Shown: positions 1-64,000 of the stretch, piece by piece
Position numbering within the stretch: position 1 is the first letter of the stretch
How the letters are laid out: each line of letters begins with the position of its first letter
DNA from: BD2-11 clade cluster bacterium bin43
GTDB lineage: Bacteria > Gemmatimonadota > Gemmatimonadetes > Longimicrobiales > Gaopeijiaceae
Direction of reading: 5' to 3'
DNA: 64,000 nucleotides
Assembly (NCBI GenBank): GCA_002238605.1
Contig: MPMR01000001.1
Span: forward strand, 124,001-188,000
Notes under the pieces: model-generated
Told to the model about the DNA's origin: nothing
The model's input: the letters and a program-made list of their open reading frames with translations, nothing else
Databases searched by the model: none
Program-made: the position numbers and the translations under genes

Positions 1-2389
1 CGCGCCCCCGGGCCCGTCGAACTTGTAGGAGCTGAGCTGCACCAGGGAGCTGGTGTTGCCGTGGTACCCACCCTCCAGCACGACCATGCCCTCGCGGCCG
101 GTGTGGGTGCGGGCCATGCGCAGCGCCAGCTCGTTGGCCTCGCTCCCGGTGCAGACGAAGAAGCAGACGCCGAGCGGGTCGGGTAGTGTGCCCGCGAGAC
201 GCCGGGCGTACTCGGTGAGGCTGTCGTGCAGGTAGCGGGTGTTGGTGTTGAGCACCGCCATCTGCTCGATGCCAGCCTTCACCACGCGCGGGTGCGCGTG
301 GCCCACCTGCGCGACGTTGTTCACGCAGTCCAGGTACGGCTGGCCCCCGTCGTCGAACAGGTAGGCGCCGCTGCCGCGCACCATCTCCAGCGGACGCCGG
401 TAGGAGATGGAAAGCGACGGCCCGAGCAGCTTTCGGCGCGCGTCCAGCAGCTCCGGGGCCTCATTCCTGCCGGCCGGGGTCAGCTCCGGGATCCCCAGGA
501 CCAGGTTAGGATCCGGCGAATTGCTCAGCCACACCTCGCGCTGGCTGGGCGGCGCCACGCCGGGGAAGTCGCCTTCGCGGCCCAGCAGGTCCGTCATCAG
601 CTGGAAGTGCAGATGCGGGGCCCAGTCTCCGTTCTCCGGATACGGCCCGATTCTGCCGATTTCGTCTCCGGCGGCGATCTGCTGCCCGGGCTCGAGCCCC
701 GCCAGGGAATCGCGCGACAGGTGGCCGTAAAGAGTGTACCACGCCCCGACCTCACCGGCGTCGGCTCGCGCGCCTGAGTCGGCCGCCCCCCCGGCTTCTC
801 GCGCGCCTTCTTCGCGTGCCTCGTGCCGCAGAACGATGGTCGGCCCGTAGTCGAGGTGCGCATCGTTGTCGCGGAAACTGTGCACGGTCGCGGCGAAGGG
901 AGCGTGGACCGGCGTGCCGGGTTCGGCGAAGAGGTCGATGCCCACATGGACGGTTCGCCGCTCGAGCCCGTCCTCACCCTGGATGGCGAAGGCGTCGGAA
1001 TCGTACCACCGGCGCGCTTCGTCATAGCGTCCGACGCCCACGCCGGCCCCGACGGCGCGCATGTGCCGGAACAGCAGATCGGTCCAGCCGCGCGCATCGA
1101 GGTCGCCCGTGGTTCCGAGCCATCGGCTGCCCATGCTCAGGTCGAAGACGGTGTGCGGACCCTCGGCCAGCGCTCGCGGCAGGACCGGCGCGAAACGGCC
1201 CTCGTCACGCTGGCGCCCGAGCCAGGCGCGCAGCGGCCCTGCCCGCGGACACGCTTCCAGGTTACACGCCTCGCGCAACCGATAATGGACGAAGGTCGGG
1301 TGGAACTCCTCCCCGCGGTCGAGGCGTTCCAGAAGTTCCCAGACGTGCGCTTCGCTGATGCTCAGATACTCGTTGCCCGGCTCCCGGGCCCGCTGGTAGG
1401 CAGCCATGGTCGCGCTCAGGCAGAGCCGCATCCCGGTGAGCGGAAAGACGGCCGCGATTTCCTCCTCCCCGAGGGGATACTCCTCGTGGAAGCCGCTCAC
1501 GAGCTGCGCCAGGGCCCCGACGGGATCGCGCTTGGAAAGCATCGCGTAGGCTCCCGCGACTGCCGGTTCGGAAGCCAGCCAGGTGCGCATGGCATCGCCG
1601 AAGTCGATGATGCCGGTGACGCGCCGATCGCCGTAGCGGCCCCCCGGCGGCGTCTCCTCGACCCGGTTGGCCAGCACGTTGTAGTCGTTGGCGTCCCCGT
1701 GCACCACCTGGGTTCGAAGGGCCGGGATCAGGGGCGCCAGCCGCTTCTCGCAGTCCGCCATCCTGCGGCGTAGCAATGCCCGGCGGTCCTTCGCCTTCAC
1801 GCTCCCCACCCGCTCCTCGAAGATGGCGGACGCGGTGCGCAGGTCCCAGTGGAAGCCGGTCTCGGACGCCGGATGCTCGAAATCGGCGAGCGCGGCGTCC
1901 AGGCGGGCCAGCACGCCTCCCCAGGAGCGCAACAACTCCGGACTCTGCGGGCATACCTCGGCAACCGGCACGCCGGGCAGCCAGGTGACGAGACGGAGGG
2001 GGTAGTGGACGCCCTCTTTCTCGATGGACGAGAGTGTGGCTCCGTCCAGATCGGGAAGAACAGCGGGAAATGGTGATCGCAGCGATTCACTGTCGCGCCG
2101 GGGCCATCGCTCCGCCAAGCGCGCGAGGATGGCGTTCTGCATGTCCAAGGAAGCCTCGTCTTCCTCAGGATTCCCGATTTTCAGGACAAACGCTTCGCCG
2201 ACGGCGCGCCCGCGGTCGATCGGCACTGGAACCCGGTTCTTCCGTTCGGCCCGCCCGCCATGCCTGCGCGGGCGCAGGAGGAAATTCTGGTCGCGCTCGC
2301 TGGGGAGTTCCTTGGCGCGGACCGCGAGGCCGTAGCGTTCGCGAGCGAGCGCCAAGGCCTCTTCGAGGGCGAACTCAGGACGATTCATG
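1..2389 (-). CDS. APH-like kinase / M23 peptidase / class III aminotransferase fusion (C-terminus beyond window)
   Basis: The frame opens at an ATG at 2389 and stays open to base 1, so at least 796 residues are present and the C-terminus is missing. An N-terminal aminoglycoside-phosphotransferase-like domain shows ERDQNFLLR near residue 30 and the catalytic loop VVHGDANDYNVL near 230. An M23 (LytM) domain follows, with HVGIDLF near 480, YGHLS, and HLHFQL near 592, so its metal ligands look intact. From about 640 comes a class III PLP aminotransferase, with SYRRPLEMVRGSG and GSEANELALRMAR near 750. The PLP lysine would lie outside the window. Three-domain proteins of this order, about 1000 residues long, exist in other bacteria, but their substrate is not settled. 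A phosphorylated amino alcohol or amino acid is plausible. Nothing indicates a signal peptide, so the M23 domain is probably cytoplasmic. Confidence 0.88.
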
Positions 2390-2513
2390 GCAGGAAGAAA
2401 GCTATCGCACTCGCTCACATCGAGTCGAGATTGGCTTGGTCATCGCCTCGCCCAAATTGGGCATCACGCGACACACCCCATGGAATCCCGATTCGGCGGG
2501 AGCCAAGGAATCC

Positions 2514-3986
2514 TCACCCATCTCCCAGCGCCCGCCGCAGGAACTTCGCCGCGCGCGGGATGACGCCGTTCAAGTCGAAGACCTCGTGTCCGGCGCCCTC
2601 GTAGATGAACGCCTCGAATTCCGGCGGTTGCCGCCCCAGCGCCTCCATGACCCGGATCAGGGAATGCGCCTGGCTTACGGAGACGGTCTCGTCGACGACT
2701 CCGTGATGCAGCTGGACGGCAGGCAGATCCTCGGCGAAAAGCACGGCGGAGCGACGAACCAACTCCAGGCGAACCCTGCCAAGTTCCATCCGACCGCCCA
2801 GATAGGGCTGGACGAGTGTGGAATCCATGTGCGCGACCCCGGTGAGTTCGCGCGGCATTCCCAGCGCCGCCTCGCGCACGATCTCCCGCACCCATTGGTC
2901 GAAAAAGTCGGTGGGACCGAACAGGGTGATGATGTTCTCGACCCGTTCGTCCCGAATTCCAGCCAGCAGAGCCACGCCTCCGCCCCGGCTGCCTCCCAGG
3001 AGGCTGAGGCCTTCGGGTTTCGCCTGCGGGGTCAGCGCCAGCGCCACGTTCAGCAGCGCCAGGGCATCGTCCACGTCGTAGTCCCAGTGCCCGCCGGGCC
3101 CGGTCGAGGTCCACTCCCGGTCGCCGTGCCGCAAGGGCTCGCTGCGATACGACGGAATCACGTACACGAAGCTGTCGCGCAGCTCCCCGAGCGCGAAGGC
3201 GAGGAACTGGACATCGTCCACGTCAACGCCGTTGTCGCCGCCGTGCAGGTACATCAGGACGGGCAGGCTGGCCGCCCGCCTCGTCTTCGGGGCGACGATC
3301 GCTCCGTAGTGACGCACCTCGCCGACCAGGTGGGACACCACGCGCAGCGTCGCCGGGGAACCAAAGAGAGAATAGGCCTCGGTCAACTCGATGGTCAGGC
3401 CGGCGGGCGAAATGTCGCGGTCCGCCCAGTCGGCGCGCACGGCCGCGATCTCCGCAGCGGTGGCCGGCGCGAAAAGGACCTCGAGTTCGGCTTCCAGGTC
3501 GATCGCGTTGGCAGTGACCGCCGTCGCGGCCAGGCCCGCCGCGACCAGGAGCGTCTGGACGCCGGGATCGGGTCCGATCGTCCACGTGATCGACACGTCG
3601 CCGTTCTGGTCGGTGGTGGCTCGACCCGGCTCCACCCCGCCGCTCCCCGGGGTCGTCACGAAATCGACGGAGATGCCGGGAACCGGACGTCCGTCCGCAT
3701 CCAGCGCGCGGAACACGATCGGTTCGTCGAGCCGGGTGCCGATCAACGCCGGCTGACCTCCGCCGGACACGACGGTGATGGCGACCGCCGAGGGCCAGGG
3801 GTCGAGCTCGACCGGATCGCTGGTCCGTTCGCACCCCGCCAGTACTGTGAGCGTCAGCAGCGCCCGCAGCGGGCGCCAGCGTCCCGGCCGCGCGGCCTTC
3901 CGGCGAGACAACGCGGTCGCGGGTCGCACAGGCGGGCCGAACGCCTCGTGGTGCGCGGCACGGGTTGTCCGGAGCCGGGGTGTCAT
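2514..3986 (-). CDS. Lipoprotein with Ig-like domain and alpha/beta hydrolase domain
   Basis: About 490 residues from the ATG at 3986. A longer in-frame start at 4142 would add an unlikely basic leader. A hydrophobic stretch ends in the lipobox LTVLAGC, so the protein is probably anchored as a lipoprotein. Next comes a bacterial Ig-like (Big-1 type) module with the usual pattern of modest hydrophobic strands and [14 protein letters not shown]. The C-terminal half is an alpha/beta hydrolase: oxyanion region [10 protein letters not shown], nucleophile elbow [10 protein letters not shown] (Ser), acidic residue in HHGVVDETV, histidine in [10 protein letters not shown]. It resembles secreted acyl-peptidase or esterase families. 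The substrate is unknown. It stands alone on the minus strand and ends 124 bp from the fusion gene. Confidence 0.82.
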
Positions 3987-4180
3987 TCGGCTATCGGCAC
4001 TGCTCGGCAAATCAAGCCTCCTCAAATCGCGCTCGCCGGTTTCTCGTCCCATGGCATCCGCTTGCCGGGAACGATAACCCCAACCGTGTCCCAGCGGCGC
4101 ATGGCTCTTCCGCTTGCCCGCACGGGAGGCGGAGACCCACATTCGCGCGGTCCGTCAGGCGATTCAACCCGGAGGCCTCC

Positions 4181-5893
4181 ATGTCCCCAGGCGTTCAAGC
4201 CGCGCTCGCGCTCCTCCCCATTTTCATCGGAGGAACCCTGCTCGTCGGATTCCGGGTGCCGGCGAAGTTCGCGATGCCCATCGCCTACGTCTCGGCCGTC
4301 GTCGTGGCGCTGACGGCGTGGCAGGTGGCCCCGGTGCGCGTCGCGGCGTCTTCCGTCCAGGGGCTGTTCCTGACCTTCGATCTGCTGGTCATCATCTTCG
4401 GCGCGATTCTGCTGCTGAATACGCTGGAACAGTCCGGGGGCGTCTCGGCCATCCGGCGCAGTTTCCGCAGCATCAGCGAGGACCGCCGGGTCCAGATCAT
4501 CATCATCGCCTGGCTGTTCGGATCCTTCATCGAGGGGGCCGCCGGGTTCGGCACGCCGGCTGCGGTGGCCGCGCCGCTCATGGTGGCGATGGGCTTTCCG
4601 GCCGCCGGGGCCGTGATGATCGGCATGATGATCCAGAGCACCGCGGTGACCTTCGGCGCCGTGGGCACGCCCGTGCTGGTGGGGGTGCAGGGCGGCCTGG
4701 GGGGAGAGGCCTTCGACGCCCAGCTCCGGGCCGCCGGCATCACCATGGACGAGTTCCTGCGCCTGGTGACCGACCGGGTCGTGGTCCTGCATGCCATCGC
4801 GGGCACCCTGATGCCCACCTTCATGATCGTCATGACCACCCGGTTCTTCGGCGCCAACCGGTCGTGGACGGAAGGGCTGTCGATCTTCCCCTTCGCGCTC
4901 TTCGCGGGGGTCGCGTTCACCGTCCCCTACATGTTCACGGGCTGGCTCCTGGGACCGGAGTTTCCCGCGCTGCTCGGGGCACCGGTCGGCCTCGCGATCG
5001 TGATCTTCGCCGCGCGCCGGGGTTTCCTGATCCCGGACGACACATGGGATTTTCCGGAGCGGAGCCGCTGGGGCCGGGGCTGGGCCAGCGGGCTGGAGGC
5101 CCGCCAGGACCTGGACGACGACGACAAGCGGGTTACGGTGGGCATGGCCTGGGCCCCCTACGCGCTTCTGGCGGTGCTGCTGGTGCTGAGCCGGCTGGCG
5201 GCGCTGCCCGTGCAGGACTGGCTGCGCACGCCCGCCATCACCTGGGCGAACGTCTTCGGGACCGACATCACCGCCACCACCACCCCGCTCTACCTTCCCG
5301 GCACCATCCTGATCGCGGTGGTCGCCGTGACCTTCTTCCTGCACCGCATGAAGTTTGCCGAGCTGCAGCGCGCGTTCACCAAGTCGTCGCGCGTGCTCCT
5401 CGGGGCCGGTTTCGTGCTCATCTTCACCGTGCCGATGGTACGCATCTACATCCAGTCGGGCGTGAACGCGGCCGACCTGGTCAGCATGCCCATCGCCATG
5501 GCCGCCTGGGTTGCGGACAACGTGGGGCAGGTGTGGCCGCTGTTCGCCGGCGTCACCGGGGCGCTGGGAGCCTTCATCGCCGGGTCGAACACGGTCAGCA
5601 ACCTCATGTTCTCGCTCTTCCAGCACGGCGTCGCGGAGAGGCTGGCGGTGTCGAGCGCGATGATTGTGGCGCTGCAGGCGGTCGGGGCCGCGGCCGGAAA
5701 CATGATCGCGATCCACAACGTGGTCGCCGCATCCGCTACCGTGGGCCTGCTGGGTCAGGAGGGGGTCACGCTGCGCAAGACCATCCTGCCCACCATCTAC
5801 TACCTGACCGTCATCGGCGTGCTGGGGCTGATCGCCGTGCACCTCATCGGCCTGGCCGATCCACTGATGGTGGCGAGCGGCGGCAGCCCGTAA
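4181..5893 (+). CDS. L-lactate permease family (LctP) transporter
   Basis: 570 residues from the ATG at 4181. That start is fixed by GGAGG at 4171-4175, five bases upstream. The longer open frame to 3965 runs through non-coding sequence. The protein is almost entirely hydrophobic, with about 12-14 predicted membrane helices. It carries the family signature [17 protein letters not shown] near residue 120, followed by [11 protein letters not shown], and near the C-terminus the matching [14 protein letters not shown]. Length and motifs fit the lactate/glycolate permease family (proton-coupled carboxylate uptake). No lactate dehydrogenase gene is adjacent, so the substrate could be another small 2-hydroxy acid. 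Confidence 0.9.
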
Positions 5894-6114
5894 GCCACGT
5901 TGCGAGCCGGCGAGGCGGCTGATCCGGGCGCCGATCGATCCGGAAATCATCCAACCGGTTGCCCCCGGACGGCTGTCCGGCGCGGACACGGTTCGGCGCA
6001 GGAATCCTTGACCGGGGTGTGGCGGGCCAATCTCTTGGATGAGGGGAGTCGCCGCGTTCAGGCTCGCCTCGCGGACCCCGCCCGAAGCTTCGCCCCGAAC
6101 AAGGACGGTCTCGC

Positions 6115-7425
6115 ATGTCCGACTCTCGACGACACGGCTTCATCCACGGCATCGCCGCTCCGCTGCTTGTCCTCACCCTCGCCGGCTGCGCGCCGGCCGA
6201 CGCGCCATCGCCGGATCGCGTGGTCGCTTTCACCGGCATGCGCCTCATCGACGGGCTCGGCGGCGCGCCGGTCGATGACGCGGCGATGGTGGTGCGGGAC
6301 GGGCGCATCGAAGCGGTGGGCCCGGCGGCCGGGATGGAAATCCCCGAGGGCGCCGAACAGATCGACCTGAGCGGCCGACATGTGGTGCCCGGACTCATCA
6401 ACACCCACGGCCACGTGGGCCGCTCGGCCGTCGTCGGGCTGGAAAGGGAGGCCGCCGACGAGGCCGTCCGCGACGAACTCCGGCTGTACGCGGCCTACGG
6501 CGTGACCACTGTGAACAGCCTGGGCGGGGGCGTGGAGCCGAGCATGCGCGTGCGCGACGCCCAGAGGGACAACCCCGGCCTCAACTACGCCCGCCTGCTC
6601 ATGTCCGGCCCCGTCCTCACGGGCTCCACCCCTGACGAAGTGCGCGCACAAATCGAGGAGAACTCCCGCCTGATCCCCGACTGGCTCAAGCTGCGCGTCG
6701 ACGACAATCTGGGCTCCTCGACCAAGATGCCGCCCGAGGCCTATCGGACGGCCATCGACGAAGCTCACGCCATGGGCCTCCGCCTCGCTTCCCACATGTT
6801 CTACCTCGAAGACGCCAAGAACCTGCTGCGCTCGGGCAGCGACTTCCTCGCCCACAGCGTGCGCGACACGAACATCGACCAGGAGTTCGTCGACCTCGTC
6901 ATGGAGACGGGGGTGTGCTACTGCCCGACCCTGACCCGGGAAGTGTCCACTTTCGTGTACCGCGAGCGCCCCGTCTTCTTCGACGATCCGTTCTTCACCC
7001 GTTACGCCAACGCCGAGGAAGTGGCCACTCTGCTGGACGAGGAGCGCATGAACTCGGTCCGGGAAAGCCGCTCTGCGGCGCTGTACGAGGAAGCGCTGGC
7101 CGTGGCGCTGGGCAACGTGAAGGCGGCCGTCGACGCGGGTATCATCGTGGCCATGGGCACCGACACCGGGCCGTTCGGCCGCTTCCAGGGCTACTTCGAG
7201 CACATGGAGATGGAGCTCATGGCCGCCGCCGGGCTCTCCCCGTCCCAGATTCTCGCCTCTGCCACCGGGGACGCCGCAGCGTGCCTCGAGCTGGACGACG
7301 TGGGCACGCTCGAGGCCGGCAAGTGGGCCGACTTCGTCGTCGTCAGCGACGATCCCCTCGCCGACATCATGAACCTGCGCTCCATCGAGTCGGTGTGGAT
7401 CGCGGGAAACCAGGTGGAGCGCTGA
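6115..7425 (+). CDS. Amidohydrolase-family lipoprotein
   Basis: 436 residues. The N-terminus is a lipoprotein signal (hydrophobic run ending LTLAGC), so the enzyme is probably exported and lipid anchored. The first beta sandwich (AMVVRDGRIEAVGPA, LSGRHVVPGLINTHGHVG) is typical of imidazolonepropionase-like metal-dependent amidohydrolases. THGH supplies two metal ligands, LASHMF and FLAHSV supply further histidines, and MGTDTG supplies the catalytic Asp. The usual ending LEAGKWADFVVVSDDPL is present. Such exported members hydrolyse peptides or cyclic amides, but the specific substrate cannot be read from sequence. The downstream GNAT-like frame begins within about 26 bp. Confidence 0.88.
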   Translation: MSDSRRHGFIHGIAAPLLVLTLAGCAPADAPSPDRVVAFTGMRLIDGLGGAPVDDAAMVVRDGRIEAVGPAAGMEIPEGAEQIDLSGRHVVPGLINTHGHVGRSAVVGLEREAADEAVRDELRLYAAYGVTTVNSLGGGVEPSMRVRDAQRDNPGLNYARLLMSGPVLTGSTPDEVRAQIEENSRLIPDWLKLRVDDNLGSSTKMPPEAYRTAIDEAHAMGLRLASHMFYLEDAKNLLRSGSDFLAHSVRDTNIDQEFVDLVMETGVCYCPTLTREVSTFVYRERPVFFDDPFFTRYANAEEVATLLDEERMNSVRESRSAALYEEALAVALGNVKAAVDAGIIVAMGTDTGPFGRFQGYFEHMEMELMAAAGLSPSQILASATGDAAACLELDDVGTLEAGKWADFVVVSDDPLADIMNLRSIESVWIAGNQVER

Positions 7426-7451
7426 CAAATCCCAGGTCCCCACTCGTCGTC

Positions 7452-8552
7452 GTGCCGGTGAAGAGCCGCGCCGACCTGCGACGCTTCGTCGACCTGCCAT
7501 GGTCCATCTATCGCGACGACCCCGACTGGGTGCCGCCGCTGAAGCGCGATGTCCGTGCCGCCTTCGACACGGCGAAACACCCCTTCCACTCACACTCCGA
7601 GGTCCAGCCCTGGCTCGCATTGCGCGGCCGCCGGGTCGTCGGGCGCATCTGTGCAATCCGGAACCGGAATCACGAACAGGTGCACCGGGAGGCGGTCGGA
7701 TTCTTCGGCTGGTTCGAGTGCATCGACGACGCAGAGGTGGCGGAGGGGCTGTTCGAGGCCGTTCGGGGCTGGCTGCGGGATCGCGGTCTCACGGCCATGC
7801 GCGGCCCGACCAGCTTTTCCACCAACGAGACCACCGGCCTCCTCATCGAAGGAGACAGGGGGCCACCGGCGCTTCTTCTGGCCCACAACCCGCCCTGGTA
7901 TCCGACCCTGCTCGAGGACTGCGGGCTCCGGAAGGTCAAGGACATCTACGCCTGGCACATCGTGGCGGGGAACTGGCCCGAATACCTGTTTCGCGCCGAG
8001 AGGATCGTGACGCACCGCTACGGCATCCGCATCCGCTCATTCGAAATGCCGAGGTTCGACGAGGAACTCGCCCTCGTTCGGCGACTCTACAATTCCGCCT
8101 GGAGGAAGAACTGGGGCTTCGTGCCCATGACGGACGCCGAGATTGATCGCATGGCCGCCGAACTGAAGCCGATCATGGATCCGAGCCTGGCCCTGTTCGC
8201 GGAAACACCCGCAGGGGAAGTGATCGGACTCGCGCTCGCCTTGCCGGATTTCAACCAGGTGCTGCACAGGCTCAACGGGCGGCTCACTCCGCTCGCAATC
8301 ATCAAGCTGCTGGTCCACAAGCGCAGGATCACGCGCCTGCGCGTCCTCATCCTGGGGCTCCTGGAGGAGTGGCGGGGCAAGGGCATCGATGCGCTCCTCT
8401 ACCTCGCGCTGTTCCGAAACGCCAGTGCAGCCGGGATGACGGAGGCGGACATGTCCTGGATTCTCGAGGGAAACCACCGAATGAACGCCGCGATCGAACG
8501 CATGGGAGGCAGGATCTACCGCACCTACCGCCTCTACGAGGCTCCGCTGTAG
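7452..8552 (+). CDS. GNAT-like acyltransferase (YghO-type)
   Basis: About 366 residues. No ATG lies near the N-terminus. GTG at 7452 (or 7458) gives the natural beginning VPVKSRADLRRFVDLPW, but neither has a good ribosome site, so expression may be coupled to the amidohydrolase that ends 26 bp upstream. The protein has an N-terminal FVDLPWSIYRDDPDWVPPL motif and a C-terminal GNAT-like part with RLRVLILGLLEEWRGKGID, whose RGKG resembles the acetyl-CoA pyrophosphate loop. It matches the widespread family annotated as GNAT/YghO-like, of unknown substrate, with a length of about 370 residues. Confidence 0.8.
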   Translation: MPVKSRADLRRFVDLPWSIYRDDPDWVPPLKRDVRAAFDTAKHPFHSHSEVQPWLALRGRRVVGRICAIRNRNHEQVHREAVGFFGWFECIDDAEVAEGLFEAVRGWLRDRGLTAMRGPTSFSTNETTGLLIEGDRGPPALLLAHNPPWYPTLLEDCGLRKVKDIYAWHIVAGNWPEYLFRAERIVTHRYGIRIRSFEMPRFDEELALVRRLYNSAWRKNWGFVPMTDAEIDRMAAELKPIMDPSLALFAETPAGEVIGLALALPDFNQVLHRLNGRLTPLAIIKLLVHKRRITRLRVLILGLLEEWRGKGIDALLYLALFRNASAAGMTEADMSWILEGNHRMNAAIERMGGRIYRTYRLYEAPL

Positions 8553-8699
8553 CCGGGCTCCTTTCTCGCCTGGCACGCTTCCGCTCTGATCACAACCGCG
8601 CGGCCCGGCGGCCCATACCGTAGCGGCAGTTCACCGCGGATCCGCGCGAACCGGGCGTCCCCCCCGTTGACCCCCTTCACGCCTCCGGCTAGAATCTCG

Positions 8700-8870
8700 C
8701 TTCAGTAGAGGCCGGAGGGGCCCACGGAAGCCGGTGCGAATCCGGCGCGGCCCCGCCACTGTGATGGGGTCCGGGTTTTCCCGGAAACTCCGGCTCCGAT
8801 GTGCCACCGGGCCCTGAAGGCGAGCCCGGGAAGGCGAGACCGGAGGCCTCAAGCCAGGAGACGAGCCCGT
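8700..8870 (+). promoter_or_regulatory. Cobalamin (B12) riboswitch
   Basis: The region holds the conserved B12 aptamer elements in order: a GGAAGCCGGTGCGAATCCGG hairpin at about 8728-8747, the core segment GCCCCGCCACTGTGA at about 8749-8763, and the B12 box AAGCCAGGAGACGAGCC at 8851-8867. Spacing is normal for the class. The aptamer ends about 110 bp before the BtuB-like gene, so it should repress B12 uptake when adenosylcobalamin or a related corrinoid is abundant. The 5' boundary is approximate. Confidence 0.93.
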
Positions 8871-8872
8871 CC

Positions 8873-8914
8873 GGCGCCCTTTTCGACCACCTCCGCGGGG
8901 AGGTGAGGGGCGCC
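8873..8914 (+). terminator. Expression-platform hairpin downstream of the B12 riboswitch
   Basis: Nested inverted repeats: GGCGCC at 8873-8878 pairs with GGCGCC at 8909-8914, and CACCTCC at 8888-8894 pairs with GGAGGTG at 8899-8905 around a 4-base loop. There is no U-rich tail, so this is either a Rho- or structure-dependent stop or an anti-sequestering element rather than a classical intrinsic terminator. The site for btuB translation (GAGGAGAG just before 8979) lies outside the hairpin. Confidence 0.5.
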
Positions 8915-8978
8915 TTCCAAGACGCGTTCGCGTCGGTCGGCATCTCCTCTTTCTTCCGCGCGGCAGAGGAGAGCCGAC

Positions 8979-11078
8979 ATGAGCCGTGCTGGATCCGCCC
9001 GTCTTGCCGCCGCGGCCGCCCACCTTGCCGCCGCGGCCGCCCACCTTGCCTCCGCGACCGCCCTCCCTGGCGCCGCCAACGCACGCCCTGCTGCCGCGAC
9101 CGAACGTCTTGCTGCCGCGGCCGCTGTGTGCCTTGGCGCCATTGCCATCACCATGGCCTGCCCCGCCGTGCCCGTTGCCGCCCAGGGACCGGGCAGCCTG
9201 CAGGGGCTGGTGGTCACCGCCAACCGGCTGCACCAGCCCGAATGGGCCGCCGCGGCCCACACGACCATCCTCCACGGCCCCGAACTGGAACGGGCCGGCA
9301 TCGAGTACGTGGCCGACGCCCTGCGCCAGCTCCCGGGCGTGGCGCTGGCCCGGGGCGGCTCGTTCGGCGCCATCACTTCGCTCTTCCTGCGCGGAGGCGA
9401 GTCGGACTACGTGCAGGTGCTGGTCGACGGGGTGCGCGTGAACGAACCCGGCGGAGCCTTCGATTTCGCCTCCCTCACCACGGACAACGTGGAGCGCATC
9501 GAGATCGTACGGGGGCCCGCCTCCGCGCTCTACGGCTCGGACGCGGTGAGCGGCGTCATCCAGATCTTCACCCGCCGGGGAAGCGGCCGGCCCCGGGGAG
9601 ACCTGTCCTTCCAGGGGGGCAGCTACGGCACCCGGCGCTGGCAGGGGGGACTCTCGGGCGGCACCGGGTCGCTCTCCTATGCATTTTCCGCCGGGAGGAA
9701 CGAGACCGACGGCATCCTCGATTTCAACAACGAGTTTCTGCAGACCACGGTCACGGGACTCGTGCAGGGGAGGCTCGATGAAGCTGCCGACGCATCGGTC
9801 TCGGTGCGTTACGAGGATCGGCGCTTCCACTATCCCACCGATGGCTCCGGGAACCTGGTGGACGAGAACGCCAACAGCTTCGGGGACGCCCTCTCGGTCA
9901 ACATCGGCGCGGGACGGCGCTGGAGCGACGCCTTCGAGACCCGCTTCGGGATAAACGTCCACGAATCGGACGCGGGCACCGACGACGCCCCGGACGGACC
10001 GGCCGACACGCTCGGCTACCACGGTTTCAAGAGCCTCGCCGACCTGCGGCGGACGACTTTGGGCGGACGGGCGATCTGGCGTCCCGGCGAGGAAAGGTCG
10101 GTCGCCGCCGGATACGAGCTGGAGCAGCAGTCGGTACGCGATTTCAGCGAATCCCTCTCCCAGTGGGGCCCGAGTTCGGCCAACTCGCGGAACGAGCGCG
10201 GAAACCAGGCCTTCTACGCCCAGCTGTCGGAGTTTCGCGGGCCGGCGGCGCTGAACGTCGGGCTGCGCCTCGAGGACAACGAGCGCTTCGGCGCGGCGAT
10301 GACCTGGCGCGCGGGTGCGGCGTGGCGCGTGGCGTCCTCGGGCACGCGCATGCGGGCGTCGGCGGGCACAGGGATCAAGGAGCCGACCTTCTACGAGACC
10401 TACGCCACCGGCTTCGCGACCGGCAACCCGGAACTCGAGCCGGAGGAATCGACCAGCTTCGAGGCTGGGCTGGACCAGGAACTGGGGAGCATCGGCCGAC
10501 TCTCGATCACCGGATTCAGCCAGAGCTACCGCAACCTGATCCAGTACACCTTCTCGCCTCCCGAGCCGGGGGGTCCCAACTACCACAACGTGGCACGGGC
10601 GCGCAGCCGCGGGCTTGAGGCGGAGGCGTCGGTTGCCGCGAGCGGCGTGCGGCTGTCCGGCTTCTACACGTACCTGGACACGGAAGTGGAGGACGCGGGC
10701 TTCGACGAGGGCCCTTCGGCGACGTTCGTGGAGGGGGAGCCGTTGCTGCGCAGGCCGAGGCACACCGTCGGGGCGAGCGCCTTCGTCCGGGTCGCGAGCG
10801 GGATCGGGCTCGACGCGAGCGTGCGGCGCACGGGAGAGCGCGGCGACCGCGACTTCAGCGGCTATCCGGCCGTCCCGGTAACGCTGCCCGCGTACACGCT
10901 GGTGGATCTCGCGGCAAGCTTCGAGCTGGCCCCGGGCCCGGGACGCCCGGGGATGCGGCTGACCCTGCGCATGGAAAACCTGCTGGACGAATCCTACCAT
11001 GAAGTGTGGGGATTCGCCGCGCCCGGGCGGGCCGTCTACGTTGGCGGCAGCGTGGCGGTGGGCGGCAGCGAAGGATAG
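8979..11078 (+). CDS. btuB: TonB-dependent cobalamin receptor (BtuB-like)
   Basis: 699 residues. The start is supported by GAGGAGAG five bases upstream. The unusual leader contains two perfect copies and one degenerate copy of a 21-bp unit encoding LAAAAAH, then a hydrophobic segment ending near VPVAAQG (likely signal cleavage). The plug domain follows: LQGLVVTANRL (TonB box region), LRQLPGVALARGGSFG, SLFLRGGESDYVQVLVDGVRVNEP and IEIVRGPASALYGSDAVSGVIQI. After it comes a 22-strand-type barrel with the common ending NLLDESYHEVWGFAAPGR. The upstream B12 riboswitch and the downstream BtuF-like gene argue for a corrinoid ligand. Confidence 0.93.
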   Translation: MSRAGSARLAAAAAHLAAAAAHLASATALPGAANARPAAATERLAAAAAVCLGAIAITMACPAVPVAAQGPGSLQGLVVTANRLHQPEWAAAAHTTILHGPELERAGIEYVADALRQLPGVALARGGSFGAITSLFLRGGESDYVQVLVDGVRVNEPGGAFDFASLTTDNVERIEIVRGPASALYGSDAVSGVIQIFTRRGSGRPRGDLSFQGGSYGTRRWQGGLSGGTGSLSYAFSAGRNETDGILDFNNEFLQTTVTGLVQGRLDEAADASVSVRYEDRRFHYPTDGSGNLVDENANSFGDALSVNIGAGRRWSDAFETRFGINVHESDAGTDDAPDGPADTLGYHGFKSLADLRRTTLGGRAIWRPGEERSVAAGYELEQQSVRDFSESLSQWGPSSANSRNERGNQAFYAQLSEFRGPAALNVGLRLEDNERFGAAMTWRAGAAWRVASSGTRMRASAGTGIKEPTFYETYATGFATGNPELEPEESTSFEAGLDQELGSIGRLSITGFSQSYRNLIQYTFSPPEPGGPNYHNVARARSRGLEAEASVAASGVRLSGFYTYLDTEVEDAGFDEGPSATFVEGEPLLRRPRHTVGASAFVRVASGIGLDASVRRTGERGDRDFSGYPAVPVTLPAYTLVDLAASFELAPGPGRPGMRLTLRMENLLDESYHEVWGFAAPGRAVYVGGSVAVGGSEG

Positions 11079-11188
11079 GCGGGAGGGAGGCCCCGGCGAC
11101 CCGGGATGGGACGCGGTCGGCGGGAAGAGAATCGACGGCCGGAAAGAGGCCGCTCATCGGACAAACCGGAGAACAAGGAGGAAGGGAG

Positions 11189-11794
11189 ATGAAACCGCGG
11201 CTTTCCGTGATCGTGGCGATGCTTGCCGTGGCCGTCTGCGTGCGGCTGGCCCCGTATCTGCTGGCGCAGTTCGGGATGTCGATCGACCCGGAGCGGACCA
11301 CCTATCCGTGGAACTTCTCGCCCATGCTGCCGCTCTGCCTGTTCGGGGGAGCGTTTTTCGCGCAGGCGCGAACCGCGTACCTGGTCCCGTTCGCCGCATG
11401 GGTGCTCGGCGACCTGGGGATCCTGGCGCTGACCGGTCGGGTCGACTGGGCGTTCTACCCCAACCAGCCGCTGGTCTACCTGTCGCTCGCCCTGGTGGCG
11501 ACCACGGGATTCGCGCTGCGCGGCGAGACGTCGTGGACGCGGGTGGCGGGCGCCGGGCTGGCGTCGTCGGTCGGGTTCTTCGTGATCACCAACTTCGGCG
11601 TGTGGGCCTTCGGCGACGGCCTGCTCTACCCGAAGACGCTCTCCGGGCTGGTGGACTGCTACGTGCGCGCGATCCCCTTCTTCCGCAACACCCTGATCAG
11701 CATGGTGGTCTTCCTGCCGCTCCTGTTCAGCCGCGTCGCCCTGAGAAACCCGGCGCCCATCCCGCTCTCCCGGCTCGCGTCCAGCCGCACGTAA
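11189..11794 (+). CDS. DUF6580-like membrane protein, candidate B12 uptake component
   Basis: 201 residues from the ATG at 11189, chosen because AGGAGGAAGGGAG sits just upstream. The frame is open further 5' but looks non-coding there. The protein has about five or six hydrophobic helices (residues 5-25, 40-60, 65-85, 90-110, 125-150, 170-190). The motif NFSPMLPLCLFGGAFF and the repeated aromatic/Asn-rich loops resemble the DUF6580 family of small integral membrane proteins. The fold size is like an ECF-type substrate-binding S component. Its place between btuB and the cobalamin-binding protein, under the riboswitch, suggests a role in B12 passage across the inner membrane. That role is inference. 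Confidence 0.78.
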   Translation: MKPRLSVIVAMLAVAVCVRLAPYLLAQFGMSIDPERTTYPWNFSPMLPLCLFGGAFFAQARTAYLVPFAAWVLGDLGILALTGRVDWAFYPNQPLVYLSLALVATTGFALRGETSWTRVAGAGLASSVGFFVITNFGVWAFGDGLLYPKTLSGLVDCYVRAIPFFRNTLISMVVFLPLLFSRVALRNPAPIPLSRLASSRT

Positions 11795-11814
11795 CACGGA
11801 CATCAGGCACGGGG

Positions 11815-12750
11815 ATGTCCCACCGGATCGTCTCGCTCATCGCGAGCGCGACCGAGATCGTGTGCGCGCTGGGCTTCGAGCGCGAGCTCGTGGGCCGGTC
11901 GCACGAGTGCGATCATCCGCCCGGCGTCGCCCGGCTGCCCACCTGCTCCAGCTCGAAGGTGCAGGTGGCGGCCTCCAGCCGGGCCATCGACGACCAGGTG
12001 CAGGCGATCGTCCGGGACGGCCTGTCGGTGTACAGCGTCGACCCCGTCCTTCTGGACCGCCTGGCGCCGACCGTGATCGTCACCCAGACCCAGTGCGAGG
12101 TGTGCGCGGTCAGCCTGAGGGATGTGGAGCGGGCGGTGTGCGACCTGGTGCGCTCGCACCCCGCGATCGTGTCGCTCGAACCGATGGCGCTCGCCGACGT
12201 GTGGAGCGACATCCGAGCGGTCGCGGCGGCACTGGGGGAGCCGGCGCGCGGCGAGGAACTGGTGGCGCGCCTGACGGGGCGGCTCGAGGTGCTCCGCGCC
12301 GCCACGAGCACGCTGCGGCCGCGACCCTCCATCGCCTGCGTCGAGTGGATCGACCCGCTCATGATGACGGGCAACTGGGTGCCGGAGCTGGTGGAGTGCG
12401 CCGGCGGGGTGGATTCGCTCGGGGAGGCGGGAAAGCACTCGGGCCATATGGACATCGATGAGCTCGTTGCCGCTGACCCGGATGTGATCGCGATCATGCC
12501 CTGCGGGTTCGATATCGAGCGCGCCGAGCGGGAGATGCCCGCACTCACAGGGCGTCCGGAATGGCGGAGGCTTTCCGCCGTGCGCGCCGGGCGGGTGGTG
12601 ATCACCGACGGGAACCAGTACTTCAACCGGCCGGGACCTCGCGTGGTGGAGTCGGCGGAGATCCTGGCGGAGTGCCTGCACCCCGGGCGCTTCGACTTCG
12701 GGCACCGCGCGCGCGGATGGAGGAACTGGGAGCCGGGCCGGTTCCGCTAA
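11815..12750 (+). CDS. Cobalamin-binding periplasmic-binding-fold protein (BtuF-like, no signal peptide)
   Basis: 311 residues from the ATG at 11815, 20 bp after the membrane protein. The fold is the PF01497 helical-backbone binding protein: MSHRIVSLIASATEIVCALG, LVGRSHECDHP, the typical IDELVAADPDVIAIMPCGF, and the family ending GRVVITDGNQYFNRPGPR. No signal peptide or lipobox is present, so it should be cytoplasmic unless the true start lies upstream, and no upstream start adds a leader. Signal-less homologues are common beside B12 genes. It may bind cobalamin delivered from the membrane or act in salvage. No BtuC or BtuD gene is seen in this window. Confidence 0.85.
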   Translation: MSHRIVSLIASATEIVCALGFERELVGRSHECDHPPGVARLPTCSSSKVQVAASSRAIDDQVQAIVRDGLSVYSVDPVLLDRLAPTVIVTQTQCEVCAVSLRDVERAVCDLVRSHPAIVSLEPMALADVWSDIRAVAAALGEPARGEELVARLTGRLEVLRAATSTLRPRPSIACVEWIDPLMMTGNWVPELVECAGGVDSLGEAGKHSGHMDIDELVAADPDVIAIMPCGFDIERAEREMPALTGRPEWRRLSAVRAGRVVITDGNQYFNRPGPRVVESAEILAECLHPGRFDFGHRARGWRNWEPGRFR

Positions 12751-12816
12751 CTGCTGCGGGCGGGTTCCGTAAACCGGGCGGCGCCAGGGGATCCACAGGC
12801 CCAACGTCGACGGGTA

Positions 12817-13749
12817 TCAGCCGCGGGTCCACTCCACGCTGCGCTTCCACAGCTCGCGCGCCAGCGCCCCGTCGCGCGCCTGCGGGCTCGGAGTCTCCTC
12901 CCGCTGGACGTGGAAGTACCGTCCTGTCAGGGCGTCCCGGGAAGGATCCGCTACGAGGTTCATCACCGCCTTGCCGCCCACGTCCGGGCCTGCCATGAAC
13001 CAGGTGAAGGGAAGAAACAGCAGGCGCGGGGCCAGTGACGTCTTCTTCCAGATCTCCGTCGCCAGCACGCCGGGATGCACCGCATTGGCCGTGATTCCGC
13101 GCCCGCCCCAACGCCGAGCCGTCTCGAAGGTGAAGAGGACGTTGGCCAGCTTCGAGTCCGCGTAGGCCTGCAGGCTCCCGGTCCAGGCGCGGCCGCGGGC
13201 GATGTCCTCCAGCCCCGCCCGCCTCAGATCGCCGCTCTGGTGACCCCGCGAGCTCACGTTGACGATGCGCCCCCGTCCGGCTTCAAGTTGGTCGCGCAGG
13301 AGACGGGTGAGCAGGAAGTGGCCCAGGTGGTTGGTGGCGAAAGTGAGCTCGAACCCCTCCGGCGAATGCACGCAACGCGGCCGCGCGACGCCGGCGTTGT
13401 TCACCAGGATGTCGATCGCCGGCAAGCGGGCGGTCAGCCGCCCGGCCAGCGCGCGCACGTCGTCCTGCCGGGAAAGGTCGGCGAGTTCGAGGTCGACCCG
13501 AGCTCCAGTGCCCTTTTCGCCCGCTGTCCCGACAGCGTGAGCGCCCTTCCCGACCTGGCGCTTCGCCCCCGCGGACCCGCCCGCCGCGCTCTCCCGCAGC
13601 TCCGCCAGCGCGCGCTCGCCGCGTTCGCGGCTGCGGCACACCATCGTGACGTGCGCGCCCGCGTCAAGGAGCATCCCGGTCGCCGACCGGCCTACCCCCG
13701 AGTTGGCCCCGGTCACGACGGCCACCTGCCCTTTCAGGGAACCGGCCAT
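12817..13749 (-). CDS. Short-chain dehydrogenase/reductase (retinol-dehydrogenase-like)
   Basis: 310 residues from the ATG at 13749. A GTG at 13755 would add two residues. The Rossmann motif TGANSGVG is near residue 13, the NNAG motif (ILVNNAGVA) near 120, NVSS near 170, and the catalytic YADSK near 200, so it should be an active NAD(P)H-dependent oxidoreductase. It resembles the retinol dehydrogenase/WW-domain oxidoreductase group. A low-complexity Gly/Ala/Lys insert (about residues 55-87) separates the second and third strands and is not typical of the family. The gene starts within 9 bp of the S9 peptidase stop, so the two are probably co-transcribed. Confidence 0.88.
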   Translation of the reverse strand: MAGSLKGQVAVVTGANSGVGRSATGMLLDAGAHVTMVCRSRERGERALAELRESAAGGSAGAKRQVGKGAHAVGTAGEKGTGARVDLELADLSRQDDVRALAGRLTARLPAIDILVNNAGVARPRCVHSPEGFELTFATNHLGHFLLTRLLRDQLEAGRGRIVNVSSRGHQSGDLRRAGLEDIARGRAWTGSLQAYADSKLANVLFTFETARRWGGRGITANAVHPGVLATEIWKKTSLAPRLLFLPFTWFMAGPDVGGKAVMNLVADPSRDALTGRYFHVQREETPSPQARDGALARELWKRSVEWTRG

Positions 13750-13757
13750 CGCCACCG

Positions 13758-16100
13758 TCAGCTGCCGTCCTCAGCCGCGCTCCTCTCCCGCTCTTCCCCG
13801 AAGTGCTCGGCGAACCAGTCGAACATGCGCTGCCAGTGGTCCACGAAGTCGGCCTCGCTGCTCGCGCGCCCGGCACCGTGCCCGCCCGCGGTGTAGTGCA
13901 CCCACACCACCTCCTTCCCCAGCCGCCGCAGCGCGTAGTACATCTCGCGCTGGTTGGTGGCCGGCACGTTCCAGTCGCCCTCGCCCGAGAGCATCAGCAG
14001 CGGCGTCTCGATGCGGTCGGCGAACATCACCGCCGAGTGCTCGATGTACTTGTGCGGCTGTTCCCAGAGCGTCGCGCCGATGCGGTCCTGCCCCACCTCG
14101 GCAGCCGCGTAGTTGCGTGTGGTGATCTTGGGCGAATCCCCCAGGAAGGAGATGATGTTCACCTTGCCCGACACGTTCGCCGCCGCGGCAAAGCGGTCGG
14201 TCTGGGTGATGAGCAGGTTGGTCGCGTAGCCGCCGTAGCTCTGACCGTAGACGCCCACCTTCTCCGGGTCGACCAGCCCCCGCTCGATGATCTTGTTGAT
14301 CGCGTTCGGCACCGCCTTCAGCCAGGCCTCGCCCGGAAATCCCTCCTCGAAGCGCACCGAGGGCCGGAACCCGAACCATCCCTGCGCGGTGATCAGGTTC
14401 ATGTTTTCGTTGAACCCGTTGTCGAAGTACTCCTCGTAGATCTCCGCCACCATCGGGTAGGCTCGTCCCGGCTCGTAGTTGGCCGGATAGTAGAGGATGC
14501 CGTAGAGGGTGTTGCCGTCCACGTCCAGGTACTCGACGAGTTCGCTTCGGGTCAGGGCGACATCCTCGAGCCGGGGATTGGATTCGGTCAGCTGCCGGGG
14601 TGAGGTGCCGTCGCCCCGGGCCACCCAGATCTCGTTGGGATGGTCCCCGTCCGACATGGCGTACACGAAAGTGGAGCCATCCTCGGAGATGTTCCACGAA
14701 CGATAGAGCGCGTCGTCCAGCGTCAGCGTCTCGATGTTGCCGGAGGCCGTGTCGAGGCGCTTCAGGCCTCGATCCCAGCGATCCCGGGCCGAGTAGCTGA
14801 AGTAGAGATGCCGGCCGTCGCCGCTCCACCCGTGGACCTCCCGGCGGGGGCGTTCCTCTTCGTCCTCTTCCAGTTCGAGCAGGGTGCGCATGTCGTTGGT
14901 GTCGAGATCGAGGAGATGCCAGGCATCCTGCGAGGTCAGCAGAAGAGCGTCGCCGGAAGGGCCCCAGCGCTCGACGGAGAACTGCGGGCCGTCGGAATCG
15001 GACTCTTCGTCGTCGGTCGGCGGATTGGCCTCTGTTGCGCCGTTGGCGGATTCGGCTGGCGCCGGTCGATGACCCTCGGTCACATCTACCGCCTCGTCCT
15101 CGTCGAGCCGCCGTACGAAGACAGAGCCGTCCTCGGCGTAGGCGAAAGCGTCCCGGGCGTCGCTCCACGAGACGTTCAAGCGCTCCTCGCCCGTGTCCCG
15201 GAGCGATTCGGGCTCGGCCCCGGTTTCCAGCGCGAGCCGGAAGAGCTCGTACTCGGTACCGTCGCGCCGGGTATACGACGTCTTCGTGCGCGTAGCCGTC
15301 GAAAACGTGATGAAGGTCCCGCCCTCGGAGAAGCCCGGAGCGACGAGCGTCTCGCCGGAGAGCACCTCCCGCACCGAGCCGTCGGCGACGGAGACGAGCA
15401 CCGTTTCCTGCCGGTTGGCGAGGTTTCTTACGCGGTCCCAGGCGAGGAAGTCGTTCCGGGAGTCCTGCACGATGACGGACGCGTCGGTCAGGGCGTGGAA
15501 CGCCGCGCGCGCCTCATCCGCCCAGCCCCGGGGACGAAGTCCGAGGAGGAGGCTGGTCCCATCCGGCGACCAGACCAGCGGCGAGGACGAAGCGATCTCG
15601 TTGTCCGTGCGGAGCGAGACGGCCCTGCCCGCACCCGCGCCCGCGTCGAAGATGCGGAGCCGGTACTGCCCGTCCTCCACGGCGAAGTAGGCCAGGTGCC
15701 GTCCGTCCGGCGACCATGCATGGCCGCGCAACTGCGCCGGATCCTCGTGCACCCAGGTACGGTCGCCGCTCTCGGTGTCGATGACCATCAGCCGGGTCGA
15801 CACGGGCGAAATGTAGGTGGGGTCGCCAAAGCGCTGATGGTCGACGTCGGTGCGATCCCGCCGGGTCGTGACCGTGATGGCCACGCGCCCGCCGTCCTCC
15901 GTCACGGCCACTATGCCCGGTGTGCGCACGTCGAGCGCCACCTCCGGGATGAAGGGTTGCTGCTGGGCGGTGACGGGGACTGGCGTGGAGAATGCCAGCA
16001 CAACACCGCAGGCGGCGACGACGACGCCGGGTGCGCGAACGATGAACGACGGAATCACCGATAAGGCGCGGGAAGCAGTGATGGGTCGGACAATACTCAT
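13758..16100 (-). CDS. S9-family prolyl oligopeptidase-like peptidase
   Basis: About 780 residues from the ATG at 16100 (a GTG at 16112 is also possible). A hydrophobic N-terminal segment ending in VTAQQQ suggests export. The middle is a seven-bladed propeller with repeated WSPDG-type blades (HAWSPDGRHLAYF, VWSPDGTSLLL) and one acidic, low-complexity loop between blades. The C-terminal catalytic domain has the nucleophile GQSYGGYATNLL, an acidic residue in LSGEGDWNVP and the histidine in YTAGGHGAG. It should cleave short peptides, probably in the periplasm. The downstream SDR is in the same operon. The family is strongly expanded in Gemmatimonadota-like genomes (general knowledge, not shown here). 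Confidence 0.92.
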   Translation of the reverse strand: MSIVRPITASRALSVIPSFIVRAPGVVVAACGVVLAFSTPVPVTAQQQPFIPEVALDVRTPGIVAVTEDGGRVAITVTTRRDRTDVDHQRFGDPTYISPVSTRLMVIDTESGDRTWVHEDPAQLRGHAWSPDGRHLAYFAVEDGQYRLRIFDAGAGAGRAVSLRTDNEIASSSPLVWSPDGTSLLLGLRPRGWADEARAAFHALTDASVIVQDSRNDFLAWDRVRNLANRQETVLVSVADGSVREVLSGETLVAPGFSEGGTFITFSTATRTKTSYTRRDGTEYELFRLALETGAEPESLRDTGEERLNVSWSDARDAFAYAEDGSVFVRRLDEDEAVDVTEGHRPAPAESANGATEANPPTDDEESDSDGPQFSVERWGPSGDALLLTSQDAWHLLDLDTNDMRTLLELEEDEEERPRREVHGWSGDGRHLYFSYSARDRWDRGLKRLDTASGNIETLTLDDALYRSWNISEDGSTFVYAMSDGDHPNEIWVARGDGTSPRQLTESNPRLEDVALTRSELVEYLDVDGNTLYGILYYPANYEPGRAYPMVAEIYEEYFDNGFNENMNLITAQGWFGFRPSVRFEEGFPGEAWLKAVPNAINKIIERGLVDPEKVGVYGQSYGGYATNLLITQTDRFAAAANVSGKVNIISFLGDSPKITTRNYAAAEVGQDRIGATLWEQPHKYIEHSAVMFADRIETPLLMLSGEGDWNVPATNQREMYYALRRLGKEVVWVHYTAGGHGAGRASSEADFVDHWQRMFDWFAEHFGEERERSAAEDGS

Positions 16101-16134
16101 GGACAGGATCACTTCCGAGAGGTGGCACGGATTC

Positions 16135-16758
16135 TCAGGGCTGCAACGTACGTCCCCGCGGCTCAGGTGCGAAAGCGGATGGGCTCAGGGCGCAGGACCA
16201 TCGCCGCATCCAGAAAGCCACGGTCGCGCAGGCGAACGACGCGACCCACGCCAGGTAGCCGAACTGCAGCGTCTTGTCGCCTTCGCTCGCGACCCAGGAG
16301 GGCCAGAACCACGCGTTCAGGACAGTAGCCGCGGCCAGGACGAGCACCGGCCAGCGCGCGTCGGACGACCACCTGCCATGCATGGCGCTTCCCAGGATCA
16401 GCAGCGTGGTCAACGCGCTGATCACGCCGAGAGGTCCCGCCGCCCCTCCAACGGCCCAAAGGAACGCTTCATAGCCCGTCACGAGGTCTTCGAACACCTG
16501 AGAGTCGTCCCGAGAGGGAGGTGCCGGCGAGGTTTCCCTCGGCTCGGCGGACGTGGCGGAGGCTTCGGTTGCGGTCGAGTCAGCCGGTGGTGGTGGAGGA
16601 GCCGGGGCATCACAGGAGTACGACAACGCCGGCAGCAGGAACGAAACCGCGAACAGCAACCAGCTGGCAGACAGCACACGCCGCCAGCGTGGCGCAAGGA
16701 ACCGCGCAAGCCTCCCGTGGCGCCCGTTCACCCTCGTCGGTAGTCCGGCGTGCGGCAT
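16135..16758 (-). CDS. Hypothetical membrane protein with Pro-rich extracytoplasmic linker
   Basis: 207 residues from the ATG at 16758, preceded by GGAGGAGGCAGCGAG, a strong ribosome site that rejects the longer frame. One hydrophobic helix (about residues 27-47) is followed by a Pro/Ser/Thr-rich linker containing PAPPPPPADS. Three more membrane helices follow (about 95-115, 125-145, 160-180). No known domain is recognised. The tail is polar and basic. It follows the NTF2-like lipoprotein gene by 26 bp and precedes the S9 peptidase by 34 bp, so it is probably in the same transcript. Confidence 0.7.
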   Translation of the reverse strand: MPHAGLPTRVNGRHGRLARFLAPRWRRVLSASWLLFAVSFLLPALSYSCDAPAPPPPPADSTATEASATSAEPRETSPAPPSRDDSQVFEDLVTGYEAFLWAVGGAAGPLGVISALTTLLILGSAMHGRWSSDARWPVLVLAAATVLNAWFWPSWVASEGDKTLQFGYLAWVASFACATVAFWMRRWSCALSPSAFAPEPRGRTLQP

Positions 16759-16784
16759 CTCGCTGCCTCCTCCGGCTGGGTGGA

Positions 16785-17372
16785 TCAACCCGGCGGCCCG
16801 TCCGGATGCAGTTCGCAGGTCGGCGGCTGAAGCCGGGTCCAGGAGAGCGAGGTGATCTGCCAGTCCCCGCCGGCGCGCATGAGGATGAAGGCGTCGGCCC
16901 CGCAGTGGCTCAGGTCTTCGCCCACGTAGAAGTCGTACGGCGTCCAGACCATCGCGAGATCGCCGCTGATGCGCACTTCGGGATCCCACATGCGCTCGGT
17001 CATGCGCGGCCCCTCGGCCTCCAGGCGGCCGACCATGCCCTCCAGCGTCGATGTGGAGGAGGAGCGCTCCCCATCGGCCGACAGCTCCACCGAATGCATC
17101 AGGATGTCGGGATGCAGGATGGCGGTCAGCAGCTCCGTGTCCCGTTCGCCGAGGGCGTCGAAGAGCGACTGGACGATGGCGAGAATCGCCGCCCGGTCGG
17201 CATCCGAAGGCATGTGATCGGCGGATGCCATGGCCTGGGCCATGGGCGCGCCCCCGTCGGCGGCCGACATCATGGTCCCGACCTCCGGGCCCTCGCCCCG
17301 TTGGTCTCCGGAAGAGCTGCACGCGGCAAACGCGAAGGTGGCGAGGACGGAAACAGCGGTGTTGCGGATCAC
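16785..17372 (-). CDS. NTF2-like (DUF4440/SgcJ-type) lipoprotein
   Basis: 195 residues from a GTG at 17372, with GGGAGGAATACC just upstream. The leader ends FAFAACSSSG, a lipobox with Cys, so the protein is lipid anchored. The rest is an alpha+beta NTF2-like cone fold: RAAILAIVQSLFDALGERDTELL, then HPDILMHSVEL, AMVWTPYDFYVG and WQITSLSWTRLQ. Such proteins bind small hydrophobic or polar ligands or act as ketosteroid-isomerase-like scaffolds. No clear catalytic pair stands out. The promoter probably lies in the 157 bp between it and the symporter gene. Confidence 0.78.
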   Translation of the reverse strand: MIRNTAVSVLATFAFAACSSSGDQRGEGPEVGTMMSAADGGAPMAQAMASADHMPSDADRAAILAIVQSLFDALGERDTELLTAILHPDILMHSVELSADGERSSSTSTLEGMVGRLEAEGPRMTERMWDPEVRISGDLAMVWTPYDFYVGEDLSHCGADAFILMRAGGDWQITSLSWTRLQPPTCELHPDGPPG

Positions 17373-17528
17373 GGTATTCCTCCCGGGGACGGCGGGGAAT
17401 CAGCCTCTCACAAGGTCGGTGCACGGTCCTTCAACGTATTGCCGCCGTGCCCGGCTCGCAGCCCGCCCCGCAACCCGGCCCGGGAAGACTGCGGACATCG
17501 CCTGTCGAAAACCTGACCCGCCCCGCAT

Positions 17529-19058
17529 CTACCAGAAGACGACGTACAGCACCGCCGCCCCGGCGATCACCCCGCCGGCCCAGAACCGCCCGCCCGGCGC
17601 CGGCGTCAGATCCACGGCCGCTTCGGACCGCGGCAGCGCGCGCGCTTCCTCCAGCGGACGCACTCGCGTGACCGTCCCCATGAACGCGCAGATCACCAGG
17701 AACGTGATCGCCATGTGGTGCAGGAACGCCACTTCGGGAAGCACCCATAGGAGCAGACCATAGACCGGAACCCCGAGCAGCATGCCGCCGAAAGCGGCCC
17801 GCGGCGGCGTACGGGGCACGAACAGGCCGAACAGGAAGGCGGCAACGATCCCGGGCGAAATGAAGCCCCAGAACATCTGGATGTACTCGAAGACGCTCCC
17901 CGCCCGCGCCACCAGCGGCGCCCACAGACACCCCACCACGGCCAGAACCGCGGTCGTCACCCGCCCGACCGTCATGAGCCGGCGCGATGAGGCCTGCGGG
18001 CGCAGGTGCCGCTTGTAGAGGTCGACGCTGAAGATCGTCGCCGCCGAGTTGAGCATCGAGTCAAGCGAACTCATCACCGCCCCGAAGAGCGCCGCGAACA
18101 TGAGCCCGGTGAGACCCGCGGGCAGCAGCTCGCGCATCATCACCGGGTACGCCTGGTCCGGATTCGACACCTGCTCGGCGAACAGCTCCGCGGCCATGAT
18201 CCCGGGGAAGACGATGATGAAGGGGATGAGCAGCTTGATGAAGCCGGCCAGGAAGATGCCGCGCTGCGCGTCGGCCAGGCTGCGGGCGGCCAGCGTCCGC
18301 TGGGTGATGAACTGGTTCAATCCCCAGTAGAAGATGTTGGGGATCCAGAGCCCGCCGATGAAGACCGCAAGCCACGGCATCTCGGGATGATTCCATGGGA
18401 GAACGGTATGAAGCTTGCCCTCGGCGGCCGCGAGAAAGGGTTCGACGCCCCCGATCGCGCGAAAGCCGAGCACCGTCACCAGCACGCCGCCCAGCAGCAG
18501 AGCCACGCCCTGGATGAGATCGGACCACACGACGGCCCTCAACCCGCCGTAGATGGTGTATCCGCCGGCCAGCACGCCGATCAGCCAGATGCCCGCCCCG
18601 ATGTCCAGCCCGAAGATGGATTCCAGCGCGAGCGCCCCGGAGTACAGCACCGTGGCAAGGGCGACCAGGACATACGCCGCCATGATGTACATCGCCATGA
18701 GCGTGCGCGTGCGCACATCGTAGCGGTACTCGAGGAACTCCGGGATGGTGTAGATGCCCGCCTGCAGGAAGCGCGGGAGGAAGAACAGGCCCACCAGCAC
18801 GAGCGTGACCGCGGCCATCCACTCGTAGCTGGCGATGGCGAGCCCGAGATCGTACCCGCGGCCCGCCATGCCTACGAAGTGCTCCGTGGAGATGTTGGAC
18901 GCGATCAGGGAGAAGCCGATCAGCCACCACGGCAGATTGCGGCCCGCGAGGAAGTAGCCCGCCGCATCGTGCCTGCCGCGGGAGGCGTACAGCGACACAC
19001 CCACCACGAGGGCCAGGAAGCCCGCGAAGGCGGCGATGTCGAGCGGTTGGAAGGTCAC
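17529..19058 (-). CDS. Sodium:solute symporter (SSS family, SGLT-like)
   Basis: 509 residues from a GTG at 19058. There are about 13-14 membrane helices. SSS hallmarks are present: FLAGRNLPWWLIGFSLIASNIS near residue 35, GMAGRGYDLGLA, IPEFLEYRYDVRTR, GGLRAVVWSDLIQG, and FMSS-type helix 8 GAVMSSLDSMLNSAAT near 325. The sugar-type signature and length suggest Na+-coupled uptake of a sugar or similar polar solute, but substrate prediction in this family is poor. It stands alone. The strand switch after 19058 leaves about 240 bp of intergenic sequence to the next plus-strand gene. Confidence 0.92.
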   Translation of the reverse strand: MTFQPLDIAAFAGFLALVVGVSLYASRGRHDAAGYFLAGRNLPWWLIGFSLIASNISTEHFVGMAGRGYDLGLAIASYEWMAAVTLVLVGLFFLPRFLQAGIYTIPEFLEYRYDVRTRTLMAMYIMAAYVLVALATVLYSGALALESIFGLDIGAGIWLIGVLAGGYTIYGGLRAVVWSDLIQGVALLLGGVLVTVLGFRAIGGVEPFLAAAEGKLHTVLPWNHPEMPWLAVFIGGLWIPNIFYWGLNQFITQRTLAARSLADAQRGIFLAGFIKLLIPFIIVFPGIMAAELFAEQVSNPDQAYPVMMRELLPAGLTGLMFAALFGAVMSSLDSMLNSAATIFSVDLYKRHLRPQASSRRLMTVGRVTTAVLAVVGCLWAPLVARAGSVFEYIQMFWGFISPGIVAAFLFGLFVPRTPPRAAFGGMLLGVPVYGLLLWVLPEVAFLHHMAITFLVICAFMGTVTRVRPLEEARALPRSEAAVDLTPAPGGRFWAGGVIAGAAVLYVVFW

Positions 19059-19299
19059 GGATCACGTTCTCGTCCACGGGGAGGCACGGGAAGGATACGC
19101 CCTGCAGACCCGGACCTGGTGTGACCAGTATGGTCAAGACAGGCCGATCGGCCGTCAAGCTCAACGCACGGCACCCTGACGCAACTTAAGGGCTTGCCGT
19201 CGCCGCCAGTGACGGGAATCCGGACGGTCCCGGTGGGGCCATGCTAGTTTCGACCATGGGAACAACCATGACGGCATTGATTCAGGAGCCTCGAGAGCG

Positions 19300-19536
19300 G
19301 TGACCGGATACCTGTTCGTGGCGCTCGCAGTGCTCGTGGCCCTGGCCGGATGGCGGGTCCGGAACCGGCTGCGTCACCGGACCCGGAGCGGGGTGACGGA
19401 TGAGATCGTCCATCAAATCGAGACGCTCGGGCGCGTGGACGCGGAGGATGTCGAGCCGGTGGACCTGGAGCGGGCGCGGGCCGAAGAGGACGAGTTCTGG
19501 GCCCAAACCTGGGACCAGCCTGAAGAGGACTGGTAG
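19300..19536 (+). CDS. Small membrane-anchored hypothetical protein
   Basis: 78 residues from a GTG at 19300, with AGGAG at 19284-19288. There is a single N-terminal hydrophobic helix (about residues 3-20). A basic stop-transfer RVRNRLRHRTR follows, then an acidic, charged cytoplasmic tail rich in Asp/Glu and ending FWAQTWDQPEEDW. Topology predicts a short bitopic inner-membrane protein. I do not recognise a family. The start of a second small frame (19552) is 16 bp downstream. Confidence 0.55.
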   Translation: MTGYLFVALAVLVALAGWRVRNRLRHRTRSGVTDEIVHQIETLGRVDAEDVEPVDLERARAEEDEFWAQTWDQPEEDW

Positions 19537-19551
19537 GCCCTTGACCCTGAC

Positions 19552-19799
19552 GTGCCGATCAATCCCGGTTGGGAGAGCGCGCTCGAACGCATCACGCTGA
19601 CGGGTCCGGAAGGCGTGGCCTTTCTGGACCAGGACGACGAGCGCCGAATCACCGTGGTCACCGCGAGCCCAGGATCGGACGCTTGCGCGCGATTCTGCGG
19701 GACTGGGAGGGGGCGCTGCCGGACATGCTCCGGGACGCGGCCGGGCTGGCAGTGAGCATGATGCGCGGGCTCAAAGAAGCGGTGCGGCTGCGGAGGTAG
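19552..19799 (+). pseudogene. Possible frameshifted small gene
   Basis: A frame beginning with GTG at 19552 encodes protein-like sequence (INPGWESALERITLTGPEGV, then RRITVVTASPGSD) up to about 19680. There it degrades into Cys/Gly/Arg-rich low-quality sequence. From about 19677 another frame encodes LRAILRDWEGALPDMLRD and ends at TAG 19799 with an amphipathic helix and basic tail. A single change of frame around 19670-19690 would join the two halves into an 82-residue protein. No homopolymer marks the spot, so a sequencing error, a decayed gene or two unrelated short frames are all possible. Confidence 0.3.
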
Positions 19800-19855
19800 C
19801 CGTCAACGGGGCGGGGAAAACACCCCGAAAGGTCTCGGCAGGCCGCCCGCGCTCC

Positions 19856-22855
19856 TCAGCCCGTCGCTTCGTAGGCCAGCCGGAACGCGGTGTCCGCCAG
19901 CCACCGCCGGAAGTCCGGGTTGTCGGCGAACAGCTTGAAGAGTTGGGTGTTGTCCTGCACCATCGCCAGCACCGCTCGCTCCGTCGCCTTGTCGGACTCG
20001 ACGCGGGCGTTCTCCCGGTCGGAGTTCTGCCGCGCGTTCTCGAACCGGGCGTCCTTCGCCACCGAGGCCGGAATGTCCTGCGTGGCCGTCCGGATGACCC
20101 GGTCGGGGTCCCCCCACTCGATTCCGCCGAACAGGTCGTTGAACTCCTCGATGATCACCGACAGCCGGTCGGTCTCGATCTGGCCTTTGCCGCCGCCCTC
20201 TCCCGTCTGGACCGGATCGATCTCCGCGTCCACGTCGTCGAGGATGATCTTCCGCATCCGGTGCTTCTCAACGCGGTAGCTGTCCATGTCGATCCTCTCG
20301 AGGATGCCCTTCGACAGATCGGGCTCCTCGGGCGCCGGCAGCTTCGGGATCAGGAAGTTCAGGAAGATCGAGCGCTCTTCCCAGCCCAGGTTGTTGTAGG
20401 GAAGGATCGAGGAGAGGAACGCGTAGGCGCGCGCGAACGCCTTGGCTCTGCCCTTGAACCGGACCTGGCCGTCCTCGTCCAGATCCCCGAGGTACGTCGC
20501 CACGGACCGGTCGAGGATGGGGTCCAGCCGGCCGCGCTCCGCGCCATCCAGATACAGCTTCACGAACTCGCGGACCTGATCGGTAGAGTAGACCTGCGCC
20601 CCATCAAGGTCGGCCTGTAGGTCGTGGAGCCGGTCGGGGTCGGTCTCATCGGAAAGGACCGTGGTCCGGTAGTAGTCCGAAAAGGCTCTCGTGATGGTCT
20701 CCGCGTCGTTCAGGAAGTCGAGCACGAACACGTCCCGCTTCCCCGGGTGTGACCGGTTGAGCCGCGACAGCGTCTGGACCGCCCTGATCCCCGAAAGCGT
20801 CTTGTCCACGTACATCGTGTGCAGCAGCGGCTCGTCGTAGCCGGTCTGGAACTTGTCCGCGCAGACGAGGAACCGGTGCGGGTCCTTCCGGAATGTCTCG
20901 GCGATCTTCGACGAGGGCAGGCCGTTCAGGCTGGACTCGCTCACCCTGTCTCCGCCGTAGTCGTGCTCGCCCGAGAACGCGACGAGCGCCTCGTGGGGGC
21001 TCCTGCGCTCCTTCAGATAGTCGCGGATGGCGTGGAAGTACTGAATCGCGCGCTCGATCCCGTTCGTGACCACCATCGCCCGCGCCTTGCCGCCGATCCT
21101 GTGCTGCGCCAGCACCTGTTCGTGGAAGTGGTCCACCATGATCTCGGCCTTGAGCCGGATCGCGTGTTCGTGGCCCTCGACGTAGCGCCGGAGCTTCTTC
21201 CCGGCCTTCCGGACATCGTACTCCGGGTCCTCCTCGACCGTCTTGGCAAGCCTGTAGTAGCTCTCGACGGGCGTGTAGTGTTCGAGCACGTCCAGGATGA
21301 ACCCCTCCTGGATCGCCTGCTTCATGCTGTAGGTGTGGAACGGAAGCCGCCTGACCGTGCCGTCGCCCTGCGGGTCCGGCTCGCCGAAGAGTTCGAGCGT
21401 CTTGTTCTTGGGCGTCGCGGTGAACGCGAAGTAGCTGGCGTTGTCGAGCATCCTGCGGCGCTCGATCTCGTCGTTGACGCGGTCCTCATAGGTCTCGTAT
21501 CCGTCCTCGTCACCCCTCTCGCCGAGCGCGTCCGACACGGCTCCGGCGGTCTTGCCGCCTTGGCTCGAATGCGCCTCGTCGATGATGATCGCAAAGGCGC
21601 GGTCGCGGTGCCCACTCCCGATCTCGTCGAGGATGAACGGGAACTTCTGGATCGTCGTGATGATGATCTTCTTGCCCTGCTCGATGAACCGCCTCAGGTC
21701 GCCCGACCGCTCGGCGTGTCCCACCGTCGATCCGACCTGCGCGTACTGCCGGATCGTGTCCCGGATCTGGCGGTCCAGTATCCGGCGGTCCGTAACCACG
21801 ATGATCGAGTCGAAGACGGTCTTGCCGTCCTTTTTCAGGGGGATCAGCTGGTGCGCCAGCCACGCAATCGAGAAACTCTTGCCGCTGCCCGCCGAGTGCT
21901 GGATCAGGTATCGCTTCCCGGCCCCGTGCCTCGCCGCGTCCTCCAGAAGGCGGCGCACCACGTCGAGTTGCTGGTAGCGCGGCCAGATCTGCTTCCGCTT
22001 CTTCCTGCCTGTCTTCGTGTCCTTCTCTGCCAACATCTGGGCGTAGTTCTCGATGATGTCCGTCAAGCGCGTGCGGGCCAGCACCTCGCGCCACAGATAC
22101 TCGGTCTTGAGGCCGTCCGGGTTGGGCGGGTTGCCCGCCCCGTGGTTCCAGCCACGGTTGAACGGTAGGAACCACGAGGACTTGCCCTTCAGGTGTGTGC
22201 AGAAGCGGATCTCGCTCTCATCCACCGCGAAGTGCGCCACGCAGCGCCCGAGCCGGAAGAGCGGCTCCCGTGGGTTGCGGTCCTTCTCGTATTGCCGGAT
22301 GGCGTCGTGGACCGTCTGCTTCGTGAGATTGTTCTTGAGCTCGAACGTGAAGACGGGAAGGCCGTTGATGAACAGCCCGATGTCGAGCGAGCGCTGGGTC
22401 TCGTCCCGGCTGTAGCGTAGCTGGCGTGTGACAGTGAAGCGGTTCAGCGCGAACAGCCGCCGGGCCGTCTCGTTCCCGGCCGACGGGGTGCCGTGAAAGA
22501 GCTCCAGGTGGTGGGGGCCGTGCCTGACGCCGCGCCGGAGTACGTCGATGGTGCCGCGCTTGTTGATCTCGTCTTGCAACCGGGCCAGGAACTTGCGGCG
22601 CGTCGGGCAGTCCTCGGCGAGCCGGAGGGCGGCGGCGGACTCGGGTTGCGTGGCCTCCAGGAACGTCCAGAGTTGGACGAGATCGACGCAGTACTCGCGG
22701 TCGTAGTCGCGACCGCTGCCGGGCGACCAGCCGACGCCGCCGTATCCGGGGGTGGGTTCGCGCACGGTGCGGCCCGAGGGCGGATCGCAGGGGTCGCCGG
22801 TCAGCGCCTCGCAGATCAGGCGTTCGAGGCCGAGTTCGGACATGTCCGTGGTCAT
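19856..22855 (-). CDS. hsdR: Type I restriction enzyme, R (motor/nuclease) subunit
   Basis: 999 residues from the ATG at 22855, one base after the DUF5615 gene. The nuclease motif is intact: D158 ... E172-L-K174 in SLDIGLFINGLPVFTFELK. The motor domain has Walker A HSAGSGKS near 320-327, DEAH at 426-429, FAFTATPKNKTLEL, and later SF2 motifs (FQTGYDEPLLHTMYVDK, LSRLNRSHPGK). Full length and no lesion, so it should translocate and cut DNA together with HsdM and HsdS. Unusually, two small toxin-antitoxin-like genes lie between it and hsdS in the same transcript. Confidence 0.95.
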   Translation of the reverse strand: MTTDMSELGLERLICEALTGDPCDPPSGRTVREPTPGYGGVGWSPGSGRDYDREYCVDLVQLWTFLEATQPESAAALRLAEDCPTRRKFLARLQDEINKRGTIDVLRRGVRHGPHHLELFHGTPSAGNETARRLFALNRFTVTRQLRYSRDETQRSLDIGLFINGLPVFTFELKNNLTKQTVHDAIRQYEKDRNPREPLFRLGRCVAHFAVDESEIRFCTHLKGKSSWFLPFNRGWNHGAGNPPNPDGLKTEYLWREVLARTRLTDIIENYAQMLAEKDTKTGRKKRKQIWPRYQQLDVVRRLLEDAARHGAGKRYLIQHSAGSGKSFSIAWLAHQLIPLKKDGKTVFDSIIVVTDRRILDRQIRDTIRQYAQVGSTVGHAERSGDLRRFIEQGKKIIITTIQKFPFILDEIGSGHRDRAFAIIIDEAHSSQGGKTAGAVSDALGERGDEDGYETYEDRVNDEIERRRMLDNASYFAFTATPKNKTLELFGEPDPQGDGTVRRLPFHTYSMKQAIQEGFILDVLEHYTPVESYYRLAKTVEEDPEYDVRKAGKKLRRYVEGHEHAIRLKAEIMVDHFHEQVLAQHRIGGKARAMVVTNGIERAIQYFHAIRDYLKERRSPHEALVAFSGEHDYGGDRVSESSLNGLPSSKIAETFRKDPHRFLVCADKFQTGYDEPLLHTMYVDKTLSGIRAVQTLSRLNRSHPGKRDVFVLDFLNDAETITRAFSDYYRTTVLSDETDPDRLHDLQADLDGAQVYSTDQVREFVKLYLDGAERGRLDPILDRSVATYLGDLDEDGQVRFKGRAKAFARAYAFLSSILPYNNLGWEERSIFLNFLIPKLPAPEEPDLSKGILERIDMDSYRVEKHRMRKIILDDVDAEIDPVQTGEGGGKGQIETDRLSVIIEEFNDLFGGIEWGDPDRVIRTATQDIPASVAKDARFENARQNSDRENARVESDKATERAVLAMVQDNTQLFKLFADNPDFRRWLADTAFRLAYEATG

Positions 22856-22856
22856 G

Positions 22857-23186
22857 TCAGCCGCGACGTGGTATCGGGACTTCCCTGAGTTCTCCGGGCC
22901 GCGCTTCCTCGACGGCTGTACGGATCTCCGCGGTCCGGAGCCGAACCCTCGGCCATGCCGTGGCCATGAGAACCACGACGGCCAACTTCCTGCCAGCCAG
23001 ATTCTGCTGGTAGCGCATGCTCTGGTCCGTCGTCACGATGACCTTGTACCCTTCCTCTTCGGCTCGCTGGATCAGTTCGCCGTTCTCCAGCAACTCCCAG
23101 CCCCTCTCGGCCGACCTGTCCACCGAATGCTCCCGGAGATGGTGGCGCAGCGGCGCCGGGGTCCCGTGGTCGAACAGGATTTTCAC
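22857..23186 (-). CDS. DUF5615 PIN-like protein (toxin candidate)
   Basis: 109 residues from a GTG at 23186. The sequence begins MKILFDHGTPAPLRHHLREH and continues with ELIQRAEEEGYKVIVTTDQSM, the pattern of the DUF5615 PIN-like family: an early Asp, a D/E-rich second motif and TTD for the third acidic position. In other genomes it is paired with a DUF433 protein as a putative toxin-antitoxin module. Here it follows its DUF433 partner with a 3-bp gap and precedes hsdR with a 1-bp gap, so it is inside the restriction operon. Nuclease activity is predicted from fold only. Confidence 0.85.
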   Translation of the reverse strand: MKILFDHGTPAPLRHHLREHSVDRSAERGWELLENGELIQRAEEEGYKVIVTTDQSMRYQQNLAGRKLAVVVLMATAWPRVRLRTAEIRTAVEEARPGELREVPIPRRG

Positions 23187-23189
23187 GGG

Positions 23190-23411
23190 TCAGGCGGGCG
23201 TCTTGAAGTATTCCGTCTCGTGCTTGAGAACCGCCGTCACCTGCCACTCCTTGACCTCGGGAAACCACTCCAGGAACTGCTCCACGGTAGCGCCGCTCTC
23301 CAGGTTCTCGAAAAGGGCGTAGACCGGCACCCTCGTGCCGGTGAAGGCCCACGCCCCGCTGATCTTACGGGGGTTGCGTTCAACCGCCGGGCACGTGTTC
23401 CAATCCGTCAT
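23190..23411 (-). CDS. DUF433 antitoxin-like protein
   Basis: 73 residues from the ATG at 23411, with AAGGAGG nine bases upstream. The core ISGAWAFTGTRVPVYALFENL and the ending FLEWFPEVKEWQVTAVL are the DUF433 pattern, a winged helix-turn-helix-like domain of VapB-type partners. Its start overlaps the hsdS stop by 4 bp and its stop lies 3 bp before the DUF5615 gene, so both appear translationally coupled within the hsd operon. It may bind the PIN-like partner, and autoregulation is possible. A direct operator was not found. Confidence 0.85.
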   Translation of the reverse strand: MTDWNTCPAVERNPRKISGAWAFTGTRVPVYALFENLESGATVEQFLEWFPEVKEWQVTAVLKHETEYFKTPA

Positions 23412-24832
23412 GCGCTTGCCTCCTTCATCATGTCGTGCGCGGTTGAATGTAGGTTCGATTCGGTGGGGATGGGGTCGGCCCGGTCGGGGTCGGCCGCGAG
23501 CGGGTCCGTCTCGGGTAGCTTAGTCGCCGCCTCGCGCACATCCAGCTTGCCGGTCACGGCATCGGCGATCAGGCGGGTGCGGTATTCCTGGAGGAGGGCG
23601 ATCTGCCGATGTGTTGCGTCCCGCAGCTTTCCGAGCAGGGACAATCGGCGCTCAATCCATCGCACCAACTCGCGCTGCTCGCCCCGGGACGGCAACAGAA
23701 TCGGATAGTTTCGCACATCGTCCAGTGATAACCCGTCCTTCGTGCCGCCGTACAGCCGCGTTTGACCATAGGTCTGGCCCAGCGACGAGAGAAGCACGTA
23801 CCCGAGCCACTTGGAGGCGACCGCAGGGGACGGTCTACAGCGCGCCACATGTTGGCTCACATAAGCTTCTCCCAATCCTTCCGGGGCGACTCCCACCGAT
23901 CCGATATAGGCTGTTACCGAAAGCAGTAGATCACCTTCGGCGATCCGCGTTCGGGCTGCTTCAGAGGTTACTGGCAGATTGAGTCGCACAGCATCTTCCA
24001 ACCGCAACTCAAGTGAGCCACGACTCAGGTTGGCGACGCGCACGAACAGAGGTCCGCCGTCCGCAGCATATGATGACCAGCCCCGAGAACCCGTCGTCAC
24101 CTCGGACACGACGTTCCTCAATCGACATCGCACCCAATGATTCGGGATCGCTGGGAGCCATGCGACGCCGGAGTCCTTGTAGGCCGGATAGGGCTGGCCG
24201 GTTCGGACATCGATCCGCCCCGTGACTGCCTCGTGGATCAGCGCCCGCTTCCGCTCCTCCAATAGCTCGATCAGCCGCTCTTTCGCCCGGATGTAGCGCC
24301 GGATCCGGCGGTCGGCGGCTTCCAGAAAGCGGACGATCGCGGCTTGTTCAGGGCACGGCGGTATCAAGAACGGAATCTCGCGCATCCGAGGTGCTGATAA
24401 GTCCCACTGGCCCACCCGGACACCATCGGAAGCTGCCGAAAAACAGGGCACACAGGCACGAGATCTTATGGCGAGGTGAAAGTAGCGTCCAACTACACCC
24501 TTGACGGCGTAGACATGGTAGGCTGGGCTGACGATACCGTCCCACTGGGACACCCCATATGATCCCTGCCACGCCTTCATCTTGTTGATCGCAAACTGCC
24601 CTTTTCGAACTACCTTGTAGTGCGACAAGTCGTCTGGGATATAGTTGTGGTTCCCGCTTTGATCGGTGAGGTCGCGAAGGACCACGCCCTTGTCGCGCAC
24701 GACCGAGAGTAGGGGGAGGTCAGGTCGGTTTCGCTCGGCCACTTTCCGCAATACGGTCCTCAGCCGACGCACTTCCCAGTGGACCGGCACTTCCTCGAAC
24801 CACTCAAGGGCGGTCACGCTCACAAATGCCAC
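23408..24832 (-). CDS. hsdS: Type I restriction enzyme, specificity subunit
   Basis: 474 residues from a GTG at 24832, with GAAGGACAG immediately upstream. Two target-recognition domains are arranged tandemly. Each begins after a WxxLP-type segment (VPVHWEVRRLRTVL near residue 15, AWLPAIPNHWVRCRLRNVV near 235) and is followed by a long helical spacer (ERLIELLEERKRALIHEAV; REQRELVRWIERRL). The conserved motif GQPYPAYKDSGVAWLP joins the halves. It pairs with HsdM for methylation and with HsdR for cutting, and would read an asymmetric bipartite sequence that cannot be deduced here. The gene begins inside the end of the Cys-rich gene (13-bp overlap). Confidence 0.93.
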   Translation of the reverse strand: MAFVSVTALEWFEEVPVHWEVRRLRTVLRKVAERNRPDLPLLSVVRDKGVVLRDLTDQSGNHNYIPDDLSHYKVVRKGQFAINKMKAWQGSYGVSQWDGIVSPAYHVYAVKGVVGRYFHLAIRSRACVPCFSAASDGVRVGQWDLSAPRMREIPFLIPPCPEQAAIVRFLEAADRRIRRYIRAKERLIELLEERKRALIHEAVTGRIDVRTGQPYPAYKDSGVAWLPAIPNHWVRCRLRNVVSEVTTGSRGWSSYAADGGPLFVRVANLSRGSLELRLEDAVRLNLPVTSEAARTRIAEGDLLLSVTAYIGSVGVAPEGLGEAYVSQHVARCRPSPAVASKWLGYVLLSSLGQTYGQTRLYGGTKDGLSLDDVRNYPILLPSRGEQRELVRWIERRLSLLGKLRDATHRQIALLQEYRTRLIADAVTGKLDVREAATKLPETDPLAADPDRADPIPTESNLHSTAHDMMKEASA

Positions 24833-25344
24833 CTGTCCTTCAGCAGGATCATCGTGTCAAATGCCGCGAGCTTCGCAGCATCTATCGTGGGATGGACTCT
24901 CCTCGACGGGACAACCCTCGGGTCTTCATCGGATCGTTCGGTGATGCGCCCACCCCACCCTCCCAGGACCCGATAGATGACGATGTTCATGCCGTCAGTG
25001 TTAAGGAAATGATTCCCCTTCGCGGAGATGCGCCATTTTCTGGAGAGCCAGTTTCGCCGTCTCCGAGTAGCGTTCTTGAGTTGGCCCTCGCGTGTCTTGG
25101 CCGCATCCGGGTTGATTTCCATTCGTGACGCACAAACGCATCCGGTGTCGAGTTCGAGTCCATAGACAGGGTGGATCATGTGGTGTACGTATCTGATCTC
25201 TCTGTACTCGCACATCTCGCACGTTTCCAGGCAGCAGCTGCAACCGCTGTCGCGACAGCATACGTCCGTTACCCCGTCGCAGAACCAGCCCTTCTTGGGG
25301 AACTTCGGATTGCCCCACTTTCCACTACCTCGATTCGCGCTCAA
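24820..25344 (-). CDS. Cys-rich, probable zinc-binding protein inside the hsd operon
   Basis: 174 residues from a TTG at 25344 (TTGA overlap with the hsdM stop). The first 75 residues hold ten cysteines, including C42-x2-C45 and C69-x-C71 with H54/H55/H58 between, a likely zinc site. The core ETCEMCEYREIRYVHHMIHP is followed by RRRRNWLSRKWRISAKGNHF, where a basic patch precedes an aromatic/Gly-rich half. I recognise related hypothetical proteins near restriction loci but no named function. Basic charge and placement between hsdM and hsdS suggest a DNA-binding accessory or anti-phage-escape factor. That is inference only. Confidence 0.75.
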   Translation of the reverse strand: MSANRGSGKWGNPKFPKKGWFCDGVTDVCCRDSGCSCCLETCEMCEYREIRYVHHMIHPVYGLELDTGCVCASRMEINPDAAKTREGQLKNATRRRRNWLSRKWRISAKGNHFLNTDGMNIVIYRVLGGWGGRITERSDEDPRVVPSRRVHPTIDAAKLAAFDTMILLKDRWHL

Positions 25345-27512
25345 GGACCCGTTTCCTCTCGTTGGGTCAAATGATCTGAAGTCATACCGAGAATCTGCGC
25401 CAGCAACCCCTCAGTCTTCCGCTCCACCGCCAGAATGTCGTCCCCGATCTCATCGAGCGTCCGCATCGGCTCGGGCTTGTGGAAGTAGCGGTTGAAGCTG
25501 ATCTCGTAGCCGATCTTGACGCTCTTCGCGACGTACCACGCGTCCCCGGTGTAGGGGAGCACTTCGCTCCGCAGGAACCCCTCGATTCCGCCCGCTTCCG
25601 TGAGCGGGATCTGCTCGGTGTCCCTGAGCGCCGAATCAGGTTCGTACTCGACGACGCGATCTTTCGAGCCGTCGCGAGACTCGTACAGCCCCCGGATCGG
25701 GTCGGGCGCGGTGCCTTGCCGGTGGACTCTCTTGACTACCCGCTCCGCCTTCTCGTCCCGCTCGGCGAGCGCGGTCTGCAACAGCCTCTTGCGCTTGGCC
25801 GTGAGCTTCGCGCGACGACCGGACATGTCGGCCTTGAGCGCGCCCAGAAAGCCGTTGAAGTCGAGGTGAGCCCCGGGACCGAGTGTCTCGGCCACCCGCT
25901 CGACGGCGTTCGCGAGCGCCTCCTCCCCGGCACCACGACACGCCTCGGAGAACCCGGCGCAGCGCTCGGGCGACAGATCCACCTTCAGCCTCAGCGGCCG
26001 CTCGACCGTCACCTTCCAGTACCCGAACGCCTCGTTGTCGAAGACCCGGCTCTCCTCCGTCTCCTCGAAGTCGAGGAACGTCCGGCAGATCCGCTTGATG
26101 TCCTCCGGCCCGAGTTCGCAGTTCTTCTTCCCCAGGTTCTTCCTGAGCGGACGGAACCACTTGGTCGCGTCGATCAGCTGCACCTTGCCGCGCCGGTGCT
26201 CGGGCTTGCGGTTCGTGAGCACCCAGACGTAGGTGGCGATGCCGGTGTTGTAGAACATGTTGAGTGGCAGGGCGACGATGGCCTCCAGCCAGTCGCTCTC
26301 GATGATCCACCGCCGGATGTTGCTCTCGCCCTGCCCCGCCGAGCCGGTGAACAGCGAGCTTCCGTTGTGGACCTCGGCGATCCGGCTGCCGAGCCGCGTG
26401 TCCCGCTTCATCTTCGACAGCTTGTTGGCCAGGAAGAGCAGTTGGCCGTCGCTGGAGCGGGTGACGAGCGAGTACTCGGGGTCGCCCGCGTGCTCGATCA
26501 GGAAGCGGTGATCGTTCATCCCCTTCTTGCCGCCCATCCGCTGGAGGTCGGTCTTCCAACTCTTTCCGTACGGCGGGTTCGAGAGCATGAAGTCGAACTC
26601 GCGGGTCGGAAACGCGTCGTTCGAGAGCGTCGAGTGCTCCGGGCCGCCCACGATGTTGTCGGCGGCCTCGCCCTCGCCCTTGAGGAGAAGGTCGGCCTTG
26701 CATATCGCGTAGGTCTCGGCGTTGATCTCCTGCCCGTACAGGTGCGAGGATACCTGCTTCCCGCGCTTCTCCGCGAGCCGGTGCAACTCCTCCTCCGCCA
26801 CGGTCAACATGCCGCCGGTCCCACAGGCCCCGTCGTAGAGCAGGTAGGTGCCGGACTCGATCCGGGCGGCGATGGGCTGGAATACGAGCTTCGCCATGAG
26901 CGTCACGGCGTCGCGCGGGGTGAAGTGCTCGCCCGCCTCCTCGTTGTTCTCCTCGTTGAAGCGCCGGATCAGTTCCTCGAAGACGGTCCCCATGCCGTGG
27001 TTGTCGAGGCCGGGGTGCCGGACCGAGCCGCCCGTGTCCATCACCGGATCGGGACCCAGGTTGATGTCCGGCGAGGTCAGCTTCTCGATCAGGGACCCGA
27101 GCGCGTCGGCCCTGTCGAGGCGCGGGATCTGGTTCCGGAACTCGAAATTGTCGAGGATGTCCTGCACGTTGGGCGAGAATCCGTCGAGGTAGTCCACGAA
27201 GTCGGCCCTGAGTTGCTGCCTTCCGGCCCGCGCCCGGAGGTCGCTGAGCGTGAACTCCGAGGTGTTGTGGAAGGCCTGCCCGGCCGCCTGCCGGAGCGCG
27301 GCGTCCTGGTTCGTAACCCCGGCGGCGTCCAGCGTGGCCTTCATGTCGAGCACGGCCTGCTTGGTGGGTTCCAGTACCGCGTCGAGCCGCCTAAGCACGG
27401 TCATGGGGAGGATCACATCGCGGTACTTGCCGCGCACGTAGACATCGCGGAGCACATCGTCCGCGATACCCCAGATGTAGTTGGCGATCCAGTTCAGGTT
27501 GGGTGCGGTCAT
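25341..27512 (-). CDS. hsdM: Type I restriction enzyme, methyltransferase subunit
   Basis: 723 residues from the ATG at 27512 (MTAPNLNWIANYIWG). An in-frame ATG at 27674, with GAGGAA just upstream, would add a 54-residue leader unlike known HsdM. Methyltransferase motifs are intact: D227-GACGTGG (motif I, AdoMet) and NPPYG at 312-316 (motif IV, N6-adenine). Before these is the HsdM helical N-domain with HFTPRDAVTLMAKL. It heads the operon hsdM - Cys-rich gene - hsdS - DUF433 - DUF5615 - hsdR. Every junction overlaps or is separated by no more than 3 bp. Confidence 0.94.
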   Translation of the reverse strand: MTAPNLNWIANYIWGIADDVLRDVYVRGKYRDVILPMTVLRRLDAVLEPTKQAVLDMKATLDAAGVTNQDAALRQAAGQAFHNTSEFTLSDLRARAGRQQLRADFVDYLDGFSPNVQDILDNFEFRNQIPRLDRADALGSLIEKLTSPDINLGPDPVMDTGGSVRHPGLDNHGMGTVFEELIRRFNEENNEEAGEHFTPRDAVTLMAKLVFQPIAARIESGTYLLYDGACGTGGMLTVAEEELHRLAEKRGKQVSSHLYGQEINAETYAICKADLLLKGEGEAADNIVGGPEHSTLSNDAFPTREFDFMLSNPPYGKSWKTDLQRMGGKKGMNDHRFLIEHAGDPEYSLVTRSSDGQLLFLANKLSKMKRDTRLGSRIAEVHNGSSLFTGSAGQGESNIRRWIIESDWLEAIVALPLNMFYNTGIATYVWVLTNRKPEHRRGKVQLIDATKWFRPLRKNLGKKNCELGPEDIKRICRTFLDFEETEESRVFDNEAFGYWKVTVERPLRLKVDLSPERCAGFSEACRGAGEEALANAVERVAETLGPGAHLDFNGFLGALKADMSGRRAKLTAKRKRLLQTALAERDEKAERVVKRVHRQGTAPDPIRGLYESRDGSKDRVVEYEPDSALRDTEQIPLTEAGGIEGFLRSEVLPYTGDAWYVAKSVKIGYEISFNRYFHKPEPMRTLDEIGDDILAVERKTEGLLAQILGMTSDHLTQREETGP

Positions 27513-28170
27513 GTCGTGGCGTCGTGGGCTGCTCTCGGTAGGGTGCGGTCTTTCGCGCGGGAACTCATCTACGATAACGTACCGGCCACGGAGCGGCTCT
27601 AGTAGCGCGAGCGAGCGTTTCACCGGCCCGGCGACCTGGGTCGCCCCGGTGTTGTCAACGGCCATCGTTGACATGATTCCTCAAGTCATGAATCTCGGCG
27701 TCTCCCGTTCGATGGCGGCGCGCCGGATTCGCGGTCGCGGTGCTGTCCGGCTCAGCGCCGCGTCACAGGACCGGAACCACCCTCGGCCGCCCGCACCACG
27801 GCGGACGGGGAACCACTACGCGTGGCCCTCGACGCGTTCTCGCGCCCGTCAGCTCCAGCGCCGCCGACGACCCCGCGTCGCCGGGGTTCGGCACGCATGT
27901 CGGATACGAGGCGGATCTGCTCACCGCGCTGGAAGCCATGAGTCGAACATGACTCTCATTCGAGCGCACCCCCGTGAGGCACTTGGCTGCTCACCTCGTC
28001 GCCGGACATCGATGTCGCGGGCGGGGGCGCGCGGCCATTAGGGACGGCGGCTGACGGGGCGATAGCTTCGAGAGCCGCTTGGTGTGTTGTCCTCATCGGG
28101 CGCTATTCACATCTTTCGCATCCGGTTCTTCCTACCCTCCAAAGGGTGCCCATCAGCACCATTGACCGAC
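27513..28170 (+). other. Divergent intergenic region between the hsd operon and the kinase gene
   Basis: 658 bp holding both promoters. The minus-strand frame from 27674 to 27513 is an alternative HsdM leader. No full operator or repeat was recognised. Short frames in this stretch (for example one ending VGYEADLLTALEAMSRT at 27952) look like gene fragments or chance. No transposase or integrase remnant was seen. Confidence 0.4.
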
Positions 28171-29604
28171 ATGCTAGGGTTCCAGCGACCGCAGGTGCTA
28201 CGTCTCCGCCGACGTTGGTCTGTCGGGGAACAGGTGGGCTCCGGTGGGTTTGGCCGAGTCCATGTGGTTGAATCGGACGGCGTCGCTCACCATGTTGCCA
28301 AGTTCATTCCGAAGGATCCGGGCGCTGACCGAGAGCTTCTGTTCCCTGAACTCTCGGGTATCCGGAATGTGGTACCGGTCGTAGATACCGGAGAATCGGA
28401 CGCCTACTGGATCATCGTCATGCCAAGGGCCGAGATGTCCTTGGCGGACCTCCTATCCGAAACGGGAGGCCCATTGCCCGAAGTCCAAGCGACCCCGATC
28501 CTTCTCGATCTTGCGCGGGCCCTGGCATCCATGAAGAACCGCGTCGTGCACCGTGACGTCAAGCCGGCCAACATTCTCTTCCTCAATGGTACTTGGTGTC
28601 TGGCGGATTTCGGGATTTCCCGCTACGCCGAGGAAACCACCGCCGAGAATACGCGGAAGTTTGCCTGGACCCCTCAGTACGCGGCACCGGAACAGTGGCG
28701 CAGCGAAAGGGCGACCAGCTCGACCGATGTATACGCGTTCGGCGGCGTAGCGTACCATCTCTTGGGGGGTAGTCCTCCATTCGTCGGGCCGGAGTCCCAT
28801 GACTATCGGAAGCAACACCTGCACGACACGCCTGCCCGGATCCCAAACATCGCCCCCGAAATGGTCTCTCTCGTAGACGAGTGCCTCACAAAGGCCCCGG
28901 AAGCGCGACCGAATCCCGAGAGCATCCTATTCAGGCTGGAGCAAGCACACCGACCGCGAACTGAAGCCGCACGTAGGCTTCAGGAAGCCAATTCCCGAGT
29001 AGTTCGAAAGCACGTAGAGCGAGCCAGTGTCGAGTCGGCAGCCCAGTCCGAGCGAGAGCGCAAGCATCGGTTGAGGGAAGCCGCTGAGAAGTCCCTTACG
29101 CGAATTGTGACGATGCTCGACGACCAGATTCGGAGTTTGGCGTCAGCGAGCGCCGCCGGCAGGCCGAGAGCGGACGGGTGGCAGGCCAGGTTAGGTAGGG
29201 CAACCCTCGGTGTCGCGGCTGTTTCTCGGGCGGACGCAGTGTTCGCGCCTCGCGGTGATCTCAAGTGGGAAGCCCTCGCATACTCGTCCATCACGTTGCG
29301 CACTCCCCGCGACCGGTATGGACATGAAGGGATGGCTCATTCTCTATGGTATCTCCGACAGAGGAAGGACGACGCTTATCGGTGGTACGAAGTGGCGTTC
29401 AAGGTCAATGCGCTGGTCCCGCGCCGAAGCCCCATCGACCCTTTCGCCCTCCCCCCGGGAAGCGATGATGCGCAGTTCGCGCTTTCGTCGACCATGCACA
29501 CGATTGACGTGGCAAAGCATCCAGTTCCGATCGACCAAGGAGCAGAGGAGAAGTTCGTTGACCAGTGGATTCGCCGTCTTGCAGACGCTGTAACCGGTGC
29601 CTGA
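28171..29604 (+). CDS. Ser/Thr protein kinase with unrecognised C-terminal domain
   Basis: 477 residues from the ATG at 28171, close to the natural N-terminus of the kinase domain. An upstream in-frame GTG (28084) is possible, and neither has a good Shine-Dalgarno. The kinase domain is complete: glycine loop GSGGFGRV (23-30), Lys44 in HVAKFIPK, HRDVKPAN (127-134), DFG at 146-148 and APEQW. It is predicted to be active. Charged helical sequence follows at residues about 260-330 (a coiled coil is plausible), then a folded 120-residue domain with WYLRQRKDDAYRWYEVAF and IDVAKHPVPIDQG that I cannot assign. No membrane segment. Not a PASTA kinase. The gene sits between the restriction operon and the HEPN gene. 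Confidence 0.88.
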   Translation: MLGFQRPQVLRLRRRWSVGEQVGSGGFGRVHVVESDGVAHHVAKFIPKDPGADRELLFPELSGIRNVVPVVDTGESDAYWIIVMPRAEMSLADLLSETGGPLPEVQATPILLDLARALASMKNRVVHRDVKPANILFLNGTWCLADFGISRYAEETTAENTRKFAWTPQYAAPEQWRSERATSSTDVYAFGGVAYHLLGGSPPFVGPESHDYRKQHLHDTPARIPNIAPEMVSLVDECLTKAPEARPNPESILFRLEQAHRPRTEAARRLQEANSRVVRKHVERASVESAAQSERERKHRLREAAEKSLTRIVTMLDDQIRSLASASAAGRPRADGWQARLGRATLGVAAVSRADAVFAPRGDLKWEALAYSSITLRTPRDRYGHEGMAHSLWYLRQRKDDAYRWYEVAFKVNALVPRRSPIDPFALPPGSDDAQFALSSTMHTIDVAKHPVPIDQGAEEKFVDQWIRRLADAVTGA

Positions 29605-29697
29605 GGAGAGAGCGAACTGCGACGTACCCCCATCTGGCTCGCCGGTCCAGGTGGGATCGTCCTACATGGCGGGAGGACCCGTTGCGATGCCCGGCAT

Positions 29698-29812
29698 TTC
29701 CCGCCAAATTTGGCAATCCTGTCCGCTATCGGGACACGGTCCAGCCGGGTCCAGCCCAACGGCAGAAAGCGCAGATCGTGCAGTCCTGTAATACTTTAGA
29801 CGATTTTCTGCC
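29698..29812 (+). repeat. Structured direct repeat, copy 1 (3' of kinase gene)
   Basis: A 115-bp unit, alignable without gaps to 30864-30978. The 3' 52 nt (29761-29812) are an inverted-repeat hairpin: outer stem GGCAGAAA/TTTCTGCC (8 bp), a six-base 5' bulge GCGCAG, inner stem ATCGT/ACGAT, and a 20-nt loop with a further AGT/ACT pairing. About 41 of these 52 bases match copy 2. The 5' part keeps TTCCCGCCA and CCGCTAT at equal spacing, and has a perfect GCCAAATTTGGC palindrome (29703-29714). Two outer-stem positions differ between copies, and both partners change with them. It begins 94 bp after the kinase stop. Confidence 0.8.
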
Positions 29813-30054
29813 GGGATTCGGGCTGCCTAGAAATCCGCCGGTCCGGGAGTGCGAGACCAAGGACCGAAAGCTGCTGGCACCCCGACTGTCCCGACTCCTC
29901 GATGGCAACCCCAGAACCGCTAGCATAGAACCCTGATCGCCACCGACTGCCTGGATCACACCAGCAAGGCGGTCCATTCATCTGCTTCGCCGGGTCACCG
30001 GCGAGGCTTGCCGGGGGGTCCCGACTTCCGTGCGCTGAGGAGAGGAAAACCGTC

Positions 30055-30822
30055 ATGTCGGACAAGACGAGACAGAAATACGTCGACAAGCTGGGACCTG
30101 AGCGCGGCCAGATGCTCGATGCCATACACGAGGAATGGACAATGGCTCTTGATCGCTACCAAGAGCTGATGGAACTGTTCGGTAAGGATGAGAAGCGAGT
30201 AGCCATGCTCAACGCGCTCGGAGCTGCGTTCGTCGGCGACCTTCAAGAGGTCCTGTCGAACGACCTGATTCTCAGGCTGACCCGGCTAACGGATACGGAC
30301 AAGCGTACCGTATCGGTCCATCACTTGCCGCGATTCCTTCGCAACCATCCCCACCTCGAAAAGGAGGTGGAAAAGCATGTGTCCGAAGCGAAAAAGCACG
30401 CGAAATCGGCCAGGGATCGGAGGAACCATCGTATCGCGCACCGAGACAGGTGGCAGCCAGGAAGACCGGTTAGGTACGGAGATCTCAAGGCGGGGTTGGA
30501 TTCTGTGTACGCCGCTCTGAACGTCGTGGAAATGGGCTTCTGGAATAACCACCTGATGAACGAAGTCAGCAATGAGATGAGAACCGCGCAGTTCGTGGGA
30601 TGTCTCGAATCGCTGGTCGAAGCCGTGCTCTTCATCGAATCCAAGATAGATCCGACGGGCGAGACCAGGTCATTTGACCGTGATGTCGCGATAGCGTTTC
30701 TGGCGAAGATCGGAGGGGACGCGGACCAAGACTTGGGAGCCATCTGGAACCTCAGAATGACCGCAGGGATCATTAGAGAGCGACTCAAGCCAAGTGTCTC
30801 CGAAGGAGGGGGCGAGATTTGA
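30055..30822 (+). CDS. HEPN (AbiU2-like) protein
   Basis: 255 residues from the ATG at 30055, with GAGGAGAGG at 30037-30045. It is mostly alpha-helical. The catalytic HEPN motif R-x(4-6)-H is present as R123-NHRIA-H129 in RRNHRIAHRD, followed by Asp131 and a W/R patch. Preceding helices contain RDRRNH and KHAKSAR. Organisation and the RxxxxxH-D context match the AbiU2/HEPN family of putative RNases, toxins or abortive-infection factors. No partner antitoxin (MNT nucleotidyltransferase) is adjacent. The flanking hairpin repeats might supply regulation. RNase activity is predicted, not shown. Confidence 0.8.
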   Translation: MSDKTRQKYVDKLGPERGQMLDAIHEEWTMALDRYQELMELFGKDEKRVAMLNALGAAFVGDLQEVLSNDLILRLTRLTDTDKRTVSVHHLPRFLRNHPHLEKEVEKHVSEAKKHAKSARDRRNHRIAHRDRWQPGRPVRYGDLKAGLDSVYAALNVVEMGFWNNHLMNEVSNEMRTAQFVGCLESLVEAVLFIESKIDPTGETRSFDRDVAIAFLAKIGGDADQDLGAIWNLRMTAGIIRERLKPSVSEGGGEI

Positions 30823-30863
30823 GCCGGGGGAAGTGAGACGGGAGGCTGAACCGGAACGGGAGA

Positions 30864-30978
30864 TTCCCGCCATTCTGGTACGATTCTCCCGCTATTCTGT
30901 GCGGATGGGATTAGCCATCCCCCACCGGCAAGAAGCGCAGATCGTGCAGTCCCAGTTGACTTTGGACGATTTCTTGCC
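30864..30978 (+). repeat. Structured direct repeat, copy 2 (3' of HEPN gene)
   Basis: 115-bp partner of 29698-29812. The hairpin 30927-30978 has outer stem GGCAAGAA/TTCTTGCC, bulge GCGCAG, inner stem ATCGT/ACGAT and a 20-nt loop with an AGTC/GACT third helix. Relative to copy 1 the fifth pair is A-T instead of G-C and the sixth is G-C instead of A-T, so both changes are compensatory. It starts 42 bp after the HEPN stop and ends 16 bp before the -35 of the TipA-like gene. It could be an RNA element in the 3' end of the HEPN transcript or a DNA recombination/insertion site. Confidence 0.8.
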
Positions 30979-30994
30979 TTGATTCACTCCCCCC

Positions 30995-31025
30995 TTGACC
31001 CTGACGTAACGTCAGGGTTTACCTT
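30995..31025 (+). promoter_or_regulatory. MerR-type promoter with perfect palindromic operator
   Basis: TTGACC (-35) at 30995-31000 and TACCTT (-10-like) at 31020-31025 are separated by 19 bp, the long spacer expected of MerR-family promoters. Inside lies a perfect 21-bp palindrome (30998-31018): half-site ACCCTGACGT, central A at 31008, then its exact complement. The predicted transcript would begin at or next to the ATG at 31032, making it leaderless. The promoter is likely autoregulated by the TipA-like product. Confidence 0.72.
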
Positions 31026-31031
31026 CCGTCC

Positions 31032-31852
31032 ATGAACACCGGAAAACCACCGACAGCAGGCGATTCGTCCGCCGAGGAACTCCACACCGTAGGCGAGGTT
31101 GCGCATCTGGCCAAGGTCACCGTGCGCACCCTCCACCACTACGACCGCATCGGGCTGCTGGTCCCGTCGCGACGGGCCAAGAACGGCTACCGGCTCTACG
31201 GCTACGCGGACCTGGAGCGACTCCGGCAAATCCTGCTCCTGCGCGAGTTGGGGTTCGGGCTCGACGGCATCGGGCAGATGCTGGACGCGGGGGCGTTCGA
31301 CCAGCGCCGCGCGCTCGTCGCGCAGCGCGACCTGTTGCGCGAGCGGCAGCGGAGGACGGAAAGAATCATCGCGGGCGTGGAGGGCGCGCTCGAGGCGATG
31401 GAGGAGAAGAGACCGATGGCGAAGGCAAGGATGTTCGAGGGGTTGCAGGACTTCGACCACGAGCAGTACGAGGACGAGGCCCGCGAGCGCTGGGGCCGGA
31501 CGGACGCCTACAAGGAGTCCATGCGGCGCACACGGCGCTATTCGAAGGACGACTGGACGCGCATCAAGGCCGAGGCGGAGGACGTGATGGCCCGCCTCTC
31601 CGCGCTACTGGAGGAGGGAGGCCCCGCCGCGGGCAGGGGGGGGGGGGGACGCGGGAGCTGGCGGAGGAGCACCGCTGCCACATCGACCGCTGGTTCTACC
31701 CGTGCAGCCACGCCATGCACGCGGGCCTGGCCGACATGTACACGGCGGATCCGCGATTCATGGAGCACTTCGAGAAGCGCGGAGAAGGGCTGGCGGCGTT
31801 CTTCCGGGAGGCGATCCTGGCGAATTCGGCGCGACGGAGAAACGCCCCGTAA
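31032..31852 (+). pseudogene. TipA-like MerR-family regulator, frame broken in a poly-G tract
   Basis: The N-terminus is a classic MerR domain (HTVGEVAHLAKVTVRTLHHYD, IGLLVPSRR, GYRLYGYADLERL), followed by the helical dimerisation segment and a TipAS-like effector domain (RARMFEGLQDFDHEQY, KESMRRTRRYSKDDWTRIKAE). The reading frame is lost in a run of 13 G (31636-31648). The remaining TipAS sequence (RELAEEHRCHIDRWFYPCS, then LADMYTADPRFMEHFEKR) continues in another frame to TAA at 31850-31852. The 821-bp span needs one more G, or two fewer, to be intact (about 273 residues). This may be phase variation, a sequencing error or real inactivation. The family senses thiopeptide-like or other hydrophobic drugs. 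Confidence 0.82.
31636..31648 (+). repeat. Homopolymer tract of 13 G
   Basis: Uninterrupted G13 inside the effector domain coding region of the TipA-like regulator. Such runs are hypermutable by slipped-strand mispairing and are also prone to sequencing or assembly error. Changing its length by +1 or -2 restores the downstream frame. Confidence 0.95.
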
Positions 31853-31912
31853 GCCACGGTACATGGCGGCAGCCGGACGCGGGCGCGGAGCCGCGGATAA
31901 TCTCCGACTGCG

Positions 31913-34120
<2,208 letters not shown>

Positions 34121-34197
34121 TCATGGCCCCGGCGACCATCCGTCCGGGGGCCGGGCGCCGCCGCGATTGCAGCCCGCGCATCTGCCGGGACCCGGTG

Positions 34198-35694
34198 TCA
34201 GCGCCCTCCGGCCGAGGGCCGCACAAGCACGGGATTGACAAAGATCCACGGGCGCAGGTTCCACACCAGTCCGCCCAGCCGGGCCGAGTACCGGAACACT
34301 TCCACCCGGTAGGCTCCGGGCGCGTCCACCGCCCGGGACAGGCCGGGCCCCCGCCACCACCCCACCTCCCGGCCGTCGCGCACGACCCGGTACGCGACCC
34401 GGCCCGGATCGGTCGCGAATCCGGCCTCCAGGCGGAGGCCCGCAGCCATGCGGACGGCTCCGCCGGGAGGGACGTGGCCGGAAGCCGGAACGTGGGTCGC
34501 GGATTCGCCGGCGGCCGGGATGGCGCCCCTCAGGTCGGCGTCCCCGGGCGCCACCATCCCCACCCGGAACCCGCGCGCGCCTTCCGCATCGCCGAACGAC
34601 ACGAACACGTCGCCCCGCCGGATCGCCGCCCCCAGCGCGCGGGCGGCCTCGACCGGGTCGGGGCCCGGCGGCGCGTCGACCGCGACGTGGTTGATCATCG
34701 TGCGCAGCGAGGACGCGTACGACGGGAAGAGCCTTCCCCCCGGCAGCCGGGCCTTCGGGTGCATGTCGAGCCCTCCGACGGCTGTGGGCCCGGGCCGCTC
34801 GGCCGTGGCCGCCCCGGGGCTCGTGAGCGCGCCCGGGCCAGGTCGCCCGACCGCGCCGTCAACGGGTCGTTCGACCGCGCCCGGCCGACGCCCGCCGGCC
34901 GACGCCAAGGGGTCCATGGCGGCCATCGGACCGCGTCCACCGGCCACCCACAGGGAGTCGAAGGCGGCCACCCCGGGGGAGCGGAACCCGTCCCGGTAGA
35001 GCCGCAGCCAGTTGTGCTCGGCGCGGCCGGCCAACTCCCCGCCCACAAGCGCCACCAGGTGGTAGAGCACGCTCGGGCTCGCCAGTCGGCGGCGGGCCAC
35101 GTCCGCGAAGTCGAACACCTCCCAGGCGGCCATGCCGGGCGCGCCGGCCGGGCGCCACCTGTCCGACGACCGGCCGCGCGGGTGCGCCACCACCGCAAAG
35201 GCCGAGTCGCGCTCCACCCGGGCGAGGAGGCCCTCCACCCCGCCCGTCCACGACACCACCGCGGTGTCCAGGCGGTCGACCAGCACCTTGCCGACCCCTT
35301 CCACGCGGATCTCCTGGCCGCGGACCAGCAGCACCCCCTCCACCCGCCGGGCCGGCCGTTCCCACTCGGCCGGGGGGGCGCCGGCGTCCCGGTGGTCGGC
35401 GAGGAAGACGAAATCCAGGCCGGCCGCGCGCGCCGCTCCCGCCAACTCGGCCTCGGTCCCGATGGCGTCGTGGGAGCGGCGCGTGTGCACATGGATCGCG
35501 CCGGCCACCCGGGTCGAAGGGGCGGGGGGTGGGGTGGCGGGCTCGGGCGAGGCGCCGAAGATCGCGTCGGGAGCGCCCCCCTCCCCCATCACCACCCAGT
35601 CCAGGCGCGCCCCGACGTATACGACCGCGAAGTAGGCCCCCACCCCGACCAGCAGCCATCGCCCGGCGCGGCGGAAGAATCCGCGCTTCACCAT
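34198..35694 (-). CDS. Membrane-anchored PHP-domain phosphoesterase
   Basis: 498 residues. A single N-terminal transmembrane helix (about 12-32) leaves the enzyme outside or on the membrane. PHP metal motifs are intact: AGAIHVHTRRSHD (two His and Asp near 80), FLADHRD, a RGQEIR segment, VVAHP near 190, and GGLDMHPKARL near 325. A low-complexity Pro/Gly/Ala stretch (about residues 265-320, repeated RPG) separates the last motif. PHP domains hydrolyse phosphate esters using a trinuclear metal site. The function of this subgroup is unknown. The 7-bp overlap with dciA implies co-transcription within the recF-gyrB cluster, which is an unusual neighbour. Confidence 0.82.
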   Translation of the reverse strand: MVKRGFFRRAGRWLLVGVGAYFAVVYVGARLDWVVMGEGGAPDAIFGASPEPATPPPAPSTRVAGAIHVHTRRSHDAIGTEAELAGAARAAGLDFVFLADHRDAGAPPAEWERPARRVEGVLLVRGQEIRVEGVGKVLVDRLDTAVVSWTGGVEGLLARVERDSAFAVVAHPRGRSSDRWRPAGAPGMAAWEVFDFADVARRRLASPSVLYHLVALVGGELAGRAEHNWLRLYRDGFRSPGVAAFDSLWVAGGRGPMAAMDPLASAGGRRPGAVERPVDGAVGRPGPGALTSPGAATAERPGPTAVGGLDMHPKARLPGGRLFPSYASSLRTMINHVAVDAPPGPDPVEAARALGAAIRRGDVFVSFGDAEGARGFRVGMVAPGDADLRGAIPAAGESATHVPASGHVPPGGAVRMAAGLRLEAGFATDPGRVAYRVVRDGREVGWWRGPGLSRAVDAPGAYRVEVFRYSARLGGLVWNLRPWIFVNPVLVRPSAGGR

Positions 35695-36149
35695 CCACCC
35701 CCCTCTTCATCGCCGGCGGAAAGCACGAACATCACGCGCCTGATGCGAACGCTCCGGCCGGCGTTCAGCCGCGCCATGATCTGCCGCTTGCGCAGGTTGA
35801 GCTCCATGGCCCACGCCGAGGAGGGCACCTCCACGATCAGCACCCCGTTGCTGACCGAGCGCGCCCGGGTCACGCGCGCCAATCCCGAGCCCACCAGCCG
35901 GGGCCAGTCCTCCACCAGTTTCTGATACTCCAGCTGCCTGTCGAGACCCCGGCGCCGGAGCACGCGCTCGAGTATGTCCGCCACCTTCTCGGGACCCCGC
36001 GGAGTGGAAGCGGTTGCCCCGGCCCGGCGGGCGCCTCGCCGCGACGAGCCCGGCACGCCTTCCGGGGACCCCGCCGGTTCGCCCTCCGGACCGGCTGCGC
36101 GCCTGCGGCGAGCCAGGATGCGCGCGATCTCCTCACGGGTCTCGCTCAC
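35688..36149 (-). CDS. dciA: DciA-like DUF721 protein
   Basis: 153 residues from the ATG at 36149, which overlaps the recF stop by 4 bp. The DUF721 domain (about residues 52-140) has VADILERVLRRRGLDRQLEY, VEDWPRLVGSGLARVTRARS and VEVPSSAWAMELNLRKRQIM. The first 50 residues are a disordered, basic, Pro/Gly/Ala-rich tail. DciA proteins load the replicative helicase DnaB in bacteria that lack DnaC or DnaI. Position next to recF and close to gyrB agrees with that. No dnaA, dnaN or origin is visible here. Confidence 0.83.
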   Translation of the reverse strand: MSETREEIARILARRRRAAGPEGEPAGSPEGVPGSSRRGARRAGATASTPRGPEKVADILERVLRRRGLDRQLEYQKLVEDWPRLVGSGLARVTRARSVSNGVLIVEVPSSAWAMELNLRKRQIMARLNAGRSVRIRRVMFVLSAGDEEGGGW

Positions 36150-37261
36150 GTGCTAACGACTCCGTTCTCGACGCGCCAGCGCGGAATGGTCTCTCTGTGC
36201 ACCTGCACATCCGTCTCCCGGGGCGCCGTTAGGATCACCTGATGGCGCAGGTTCCCTTCGATGAGTTCCAGGATACGTCGGGATCGGCCCTCGTCCAGCT
36301 CCGAGAATACGTCGTCCAATAGCAGGATGGGGGTCTGCCCGCGCACCTCGCGCACGGTCGCGGCCTCGGTGAGACGAAGAGACAGGGCCCCGGTGCGCTG
36401 CTGGCCCCCGGAACCGTAGGTGCGCAGATCGAGGTCTCCCGAGTCGGCCACCAGGCTGATCCGCATCTCGTCGCGGTGCGGGCCCACAACCGTGGTTGCC
36501 AGCCTCCGTTCGCGGTCGCGCGAGCGCGCCAGCGCCTGCGCGAAACGTTCAGGCAGATCATCAGGCTCGGCGTCCGCCGCGCCACCCACCGACGGCTGGT
36601 AGGAAATGTACGCGGGCCGCCCCCCGGAGATCTCGCGGTAGGAGGCCCGGAACGTCTCCCCCGAACCGGCGATCCAGCCGCGCCGGGCGCTCATGACCTT
36701 CGCGCCGAGCGCGGTGAGCGGCCCGTCCCAGGCGGCCACCGCAGCGCGGTCGCTTCGCGCTCTGAGCGCCGCGTTGCGCTGGGCGAGCACGAGCCGGTAC
36801 TGCTGCAGCGCCTGCAGATACCCCGGCGTCGCCAGCGAGAGCACGATGTCCAGGAACCTGCGGCGCTCGGCGGGCCCCCCGGCTACGACCTTCACGTCGG
36901 AGGGCGCGAACACGACCGCGGCCGTGCGACCCAGGGCGTCACCCATACGGTCGGGCTCACGGCCGTCGAGGGTCACCTTCTTGCGCGGCCCGGCGCGCTG
37001 GAAGGCCGCGGTCACCTCCACTTCCTCGTCCTCGCCCGCAAACCGGCCCGCCAGCCGGAAGAGCGGCTGCCCGAAGGCCGTCAGCTGCTCGTCCTTCGCC
37101 GCTCGGAACGACCGGAAGGTCTCCAGATAGTAGATGGCTTCCAGCAGGTTCGTCTTGCCGTGCGCGTTGGGGCCCACGATGGCGACGCCCCCGGGAGGAA
37201 ACTCGAGTTCCTGCACGCCGAGGTTGCGGAAGTGATACAGCTTAAGACGGCTCAGACGCAC
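36146..37261 (-). CDS. recF: RecF, DNA replication/repair ATPase
   Basis: 371 residues from a GTG at 37261 (VRLSRLKLYHFRNL). This was chosen over a longer ATG frame to 37381 because it gives the standard RecF N-terminus and length and begins 8 bp after the enoyl-CoA hydratase stop. Walker A is GPNAHGKTNLLEAI near residue 30. The DRxxA/B region follows. The signature and Walker B in the C-terminal third are TYGSGGQQRTGALSLRLTEA and ILLLDDVFSELDEGRS. SMC-like ABC ATPase that promotes RecA loading at gaps. Stop-start overlap with dciA. Confidence 0.92.
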   Translation of the reverse strand: MRLSRLKLYHFRNLGVQELEFPPGGVAIVGPNAHGKTNLLEAIYYLETFRSFRAAKDEQLTAFGQPLFRLAGRFAGEDEEVEVTAAFQRAGPRKKVTLDGREPDRMGDALGRTAAVVFAPSDVKVVAGGPAERRRFLDIVLSLATPGYLQALQQYRLVLAQRNAALRARSDRAAVAAWDGPLTALGAKVMSARRGWIAGSGETFRASYREISGGRPAYISYQPSVGGAADAEPDDLPERFAQALARSRDRERRLATTVVGPHRDEMRISLVADSGDLDLRTYGSGGQQRTGALSLRLTEAATVREVRGQTPILLLDDVFSELDEGRSRRILELIEGNLRHQVILTAPRETDVQVHRETIPRWRVENGVVST

Positions 37262-37268
37262 CGGCGCT

Positions 37269-38054
37269 TCAACGCCCCCGGAAGTTCGCTCCCCGCCTCT
37301 CCAGAAACGCCCCCATCCCCTCGCGCATGTCCTCGGTGGCCGCCAGCACGCCGAAGAGCGATGACTCGAAGGCGTGCGCATCGGCCTCGGCGCTGTCGAG
37401 GGCGGAATAGATGGATTCGAGGGCGAACCGGAGCGCGACCGGCGCGTTTTTCGTGATCCTGCGCATCAGCGCGATCGCCGCGCCGTGCAGCTCCGCTCTC
37501 TCGACAACGCGGGAAACCAGGCCGTAGCGCTCCGCCGTCGCCGCGTCGATCATGTCTCCCGTGAGCGTCATCTCCAGCGCGCGTCCCAGCCCGACGATGC
37601 GCGCCAGGCGAATGGTGCCGCCGTATCCCGGGACAATGCCCAGCGTTACCTCCGGAAGCCCGAAGCGCGCGTTGGCCGAAGCGATGCGAAGGTGGCAGGC
37701 CATCGCCAGCTCGCATCCCCCGCCGAGAGCGAAGCCCCCTACCGCCGCCAGCACCGGCTTCGGAAATCGCTCGATTGCCGCCAGCACCTCTTGTCCCCGG
37801 CGGCTCACCTCCACGGCCGACAACGGCGTCATTTCGGCAAGCACGCCGATGTCCGCCCCCGCCACGAAGGCCTTCTCGCCCGCCCCGGTCAGGATGACGC
37901 CGCGCACGCCGTCGTCTTCGCCCAGCGATGCGAACGCGTCGCCGATCTCGGTCACGACCTGCTGATTGAGGGCGTTCAGCTTGCGCCGCCGGTCGATGGT
38001 CACGATCGCGATCTCTTGGTCCCGGTCGATACGCACATATTGCCGTTCCGGCAT
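37269..38054 (-). CDS. Enoyl-CoA hydratase/isomerase
   Basis: 261 residues from the ATG at 38054 (MPERQYVRI). The crotonase core is clear: DRRRKLNALNQQVV, the oxyanion/CoA motif AFVAGADIGVLAEM, GGFALGGGCELAMAC (first Glu), and RFGLPEVTLGIVPGYGG with the second catalytic Glu at LPE. The canonical two-glutamate arrangement of beta-oxidation crotonase is present. Predicted to hydrate 2-enoyl-CoA. It is separated from the 3-hydroxyacyl-CoA dehydrogenase/thiolase pair (40.5-42.6 kb) by ssb and rpsU, yet the three enzymes form one pathway. Confidence 0.92.
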   Translation of the reverse strand: MPERQYVRIDRDQEIAIVTIDRRRKLNALNQQVVTEIGDAFASLGEDDGVRGVILTGAGEKAFVAGADIGVLAEMTPLSAVEVSRRGQEVLAAIERFPKPVLAAVGGFALGGGCELAMACHLRIASANARFGLPEVTLGIVPGYGGTIRLARIVGLGRALEMTLTGDMIDAATAERYGLVSRVVERAELHGAAIALMRRITKNAPVALRFALESIYSALDSAEADAHAFESSLFGVLAATEDMREGMGAFLERRGANFRGR

Positions 38055-38283
38055 CGCAGGAATCCGCTGGCAGGAGGTTGAGGAAAGTGTCGGAGGAGGC
38101 TTGCCCGAAGCTGGATCGGTCCCGCTTCGCACTCCACCGACTCGGCACGAAACTAGGGCCCGAGCGCTTCCCGGCGCCAGCGGTCGGCCGTTCCGTTCCC
38201 GATCTTCATCGGCATGGCCACCTCGGGCCGGTTAGATTACACTTCGCCTCTTGAACACCCACCCGCGCCAGGGAGGCTTGCCC

Positions 38284-38730
38284 ATGGGCCGCTCGCTGAA
38301 CAAGGTCACCCTCATCGGCAACGTCGGCTCGGATCCCGACATCCGAATGACGCCCTCCGGTACCAAGGTGGCCAAGTTTTCCGTCGCCACCAACGAGACC
38401 TTCAACGACCGCTCCGGGCGCCAGCAGGAACGCACCGAGTGGCACCGCCTCACCTTCTTCGGCCGGCTCTCCGACATCGTTGAACAGTGGGTCAAGAAGG
38501 GAGACCGCCTCTACGTCGAAGGCCGTCTCGAGTACTCCCAGACCCAGACTCCGCAGGGCGAGACGCGCTACTGGACCGACATCATCGTGCGCGACATGAT
38601 CATGCTGGGGTCGGGAGGCCGAGTCCCGGAGATGGGCGGCGACCCGGGGGGCCGTCCGCAGCGCCCGGCCGCGGATGCGGCCAGACGGGGAGGTGCGATG
38701 CAGGAACCCGACGACGATCTGCCCTTCTAG
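38284..38730 (+). CDS. ssb: Single-stranded DNA-binding protein
   Basis: 148 residues from the ATG at 38284, preceded by GGAGG at 38272-38276. The frame is open earlier without ribosome-site support. The OB fold carries the standard SSB pattern: MGRSLNKVTLIGNVGSDPDIR, ATNETFNDRSG, RTEWHRLTFFG, KGDRLYVEGRLEY and TDIIVRDMIMLG. A short flexible Gly/Pro/Arg linker leads to the acidic tip DDDLPF, which docks SSB partner enzymes. Normal length for the family. A small hairpin (CAGTC/GACTG, 38735-38748) follows the stop. Confidence 0.95.
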   Translation: MGRSLNKVTLIGNVGSDPDIRMTPSGTKVAKFSVATNETFNDRSGRQQERTEWHRLTFFGRLSDIVEQWVKKGDRLYVEGRLEYSQTQTPQGETRYWTDIIVRDMIMLGSGGRVPEMGGDPGGRPQRPAADAARRGGAMQEPDDDLPF

Positions 38731-38787
38731 CAGTCAGTCCGTGGACTGAATCCACGCGCCGGGAAGCGGCGAGGACGCTGACGCCCG

Positions 38788-39144
38788 TCAACCCGGAGGC
38801 TGCCTGCCCTCCTCGGACCGCCAGAGATCGAGCAGCACGGCGTCGAAGTGCTCCGGGTTGGTCCTGTACTGGTCGACCCACTCCTCGAAGGAGGGCAATC
38901 CCTCCTCCGCGTAGATGCGGGTCGTGGCCAGACGAACCATTTCGTCGTAGGAGAGTTCCCCACCCACCCCGGAACCCCGGGCAAGATCCTTTACGAAGAC
39001 AAACATCTCGTCGGGGGACATGCGCTGAATAATGCGGAATACTCGCGCGGAACAGTAGTCACGGTGCTTCGCGCGCAAGACGGCGAGCGGCTCGCGCCGT
39101 GAGGAGTGGGCCCCGGTGCCGCCCGGCCCATCAGTACCAGCCAC
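38788..39144 (-). CDS. Hypothetical protein
   Basis: 118 residues with the longest start at 39144. An internal ATG at 39021 (MSPDEMFVFVKDL) gives 77. The sequence looks like a real soluble alpha-helical protein: LAVLRAKHRDYCSARVFRII, FVFVKDLARGSG, YDEMVRLATTRIY and LPSFEEWVDQYRTNPEHF. I do not recognise a family. It is convergent with ssb, 57 bp apart. No export signal or membrane segment. The Gly/Pro-rich first 15 residues may not be translated. Confidence 0.5.
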   Translation of the reverse strand: MAGTDGPGGTGAHSSRREPLAVLRAKHRDYCSARVFRIIQRMSPDEMFVFVKDLARGSGVGGELSYDEMVRLATTRIYAEEGLPSFEEWVDQYRTNPEHFDAVLLDLWRSEEGRQPPG

Positions 39145-39422
39145 GTCTTCTCCTGTTGTCCCCGCATCCGGTGTGCGTCGGACTTCTGGCCCGAGGAGGT
39201 CTGGAGCAAGACACCTCTTTGCGGGCGCGTGTATTGTACTGGAACCGGTTCCACAATGCCATGCCGGATGCAGGCAAGGAACATGCCGGTGGCCTCGCCG
39301 TATTCGGCCACGCCTGCGTGGCTACGCCCGCAAACGGCGCATGCGAGCGCTGGGCCGGAGTGTCGAGAAACCTGCGGGATGCGTGGGCGACCTGCGTGAG
39401 GAGGGACGCGGCGGGCTAGCGC

Positions 39423-39617
39423 TCAGCGGGCGTCCCCGGTGCAGGGAGAGAGAGACTCCTCGTGCTCCTTCAGGTGCTCATAGATGCTACGCCGGGTCAG
39501 TCCGCCGATGAGGACCCGGCTGAGAAACTCCGGGTCCGTTTCCTGAACCGCTTCGGCTTTCCTGGCCACGTCGCGCGGCAGGCGGATGTTGAGGTTCACG
39601 GATCGGGTTTCCCACAT
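39423..39617 (-). CDS. Small ribbon-helix-helix-like hypothetical protein
   Basis: 64 residues from the ATG at 39617 (MWETRSVNLNIRLPRDVAR). The first strand-turn-helix and the following helices (RKAEAVQETDPEFLSRVLIG) resemble RHH antitoxin or DNA-binding domains, but the match is weak. An upstream in-frame extension would be low-quality sequence. The ribosome site GGGAG lies 11 bases away. No partner toxin is visible. The gene faces an AT-rich upstream zone that may contain its promoter. Confidence 0.4.
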   Translation of the reverse strand: MWETRSVNLNIRLPRDVARKAEAVQETDPEFLSRVLIGGLTRRSIYEHLKEHEESLSPCTGDAR

Positions 39618-40213
39618 CTTGGTCGGCTGGCTCCCTGCCCGATGTGAAACGAAGCTGAATCTGATTCGCATCCCCCGGCGCAGCCCCGGAGGCCCAGTGA
39701 TGGGGCCGGTCCCGGCACGGCGGGGGCCATCCTGCACGGCAGAGATCGTAAAAGGTCGAGCTCGGGTGCGCAAGGGTGTCAAAACGAAACGAATGCCAAC
39801 CGGTGAAAACTCGTATCTTATTATGTATAAACAGGTTACAAGATTGGTGGCAAAACCGTAATTCACTTGTTCCCAAGGACCGCAAGCACGTTGAAAGGCA
39901 GATGTCCGGCTTTCATAAGTTGCTGCCTGCGCTCGTTTTCCACCGAAGCAGGCATGCCGCTTCAAGCATCTCTGCAATACAAATGTTTTACAAAAAACCG
40001 GGCTTTTGTCCGGGAAAACCGGAATGAAGAAATGTGAGCCCGAGCGTTGCCGGCCGGTCGCCGGACGGGGTAGTTTTCCTGCCCCGGACGAGGGTCACAT
40101 CCGGACGGGGATTCCGGGAAAACCGGGAATCGACTAGATTGCCTGCCCGGACGCGAGGGCAGCGTCCCCGGGGATTCGGCGGAACGGGCGTACAGGGAAA
40201 AGGAAGGCTCTGT
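39618..40213. other. Intergenic region with AT-rich patches upstream of rpsU
   Basis: About 600 bp without a convincing gene. Two AT-rich patches (about 39770-39870 and 39960-40030) stand out against the GC-rich background. They contain promoter-like stretches such as CTGTTTATACATAAT on the minus strand. Short repeats of CCGG-rich sequence precede rpsU. The 3' end supplies the rpsU ribosome site. No tRNA or known RNA was recognised. Confidence 0.5.
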
Positions 40214-40414
40214 TTGGAAGTCATGATTCAGGAAGGCGAGAATCTGGAGCGGGCGCTCCGGCGCTTCAAGCGCAAGGTACAGCGGTCGGGGCTCTACTCG
40301 GAACTGCGCAAGCGCCGCTTCTACGAGAAGCCGAGCGCGCAACGCAAGCGGAAGAGGGAAGCCGCGATCCGCCGCGAGCGGCGGCGCCAGCGGCGAAACT
40401 CGTCTCGCCGCTGA
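40214..40414 (+). CDS. rpsU: Ribosomal protein S21
   Basis: 66 residues from a TTG at 40214, favoured because AGGAAGG lies six bases upstream. The ATG at 40223 has no site and would remove part of the N-terminus seen in other S21 proteins. The body follows bS21: LERALRRFKRKVQRSGLYSE, KRRFYEKPSAQRKRK, then an Arg/Lys-rich tail that binds the 16S rRNA 3' region during initiation. Length is normal. Confidence 0.9.
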   Translation: MEVMIQEGENLERALRRFKRKVQRSGLYSELRKRRFYEKPSAQRKRKREAAIRRERRRQRRNSSRR

Positions 40415-40445
40415 GGGACGGACGAGCCGGCGGCAACCCGCGCGC

Positions 40446-40465
40446 CGGGAGCGGACGGGCTCCCG
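40446..40465. terminator. Convergent hairpin between rpsU and 3-hydroxyacyl-CoA dehydrogenase
   Basis: Perfect 7-bp stem CGGGAGC (40446-40452) and GCTCCCG (40459-40465), six-base loop. It lies between two convergent genes (stops at 40414 and 40489). No poly-U on either strand, so a bidirectional terminator is plausible but weak. Confidence 0.4.
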
Positions 40466-40488
40466 CCGTTGAGTGCTCGACGTTGTAG

Positions 40489-41367
40489 CTACAGCGGCAG
40501 CGGACGCGGTGGCTTCGTGCTCCAGTCGTAGAATCCCTTCCCCGTCTTGCGCCCGAATCTGCCCAGCGCCACCAGGCGCTTGAGAAGCGGCGGGGGGGCG
40601 TATCTCGCCTCCCGGTATTCCTCGAACATGATTTCCGCGATGCGGTACGTCGTGTCGACCCCCACGAAGTCGCACAGCAGGAACGGACCCATCGGGTAGC
40701 CCGTGCCCAGCATCATGCCCTTGTCGATGTCCTCGATCGAGGCCACGCCCCGCTCCAGTTGGCGAATGGAGTCCAGCATGTAGGGCACGAGCAGCAGATT
40801 GACGACGAAGCCCGAGTTGTCCTTCGCCTTGATCGGCTCCTTGCCCAGGTCGCGCGCGAACCGGTAGGCGGCTTCGAAGACCTGCTCGTCGGTGGCGATG
40901 GTGCGGACCACCTCCACCAGCTTCATCACCGGCACCGGATTGAAGAAGTGGAGGCCGACCACCCTGTCGGGGCGGCTTGTCGCGGCGGCGATTTCGGTGA
41001 TGGTGAGGGAACTGGTGTTCGACGCGAAGATGGCTTCGGGACCGGTGAGCTGGTCCAGAGCGCGCATCAGTTCCGACTTGATCGCCAGGTCCTCGACGAT
41101 CGCTTCGACCACAAGGTCCCTGTCGGCCATGTCCGCAAGCGATGTCGTGAAGGACAATCGGCCCCAGGCCTCGTCACGCGCTTCCGCCGACAGCTTTTCC
41201 TTCTCCACCGCCCGGCCCATCGATTTGAAGATCCGGTTCTTGCCGGCTTCGAGCGCGCCCTCGTCGACTTCACTCACGACGACGTCGAATCCCGCTTTGG
41301 CCGCAACCTCCGCGATGCCGCTGCCCATGAGGCCGCAGCCGGCGACGCCTACCCGTTGAATGTTCAC
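40489..41367 (-). CDS. 3-hydroxybutyryl/3-hydroxyacyl-CoA dehydrogenase
   Basis: 292 residues. The NAD-binding N-terminus reads VGVAGCGLMGSGIAEVAAK (GxGxMGxGIA). Then come VVEAIVEDLAIKSELM, FASNTSSLTITEIAAAT and the catalytic/CoA region GLHFFNPVPVMKLVEVV. The C-terminal dimerisation domain has GFVVNLLLVPYML, a clear MLGTGYPMGPF motif and GRKTGKGFYDWS. It oxidises 3-hydroxyacyl-CoA to 3-oxoacyl-CoA with NAD. Length matches the monofunctional short-chain (butyryl) type. The thiolase gene follows 10 bp upstream on the same strand, so the two make consecutive steps of fatty acid or butyrate metabolism. Confidence 0.94.
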   Translation of the reverse strand: MNIQRVGVAGCGLMGSGIAEVAAKAGFDVVVSEVDEGALEAGKNRIFKSMGRAVEKEKLSAEARDEAWGRLSFTTSLADMADRDLVVEAIVEDLAIKSELMRALDQLTGPEAIFASNTSSLTITEIAAATSRPDRVVGLHFFNPVPVMKLVEVVRTIATDEQVFEAAYRFARDLGKEPIKAKDNSGFVVNLLLVPYMLDSIRQLERGVASIEDIDKGMMLGTGYPMGPFLLCDFVGVDTTYRIAEIMFEEYREARYAPPPLLKRLVALGRFGRKTGKGFYDWSTKPPRPLPL

Positions 41368-41377
41368 GTCTTCCTCC

Positions 41378-42580
41378 TCAGGAGAAGGCTTCCACGACCA
41401 CGGCGCCGCCCTGGCCGCCGCCGATGCACGCGGAGCCCAGCCCGTAGCGCGCGCCGCGCCTCCGCAGCTCGTGAAGCAGGTGGATGGTGATGCGGGTCCC
41501 CGAAGCCGCCAGGGGATGAGTGATGGCGATGGCGCCGCCGTTGACGTTGGTCCGATCGGGGTCGAGCCCCAGGTCGCGCTCTACGGACGCGTACTGCGGT
41601 GCGAACGCCTCGTTCACCTCGACCAGTTCCATGTCGTCGAGCGCGAGGCCCGCGTTGTCGAGGGCGGCGCGGGCGGCCGGAGCGGGCCCGATGCCCATGA
41701 TCTTCGGCTCCACGCCCACGAAGGCCCACGAGACCAGGCGACCGATCGGAGACAGCCCCTCGCCCGCGGCCCATTCAGCGTCGGCGATGACGGTGCCGGC
41801 CGACCCGTCGCCGATGCCGCTCGCGTTCCCGGCGGTGACGAAGCCGCCCTTGCGGAAGTACGGCCGCAGCCGGGCCAGCCCCTCCAGGGAGACATCCGGG
41901 CGGATGTGCTCGTCGGCGGCGAACTCCTTCTCGCCCTTGCGGGTGCGGATGGTGATGGGGACGACCTCGTCGGCGAAGCGGCCCTCCTCCCAGGCGGCGC
42001 GGGCACGCACGTGGCTGCGGTACGCCACTTCGTCGGAGTAATCGCGGGTGACCCCGTAACGGTCTCCGAGCTCTTCGGCGGTCTGCGCCATCGTCAGGCC
42101 GCAGCTGGTGTCTTCGAGGGCGGTCCACAGCGAATCCTCGAAGTTGCGGCCGGGGTCCCCCAGGCGCAGGCCGCCCCAGCGCGCCCCGCGCACCACATGG
42201 GGCGCCTGGCTCATCGATTCGGTCCCGCCGCAGAGGACCGCCCGGGCGCCGCCCTGGAGGATCTCGTGGGCCCCGCTGGCGATCGCCTGGAAGCCTGAGC
42301 CGCACAGGCGGTTGACGGTCAGCGCGGGGACGCGGTCGGGCGTGCCCACCCCGAGCCCGACGTGGCGGGCGAGGTAGATGGCGTCGCCCGAGGTCTGGAG
42401 CGCATTTCCGTAGACGACATGATCGAGCTGGTCGGGCGTGAGCCCCGCGGCCTCCACGGCCGCCCTGCCCGACACGACGCCGAGTTCGGTGGCGGACAGA
42501 TGCCTGAGTGATCCGCCGAACGCCCCGAACCCGGTCCGCTTTCCGGAAAGGAAGACGATTCCCCGCGCGCGTCCGGTCAT
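41378..42580 (-). CDS. Acetyl-CoA acetyltransferase (thiolase)
   Basis: 400 residues from the ATG at 42580 (MTGRARGIVFLSGKRT). The nucleophile Cys lies in LTVNRLCGSGFQAIASG, GGTESMSQAPHVV follows, the acyl-CoA pocket contains VEVNEAFAPQYASVE, a His is in AIAITHPLAASG, and the second Cys is in GLGSACIGGGQG. All residues needed for Claisen condensation or thiolysis are present. It partners with the adjacent 3-hydroxyacyl-CoA dehydrogenase. It could serve beta-oxidation or polyhydroxybutyrate/ketone formation. No phaB or phaC gene is visible here. Confidence 0.94.
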   Translation of the reverse strand: MTGRARGIVFLSGKRTGFGAFGGSLRHLSATELGVVSGRAAVEAAGLTPDQLDHVVYGNALQTSGDAIYLARHVGLGVGTPDRVPALTVNRLCGSGFQAIASGAHEILQGGARAVLCGGTESMSQAPHVVRGARWGGLRLGDPGRNFEDSLWTALEDTSCGLTMAQTAEELGDRYGVTRDYSDEVAYRSHVRARAAWEEGRFADEVVPITIRTRKGEKEFAADEHIRPDVSLEGLARLRPYFRKGGFVTAGNASGIGDGSAGTVIADAEWAAGEGLSPIGRLVSWAFVGVEPKIMGIGPAPAARAALDNAGLALDDMELVEVNEAFAPQYASVERDLGLDPDRTNVNGGAIAITHPLAASGTRITIHLLHELRRRGARYGLGSACIGGGQGGAVVVEAFS

Positions 42581-42657
42581 GTGCGGCTCTCTCGATCGAT
42601 CATGTGCAGTCCCCTTTTGTATCCATCGTTTGCGGTTGCGTCCCGGGCGGCGGGATT

Positions 42658-43752
42658 TCAGTGGCAAGCGTCCCCCCGGGGTCCGCTCAGCCGGTCACAT
42701 ATGGCTCGCCCGGCCTCGACGGTCGTGAGCGTGCCCCCCAGGTCGGGGGTGATCCGGCCTGCGGCGAGGGCGATCCGGACGGCGCGGTCGATGTCGTCGG
42801 CGACCGCGTCGTGCCCCAGGTGGCGTGCCATGAGGGCCGCCGAGCGGACGGCGGCGACCGGGTTGGCCCGCCCGGTGCCGGCGATGTCCGGAGCAGAGCC
42901 GTGCACGGGCTCGAACAGGGCATGGCGTCCGGGGTGCAGCGTCCCCGAGGGCGCCAGCCCGAGCCCCCCGGTCACTTCCGCGGCCAGGTCGCTGATGATG
43001 TCTCCGAACAGGTTGGACGTGACCAGGACGGAGTAGCGCCCGGGGCGGCGCACCAGGTCCATGGCCATGGCGTCCACCAGCATTACATCGCTCTCGATCT
43101 CCCCGTATTCGGCGCGCACGTCGTGGTAGGTTCTGCGCCAGAGGGCGCCCGCGGCCGGCAGGGCGTTGGCCTTGTCGACCATCGTCACCCGGCGGCTCCC
43201 TTCGGCGCGCGCGTACTCGAAGGCGGCCCGCACCAGGCGTTCCACCCCCTTGCGGGTATTCACATCCTCCTGGATCGCGATCTCGTCGGGCGTACCCTGC
43301 TTGAAGTGCCCGCCCATGTTCACGTAGGCGCCCTCTGTGCTCTCGCGAAAGATGTCGATGTGAATCCCGCCGTCCGGAATGTCCCTCAGCGGACAGTAAC
43401 GGGGATCGAGCAGCTCGCACGGACGGAAATTGACGTACAGGTCAAGGCGAAACCGGAGTCCCAGAAGGATGTCGCGGATATGGGCGTTGTCGGGGACCCG
43501 GGGATCTCCCAGGGCGCCCAGCAGGATGGCGTCGTAGTTGTCCGCAAGCCGGCGGATCTCGTCGTCGGTGATGGTCACGCCGTCGCGCAGGAAGCGTTCG
43601 GCGCCCAGATCCCAGTGGACGAAGTCGATCGCGGCACCGTGCAGATCGGCCGCCGTCCGCAGGCAGCGCACCGCCTCCCCGGTGACCTCGATCCCGATCC
43701 CGTCTCCGGGAATGACCGCGACCCGCGCCGTCCCGACCGCCGCCCTAGGCAC
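42658..43752 (-). CDS. Isopropylmalate/isocitrate dehydrogenase-family enzyme
   Basis: 364 residues from a GTG at 43752. The beta-decarboxylating dehydrogenase fold is clear: VIPGDGIGIEVTGEAV, Arg-rich substrate loop FRLDLYVNFRPCELLD, MVDKANALP, DAMAMDLVRRPGRY (metal Asp), SNLFGDIISDLAAEVTGGLGLAPSG, and HGSAPDIAGTGRANPVAA. Family members use NAD(P) and Mg/Mn. It is close to 3-isopropylmalate dehydrogenase (LeuB), but the neighbours are thiolase and a zinc-ribbon protein rather than leucine genes, so homoisocitrate, tartrate or another 2-hydroxy acid is possible. Its start overlaps the zinc-ribbon gene stop by 8 bp. Confidence 0.88.
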   Translation of the reverse strand: MPRAAVGTARVAVIPGDGIGIEVTGEAVRCLRTAADLHGAAIDFVHWDLGAERFLRDGVTITDDEIRRLADNYDAILLGALGDPRVPDNAHIRDILLGLRFRLDLYVNFRPCELLDPRYCPLRDIPDGGIHIDIFRESTEGAYVNMGGHFKQGTPDEIAIQEDVNTRKGVERLVRAAFEYARAEGSRRVTMVDKANALPAAGALWRRTYHDVRAEYGEIESDVMLVDAMAMDLVRRPGRYSVLVTSNLFGDIISDLAAEVTGGLGLAPSGTLHPGRHALFEPVHGSAPDIAGTGRANPVAAVRSAALMARHLGHDAVADDIDRAVRIALAAGRITPDLGGTLTTVEAGRAICDRLSGPRGDACH

Positions 43753-44410
43753 GCCGGGCCCGCCTCCCGCAGCCGACGCAATAGGACCACTCGGCTTCCA
43801 CCCTCATCCCGCATCCGGAACATGCGACGATGCGGACGTCCTGGCCGCAGAAGGGACAGAAGCGAACACCGTCGATGTCCGGCAGCTCCTGGTCGCATCC
43901 CGAACACACCCGCGCAGCCGCTGCTCCGCTACCCGGACCCACCTCGGCTGCCGCGGGCGCGGCGACCCCTTCCGCCGCGTCCGGCTCACGTTCCCCCACT
44001 TCGAGCCCGTCCCGGTCCGGGACGTCCGAAGCGGCAGCCTCGCTGCGTCCCGGGCCGCCGTCCGGCATCGGCAGCCGGCTCGCGTTCAGACGAACCCCCA
44101 CTGCGGCGAAATCGCGATAGAGTCCGGTGTTGGGGAAGCGAGCCTCGAGTTCGGCCCGGATCTCTTTCCGGGCGGCTTGCGACTCCAGCGTCAGGTAGTC
44201 GCCCTCGCCCGCCAGCAGACGAAGCAACGCCTGCTCGTACTCGCCGCTGGTGGCGATGTCCATGCTGTTCCGGTGGGTACGCCAGGGAACCAGGTTCTGG
44301 TAGATCTCGGCGACCGTGAAGCGCGAATGGAGGTACTCCGGCCACCGTGTCCGGATCTCGCTCACGAGGGCGTCGAACAGGCGGCCCGGGAGATCGGCGG
44401 CGGTGGTCAT
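43745..44410 (-). CDS. Double zinc-ribbon hypothetical protein
   Basis: 221 residues. The N-terminal half (about 1-110) is a soluble helical domain (MTTAADLPGRLFDALVSEIR, YLHSRFTVAEIYQNLVPW) that I do not recognise. It is followed by a low-complexity Asp/Glu/Gly/Ala linker. The C-terminus has two tandem zinc ribbons: CSGC...CPFC and CSGC...CVGC, with eight cysteines. The gene is the next upstream member of the thiolase/dehydrogenase cluster. Its role is unknown. Zinc-ribbon tails commonly mediate protein or RNA contacts. Confidence 0.7.
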   Translation of the reverse strand: MTTAADLPGRLFDALVSEIRTRWPEYLHSRFTVAEIYQNLVPWRTHRNSMDIATSGEYEQALLRLLAGEGDYLTLESQAARKEIRAELEARFPNTGLYRDFAAVGVRLNASRLPMPDGGPGRSEAAASDVPDRDGLEVGEREPDAAEGVAAPAAAEVGPGSGAAAARVCSGCDQELPDIDGVRFCPFCGQDVRIVACSGCGMRVEAEWSYCVGCGRRARRA

Positions 44411-44438
44411 GGTTGGCTCGAGGCGGTGGTCCGGGGCG

Positions 44439-45557
44439 TCATTCGGGCGGGGCAGTGTCGTCGTCGACGCGCTGCATCAGCCCGGCCCGGATCGCGGCGG
44501 TCAGGAAGCTCTCCGGATCCACGATCGGGATCTCCAGGCCGAACTGCTCCCGCCAGCGCTCGGAGAGCCGCCGCATGTAGTGGGAAACGGTCTCGTGCGA
44601 GAATCCCGCGTCGTCGCGCATCTGGCGCACGATCTCGTGCCAGGTTCCCCGGAAGGGCCGGCCGTCGCGGTTGCGGACCTGGTGCGCTTCGCGATCCCCG
44701 GGCGACGGGCCTTCGAACAGCTCCAGCTGCTGGTGGTCCGTCGCGGATTCGGCGATGCCCGAAGCCTGGGCCTCCACTTCAGCCAGCAGACGGTCGAGCG
44801 GATCCGACAGGTTCTCCAGTTCCCGCAGCCGGGTCTGCCAGGGTTCCATGCGGGCATCGCCCACCGGGATGCCCCTCAGCGACGCGTTCAGTTCGATCAC
44901 CCGCCACACCGCCCGAGGGTCCCAGTGCTCGGAGGGAGGAACCTGCTCGAACTCGCGCATCGCCCCTTCGCGGTCGCCGCGGTCGTACAGAATATGACCC
45001 AGGAAGATGCGGGCCTCATGCAGTTCCGGGGCAAGCCTTAGCGCGCGCCGGATGTGGCGGGTCGCCTCGAGCTCGTTACCGGTGCGCTGAAGCGCGTATC
45101 CGAGCGCCGCGACCGCCTCGGCCGAGTCCGGTCTGGCAGCCAAAAGTCTCGCGAAGGCGTCGCGCGCCTCCATGTACAGCCCCGCTCCGTACAGGGCCCG
45201 GCCCATCGTCAGCATGAGGTCGACGTCGGTGTCGTAGCCGAGGGCCTCCACCTTTCTGAAGAGCCCGAGCGCGCTCTCGCTCTTCCCGAACCAGAGGAGC
45301 AGCTCTCCCATTCCGACCAGGGCGTCCTCGTGATCGGGATCCAGCATCAGGGCCTGCTGGAAGCTCTCACGGGCCCATGCATATTCCTCGCGCGCAAGCC
45401 GCGCATATCCCATGCCGACGTACAGTTCCACGGCATTGGGATATAACGAAAGGCCCTCTTTCAACATCTCGAGGGCCCCTTCGTAGTCGCCTTCATCATA
45501 CAGCTTGTATGCTTCTTCATCGTATTCTTCAGAGCTCAGGAACCGCTCTTGCATCAT
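44439..45557 (-). CDS. TPR-repeat protein
   Basis: 372 residues from the ATG at 45557, with GGGAGG six bases upstream (the frame runs open to 45746). Five or more tetratricopeptide units fill residues 15-215 (for example KLYDEGDYEGALEMLKEGLSL, ESFQQALMLDPDHEDALVGM and LGYALQRTGNELEATRHI). A helical C-terminal region includes FRGTWHEIVRQMRDDAGFSHE, which resembles an HTH or a ParB/Sigma-like helix pair, and RRLSERWREQFGLEIP. TPR domains mediate protein-protein contacts. Specific role unknown. The following zinc-ribbon gene starts 29 bp downstream, suggesting co-transcription. Confidence 0.8.
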   Translation of the reverse strand: MMQERFLSSEEYDEEAYKLYDEGDYEGALEMLKEGLSLYPNAVELYVGMGYARLAREEYAWARESFQQALMLDPDHEDALVGMGELLLWFGKSESALGLFRKVEALGYDTDVDLMLTMGRALYGAGLYMEARDAFARLLAARPDSAEAVAALGYALQRTGNELEATRHIRRALRLAPELHEARIFLGHILYDRGDREGAMREFEQVPPSEHWDPRAVWRVIELNASLRGIPVGDARMEPWQTRLRELENLSDPLDRLLAEVEAQASGIAESATDHQQLELFEGPSPGDREAHQVRNRDGRPFRGTWHEIVRQMRDDAGFSHETVSHYMRRLSERWREQFGLEIPIVDPESFLTAAIRAGLMQRVDDDTAPPE

Positions 45558-45791
45558 CCGCATCCTCCCGTTGGAGATGTGGGGCGCTACCCGGTTGCCC
45601 GCAGGATGGCCGATCTGGACGCCTGACGTCTCGCGCGCGCGAGCGTACCCAAATCTAACCTGGCGCCCATACGGCAACCAGACGCCGGGGTGTCCGGCCG
45701 GAGTTGCGCGCGGCATGGTTGTGCGGGTTGGACGAGAAGCCGGCACAGATTTGCGCCGGTGCGTCGGGCTGCGGTATTCTCGGGCGCCCGA

Positions 45792-46091
45792 CTACTCCTG
45801 GCCGGCGGGAGCGGCGGAGTTGCCGGCAGTGCCTATGGTGGCGGCGCCGCGGGCGATGGCGGGCTGGCAGAAGCGCATGCCGACGGCATGCAGAAAGCGT
45901 AGCTCGTGTGCCGCGAGAGTCGGATAGCGTTCACCGAGGTAATCGATGGTATCGTTCATCCACTCGCTCTGGTCCGCCTCGCTGGCATCGACCACGCCAC
46001 ATCGGTTGATGTGACTGAAAAGTTCATCCCTGGCTCGATCCAGGAGCTTCGAATCCGACAATTTCACCTCCATAGCCATGCTTGACGACAT
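45792..46091 (-). CDS. Hypothetical protein
   Basis: 99 residues with an ATG at 46091, or a shorter form at 46079/46073 (MAMEVKLSDSKLLDRARDEL). It looks like a soluble helical protein with NDTIDYLGERYPTLAAHELR and LHAVGMRFCQPAIARG. No family is recognised. If the first start is real, its 5' end overlaps the HyuB start (46078) on the opposite strand by 14 bp, so one of the two start choices is likely wrong. No ribosome site is evident for any of the candidates. Confidence 0.4.
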   Translation of the reverse strand: MSSSMAMEVKLSDSKLLDRARDELFSHINRCGVVDASEADQSEWMNDTIDYLGERYPTLAAHELRFLHAVGMRFCQPAIARGAATIGTAGNSAAPAGQE

Positions 46092-47790
46092 CGCCGGCGA
46101 CTCGGAATCCGGCGGAAAATCCCAGCAAGGTTACGCCTTGACCCCGAACGGTGCAAATCCGGGCGGCATCTCCGGCGTGCGTCCGGATGCGGTGACGCTC
46201 GAGATCTTCCGGCAGCTGTTCGCCGCTCTTACGGAGGAGATGGGGGCCGCGCTGCGGCGTTCCTCCTTCTCTCCAAACATCAAGGAGCGGCGCGACTACT
46301 CGTGCGCGCTCTTCACGCCGGACGGCGTCGCGGTCGCGCTCGGGGACCACATGCCGGTGCATCTCGGAGCCATGCCGATGAGCGTGGAGGCGGCCCTTGC
46401 GGAGCTGGGCACCCTCGACGAGGGCGACATCGCCTGCCTGAACGATCCCTTCCGGGGAGGGACTCATCTCCCGGACATCACCCTCATCGCGCCGGTGTAT
46501 TCCGGGCCCGGCGGCGTGCTGCTCGGCTACGTGGCCTCGCGGGCCCACCACTCCGACGTGGGAGGGATGACTCCAGGGTCGATGCCGCTGGCCCGGGAGA
46601 TCTACCAGGAGGGGCTGCGCATCCCTCCCGTGCGACTCTTCGTGCGCGGGAAACGGCGGCGGGGCCTGTGGGACACCATCCTGGCCAACGTGCGCACCCC
46701 GGTGGAGCGCGCGGGCGACCTCCAGGCGCAGATCGCGGCGCTCTACACCGGACAGGTGCGGCTGCTCGACCTGGTGGAGAGGCGGGGGAGCGGCGCGGTG
46801 CTGGGCGCGATGTACGAGCTCGTCGCCTACGCCGACCGACTCCTCCTCACCGGCATTCGGCGCATGCCCGCGGGGCGCTTCGAAGCGGAGGACTTCATGG
46901 ACGACGACGGGTTCGGACACGGACCCGTGCCCATCCGGGTGGCCCTCGAAGTGTCGCGCGACCGGCTGGTGATCGACTTCGCGGGCACCTCGCCCCAGAC
47001 CGAGGGCGGGATCAACGCGGTGGCGGCCATCACCTCGTCCGCGGTGCGCTACGTGGTACGCTGCGTGGTGGAGGGGCTGCTGGGCGAGGAGCTGCCCGCG
47101 GGGGGCGGATCGATGACCTGCGTGGAGCAGCGCCTTCCCCCGGGCTCGCTGGTCAACGCCCGCCTGCCGGCAAGCGTCGCCGCGGGCAACGTGGAGGCCA
47201 GCCAGCGGATCACGGATACGCTGCTGCGCGCCTTCGGCGAGGCGCTGCCGGATCTCGTGCCCGCGCTCAGCCAGGGAACCATGAACAACACCACCATGGG
47301 TGGGATCGATCTTCACGGCGAGAGCTTCGCATACTACGAGACGGTGGGGGGCGGGATGGGGGCCGGTCCCGGCCGTCCCGGGCTCTCGGGGGTTCACTGC
47401 CACATGTCGAACTCGCTCAACACGCCCGTCGAGGCGCTGGAGCACGCCTATCCCTTCCGGGTGACGCGCTATTCGCTCCGCCACGGCAGCGGGGGGCGGG
47501 GGCGGTATCCGGGGGGAGACGGGCTGCGCCGGGACATCATGATGCTGGTGGACGGGGGTTCGACGCTCCTGTGCGAACGGCGCACCCGCGGTCCGGCCGG
47601 CGCGCGCGGCGGGGAGGACGGGGCGCCCGGGGTGAACACTCTGATTTCCGGCGGCAAGGAGCGGATCCTGCCGGGAAAGGCGTCCTTCGAGGTGCACGCG
47701 GGGGACATCATCAGCATCCAGTCGCCCGGGGGCGGTGGCTGGGGATCTCGCGGCGACGCCGCGGATCGCTCGGCTGGCGCCGGAGCGTAG
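46078..47790 (+). CDS. Hydantoinase B/oxoprolinase-family subunit (HyuB-like)
   Basis: 570 residues from the ATG at 46078. A GTG at 46177 would begin at VRPDAVTLEIFRQLF and may be the true start. Typical HyuB sequence follows: LTEEMGAALRRSSFSPNIKE, CLNDPFRGGTHLPDITLI, GYVASRAHHSDVGGMTPGSM, and a C-terminal NTPVEALEHAYPFRVTRYSLR with GGDGLRRDIMM. HyuB subunits normally join a HyuA ATPase to hydrolyse hydantoin- or 5-oxoproline-like rings (or acetone carboxylase-type chemistry). No HyuA lies in this window, so either it is elsewhere or this paralogue works alone. Confidence 0.88.
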   Translation: MLDDIAGDSESGGKSQQGYALTPNGANPGGISGVRPDAVTLEIFRQLFAALTEEMGAALRRSSFSPNIKERRDYSCALFTPDGVAVALGDHMPVHLGAMPMSVEAALAELGTLDEGDIACLNDPFRGGTHLPDITLIAPVYSGPGGVLLGYVASRAHHSDVGGMTPGSMPLAREIYQEGLRIPPVRLFVRGKRRRGLWDTILANVRTPVERAGDLQAQIAALYTGQVRLLDLVERRGSGAVLGAMYELVAYADRLLLTGIRRMPAGRFEAEDFMDDDGFGHGPVPIRVALEVSRDRLVIDFAGTSPQTEGGINAVAAITSSAVRYVVRCVVEGLLGEELPAGGGSMTCVEQRLPPGSLVNARLPASVAAGNVEASQRITDTLLRAFGEALPDLVPALSQGTMNNTTMGGIDLHGESFAYYETVGGGMGAGPGRPGLSGVHCHMSNSLNTPVEALEHAYPFRVTRYSLRHGSGGRGRYPGGDGLRRDIMMLVDGGSTLLCERRTRGPAGARGGEDGAPGVNTLISGGKERILPGKASFEVHAGDIISIQSPGGGGWGSRGDAADRSAGAGA

Positions 47791-47795
47791 TGGGG

Positions 47796-48215
47796 ATGGA
47801 GCTCTATCTTTCGCTGGCATGCGACTCGGCGCGGCAGGCATCTTCCGGCACCCGGATCGACGTCCAGGGCGCCTTCAACGACCTGTTCGCGCCCGGGTTC
47901 CCCGCCGTCCAGAGCCACATGGTGATCGTGGCGGGCATCGAATGGGATCGAAGCGACGACGGCAGCTATCGCTTTCGCGTTGATCTGCTCGATCCTTCGG
48001 GCAAGCCGTGCCTGACGGTGGAGGGCGAGACCCAGGTCGACCCGCGCGCCCCCGATCGACCGCCTGCCCGCACCTGCCTGATCATGCCCGTGGAGAACGT
48101 GGTGTTTCCGGTTCCCGGGAGATACCGATTCAGCGTCCGCGCAAAGGGACGTGTCTTAAAAGGGTCGGCGCTTCACCTCTTTCGCGACCCCGACGCCGCG
48201 CCGCCGGCGGGCTAG
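47796..48215 (+). CDS. DUF6941-like small protein
   Basis: 139 residues from the ATG at 47796, five bases after the HyuB stop, with GGGG upstream. The pattern MELYLSLACDSARQASSGTR, then a core of beta strands (YRFRVDLLDPSGKPC, FPVPGRYRFSVRAKG) resembles the DUF6941 family of small beta-rich proteins of unknown function. No signal peptide. Probably co-transcribed with HyuB, but a functional link is not shown. Confidence 0.6.
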   Translation: MELYLSLACDSARQASSGTRIDVQGAFNDLFAPGFPAVQSHMVIVAGIEWDRSDDGSYRFRVDLLDPSGKPCLTVEGETQVDPRAPDRPPARTCLIMPVENVVFPVPGRYRFSVRAKGRVLKGSALHLFRDPDAAPPAG

Positions 48216-48299
48216 TGGTCCGGCGACGAAATCCGCGGTGAGCATCGCCCGGCGGGCGGGCGCGAGGGCGCCGGCGGACCGGGCGAGAAAGAGGATGCC

Positions 48300-50177
48300 A
48301 TGAGCCTGTCCGAGCGTCGATTCGCCTTCGCCGACCTGATCGCCGAGTTGCGGCGCAGGCACGTCGTGCGCTTCGCCATCGGGTATTGTGCGGTCGCCTT
48401 CGTTCTCCTGCAGCTTGGGGAAATCGTCCTCCCGGCGTTCGGCATGGGCGAGTGGGGATTGCGCGTCCTCGTGATCGTGGTCGTGCTCGGCTTCCCGCCC
48501 GGGGTCGCGCTGGCCTGGGTCTACGAGCGCACCAGGGAGGGGATCCGGCGGACCCCCGACAGCCCGGCACAGGGCGTGCTCCCGCGCGTCGCGTTCTTCG
48601 TGCTCACCATAGGGATTGCCGGTGGACTGGCGGGCTGGCTCTCGTCGCGTGGCGCCTTCACGCCCGGGAGCCGTCAGGAGGCGATCGCGCTGGAGGCCTA
48701 CGACCCCGGCGATCCGATCACGTCGATCGCCGTGCTTCCTTTGGAGGACTTCTCCCGGGACGCGAGCGAGGCCTACTTCGTGGCGGGTCTGCAAGAGGAA
48801 CTGACCTCGAGCCTGAGCCGGCTCGAATGGCTTCGCGTGGCGTCCCGGACCTCCACGATGCAGTACCAGGGCACGACCAGCTCCGCGCCGGTGATCGGCC
48901 GCGAACTCGGCGTCGACGCGCTGGTGGAGGGATCGGTGACCCGCGCCGGGGACCAGGTGCGCATCACCCTCCAGCTCATCCACGCCGCGAGCGACTCGCA
49001 CATTCAGACCTTCCGCTTCGACCGCGAAATGACCGACGTGCTCGCGCTCCAGAGCGAGGTGGCGATGGCGGTGGCATCGGAAATCCCGGGGATGCTCGAA
49101 CGGCCGCAGGAGGTTGCGCTGGTCGCGGCCGGCGGCCCGAGCGTCGATCCGGCGGCACAGGAGGCCTACCTGAGGGGACGGTACCAGTTCAGGCTGGATA
49201 CGCCCGAGGGATACCGCCGGGCCGTCGAGTACTTCCAGGAGGCCCTGCGCAGCGACTCGGGCTTTGCCCGGGCCCTCGCGGGTCTGGCCGGAGCGCGCTT
49301 CCTCGCCGACATCGAAGACGGCTTCCTGGACGCCGGAGAGGTGGGTCGGGCGAGCGAGGAAGCCACCCGCGCCCTGGCACTCGATCCGGGGTCTGACGAA
49401 GCCCGGGAGGTGGTCGAGTTCTTCGAGCGCAACCTCCCGGTTGGAGCACCCGCGGAGGGATTCGCGATTCCGGCCCCTGCCGAACCCGGAGCCGGCACCC
49501 GCGGGGTATCGCTCGCCGAGCTGGACACCGCCTGGGTCATGGCCACAACGGGGATCGGACGCGGCCTGGAGGATGCCGTGAGCCGCCGCATCCTGCAGTC
49601 GGCCCGCACCGACGCCGGGCGCCAGGTATTCGTGGCGCGCCGCCTGGCGGGGGACGGGCGTATCGATTCGGCCATCGAGGTGCTGGAGACGTTGCTGATC
49701 GACCATCCCAACGCCAGCCCTGCGTGGGAGACGCTGGCGCGCATGCACGCATCTGCGGGAGACGTCGCCGAGGCGGTAGCAACCATGCGCCGCTGGAACG
49801 CCTACGGGTGGCCGGATGCTCCTGACGCGGAGGCTGTCGACGAGCTCGAGCAGGCGGTCGCGGCCGGTGGTACGACCGGGTACTGGTCCTGGCAGCTCGA
49901 CCGGCTGAACACCATCCGGGCGGAGGGGCGGCGGGTTGCTCCCACCTCTATCGCCGAGGCGAGCCTCTGGTCCGGTGACGGTGAAGGCGCCCTCGATCAG
50001 CTCCGGGAGGCGCTCGAGACATCAGACCCCCGGCTCATGATGTTGCGCACCGATCCCGCCTGGGACGCGCTCCGAGGCGACCCGGCGTTCGGCGAGATCG
50101 TTCGGGAGGCGCGGGCTCGCTTCGCGCGGCCGGAACGGGCGCGGGGCGGACGGGAACCGCGGCCGGATCCGCGATAG
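48300..50177 (+). CDS. TolB-like/adenylate-cyclase-associated membrane protein with TPR
   Basis: 625 residues. Two or three N-terminal membrane helices (about 27-50, 55-80, 100-118) follow a short basic leader. Next comes the FlgO/TolB-like periplasmic domain found in predicted integral membrane proteins: DPITSIAVLPLEDFSRDASEAYF, GLQEELTSSLSRL, VDALVEGSVTRAGDQVRI and IHAASDSHIQTFRFDR. The C-terminal half has TPR-like units (YFQEALRSDSGFARALAGLA, VLETLLIDHPNASPAWETLARM). In other genomes this type can carry a cyclase domain, and none is seen here. Probably a sensory or scaffold protein of the envelope. Confidence 0.78.
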   Translation: MSLSERRFAFADLIAELRRRHVVRFAIGYCAVAFVLLQLGEIVLPAFGMGEWGLRVLVIVVVLGFPPGVALAWVYERTREGIRRTPDSPAQGVLPRVAFFVLTIGIAGGLAGWLSSRGAFTPGSRQEAIALEAYDPGDPITSIAVLPLEDFSRDASEAYFVAGLQEELTSSLSRLEWLRVASRTSTMQYQGTTSSAPVIGRELGVDALVEGSVTRAGDQVRITLQLIHAASDSHIQTFRFDREMTDVLALQSEVAMAVASEIPGMLERPQEVALVAAGGPSVDPAAQEAYLRGRYQFRLDTPEGYRRAVEYFQEALRSDSGFARALAGLAGARFLADIEDGFLDAGEVGRASEEATRALALDPGSDEAREVVEFFERNLPVGAPAEGFAIPAPAEPGAGTRGVSLAELDTAWVMATTGIGRGLEDAVSRRILQSARTDAGRQVFVARRLAGDGRIDSAIEVLETLLIDHPNASPAWETLARMHASAGDVAEAVATMRRWNAYGWPDAPDAEAVDELEQAVAAGGTTGYWSWQLDRLNTIRAEGRRVAPTSIAEASLWSGDGEGALDQLREALETSDPRLMMLRTDPAWDALRGDPAFGEIVREARARFARPERARGGREPRPDPR

Positions 50178-50280
50178 CGCAGGTCTTCAACCCCGTTGCT
50201 TGCCCGGGATTCGGGGAAGGGTTTCATTCGGCGGGGCGGCCGGGGGCTGGCGCCGGCCGGCGCACACGCAGGAATCACAC

Positions 50281-51180
50281 ATGGAGCAGGCGATGTCCGC
50301 GATCCCGTCGCGGCCTCTGGACTTCGGCGAAGTTCTCGATCTCGGCTTCGGACTCTTCCGGCGCGATTATCGGCTCTACATGCCGCTCGCGCTGGTGGGT
50401 CTCGTGCCGACCATGGTGGCGACCGTGCTCCCGACCGCGTCCGCGATCGATCCGGAGGCCATCGCGGCCGACCCCGGCGCGCTGCTGCCGTTCTTCGGGC
50501 TCGTGGCCGTCGGCATGGTGTTCTCGCTCCTCACCTGGGCGGCACTCGCGACGGCCATGGACGATCGGATGGGCGATCGGCCGGCCTCGATCGGGACCAG
50601 CTACGCGCGGGCCCTCACCGCCCTTCCCCGGTTGGTGGCCGCCGGCGTTCTCGCCGTGATGCTGCTGGCGGCGGCGATCTTCGCCCTGACCTTCCCCATG
50701 ATGGCGCTCGTAGCCTTCGCCGCGCGCGCCGCTTCTCTCGCAGGCGCCCTCATCACGTCGCTCGTGGTCTTCGCGATGGCTGCGGCGGCCGTGGGATGGT
50801 GGGCGACGCACATCTTCATGCTCGTGCCCGCGACCGTGGTCGAAGGGCGCGGGCCGTTCGGGAGCCTGCGGCGGTCCTTCGGGCTGGTGCGTGGCAACCG
50901 GTTGCGGGCTTTATTCGTCGTGGTGGTCACCTGGTTCGTCACCGTCCTGCCCGGGCTGGCCGCGTACTCGCTGGCGGGGTCTGCCGGGGCCCTTTTTGCG
51001 TCCAATCCTGCCGAGACGATAGGCCTGGTTCGCTACTGGGCGATCCAGATCGTCGCGCTGGGCTTTCAGTCCGTGACCACTCCGCTGTGGATGGCGTGCG
51101 CCATGGTGCTCTTCGCGGACCTGAAGGCGCGGAGCGAAGGCACGGACATCGAGGCCGCCGCCCGGGCCCTGGCGGGCTGA
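50281..51180 (+). CDS. Multi-pass membrane protein in the MoxR cluster
   Basis: 299 residues from the ATG at 50281. A second ATG at 50293 has a purine-rich lead. About six or seven hydrophobic helices. Between them is a conserved amphipathic segment PRPLDFGEVLDLGFGLFRRDYRLYMP at the N-terminus and GPFGSLRRSFGLVRGNRLRA. It resembles the membrane part of glycerophosphoryl-diester-phosphodiesterase-like proteins and related integral membrane proteins found beside DUF4129/MoxR genes. The stop directly abuts the DUF4129 start. Role unknown. Confidence 0.72.
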   Translation: MEQAMSAIPSRPLDFGEVLDLGFGLFRRDYRLYMPLALVGLVPTMVATVLPTASAIDPEAIAADPGALLPFFGLVAVGMVFSLLTWAALATAMDDRMGDRPASIGTSYARALTALPRLVAAGVLAVMLLAAAIFALTFPMMALVAFAARAASLAGALITSLVVFAMAAAAVGWWATHIFMLVPATVVEGRGPFGSLRRSFGLVRGNRLRALFVVVVTWFVTVLPGLAAYSLAGSAGALFASNPAETIGLVRYWAIQIVALGFQSVTTPLWMACAMVLFADLKARSEGTDIEAAARALAG

Positions 51181-51822
51181 GTGTTGCAGGAAGAACTGCC
51201 TGCGGCCGAGGAAGTGTCCCAGGCGCTTGCGGCCATCCTGAGCGGATCGGACTTCGAGGCGTTCGAGGGCGGATTGATGCGTCGGGTGCTCACCGACCTG
51301 TGGAGGCGGTTCCGGGACTGGATCAGCGGCATCTTCCCGGAGATTCCGGAAGCGCAGGGCGAGCTGCTGACCATGATCATCGTGGCCCTCGGGCTCGGCG
51401 CGGTCGCGGTCGCCGTGGTGCGTGCGCTGCCGGAAGGGGATCCGCGATCGGCGCGGCGTGATCCGGACGCGGTACCCGACGAGCGTCGCACGGCTCGGGA
51501 CTGGCTTCGCATCGCCGGCCAGCAGGCACGCGCGGCGGCATACCGGCAAGCCGCCACGGCGCTGTATCAGGGATTCGTCCTCACGCTCGAACGCAGGGGC
51601 GCGGTGGAGTACCATCCCTCCAAGACCCCCGGGGAGTATGCGCTGGAAGCGGCCGGAGCCCCGGGATTGGACGAACCGGAGAAAGCAGGCAGCGCCGACT
51701 TCATCCGCTCCTTTCAGGAACTCGCCTTCGGCCAGGACACCCCCACGCTCTCCGGCTACGACAGTCTGGAGCGGCTGGCCGGGCGGGCCGGATGCGAAGC
51801 GACCCGGGAAGCCGGGAGGTGA
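51181..51822 (+). CDS. DUF4129-domain protein
   Basis: 213 residues from a GTG at 51181 that begins at once after the preceding stop. An N-terminal membrane helix (about residues 60-85) follows a soluble leader. The conserved C-terminal domain DWLRIAGQQARAAAYRQAATAL, LTLERRGAVEYHPSKTPGEYA and FIRSFQELAFGQ matches DUF4129. The frame ends with overlap into the DUF4350 gene. DUF4129, DUF4350, MoxR ATPase and DUF58 genes form a conserved cluster of uncertain role. Confidence 0.82.
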   Translation: MLQEELPAAEEVSQALAAILSGSDFEAFEGGLMRRVLTDLWRRFRDWISGIFPEIPEAQGELLTMIIVALGLGAVAVAVVRALPEGDPRSARRDPDAVPDERRTARDWLRIAGQQARAAAYRQAATALYQGFVLTLERRGAVEYHPSKTPGEYALEAAGAPGLDEPEKAGSADFIRSFQELAFGQDTPTLSGYDSLERLAGRAGCEATREAGR

Positions 51823-53183
51823 CTCGGGGACGGGCCCGTCCGCGGGCCGAGACCGCTGCGGGCGGCGGGCGGCGGGCGCGAAACTCGCCCTCGCGCGCGG
51901 CGGGATGGGGCGTGCTGGCCGGAATCGCAGTCGTCACGCTGCTCCTCGCGCTGACGGCGTTCGCGCTGCGCCCCTCGGGCTCCGCCGCCGGCGACAGCCG
52001 CCGCAGCGCGCTGCGCACCACCCCCGACGGGGTCGCGGGGCTGTATCGCGCGATCGCGCGCCTGGGACCTCCCACTGCGATCCGGGTAACGCCGCTCGTC
52101 GACGCCGAGCCCCTGCGCGGGACCCTGGTGATGCTTCAACCGGTGCGGCGTCCAAGCCCGCGCGAGGTCCACGAGCTGCTGGAGTGGGTGCGGGGCGGGG
52201 GCACCCTGATCCACGCCCCGCGCGGCGCGTCGCCCATCCTGGACTCGCTCGGGCTGGTGCGCCGCACGTTCCCTGAAAGCGTCGACTCCGCGGAAGCACC
52301 GGCACCGGGCGCGTCGTCGGGTCCGGAGCTCGACGACGGCCCGTTCTGGAGCGGGGATCACCCTCTCACCGAAGGACTGCCGACGGCCCGCGCGGCGCGT
52401 TACGCGATCGCGCCCGACACGGCCTCGGGAGCGACCGACGAACAGGACGAGGCGGACGAGGACGAAGAAGAGGACAGACCGGACGAGGACGAGGAGCCGG
52501 GGCCGCCTCCGGTGCCCCACCATCCCCTGCTCCTGTCCGCCCCCGACTCGGCCGGACATCGCTGGGCGGTCGCCGTCTCGATTCCGCTGCGCGAGGGGCG
52601 CATCATCAGCTTCGCCGACGCCGCACCGCTCTCCAACCGCTTCGCCGGCGAGGCGCCTCTGGCCGTGTTGGCGGTCCGCGCCGCCATCGCCTGGACGAGC
52701 CCCGGGGATTCCGTCTTCTTCGACGAGTTCAGCCAGGGACTGGGGGCATCGCGCTCCCCCGCGCGCGCCACCGTGGACTTCCTGATCGGTACGCCCGCCG
52801 GCCGGGCCTCGCTTCACCTGGGCGTGGTCGTCCTCCTCGCGTTCCTCTGCGCCGGGCTGCGCTTCGGGGCGCCACTGGCTCCGGCCGGCGGACCGCGACG
52901 ATCCGCGCTTGAGCACGTGACGGCTCTCGCGGCCGTATACGAGAGTGCGCAGGCCCGCGAGACGGCGGCCGTCCTGATGCTCGGGCGACTTGCCCACGCC
53001 TCGCATCTCCCGCCTCCTCATGACCTCGCGGAGGCCGAGCGGCTCCTGGGGCGACTGGAGAAGCGGACCGGGCGGCGCCGGGCTCTGCGGCTCATCCGCC
53101 GGGGCCTCGCGGCCAGCCCCGTGGACCTGGTTCAGGTCGCCCGGGGCATCGACAACCACACCCAAAGGAGACACTCCGCATGA
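51792..53183 (+). CDS. DUF4350-domain protein
   Basis: 463 residues from the ATG at 51792 (overlapping DUF4129). A GTG at 51819 is an alternative. A membrane helix lies at about 40-62 and a second near 330-350. Between them is the DUF4350 fold: [17 protein letters not shown], a Ser/Thr-rich [16 protein letters not shown] segment ([18 protein letters not shown]), and [14 protein letters not shown]. One loop carries an unusually acidic run [19 protein letters not shown]. The C-terminus is a cytoplasmic helix/HTH-like region. The gene ends in overlap (ATGA) with the MoxR ATPase. Function not known. Confidence 0.8.
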
Positions 53184-54127
53184 ATTCGCCGGATCCGGCG
53201 CTTCGCCTGCTCGCCGCCCTCGACCAGATCGTGCTCGGCCAGGCCACCATGCTCAGGCAGATGATGATCACCCTCCTCGCCCGCGGACACGCTCTCGTCG
53301 AAGGCGTCCCCGGAACGGCGAAGACGCTGGCGGTGCGGGCACTCGCCCGGGGGCTGAGCCTGGACTTCGGCCGGGTGCAGTTCACCCCGGACCTTATGCC
53401 CACCGACCTCACGGGGGTGAACGTCCTGGACGATTCCGGACGCGACTTCACCTACCGGCCGGGGCCCGTCTTCGCCGATCTCCTGCTGGCCGACGAGATC
53501 AACCGGGCGCCCGCCAAGACCCAGGCCGCGCTGCTCGAGTCGATGGAGGAGCGGCAGGTCACGGTGGACGGCGTAACCCGTCCGCTTCCGAACGCCTTCA
53601 CCGTGTTCGCCACCCAGAACCCGGTCGAGTACGAGGGCACCTACCCGCTCCCGGAAGCGCAGGTGGACCGCTTTCTGATGAAGATCTCGGTGGATTATCC
53701 CTCCGAGGAGGCCGAACGCCGCATCCTCGACCGCCACGATGCCGGCTTCCGCGCGGACGACGAGGGCACCTATCCGCTGGGCGAGCCGGTGTCCCGGGAG
53801 GAGCTGCTGGCGATGCGCGATACCGTCAACCGCATGCATGTGGACGAGCGTATCCGCCGCTACATCACCGACATCGTGCGCGCGACGCGCGAGGAATCGG
53901 TCTTCGCGCTGGGGGCGAGCCCGCGCGCCGGGGTGGCCCTGTTGCAGGCGGCCAAGGCCGAGGCCTGGCTCAGCGGACGGGACTTCGCCATCCCCGACGA
54001 CGTGAAGGCGCTCTCCTTCCCGATCCTCCGCCACCGGGTGGTCCTCACTCCCGAAGCGGAGGTGGAGGGACGGTCCTCCGACGACGAAGTGGCCGCGTTG
54101 CTCGAAACCCTGAACGCGCCCCGATAG
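53180..54127 (+). CDS. MoxR-family AAA ATPase
   Basis: 315 residues. Walker [15 protein letters not shown] near residue 43, Walker [22 protein letters not shown], sensor 1 [22 protein letters not shown], and the arginine-finger/sensor 2 [20 protein letters not shown]. All AAA functions are intact. MoxR ATPases act as chaperones for partner proteins with von Willebrand factor A or DUF58 domains. Here the DUF58 gene follows 6 bp downstream, which fits a maturation pair. Start overlaps the DUF4350 stop. Confidence 0.93.
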
Positions 54128-54133
54128 GAGCCC

Positions 54134-55480
54134 GTGGACCAACTCCGCCCGGCCTTCGAGAGGCGATACATCCGCGCTGTCCCGAGCCGGCGCGCCCTCT
54201 GGCTGCTCGCGCTGGCTTCGCCGCTGCTCATGGTCTCGGTTCCGGTCGCGCTCCTGGCCGACCTGGTCATCGCGGGGCTGATCCTGATGGACGCACGCCG
54301 GACACGGACTCCCGAGGTGAGCCGGCGGGCTCCCGAGGTGGCCGCGCTGGGCACCTTCGGAGAAGCGGTCGTCGAGCTCGCCAACCCCGCCCCGCGCGCC
54401 GTCCGCGTGATGCTCACCGACGACATCGATGCCAGGTTCGAGCGCCGGGACGCCCCGCGGCGCCACGAGGACTGGAACGCGGGCGTGCGGCTGACCGTGC
54501 CGCCCGGCGGGTCGGTCTCGCGGTCCTACCGGATCCGTCCGCGTGCGCGGGGCTTCCTGGAACTGGGCGACCTGCACCTGCGCGCGCTGGGCCCGCTCGG
54601 CCTGGCGTGGACGCGCGCCACCGTGCCGGCGAGCGATGTGGTGCGCGTTCAGCCGGGCATCCGTGACTTCCTGCGGGACAGAAAGCACAGCCTTCGCCGC
54701 CCGCTCCACGAGATGGGACCGCGGCGCACCCGCATGCGCGCGGAGGGCACCGAGTTCGAGAGCCTCCGAGAGTACGCCAGGGGGGACGATCCGCGCACCA
54801 TCGACTGGAAGGCCTCCGCCAGGCGCCGGCACTTCGTGGTGCGCAACTACCAGGCGGAGCGCGGACAGCACATCGTCCTCGCCATCGACGCGGGCCGTCA
54901 CATGCGCGAGACCATCCTGGACCGCGAGCGCGCCGACATCGCGCTGGCCGCGTGCATGCTGCTGGCCAGCCGCGCGCAGGCCTACGGCGACCGCCTCGGG
55001 GTGATGGTCTTCGACGAGCGCATCCGCCATCTGTCGGCGCCGCGGCGGGTGAACCTCTCCCGGCTCGCGGAGACGCTCACCGGGGTCCAAACGCGCCTGG
55101 TGGAGCCGAACTACCCCCTCGCCATGGCCAGGTTGAGCCGAACCTTCAGAAAGCGGTCGCTGGTGGTGCTCTTCTCCGACGTGATCGACGAGACGGTTTC
55201 GCGGGCCCTGGTGCGCTCGCTGGGCCGGGTGGCGCGCGCGCATCTGCCGCTCGCCGTGACCATCGGCAACCCGGGCCTGGAGGAAGCGGCCGGCCAGGTG
55301 GTGACAACCGACGCAGACGCATTCCGCCGGGCGGCCGCGGCTGAACTGGTGCAGGCGCGCGCGCTGGCGCTTCAGGCCATGCGCCGTTCCGGAATCCTCG
55401 TGGTCGACGTGCCACCCGCCCAAACGCTCGCGGCCACGCTCGACAAGTACATGGAGGTCAAGGAGCGGGGGCTGCTGTAG
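54134..55480 (+). CDS. DUF58-domain (vWA-like) protein
   Basis: 448 residues from a GTG at 54134. Two membrane helices at about 17-55 precede a soluble DUF58 domain with RPRARGFLELGDLHLRALGP, the key motif FESLREYARGDDPRTIDWKA, the vWA-like start HIVLAIDAGRHM (the MIDAS position has D-x-G), and VVLFSDVIDETVSRALVRS. It is the usual partner of MoxR. The last 23 bp overlap the convergent RDD-SpoIIM fusion gene. Confidence 0.88.
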   Translation: MDQLRPAFERRYIRAVPSRRALWLLALASPLLMVSVPVALLADLVIAGLILMDARRTRTPEVSRRAPEVAALGTFGEAVVELANPAPRAVRVMLTDDIDARFERRDAPRRHEDWNAGVRLTVPPGGSVSRSYRIRPRARGFLELGDLHLRALGPLGLAWTRATVPASDVVRVQPGIRDFLRDRKHSLRRPLHEMGPRRTRMRAEGTEFESLREYARGDDPRTIDWKASARRRHFVVRNYQAERGQHIVLAIDAGRHMRETILDRERADIALAACMLLASRAQAYGDRLGVMVFDERIRHLSAPRRVNLSRLAETLTGVQTRLVEPNYPLAMARLSRTFRKRSLVVLFSDVIDETVSRALVRSLGRVARAHLPLAVTIGNPGLEEAAGQVVTTDADAFRRAAAAELVQARALALQAMRRSGILVVDVPPAQTLAATLDKYMEVKERGLL

Positions 55481-57281
55481 AGGCTCGGCGGCGCCCCTCT
55501 CCCGGGATTCGCCGACGCCCCCGGGATCTTTGCGCCGGGTTCGTCTTCGCCCGGCCGGCCGCCGTGAAGTAGACCGCCAGCAGCAGCGCGGTCGCTCCAC
55601 CGAAGGCGAACTTGGCGGCCGCCGGCAGGCCCGACGGGGAATAGAAGCCCTCGACGATCCCCGCGATCACCAGCAACCCGACCACTCCCGCGAGGAGGGA
55701 GAGCGCTTCCCGTCCTCGCGCCTGCAACGCCGCCCGGCGTGTGCGGCGACCCGGCGCCAGGACGGCGGAGCCGAGCCACAACCCGGCGCCGCCCGCCAGG
55801 CAGATGGCGGTGAGCTCCATGAAGCCGTGGGGGAAGACGAACGCCAGAATGACCCCCAGCAGCCCTTCGTTCGCGTAGAGCCCCAGAACCGTGCCCAGGT
55901 GCACGCCGTTGAAGACCAGCAGCAGCACGGTCAGCGATCCCGCCAGGACGCCGCCCGCGAAGGCCAGCAGGGCCACCTGCACGTTGTTGGTGATGAGGCT
56001 CGTCGAGGCCAGCGGCATGAGCGTGCCCGGGATGTCGACGTATTCGGCGTCGATGTCTCCCGCCGGGGTCGACTCCGCCCGCTCCAGCATGGCCGACGAG
56101 GTCATGTAGCGGGCCTGGACCGGATTCGACCGCACGATGCCGTACGAGATGCCCATGGGGCCGACGAGCAGCAGGACCGCAAGCAGGATGGGCCGTTGGT
56201 GCGTCCTGACCGCCCCTGGGAAACCGGATGCAATCCAGCGGCGCACCGAAACGATGGACTCCCCGGTGACCCGGTAGAGGAGATTGTGGCCGGCTCCGGC
56301 CCAGCGTTCCAGGCTGCGCAGCACCGACGCGGGGGCACCGTACGTGCGGGCGCGTGCCAGGTCCGCGGTCATCCCGCGGTACAGACGGCCGAAGGTCCTG
56401 AGTTCCCGCTCCGGAAGCTGCTTCAGCCCACCCCTTCGACTCTCCCGCAGCAGCTCGGCGTACCGGGCCCATTCCTGTCGCTGCTCCCGCACCAGTGCGG
56501 CCGCCTGCAGCCCCCACACGCCGCCCGCCGCGGCCCGGCGGGGTTCCTCCTCGTCGTGCAGCTGAACCAGGAGCTCGTCGGCCGTCACCGCTCCGAGCAG
56601 GGCATGGCCCTCGACGGACGGACGGATCGCCTGCAACACCGCGCTCGCAACCGAGCGCATCGCCTCGGGCGCCAGGTCGTCGCGGCGGCGGCGATAGTTG
56701 CTCAGCAGTTCGAACTGCTCGGCCGAGAGGAGCGGGCGACCCGCGGCCGGGACGGGCGAGGCTTCGGGCCAGGCCTCTTCGCCCGCGCCGCCGTCACGCA
56801 CCACGATGGTGTCGGCAGCCAGGTCGCCCAGTCGCTGGGAGCGGCCGGTGAGCATGATCACGCCCCCGCCGAGCACGCCCGTCACGGCCGGCTGGAAGTC
56901 GACGATGCGCAGCACGTTGCGGATCACCGAGCCACGCACCGAGAGGGGCTGGCCGTTGGAGTGGAGCACGCGCAGGCGGAGCGCGCGTTTTCCGGGCGTC
57001 TGGCCGTCGCGCAGCAGCTCGAACAGCAGGAAATATCCCCACTGCAGCGCGAAGAAGCCGAGCACCAGTACGCTCGCGGCGAGACTCTCGCCCAGGGACA
57101 ATCCGCCACCCCGCAGCAGCGCGTTGGCCATCGCGAACAGGATCAGACCGCCCATGACGATCGCCATGTCGATCAGCAGAGCCGCCAGCCGCGAGCCCAC
57201 GTCGGCCAGCTCGTAGTCCAGTCGGACGTGCTCGGGCGTTTCCACCCGGAGCCGGCGTCCCGCTGACGGCTTCTCCGACAC
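55458..57281 (-). CDS. RDD-domain / stage II sporulation protein M-like fusion
   Basis: 607 residues. N-terminal RDD membrane domain (about 20-165): LADVGSRLAALLIDMAIVMG, TPGKRALRLRVLHSNG and GDLAADTIVVRDG. After a charged linker of about 180 residues comes a SpoIIM-like domain (about 360-590) with seven or so helices, including RPILLAVLLLVGPMGISYGIV, TSLITNNVQVALLAFAGGVL and FVFPHGFMELTAICLAGGAG. SpoIIM-type proteins in non-sporulating bacteria sit beside MoxR/DUF58 clusters, as here. In many genomes RDD and SpoIIM are separate genes, so the fusion is worth noting. Complete. Confidence 0.85.
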   Translation of the reverse strand: MSEKPSAGRRLRVETPEHVRLDYELADVGSRLAALLIDMAIVMGGLILFAMANALLRGGGLSLGESLAASVLVLGFFALQWGYFLLFELLRDGQTPGKRALRLRVLHSNGQPLSVRGSVIRNVLRIVDFQPAVTGVLGGGVIMLTGRSQRLGDLAADTIVVRDGGAGEEAWPEASPVPAAGRPLLSAEQFELLSNYRRRRDDLAPEAMRSVASAVLQAIRPSVEGHALLGAVTADELLVQLHDEEEPRRAAAGGVWGLQAAALVREQRQEWARYAELLRESRRGGLKQLPERELRTFGRLYRGMTADLARARTYGAPASVLRSLERWAGAGHNLLYRVTGESIVSVRRWIASGFPGAVRTHQRPILLAVLLLVGPMGISYGIVRSNPVQARYMTSSAMLERAESTPAGDIDAEYVDIPGTLMPLASTSLITNNVQVALLAFAGGVLAGSLTVLLLVFNGVHLGTVLGLYANEGLLGVILAFVFPHGFMELTAICLAGGAGLWLGSAVLAPGRRTRRAALQARGREALSLLAGVVGLLVIAGIVEGFYSPSGLPAAAKFAFGGATALLLAVYFTAAGRAKTNPAQRSRGRRRIPGEGRRRASTAAPAP

Positions 57282-57289
57282 TGCGGAGC

Positions 57290-57712
57290 TTATGCGGCGG
57301 GCTCTGCGAACGACAGGGGAACCCGGCGGTGGCCGCGCTTCACGCGGTACAGGGCGAAGCGTCGCCTGTCCAGGGTGAACACCCTGTGGATCCTTAAGCG
57401 CTCCGCCGTGGCCACGATGGAGGCATCGGCGAAGTCCATCGCCATGTCCGAGTACCGGTCCATGAGCTGGAAGCCGCGCATCAGGCTCTCGTCGTCCATC
57501 GGCAGAACCCGGAGCCCGCCCTGCCGCACGAACTCCACGAGCCTGGGAGGACCCTGGCTTCCCGGCCGCAGGAGATGGAACGCCTCCGTGAGGACGGGCG
57601 CGGTCGTCACCAGCTCCTCGTTCACCGACTCCAGAACCGAGACGCAGTGCCGATGGTAGTCGTCGGCGGGGGTGAAGAGGGCCACCAGCGGTCCGGTGTC
57701 GACCAGAATCAC
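57290..57712 (-). CDS. VapC-like PIN-domain toxin
   Basis: 140 residues from a GTG at 57712, overlapping the antitoxin stop. The PIN catalytic pattern is intact: VILVDTGPLVALFTPADDYH (Asp), TTAPVLTEAFHLLRPG (Glu), MAMDFADASIVATAERL (Asp), VFTLDRRRFALY. Expected Mg-dependent RNase activity is balanced by the upstream RHH antitoxin. It ends 8 bp before the RDD-SpoIIM gene. Confidence 0.9.
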   Translation of the reverse strand: MILVDTGPLVALFTPADDYHRHCVSVLESVNEELVTTAPVLTEAFHLLRPGSQGPPRLVEFVRQGGLRVLPMDDESLMRGFQLMDRYSDMAMDFADASIVATAERLRIHRVFTLDRRRFALYRVKRGHRRVPLSFAEPAA

Positions 57713-57972
57713 GATGCGTGCCTCCGTCGAATTACGAGCACCACCGCCTGCTTCGCCCGGGAGGAGGGCGCCAGGGCGTACCCGCCGGATCGAGGCAGGG
57801 GGATATTCCTGTAGACGTCGTACGGGCGCCGGGCGGCCTCCCTGTCCAGCTCCGCCGCAAGGGTGCGCAGCGCCTGCCGGATCACCTCCGAAATGGACAG
57901 GCCCGTCCGCTCCCGCAGATCGGCCAGGGTCATCTCCCCTTCCTCCCCGAGTCGCACCGTCCGAATCGCCAT
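57709..57972 (-). CDS. Ribbon-helix-helix antitoxin (VapB/CopG-like)
   Basis: 87 residues from the ATG at 57972. A longer frame to 58224 looks non-coding. The RHH core reads MAIRTVRLGEEGEMTLADLR with the helix-turn-helix SISEVIRQALRTLAAEL. The tail carries RRPYDVYRNIPLPRSGG, a region that probably wraps the toxin. The stop overlaps the PIN start, the usual coupled arrangement. The palindrome at 58131-58146, 159 bp upstream, might be an operator. Confidence 0.85.
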   Translation of the reverse strand: MAIRTVRLGEEGEMTLADLRERTGLSISEVIRQALRTLAAELDREAARRPYDVYRNIPLPRSGGYALAPSSRAKQAVVLVIRRRHAS

Positions 57973-58130
57973 CCAGCAACTGCCCCCGGCCAGAGGGAGG
58001 AGATCGCAGAGAGCTCGAGCGCGACCACGGAGGCCGGCGCCGGCTCGCTCGGACGACAGGCGCCGATGCCTCGATCCCCCCTGCTTCGTGGGCATCGCGG
58101 CACGCCAATCGCATCGCGAAAGCCCGATCA

Positions 58131-58146
58131 TATTACGACTGTAATA
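58131..58146. promoter_or_regulatory. Palindromic site upstream of the VapBC pair
   Basis: Perfect inverted repeat TATTAC-GACT-GTAATA, in a locally AT-rich stretch that could include a promoter. It is about 159 bp from the antitoxin start on the minus strand and within the 200-bp gap before the DUF3108 gene. Candidate operator for the RHH protein or for a neighbouring regulator. Confidence 0.45.
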
Positions 58147-58315
58147 CAGTGCGGCGGTCACAACAAACCGGGGATCCTGTGACGTGCCGTCGGGGTGGCG
58201 AGAGTTCGCTCGGGGCCGGCGCAACCCGGGCGCGGGGGGCGCAGAACGCGACGTGCATCATCCTTCCCGCCCCTGGTCCTGTCAGCGGTGTACAACCCGG
58301 GCGCGGAGAGTCCTC

Positions 58316-59155
58316 TCAGCGAGGCGGCGCGGAGCCCGTGGGTTGGCCTTCGCCGGTAACCGCGGGCTGGGGCTGCCAGGCGGGCGGGCTGGTGAGGTGC
58401 AGGGTGAGGCTCCCGGGCAGAACCGGAATGTTCGATTTCATGTACACGAGGGCTCGGCGGTCGTCGTCGCTGAAGTAGAGTTCCGCCTCGCCGCCCTCGC
58501 CGAAGATTCCCCGGGTGCGGATGATGGGCTGCACCACGATGGTCTGGAAGATGCCCGCGGGGACTTCCTTCTCCTCCTTGCGCAGCACCCGTATGACCAC
58601 CGGATTCCCCGTGTCCTTGAAGTACCTGTTGAAGGTGTAGACATCGCCCACTTCCAGCGGAAGCGTGCGGATGAAGTAGACGAACGAGATGTCGTCGAGA
58701 GGGAGCGACGTGGGCAGGTCACCCGTTTCCTCGTCGTCCCTCCGTTCCCAGACCCCGCGCTCCGGGAACATCTCGTAGTGCCGATAGCGCTGCGACCCCA
58801 CTTCGTCCTGGTCCTGGATGAAGCGGTGGCTGGTCAGCGTGCGGGTGTCGAACCAGGTCTGGAACTCGTCGTGCACCCGCGCGATAAGTATGCCGCCGTC
58901 GATGCTCATGATGGCGTGGTACGCCGGGTTTCCCCGGACCGAATCGATCGCGGCGACCTCCAGCGATCCTTCCCCGGCGTTGAAGATCCCGAGCTTGACC
59001 TTGTATTCCAGGCGCTCGCCCACTTCGAACGGCACGGGAGCCTCGAGGGGCTCCGCCGGCGTGACCCAGGGCACGGGTGCCTGCGCGCGGGCGTGGGCCG
59101 GCGAGACCGCGGCGAGTCCCAGCGCGAGCGCGACGAGAGAGGTCGCGCGCGTCAT
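58316..59155 (-). CDS. DUF3108-domain exported protein
   Basis: 279 residues. The first 24 residues are a signal peptide ending ARAQAPVPW. The mature part is a beta-rich DUF3108 domain: FEVGERLEYKVKLGIFNAGE, QTWFDTRTLTSHRFIQDQDE, LPLDDISFVYFIRTLPLEVGDVY and AGIFQTIVVQP. DUF3108 proteins are periplasmic and often located next to lipid or polysaccharide genes. The stop-start overlap with the GT2 gene supports a shared transcript. Function unknown. Confidence 0.82.
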   Translation of the reverse strand: MTRATSLVALALGLAAVSPAHARAQAPVPWVTPAEPLEAPVPFEVGERLEYKVKLGIFNAGEGSLEVAAIDSVRGNPAYHAIMSIDGGILIARVHDEFQTWFDTRTLTSHRFIQDQDEVGSQRYRHYEMFPERGVWERRDDEETGDLPTSLPLDDISFVYFIRTLPLEVGDVYTFNRYFKDTGNPVVIRVLRKEEKEVPAGIFQTIVVQPIIRTRGIFGEGGEAELYFSDDDRRALVYMKSNIPVLPGSLTLHLTSPPAWQPQPAVTGEGQPTGSAPPR

Positions 59156-59940
59156 GATCCCTGCGCTGCGGCGAAGGTTACCCGGCCGCGGGCCCGGCCC
59201 AGCCCCCGTAGCGTGCGCCAGGCCCGGAAACGCGAGCGGCGCACCCGCCGGTTGCGGGGTTCTTCGACCACGGCCTCCGCGACCGCGCGGGCGTGGGGAA
59301 GCGCGCGCCCGAGCAACTCCAGGTTGCCGGCCCAGCCCTCCCCGAGCCCGAACCCCTCCTCGCTCGCTTCGGCAAACATCTTCCGGAGCACCACGACGCG
59401 ATACGCCCGGAAGCCACCGAACGGATCCGACACCGGCGCCGACCGGAGCGCCCCTCGCAACCAGTGGCGCCCCACCCAGCGGGTGAAGCGGGCCGAGCGG
59501 GTCAGTCCGGGCGGCTCCCCGGCGTAGGCCGCGCTGACGATGTCCGCGCCCCCTTCGATGGTCTTCATGAGGGGCACGATGCCCGCCGGGTCCTCGCTGA
59601 AATCGGCCTGAAGGGTCAGGGCCACGTCCCGCTTCGGATACTCCGCCCGGCGCGCGGCCTGGCGCAGCAGTTCTTCCGTGGCCCCCGAATAGCCCATTCT
59701 CTTCTTGCCGTAGAGGATCACGAGCGGTACGACGCGCCGGTAGCTCGACAGCAGCGAGCGCGTGTCGTCGCTCGAGCCGTCGTCGAGCACGAGAATCTCG
59801 TAGTCGCGCCCGAAGCCGGCCATGACCTGCCGGACCTTCCAGAGAAGCACGCCGATGGTGTTCTCTTCGTTACGAGCGGGTATGCAGATGTAGACCAAGC
59901 TGGACTCCGTGGGCCCGCGTGCATCCGTTCGGCGCTGCAA
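59152..59940 (-). CDS. Family 2 glycosyltransferase
   Basis: 262 residues from a TTG at 59940, since no ATG fits. The GT-A fold is seen in VYICIPARNEENTIGVLLWK, LVLDDGSSDDTRSLLSSYRR (nucleotide-sugar Asp motif) and QADFSEDPAGIVPLMKTIEG, a DxD-like region. Family members transfer a sugar from a UDP/GDP/polyprenyl donor to lipid or polysaccharide. No membrane helix is evident, so it would be a cytoplasmic enzyme. It is upstream of DUF3108 and next to the acyltransferase, suggesting a glycolipid pathway. Confidence 0.85.
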   Translation of the reverse strand: MQRRTDARGPTESSLVYICIPARNEENTIGVLLWKVRQVMAGFGRDYEILVLDDGSSDDTRSLLSSYRRVVPLVILYGKKRMGYSGATEELLRQAARRAEYPKRDVALTLQADFSEDPAGIVPLMKTIEGGADIVSAAYAGEPPGLTRSARFTRWVGRHWLRGALRSAPVSDPFGGFRAYRVVVLRKMFAEASEEGFGLGEGWAGNLELLGRALPHARAVAEAVVEEPRNRRVRRSRFRAWRTLRGLGRARGRVTFAAAQGS

Positions 59941-59988
59941 GATCGGGGCCGACCAGGACGGCGGGGAGCTGTTACAACAGGCTGGCGC

Positions 59989-60936
59989 TTATACCTGACC
60001 GCGCGGTGACGGTTCCGGCGCCCGCCCGGCGGCTTGCGTGCGTGGCCAGCGCCGGTGTTGCCAGAGATACTGGCCCGGATAGCGCCGCACCCAGCGCTCG
60101 AGGGCGGAGACGTGCGCTCGCGTCAGCGCTTCCACGTCCCGGGCCGGCACACCGCTCGGTGAAATGGAGACCGGCTCGAGAACGAGGTGATGGGGAACGG
60201 GCGCGGCCGGATGATGGAGGGCTACGCCCAGCACCAGGGGCGCGCCGCTGCGGAGTGAGAGCAGGGCCGCGCCGCGGGCGGTCGAGGCCGGCTCGCCGAA
60301 GAAGTCCATCATGAGGCCGCCCGCGTGGGCATTCTGGTCGGCGACCAGCACAACGACCCGGCCCCTGCGGAGCGACCGGAGCAGGAGGTGCGCCGGGTCG
60401 TCGCGCGAGACCACGTTCATTCCCAGTCGCCGGCGGGCCCGCACCAGTGCACGGTCGAAGAGCGGATTGTTCTGGGGGCGCACAACCACGTCCAGCGGGA
60501 GGCCGCGGCACGCCAGCGCCCCGCCCCCCGCCTCCCAGTTGCCGATGTGGCCGGTCACCAGGATGGCGCCCTCGCCGCGGGCCACCGGATCCGCCAGCAA
60601 CTCCCACCCCTCCACCCGGGAGCGCGCGCGAATCTCGGCGGGAGGCAGGCGGGCGAGCCGGAAGGTGGTGGCCGCCGTGCGCCCGAGGTGGCGGTAGCTC
60701 TCCCGGGCCACCCGAGCGCGCCAGGCGGGAGAACGCTCCGGGAAGACGCGCTCGAGGTTCTCTCTCGTGACCCGCCGACGGATGCGCAGCACGCCGCCGG
60801 CCAGCAACCCCGCCACCGCTCCCAGCCCCTGGATCCACCGCCCCGGAAGCAGCCCCGCGCAACCCGCGGCCAGGCGGAAGAGCGCGTACTCGACCCGGTG
60901 CCGGGTGCGCGCGCGCCGTCCCTCAGACGCCCCCAT
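59989..60936 (-). CDS. Lysophospholipid/lipid A-type acyltransferase (LpxL-like)
   Basis: 315 residues from the ATG at 60936. One N-terminal membrane-facing helix (about 20-55) is followed by the acyltransferase motif HIGNWE near 130 (H-x4-D/E catalytic pair) and GGALACRGLPLDVVVRPQNN. Further motifs are VVVLVADQNAHAGGLMMDFF and GAALLSLRSGAPLVLGVAL. It resembles LpxL/HtrB and mycobacterial PatA-type enzymes that acylate glycolipids at the inner membrane. It is 18 bp downstream of the MsbA-like gene, pointing to export of a lipid product. Confidence 0.85.
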   Translation of the reverse strand: MGASEGRRARTRHRVEYALFRLAAGCAGLLPGRWIQGLGAVAGLLAGGVLRIRRRVTRENLERVFPERSPAWRARVARESYRHLGRTAATTFRLARLPPAEIRARSRVEGWELLADPVARGEGAILVTGHIGNWEAGGGALACRGLPLDVVVRPQNNPLFDRALVRARRRLGMNVVSRDDPAHLLLRSLRRGRVVVLVADQNAHAGGLMMDFFGEPASTARGAALLSLRSGAPLVLGVALHHPAAPVPHHLVLEPVSISPSGVPARDVEALTRAHVSALERWVRRYPGQYLWQHRRWPRTQAAGRAPEPSPRGQV

Positions 60937-60954
60937 GGCCGTTCCCCGCCGGAG

Positions 60955-62811
60955 TCAACCCCGCGCCGCGACCGCTTCCGGCGTGCGACGCCGCCCCGCC
61001 GACGACCCGCTCTGCATCTCGTAGAGCCGGCGGTAGAGCCCGCCCGCGCGCATGAGCTGGTCGTGGTCCCCGGCCTCCGCGATTCGGCCCCCGTCCAGCA
61101 CGAAGATCGCGCGCGCGCCCTGCACGGTGGACAGGCGGTGCGCGATCACGAAGACGGTGCGCCCCTCGCTGAGCCGGTCGAGGGCGCGCTGCACCCGGCG
61201 TTCCGACTCGGTGTCGAGCGAGCTGGTGGCCTCGTCGAGGATCAGGATCGGGGGATCGCGCAGGATGGCGCGCGCGATCGCCAGCCGCTGGCGCTGCCCG
61301 CCGGAAAGCTCGGCGCCGCGCTCGCCGACCATGGTATCGTAGCCCTCGGGCAGCGCTTCGATGAATTCGTGCGCGCCCGCCGCGCGCGCCGCCTCTTCCA
61401 CCTCCCTCGTTCCGGCCCCCGGCAACCCGTAGGCGATGTTGGCGCGCACGGTGTCGTGAAAAAGCACGGTCTCCTGCGAGACGATCCCCATCATCGCCCG
61501 CAGGCTGCGCAACCGGAAGCACCGGATGTCCGTGCCGTCGATCAGGATCCTCCCCGAGCTGACCTCGAAGAACCGGCTGAGCAGATCCACCAGGGTGCTC
61601 TTCCCGGCCCCGCTCGGGCCCACCACGGCCACCATGGTCCCGCGCTCGACCACGAGCGACACCTCCTCCAGCACGGGGCTTCCCTCACGGTAGCCGAATC
61701 CGACCCGGTCGAACACGATCTCGCCTTCGACGCCCGGGAACGGCAGCGCGTCCGGCCGGTCGCGGATGGCCGCGGGAGCGTCCAGGTATTCGAACAGCCT
61801 TCGGCCCCCGACCACCGCGGGCTGGATCATGGCGGGCAGTCTGCTCAAGTACTTGATCGGCCTGTAGAGCTTGGTGCTGAGCGCCACGAAGCCCATGAAC
61901 GCGGGCCCGGTGAGTTCACCCTGCACGAGCACCAGCCGGGTCCCGTACCAGAGGATGACGATGGTGCCGAGCGCGGCCACCATCTCGGTCACCGGAGCCG
62001 CCAAGGCGCGCATCCGCTCCGTGCGCAGGAAGGTGCTGAAGTAGTGTCCCGTCAGAGCATGGAAGCGGCCGCGTTCATAGTCTTCGGCCGCCGACCCCTT
62101 CACCAGGCGAATCCCCGAGAAGGTCTCCTGAATCCGCGCGTTCACCCCGGCGGCCAGATCGAGGACGCGCCCGTCCTCGCGCCGCAGCTTCTTCAGCATC
62201 GGCCCCCAGATGACCACCATGCCCGGAAGCACGGCAACCGAGAGCAGCGTCAGCGAGGGGGATACCGCAACCATGAGCGCCAGCACGGCGGCCACCTCGA
62301 AGACGGCCGAGATGCCCCGCATCAACTCGCGCGTGAACAGGGTCCGCACCAGTTCGACCTCGTGCGTCAGCCGCGAGACGATCTGCCCGATGCGCGTCCG
62401 CCCGAAAAACACCAGGTCGAGCTCGAGCAGATGATCGTGCACCTGGTCGCGCAGGTCGCGGGTCACTCCCTGCTCCACGCGCGCGGCGAGATAGGTCTTC
62501 AGGAAGTCGAAGACGTTCTTGACTGCGAAGACCGCGAGGATGAGCAGGATGAGCGCCTGCACCGCCTCCTGAGGTCCCGACGCGCCGGCGACGAAGCGGC
62601 CCGCGGTGGCGTCCAGCAGCCGGCCCAGCATCCCCTCGCCGACCCCGCTCGAGGCGCCCGCCTCCGGGGTCATCAGGACGCTCAGGAACGGGATCAGGAG
62701 CACCATCGAGAAGGCGTCGAAGGCGGCGAACAGTACGCTCGCGGCCATCGCCCCCAGGAACACCGCGACGTAGGGCCTCAGATACCGCAGGATGCGGAGA
62801 TACAGCCTCAA
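60955..62811 (-). CDS. MsbA-like ABC exporter (fused membrane and ATPase domains)
   Basis: 618 residues from a TTG at 62811 (TTGA overlap with the upstream stop). Six transmembrane helices in the first 330 residues. The ATP-binding domain is intact: Walker A GPSGAGKSTLVDLL, Q-loop GIVSQETVLFHD, signature ELSGGQRQRLAIARAI and Walker B ILILDEATSSLDTESE, then the H-loop VIAHRLST. A half-size exporter that works as a homodimer. The neighbouring acyltransferase and GT2 genes suggest a lipid or glycolipid flippase such as MsbA, but drug or peptide export cannot be excluded. Confidence 0.92.
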   Translation of the reverse strand: MRLYLRILRYLRPYVAVFLGAMAASVLFAAFDAFSMVLLIPFLSVLMTPEAGASSGVGEGMLGRLLDATAGRFVAGASGPQEAVQALILLILAVFAVKNVFDFLKTYLAARVEQGVTRDLRDQVHDHLLELDLVFFGRTRIGQIVSRLTHEVELVRTLFTRELMRGISAVFEVAAVLALMVAVSPSLTLLSVAVLPGMVVIWGPMLKKLRREDGRVLDLAAGVNARIQETFSGIRLVKGSAAEDYERGRFHALTGHYFSTFLRTERMRALAAPVTEMVAALGTIVILWYGTRLVLVQGELTGPAFMGFVALSTKLYRPIKYLSRLPAMIQPAVVGGRRLFEYLDAPAAIRDRPDALPFPGVEGEIVFDRVGFGYREGSPVLEEVSLVVERGTMVAVVGPSGAGKSTLVDLLSRFFEVSSGRILIDGTDIRCFRLRSLRAMMGIVSQETVLFHDTVRANIAYGLPGAGTREVEEAARAAGAHEFIEALPEGYDTMVGERGAELSGGQRQRLAIARAILRDPPILILDEATSSLDTESERRVQRALDRLSEGRTVFVIAHRLSTVQGARAIFVLDGGRIAEAGDHDQLMRAGGLYRRLYEMQSGSSAGRRRTPEAVAARG

Positions 62812-64000
62812 TCCAGCGTGCTCCGGCCTCGAGGCTGCAGGCGCGCGACCGGTACGATCATCTCCTCCGGCGAGATGCCGCCGTGCAGGAACGACCCGCG
62901 GTAGCGTGACTGGTATTCCCGCAGCTTCGTGGGATACACCATGAAGTAGTCATCCCGGGCGACGACATAGGTCGTTCCCATCCGCCCCCCGGGCAGCCGC
63001 AGGTCGCGGGCCCGTTTGCTGCTGAAGACGGTGGACCTGCTCGCCGTCCGCAGATCCACCCCGAACTTGTAGCGCAGATTGGTGGTGGCGTCCTTGCGGG
63101 CGTAGATGGTGGTCGGCCGGTTGCAGTGGATCGAGCCGTGATCGGTGGTGAGCACCACGGGGTAGCCCGCCGTCGCCGCTTCCTTCAGAACCTGAAAGGC
63201 GGTAGAGCGTTCGAACCAGGCACGCGTCAGGTTGCGCAGCGCGACTTCGTCCCTGGCCACCTCCATGAGCACCGGCGATTCGCTGCGTCCGTGCGTCATC
63301 AGGTCCACGAAGTTGAACACCAGCGCCACCAGCGAGCCTTCGGTGCTCACGGCCGAGCGGAAGCGCGCCCGCACCTGGTCGCCCTCCCGGTCGGTGAAGA
63401 TCTTCTCGTAGTGCAGCGGCACGTCGCGACCGGTCAGCCGCCAGAGTTGAGCGGCCAGCAACTCGTCCTCGAAGGCGTTCAGGCTCCCTTCGTCGTCGGA
63501 CGCATCCCACCAGCCGGGGCGGAGCCGGGCGATTTCGTCGGGGAACAGTCCGCCGAAGATGGCGTTGCGGGCGTATGGCGTGGCGGTGGGCAGGATCGAG
63601 TAATAGAGCTTCTCTTCGATCTCGAACATGGGGGACAGCAGCGGCGCGATGACGCGCCACTGGTCGAGCCTCATGCAGTCGAGGATCACGAAGACGACGG
63701 GATCGGTGCCCAGCAGTGGCGCCACGTGCTTCCTGACGATGTCGGTCGACAGCTCGGGCCGGCCGGATCCCGGGCCATCCACCCAGCGCGGGTAGTTTCG
63801 GGTGATCCACAGGCCGAAGTCGTGGCGCAGTTCAGCCATGATCCCGTTGACGGAATCCAGCAGACCGGTCTCTCCGGCCTGATCCAGACGGATGTGCCAG
63901 TCCACGAGCTCCGCATACAGGGAAGCGAACCGCTCATGGGTGCGGACCTCCGCGCGCAGTGCCGAGAGTTGCCCGAAACGCGCCGCGAAATCGCGCGCCA
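62808..64000 (-). CDS. PorX-like PglZ-domain response regulator (N-terminus beyond window)
   Basis: The open frame runs off the window edge at 64000. 397 codons are present, and GTG at 63905 is not the true start because protein-like sequence (LSALRAEVRTHERFASLY) continues upstream of it. The sequence matches PorX-type proteins: VVFVILDCMRLDQWRVIAPL, SILPTATPYARNAIFGGLFP, VVLTTDHGSIHCNRP and GSFLHGGISPEEMIVP, which hold the PglZ/alkaline-phosphatase-superfamily motifs. PorX has an N-terminal receiver domain, so that part is expected outside the window. In Bacteroidota PorX controls type IX secretion. Here the adjacent MsbA-like and acyltransferase genes suggest control of envelope biogenesis. 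The stop overlaps the exporter start. Confidence 0.85.
   Translation of the reverse strand, partial: ARDFAARFGQLSALRAEVRTHERFASLYAELVDWHIRLDQAGETGLLDSVNGIMAELRHDFGLWITRNYPRWVDGPGSGRPELSTDIVRKHVAPLLGTDPVVFVILDCMRLDQWRVIAPLLSPMFEIEEKLYYSILPTATPYARNAIFGGLFPDEIARLRPGWWDASDDEGSLNAFEDELLAAQLWRLTGRDVPLHYEKIFTDREGDQVRARFRSAVSTEGSLVALVFNFVDLMTHGRSESPVLMEVARDEVALRNLTRAWFERSTAFQVLKEAATAGYPVVLTTDHGSIHCNRPTTIYARKDATTNLRYKFGVDLRTASRSTVFSSKRARDLRLPGGRMGTTYVVARDDYFMVYPTKLREYQSRYRGSFLHGGISPEEMIVPVARLQPRGRSTLD

Follow-up and report, generated by a model that had tools for sequence, protein, structure and literature searches.

A conserved hairpin at the right ends of an integrative-element family of Gemmatimonadota, possibly antisense to the integrase leader

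The repeat that occurs twice in the 64,000-nucleotide stretch of DNA analysed here (the window) constitutes the right end (attR side) conserved in a family of tyrosine-recombinase integrative elements. Its hairpin shares a 16-mer with the leader of the integrase gene (int) at the far end of the element. Judging from sequence comparisons, we give roughly even odds (a probability of about 0.5) to the hairpin being a retroregulator similar to lambda sib, which would be antisense to the ribosome-binding region of int and would reach the int transcript through the joined ends of the element.

Right ends in the window and architecture of the element

The first-pass annotation had described two gap-free units of 115 bp (29698-29812 and 30864-30978), and both are present as described, with 68/115 positions identical overall; identity is 25/60 across the first 60 bases and 42/54 across the hairpin. 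The inner stem ATCGT/ACGAT was recovered in both copies, as were the compensatory changes, with two outer-stem pairs (G-C to A-T and A-T to G-C) switched on both sides. The outer arms are CGGCAGAAA/TTTCTGCCG in copy 1 and CGGCAAGAA/TTCTTGCC-T in copy 2, where the outermost pair is broken (C x T). Across the family, the right-end unit is about 140 nt long and consists of TCCCGCC-type repeats, the hairpin with a nearly invariant AGATCGTGCAG, and then about 20 nt to the neighbouring sequence. The features of the window are the following.

19538 to 19553, plus strand: left 16-bp direct repeat CCCTTGACCCTGACGT flanking the island (comparison with genome G003)
19554 to 30991, no strand: island missing from G003, with type I restriction-modification genes, kinase, copy 1, HEPN and copy 2
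28171 to 29604, plus strand: Ser/Thr kinase gene (PF00069; best PADLOC match mad6), cargo
29698 to 29845, plus strand: copy 1, element right end, with TCCCGCC arm-like repeat (from 29698), hairpin, spacer and putative core (family alignment)
29760 to 29813, no strand: hairpin 1, 54 nt, the bottom strand of which would be int-sense in the circular element (sequence, covariation, strand comparison)
29771 to 29786, plus strand: 16-mer GCAGATCGTGCAGTCC in hairpin 1, identical to the motif preceding the int start codon elsewhere
29839 to 29845: putative 7-bp core CGGTCCG of copy 1, its spacing taken from elements with both ends known
30055 to 30822, plus strand: HEPN/AbiU2 gene (PF18734), cargo
30864 to 31011, plus strand: copy 2, element right end, extending to the core CGTAACG (31005-31011) within the merR palindrome
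30926 to 30979, no strand: hairpin 2, 54 nt, without the outermost pair (sequence)
30937 to 30952, plus strand: 16-mer GCAGATCGTGCAGTCC in hairpin 2
30992 to 31007, plus strand: right 16-bp direct repeat CCCTTGACCCTGACGT flanking the island (comparison with G003)
30999 to 31017, plus strand: target palindrome CCCTGACGTAACGTCAGGG (attB) before a MerR/TipAS-type gene (MerR by Pfam)

No integrase was found in the window island, which holds right ends only, and both copies appear to be right-end remnants of decayed integrative elements. Two further observations concern the genes of this region: a small DUF5615/PIN-like gene (22857-23186) lies between the genes for the type I restriction-modification subunits, and a long G run (31636-31648) lies in the MerR/TipAS-type gene, where the TipAS match is partial and a frameshift or assembly error is possible.

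The mobile unit can be seen in a filled and an empty site. Genome G010 carries a 10.5-kb insertion at the merR palindrome next to gyrB, which is absent from G003, with flanks 99.3-99.8% identical; the same site is also empty in G007. The empty site of G003, CCCTGACGTAACGTCAGGG, reads CCCTGA-CGTAACG-TCAGGG, with the 7-bp core CGTAACG inside the palindrome. This core is common to both ends in G010 (attL, CCCTGACGTAACG adjoining GCGG; attR, ATCCGC adjoining CGTAACGTCAGGG) and is present once in the empty site. In copy 2 of the window, the bases immediately preceding the core agree with the left half of the target and its TTGACC box (30986-31017), so the merR promoter region is retained there, unlike in G010.

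At the left end of the element lies int, encoding a tyrosine recombinase of about 387 aa (PF00589) and reading outward; the catalytic R, K, HxxR, W and Y are kept in 36 int members. The hairpin lies on the opposite strand, about 22-23 bp inside the right crossover. The earlier suggestion of a recombination site therefore stands in so far as a DNA site is found this close to a tyrosine-recombinase crossover, but not in its form of a moving gene-plus-hairpin cassette, because what moves is an entire element, about 5-42 kb long, that encodes its integrase at the far end. Int scores 17.6 against the integron integrase profile (cut-off 265) and the crossover falls outside the hairpin, in agreement with the original exclusion of integron attC. 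An attC-like cassette array was also rejected, given the inconsistent orientation of neighbouring genes and the 10.5-kb unit of the filled/empty pair, and a REP/RAYT link is unlikely given the association with a tyrosine recombinase.

This arrangement recurs in the complete genomes G039 and G040, where all of the assignable int/hairpin pairs (8/8) lie at opposite ends and on opposite strands. Four of them have common cores at both ends (GGGCTGGC, GGGCCGGC, CGTGCCCAGC and GCTGGCCCAGC), a fifth with a common core is inserted in the other orientation into a target of the first kind, and another uses tRNA-Pro, with the left end restoring the tRNA. Three hairpin copies are found within 7 kb of G040 (20073-27100, locus L331), possibly as stacked insertions. 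Arm-like TCCCGCY repeats are present at both element ends, and Pfam gave no match to the N-terminal part of Int; the complex group of tyrosine recombinases is characterized by an N-terminal arm-binding domain and arm-type repeats (PMC8138268).

Besides the merR palindrome, targets include tRNA anticodon loops and other palindromes. When 181 unique right ends were assigned to target classes by simple patterns, 27 adjoined tRNA halves (in either orientation), 16 MerR-type palindromes, 21 a GGCGCCGGGCYGGC repeat and 9 TGCCA-N-TGGCA palindromes, with 108 left unclassified. Palindromes of the CTGCCAAAATGGCAG type (L103, L111, L324, L018 and L020) are frequent targets, often repeated nearby, and resemble regulator operators; a repeat containing GGCGCCGGGCYGGCAAGGCGC serves as target in both orientations (L318, L319, L326 and L328). 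One element encloses a complete Zorya type I set, ZorA-D (L328, 450-13200).

Hairpin pairing and the motif shared with the int leader

The covariation first claimed from the two window copies holds for the family. Our main set comprised 75 hairpin copies, selected without a motif pattern, and nine outer pairs; Watson-Crick cells number 572/675 in this set, against a shuffle mean of 522 and maximum of 542 (2000 shuffles), and double-change cells number 38, against a mean of 12.7 and maximum of 23, these shuffle counts not being probabilities because the copies are related by descent. A separate control on 44 copies gave 24 double-change cells against a mean of 9.7 (0/500), and 0-9 in slid versions. 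One outer pair, which forms the strongest coupled column pair in a larger set, occurs as G-C, A-T, C-G and T-A. These comparisons show that the outer stem is maintained through compensatory changes. When six of the outer pairs are considered, one or more non-Watson-Crick cells occur in about half of the copies. The inner stem is conserved without double changes, and its 5' side belongs to the nearly invariant 16-mer; the small third helix in the loop, part of the first-pass structure, shows no covariation across the family.

Comparisons of the two strands modestly favour the bottom strand. On the top strand, non-pairing cells of the outer stem are A-C/C-A in 56 cases versus G-T/T-G in 19, an excess that would correspond to G-U if the RNA were made from the bottom strand. 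RNAalifold predicts the outer stem for the bottom strand only and misses it on the top, and forced-structure energies favour the bottom strand (p ~0.007). The preference is modest, since part of what it reflects is conservation of the 5' half, which has other causes.

Of 41 extracted leaders, 40 have the 16-mer GCAGATCGTGCAGTCC, either identical or carrying 1-4 changes, at a distance of about 20-25 nt ahead of int and directly before a GAGG-type ribosome-binding sequence. The possibility that it is a coding part of an upstream-extended Int was rejected, as the reading frame differs between copies. A variant 17-mer with four substitutions, GAGGGATCGTGCGGTCC, occurs six times in the window's own genome, in four hairpins and two int leaders, and is absent from the other ten related genomes. 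As this subfamily has the same four substitutions at both sites, the 16-mers of leader and hairpin co-evolve. On contig C32, some 41 kb separate the variant leader from the hairpin, and a 45-bp identical repeat is present at both the int end and the hairpin end, as would be expected for attL and attR of one element. Individual positions differ between the two places: A27 is changed to G in 12/40 leaders and 4/75 hairpins, and T29 to C in 20/75 hairpins and 0/40 leaders. With either change, pairing of the leader with a bottom-strand RNA would be retained as G-U. Three example leader/hairpin duplexes gave energies of -44 to -48 kcal/mol.

Proposed control of int and alternative readings

With int pointing outward at the left end, the bottom strand of the hairpin would be int-sense once the ends are joined. 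In the excised circle the right end would thus come to lie downstream of int, and transcription of int would cross attP and copy the hairpin on its int-sense (bottom) strand. The 3' end of the int RNA would then fold, its loop, inner stem and bulge being complementary to the 16 nt upstream of the int ribosome-binding site, and synthesis of Int would be lowered, either from the circle in cis or from other copies in trans. Integration would separate int from the hairpin and so relieve the control in cis. In the circle of G010, 154 nt would separate the stop codon of int from the complement of the 16-mer, and a search of the region around that stop and the core revealed no terminator-like site. 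Neither a sigma-70-like promoter near the left end nor an antisense promoter could be identified, so the hairpin may be untranscribed while integrated. The full proposal, a recombination-gated antisense RNA switch that senses whether an element is free or inserted, and in which the shared 16-mer lets dozens of copies restrain each other, we put forward tentatively, at somewhat less than even odds.

Retroregulation by lambda sib involves RNase III processing and lowered expression of int. The geometry found here is of the same type as lambda int-attP-sib, with an int-sense hairpin beyond the crossover, downstream of int across attP, that would be present on int RNA only with the ends joined and is separated from int by integration; unlike sib, the hairpin also holds a 16-nt complement of the int leader, and the element is not a phage. 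RNA-OUT of IS10 is a stem-loop complementary to the leader of the recombinase gene, next to its ribosome-binding site, and acts on other copies. The complement to a recombinase leader near the ribosome-binding site (16 nt, 40 leaders) is a feature in common with RNA-OUT/RNA-IN, whereas IS10 has a DDE transposase and the hairpin here sits at the far end of a tyrosine-recombinase element, with no promoter of its own found. Control of an integrase gene tied to att-site sequences, as predicted here, is also known for intS of KplE1, where the proteins Int and TorI bind to the promoter DNA at attL (PMC2951348; sib is mentioned there and in PMC6379469); in contrast to intS, the common sequence here lies next to the start codon and in the far-end hairpin.

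The KplE1 case leads to the main rival of the retroregulator, which remains strong and which we consider a serious possibility, although clearly short of even. Int, an excisionase or a repressor would bind the 16-mer and its surrounding dyad as duplex DNA; the copy at the right end would build the intasome, and the copy before int would serve as an operator for negative autoregulation. Concerted changes in the 16-mer would be expected equally if one protein bound both sites as DNA, and there are documented cases of an integrase repressing its own gene (PMC2951348). Arm-like repeats at both ends place the hairpin in a position that corresponds to the accessory sites of lambda-type elements; the 16-mer hardly varies and is not a palindrome, and by inspection the int leaders have no hairpin in common. 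Binding of one protein should nevertheless leave the same variants at both places, yet A27G is mostly a change of leaders and T29C of hairpins only. The true swaps of the outer stem, among all four Watson-Crick combinations, are likewise as for base pairing, and the 16-mer was not seen among the left-end sequences inspected.

Two other readings carry less weight. That the right-end strand folds as single-stranded DNA and is used like integron attC, CTX attP or a transfer origin would fit a covarying stem beside the crossover and a relaxase-domain gene, but that gene was found in one element only (L327), with few cargo proteins scanned, and in the filled/empty pair integration followed the ordinary course, leaving the core at each end and clear of the hairpin. 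As this reading also leaves the matching motif before int unexplained, we regard it as improbable. Both window copies lie just downstream of a HEPN or kinase gene, and the first-pass annotation had offered a structured RNA linked to the HEPN protein, or a 3' module of defence-gene transcripts. Elsewhere the genes flanking the copies vary and stand in both orientations, and the HEPN gene is found in only 1/11 genomes of the genus, being missing from ten relatives that do have hairpins; the bracketing of the HEPN gene is thus incidental, and a hairpin serving HEPN or kinase genes as toxin-linked RNA or transcript module, unsupported in either form, is very improbable indeed.

Distribution and relation to other mobile elements

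In the window's own genome 40 matches were obtained, the majority covering the whole hairpin and some only the 16-mer that precedes integrase genes; int itself has about 30 matches there. Hairpin copies were found in 10/10 genomes of the same genus, and among 28 other genomes one has a single match. With about 30-40 copies in its own genome and others throughout the genus, chance or assembly duplication is excluded as the origin of the window pair. Metagenome-assembled genomes labelled Gammaproteobacteria by NCBI have 12-52 int matches each; a spread across phyla was considered and rejected, as these are mislabelled relatives with gyrB 94-95% identical to that of the window. Among them, G041, G042, G043 and G047 (loci L070, L094, L099 and L106) are by gyrB Gemmatimonadota of the window's genus, and their coordinates suggest identity with G008, G010, G007 and G001. 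The other matches outside this phylum (two Chloroflexi/Chloroflexota and two Bryobacterales) come from contigs only 4.8-8.9 kb long and were also set aside, since they may be misbinned. The hosts are Gemmatimonadota. Some matches are labelled Candidatus Palauibacter, a genus of Palauibacterales (PMC10469786), and many of the source samples appear from their isolate names to be sponge metagenomes.

The family resembles integrative and conjugative elements (ICEs), IMEs and tyrosine-integrase genomic islands in its attL/attR core, tRNA targets, empty sites, arm-like repeats and defence cargo, and differs from them in its dozens of related copies per genome, its many palindromic targets and the conserved hairpin/leader motif. 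Strand-biased circularizing integrative elements carry an intA-tfp-intB-srap operon and leave no empty site on moving (PMC10214605); they likewise have a tyrosine recombinase, a circular form and a palindromic joint, whereas two recombinases with Tfp and Srap stand against one int at the end here, and the open reading frames of the G010 element include a single int at its end with no second recombinase found. A covariance-model search of Rfam gave no plausible match to the hairpin, int had no match in phage and plasmid collections, and NCBIfam and PDB searches returned distant relatives only, or nothing. No description of the element family was found in the literature searched, a body of text in which subscription journals are mostly missing.

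In sponge-associated Gemmatimonadota this family of integrative elements, some of which carry defence genes, is very abundant, and the integrase copies in one genome can number up to tens. The element ends provide an exact handle to delimit mobile defence islands. If the RNA reading of the hairpin is true, it would represent a new coupling of integrase synthesis to insertion state and copy number.
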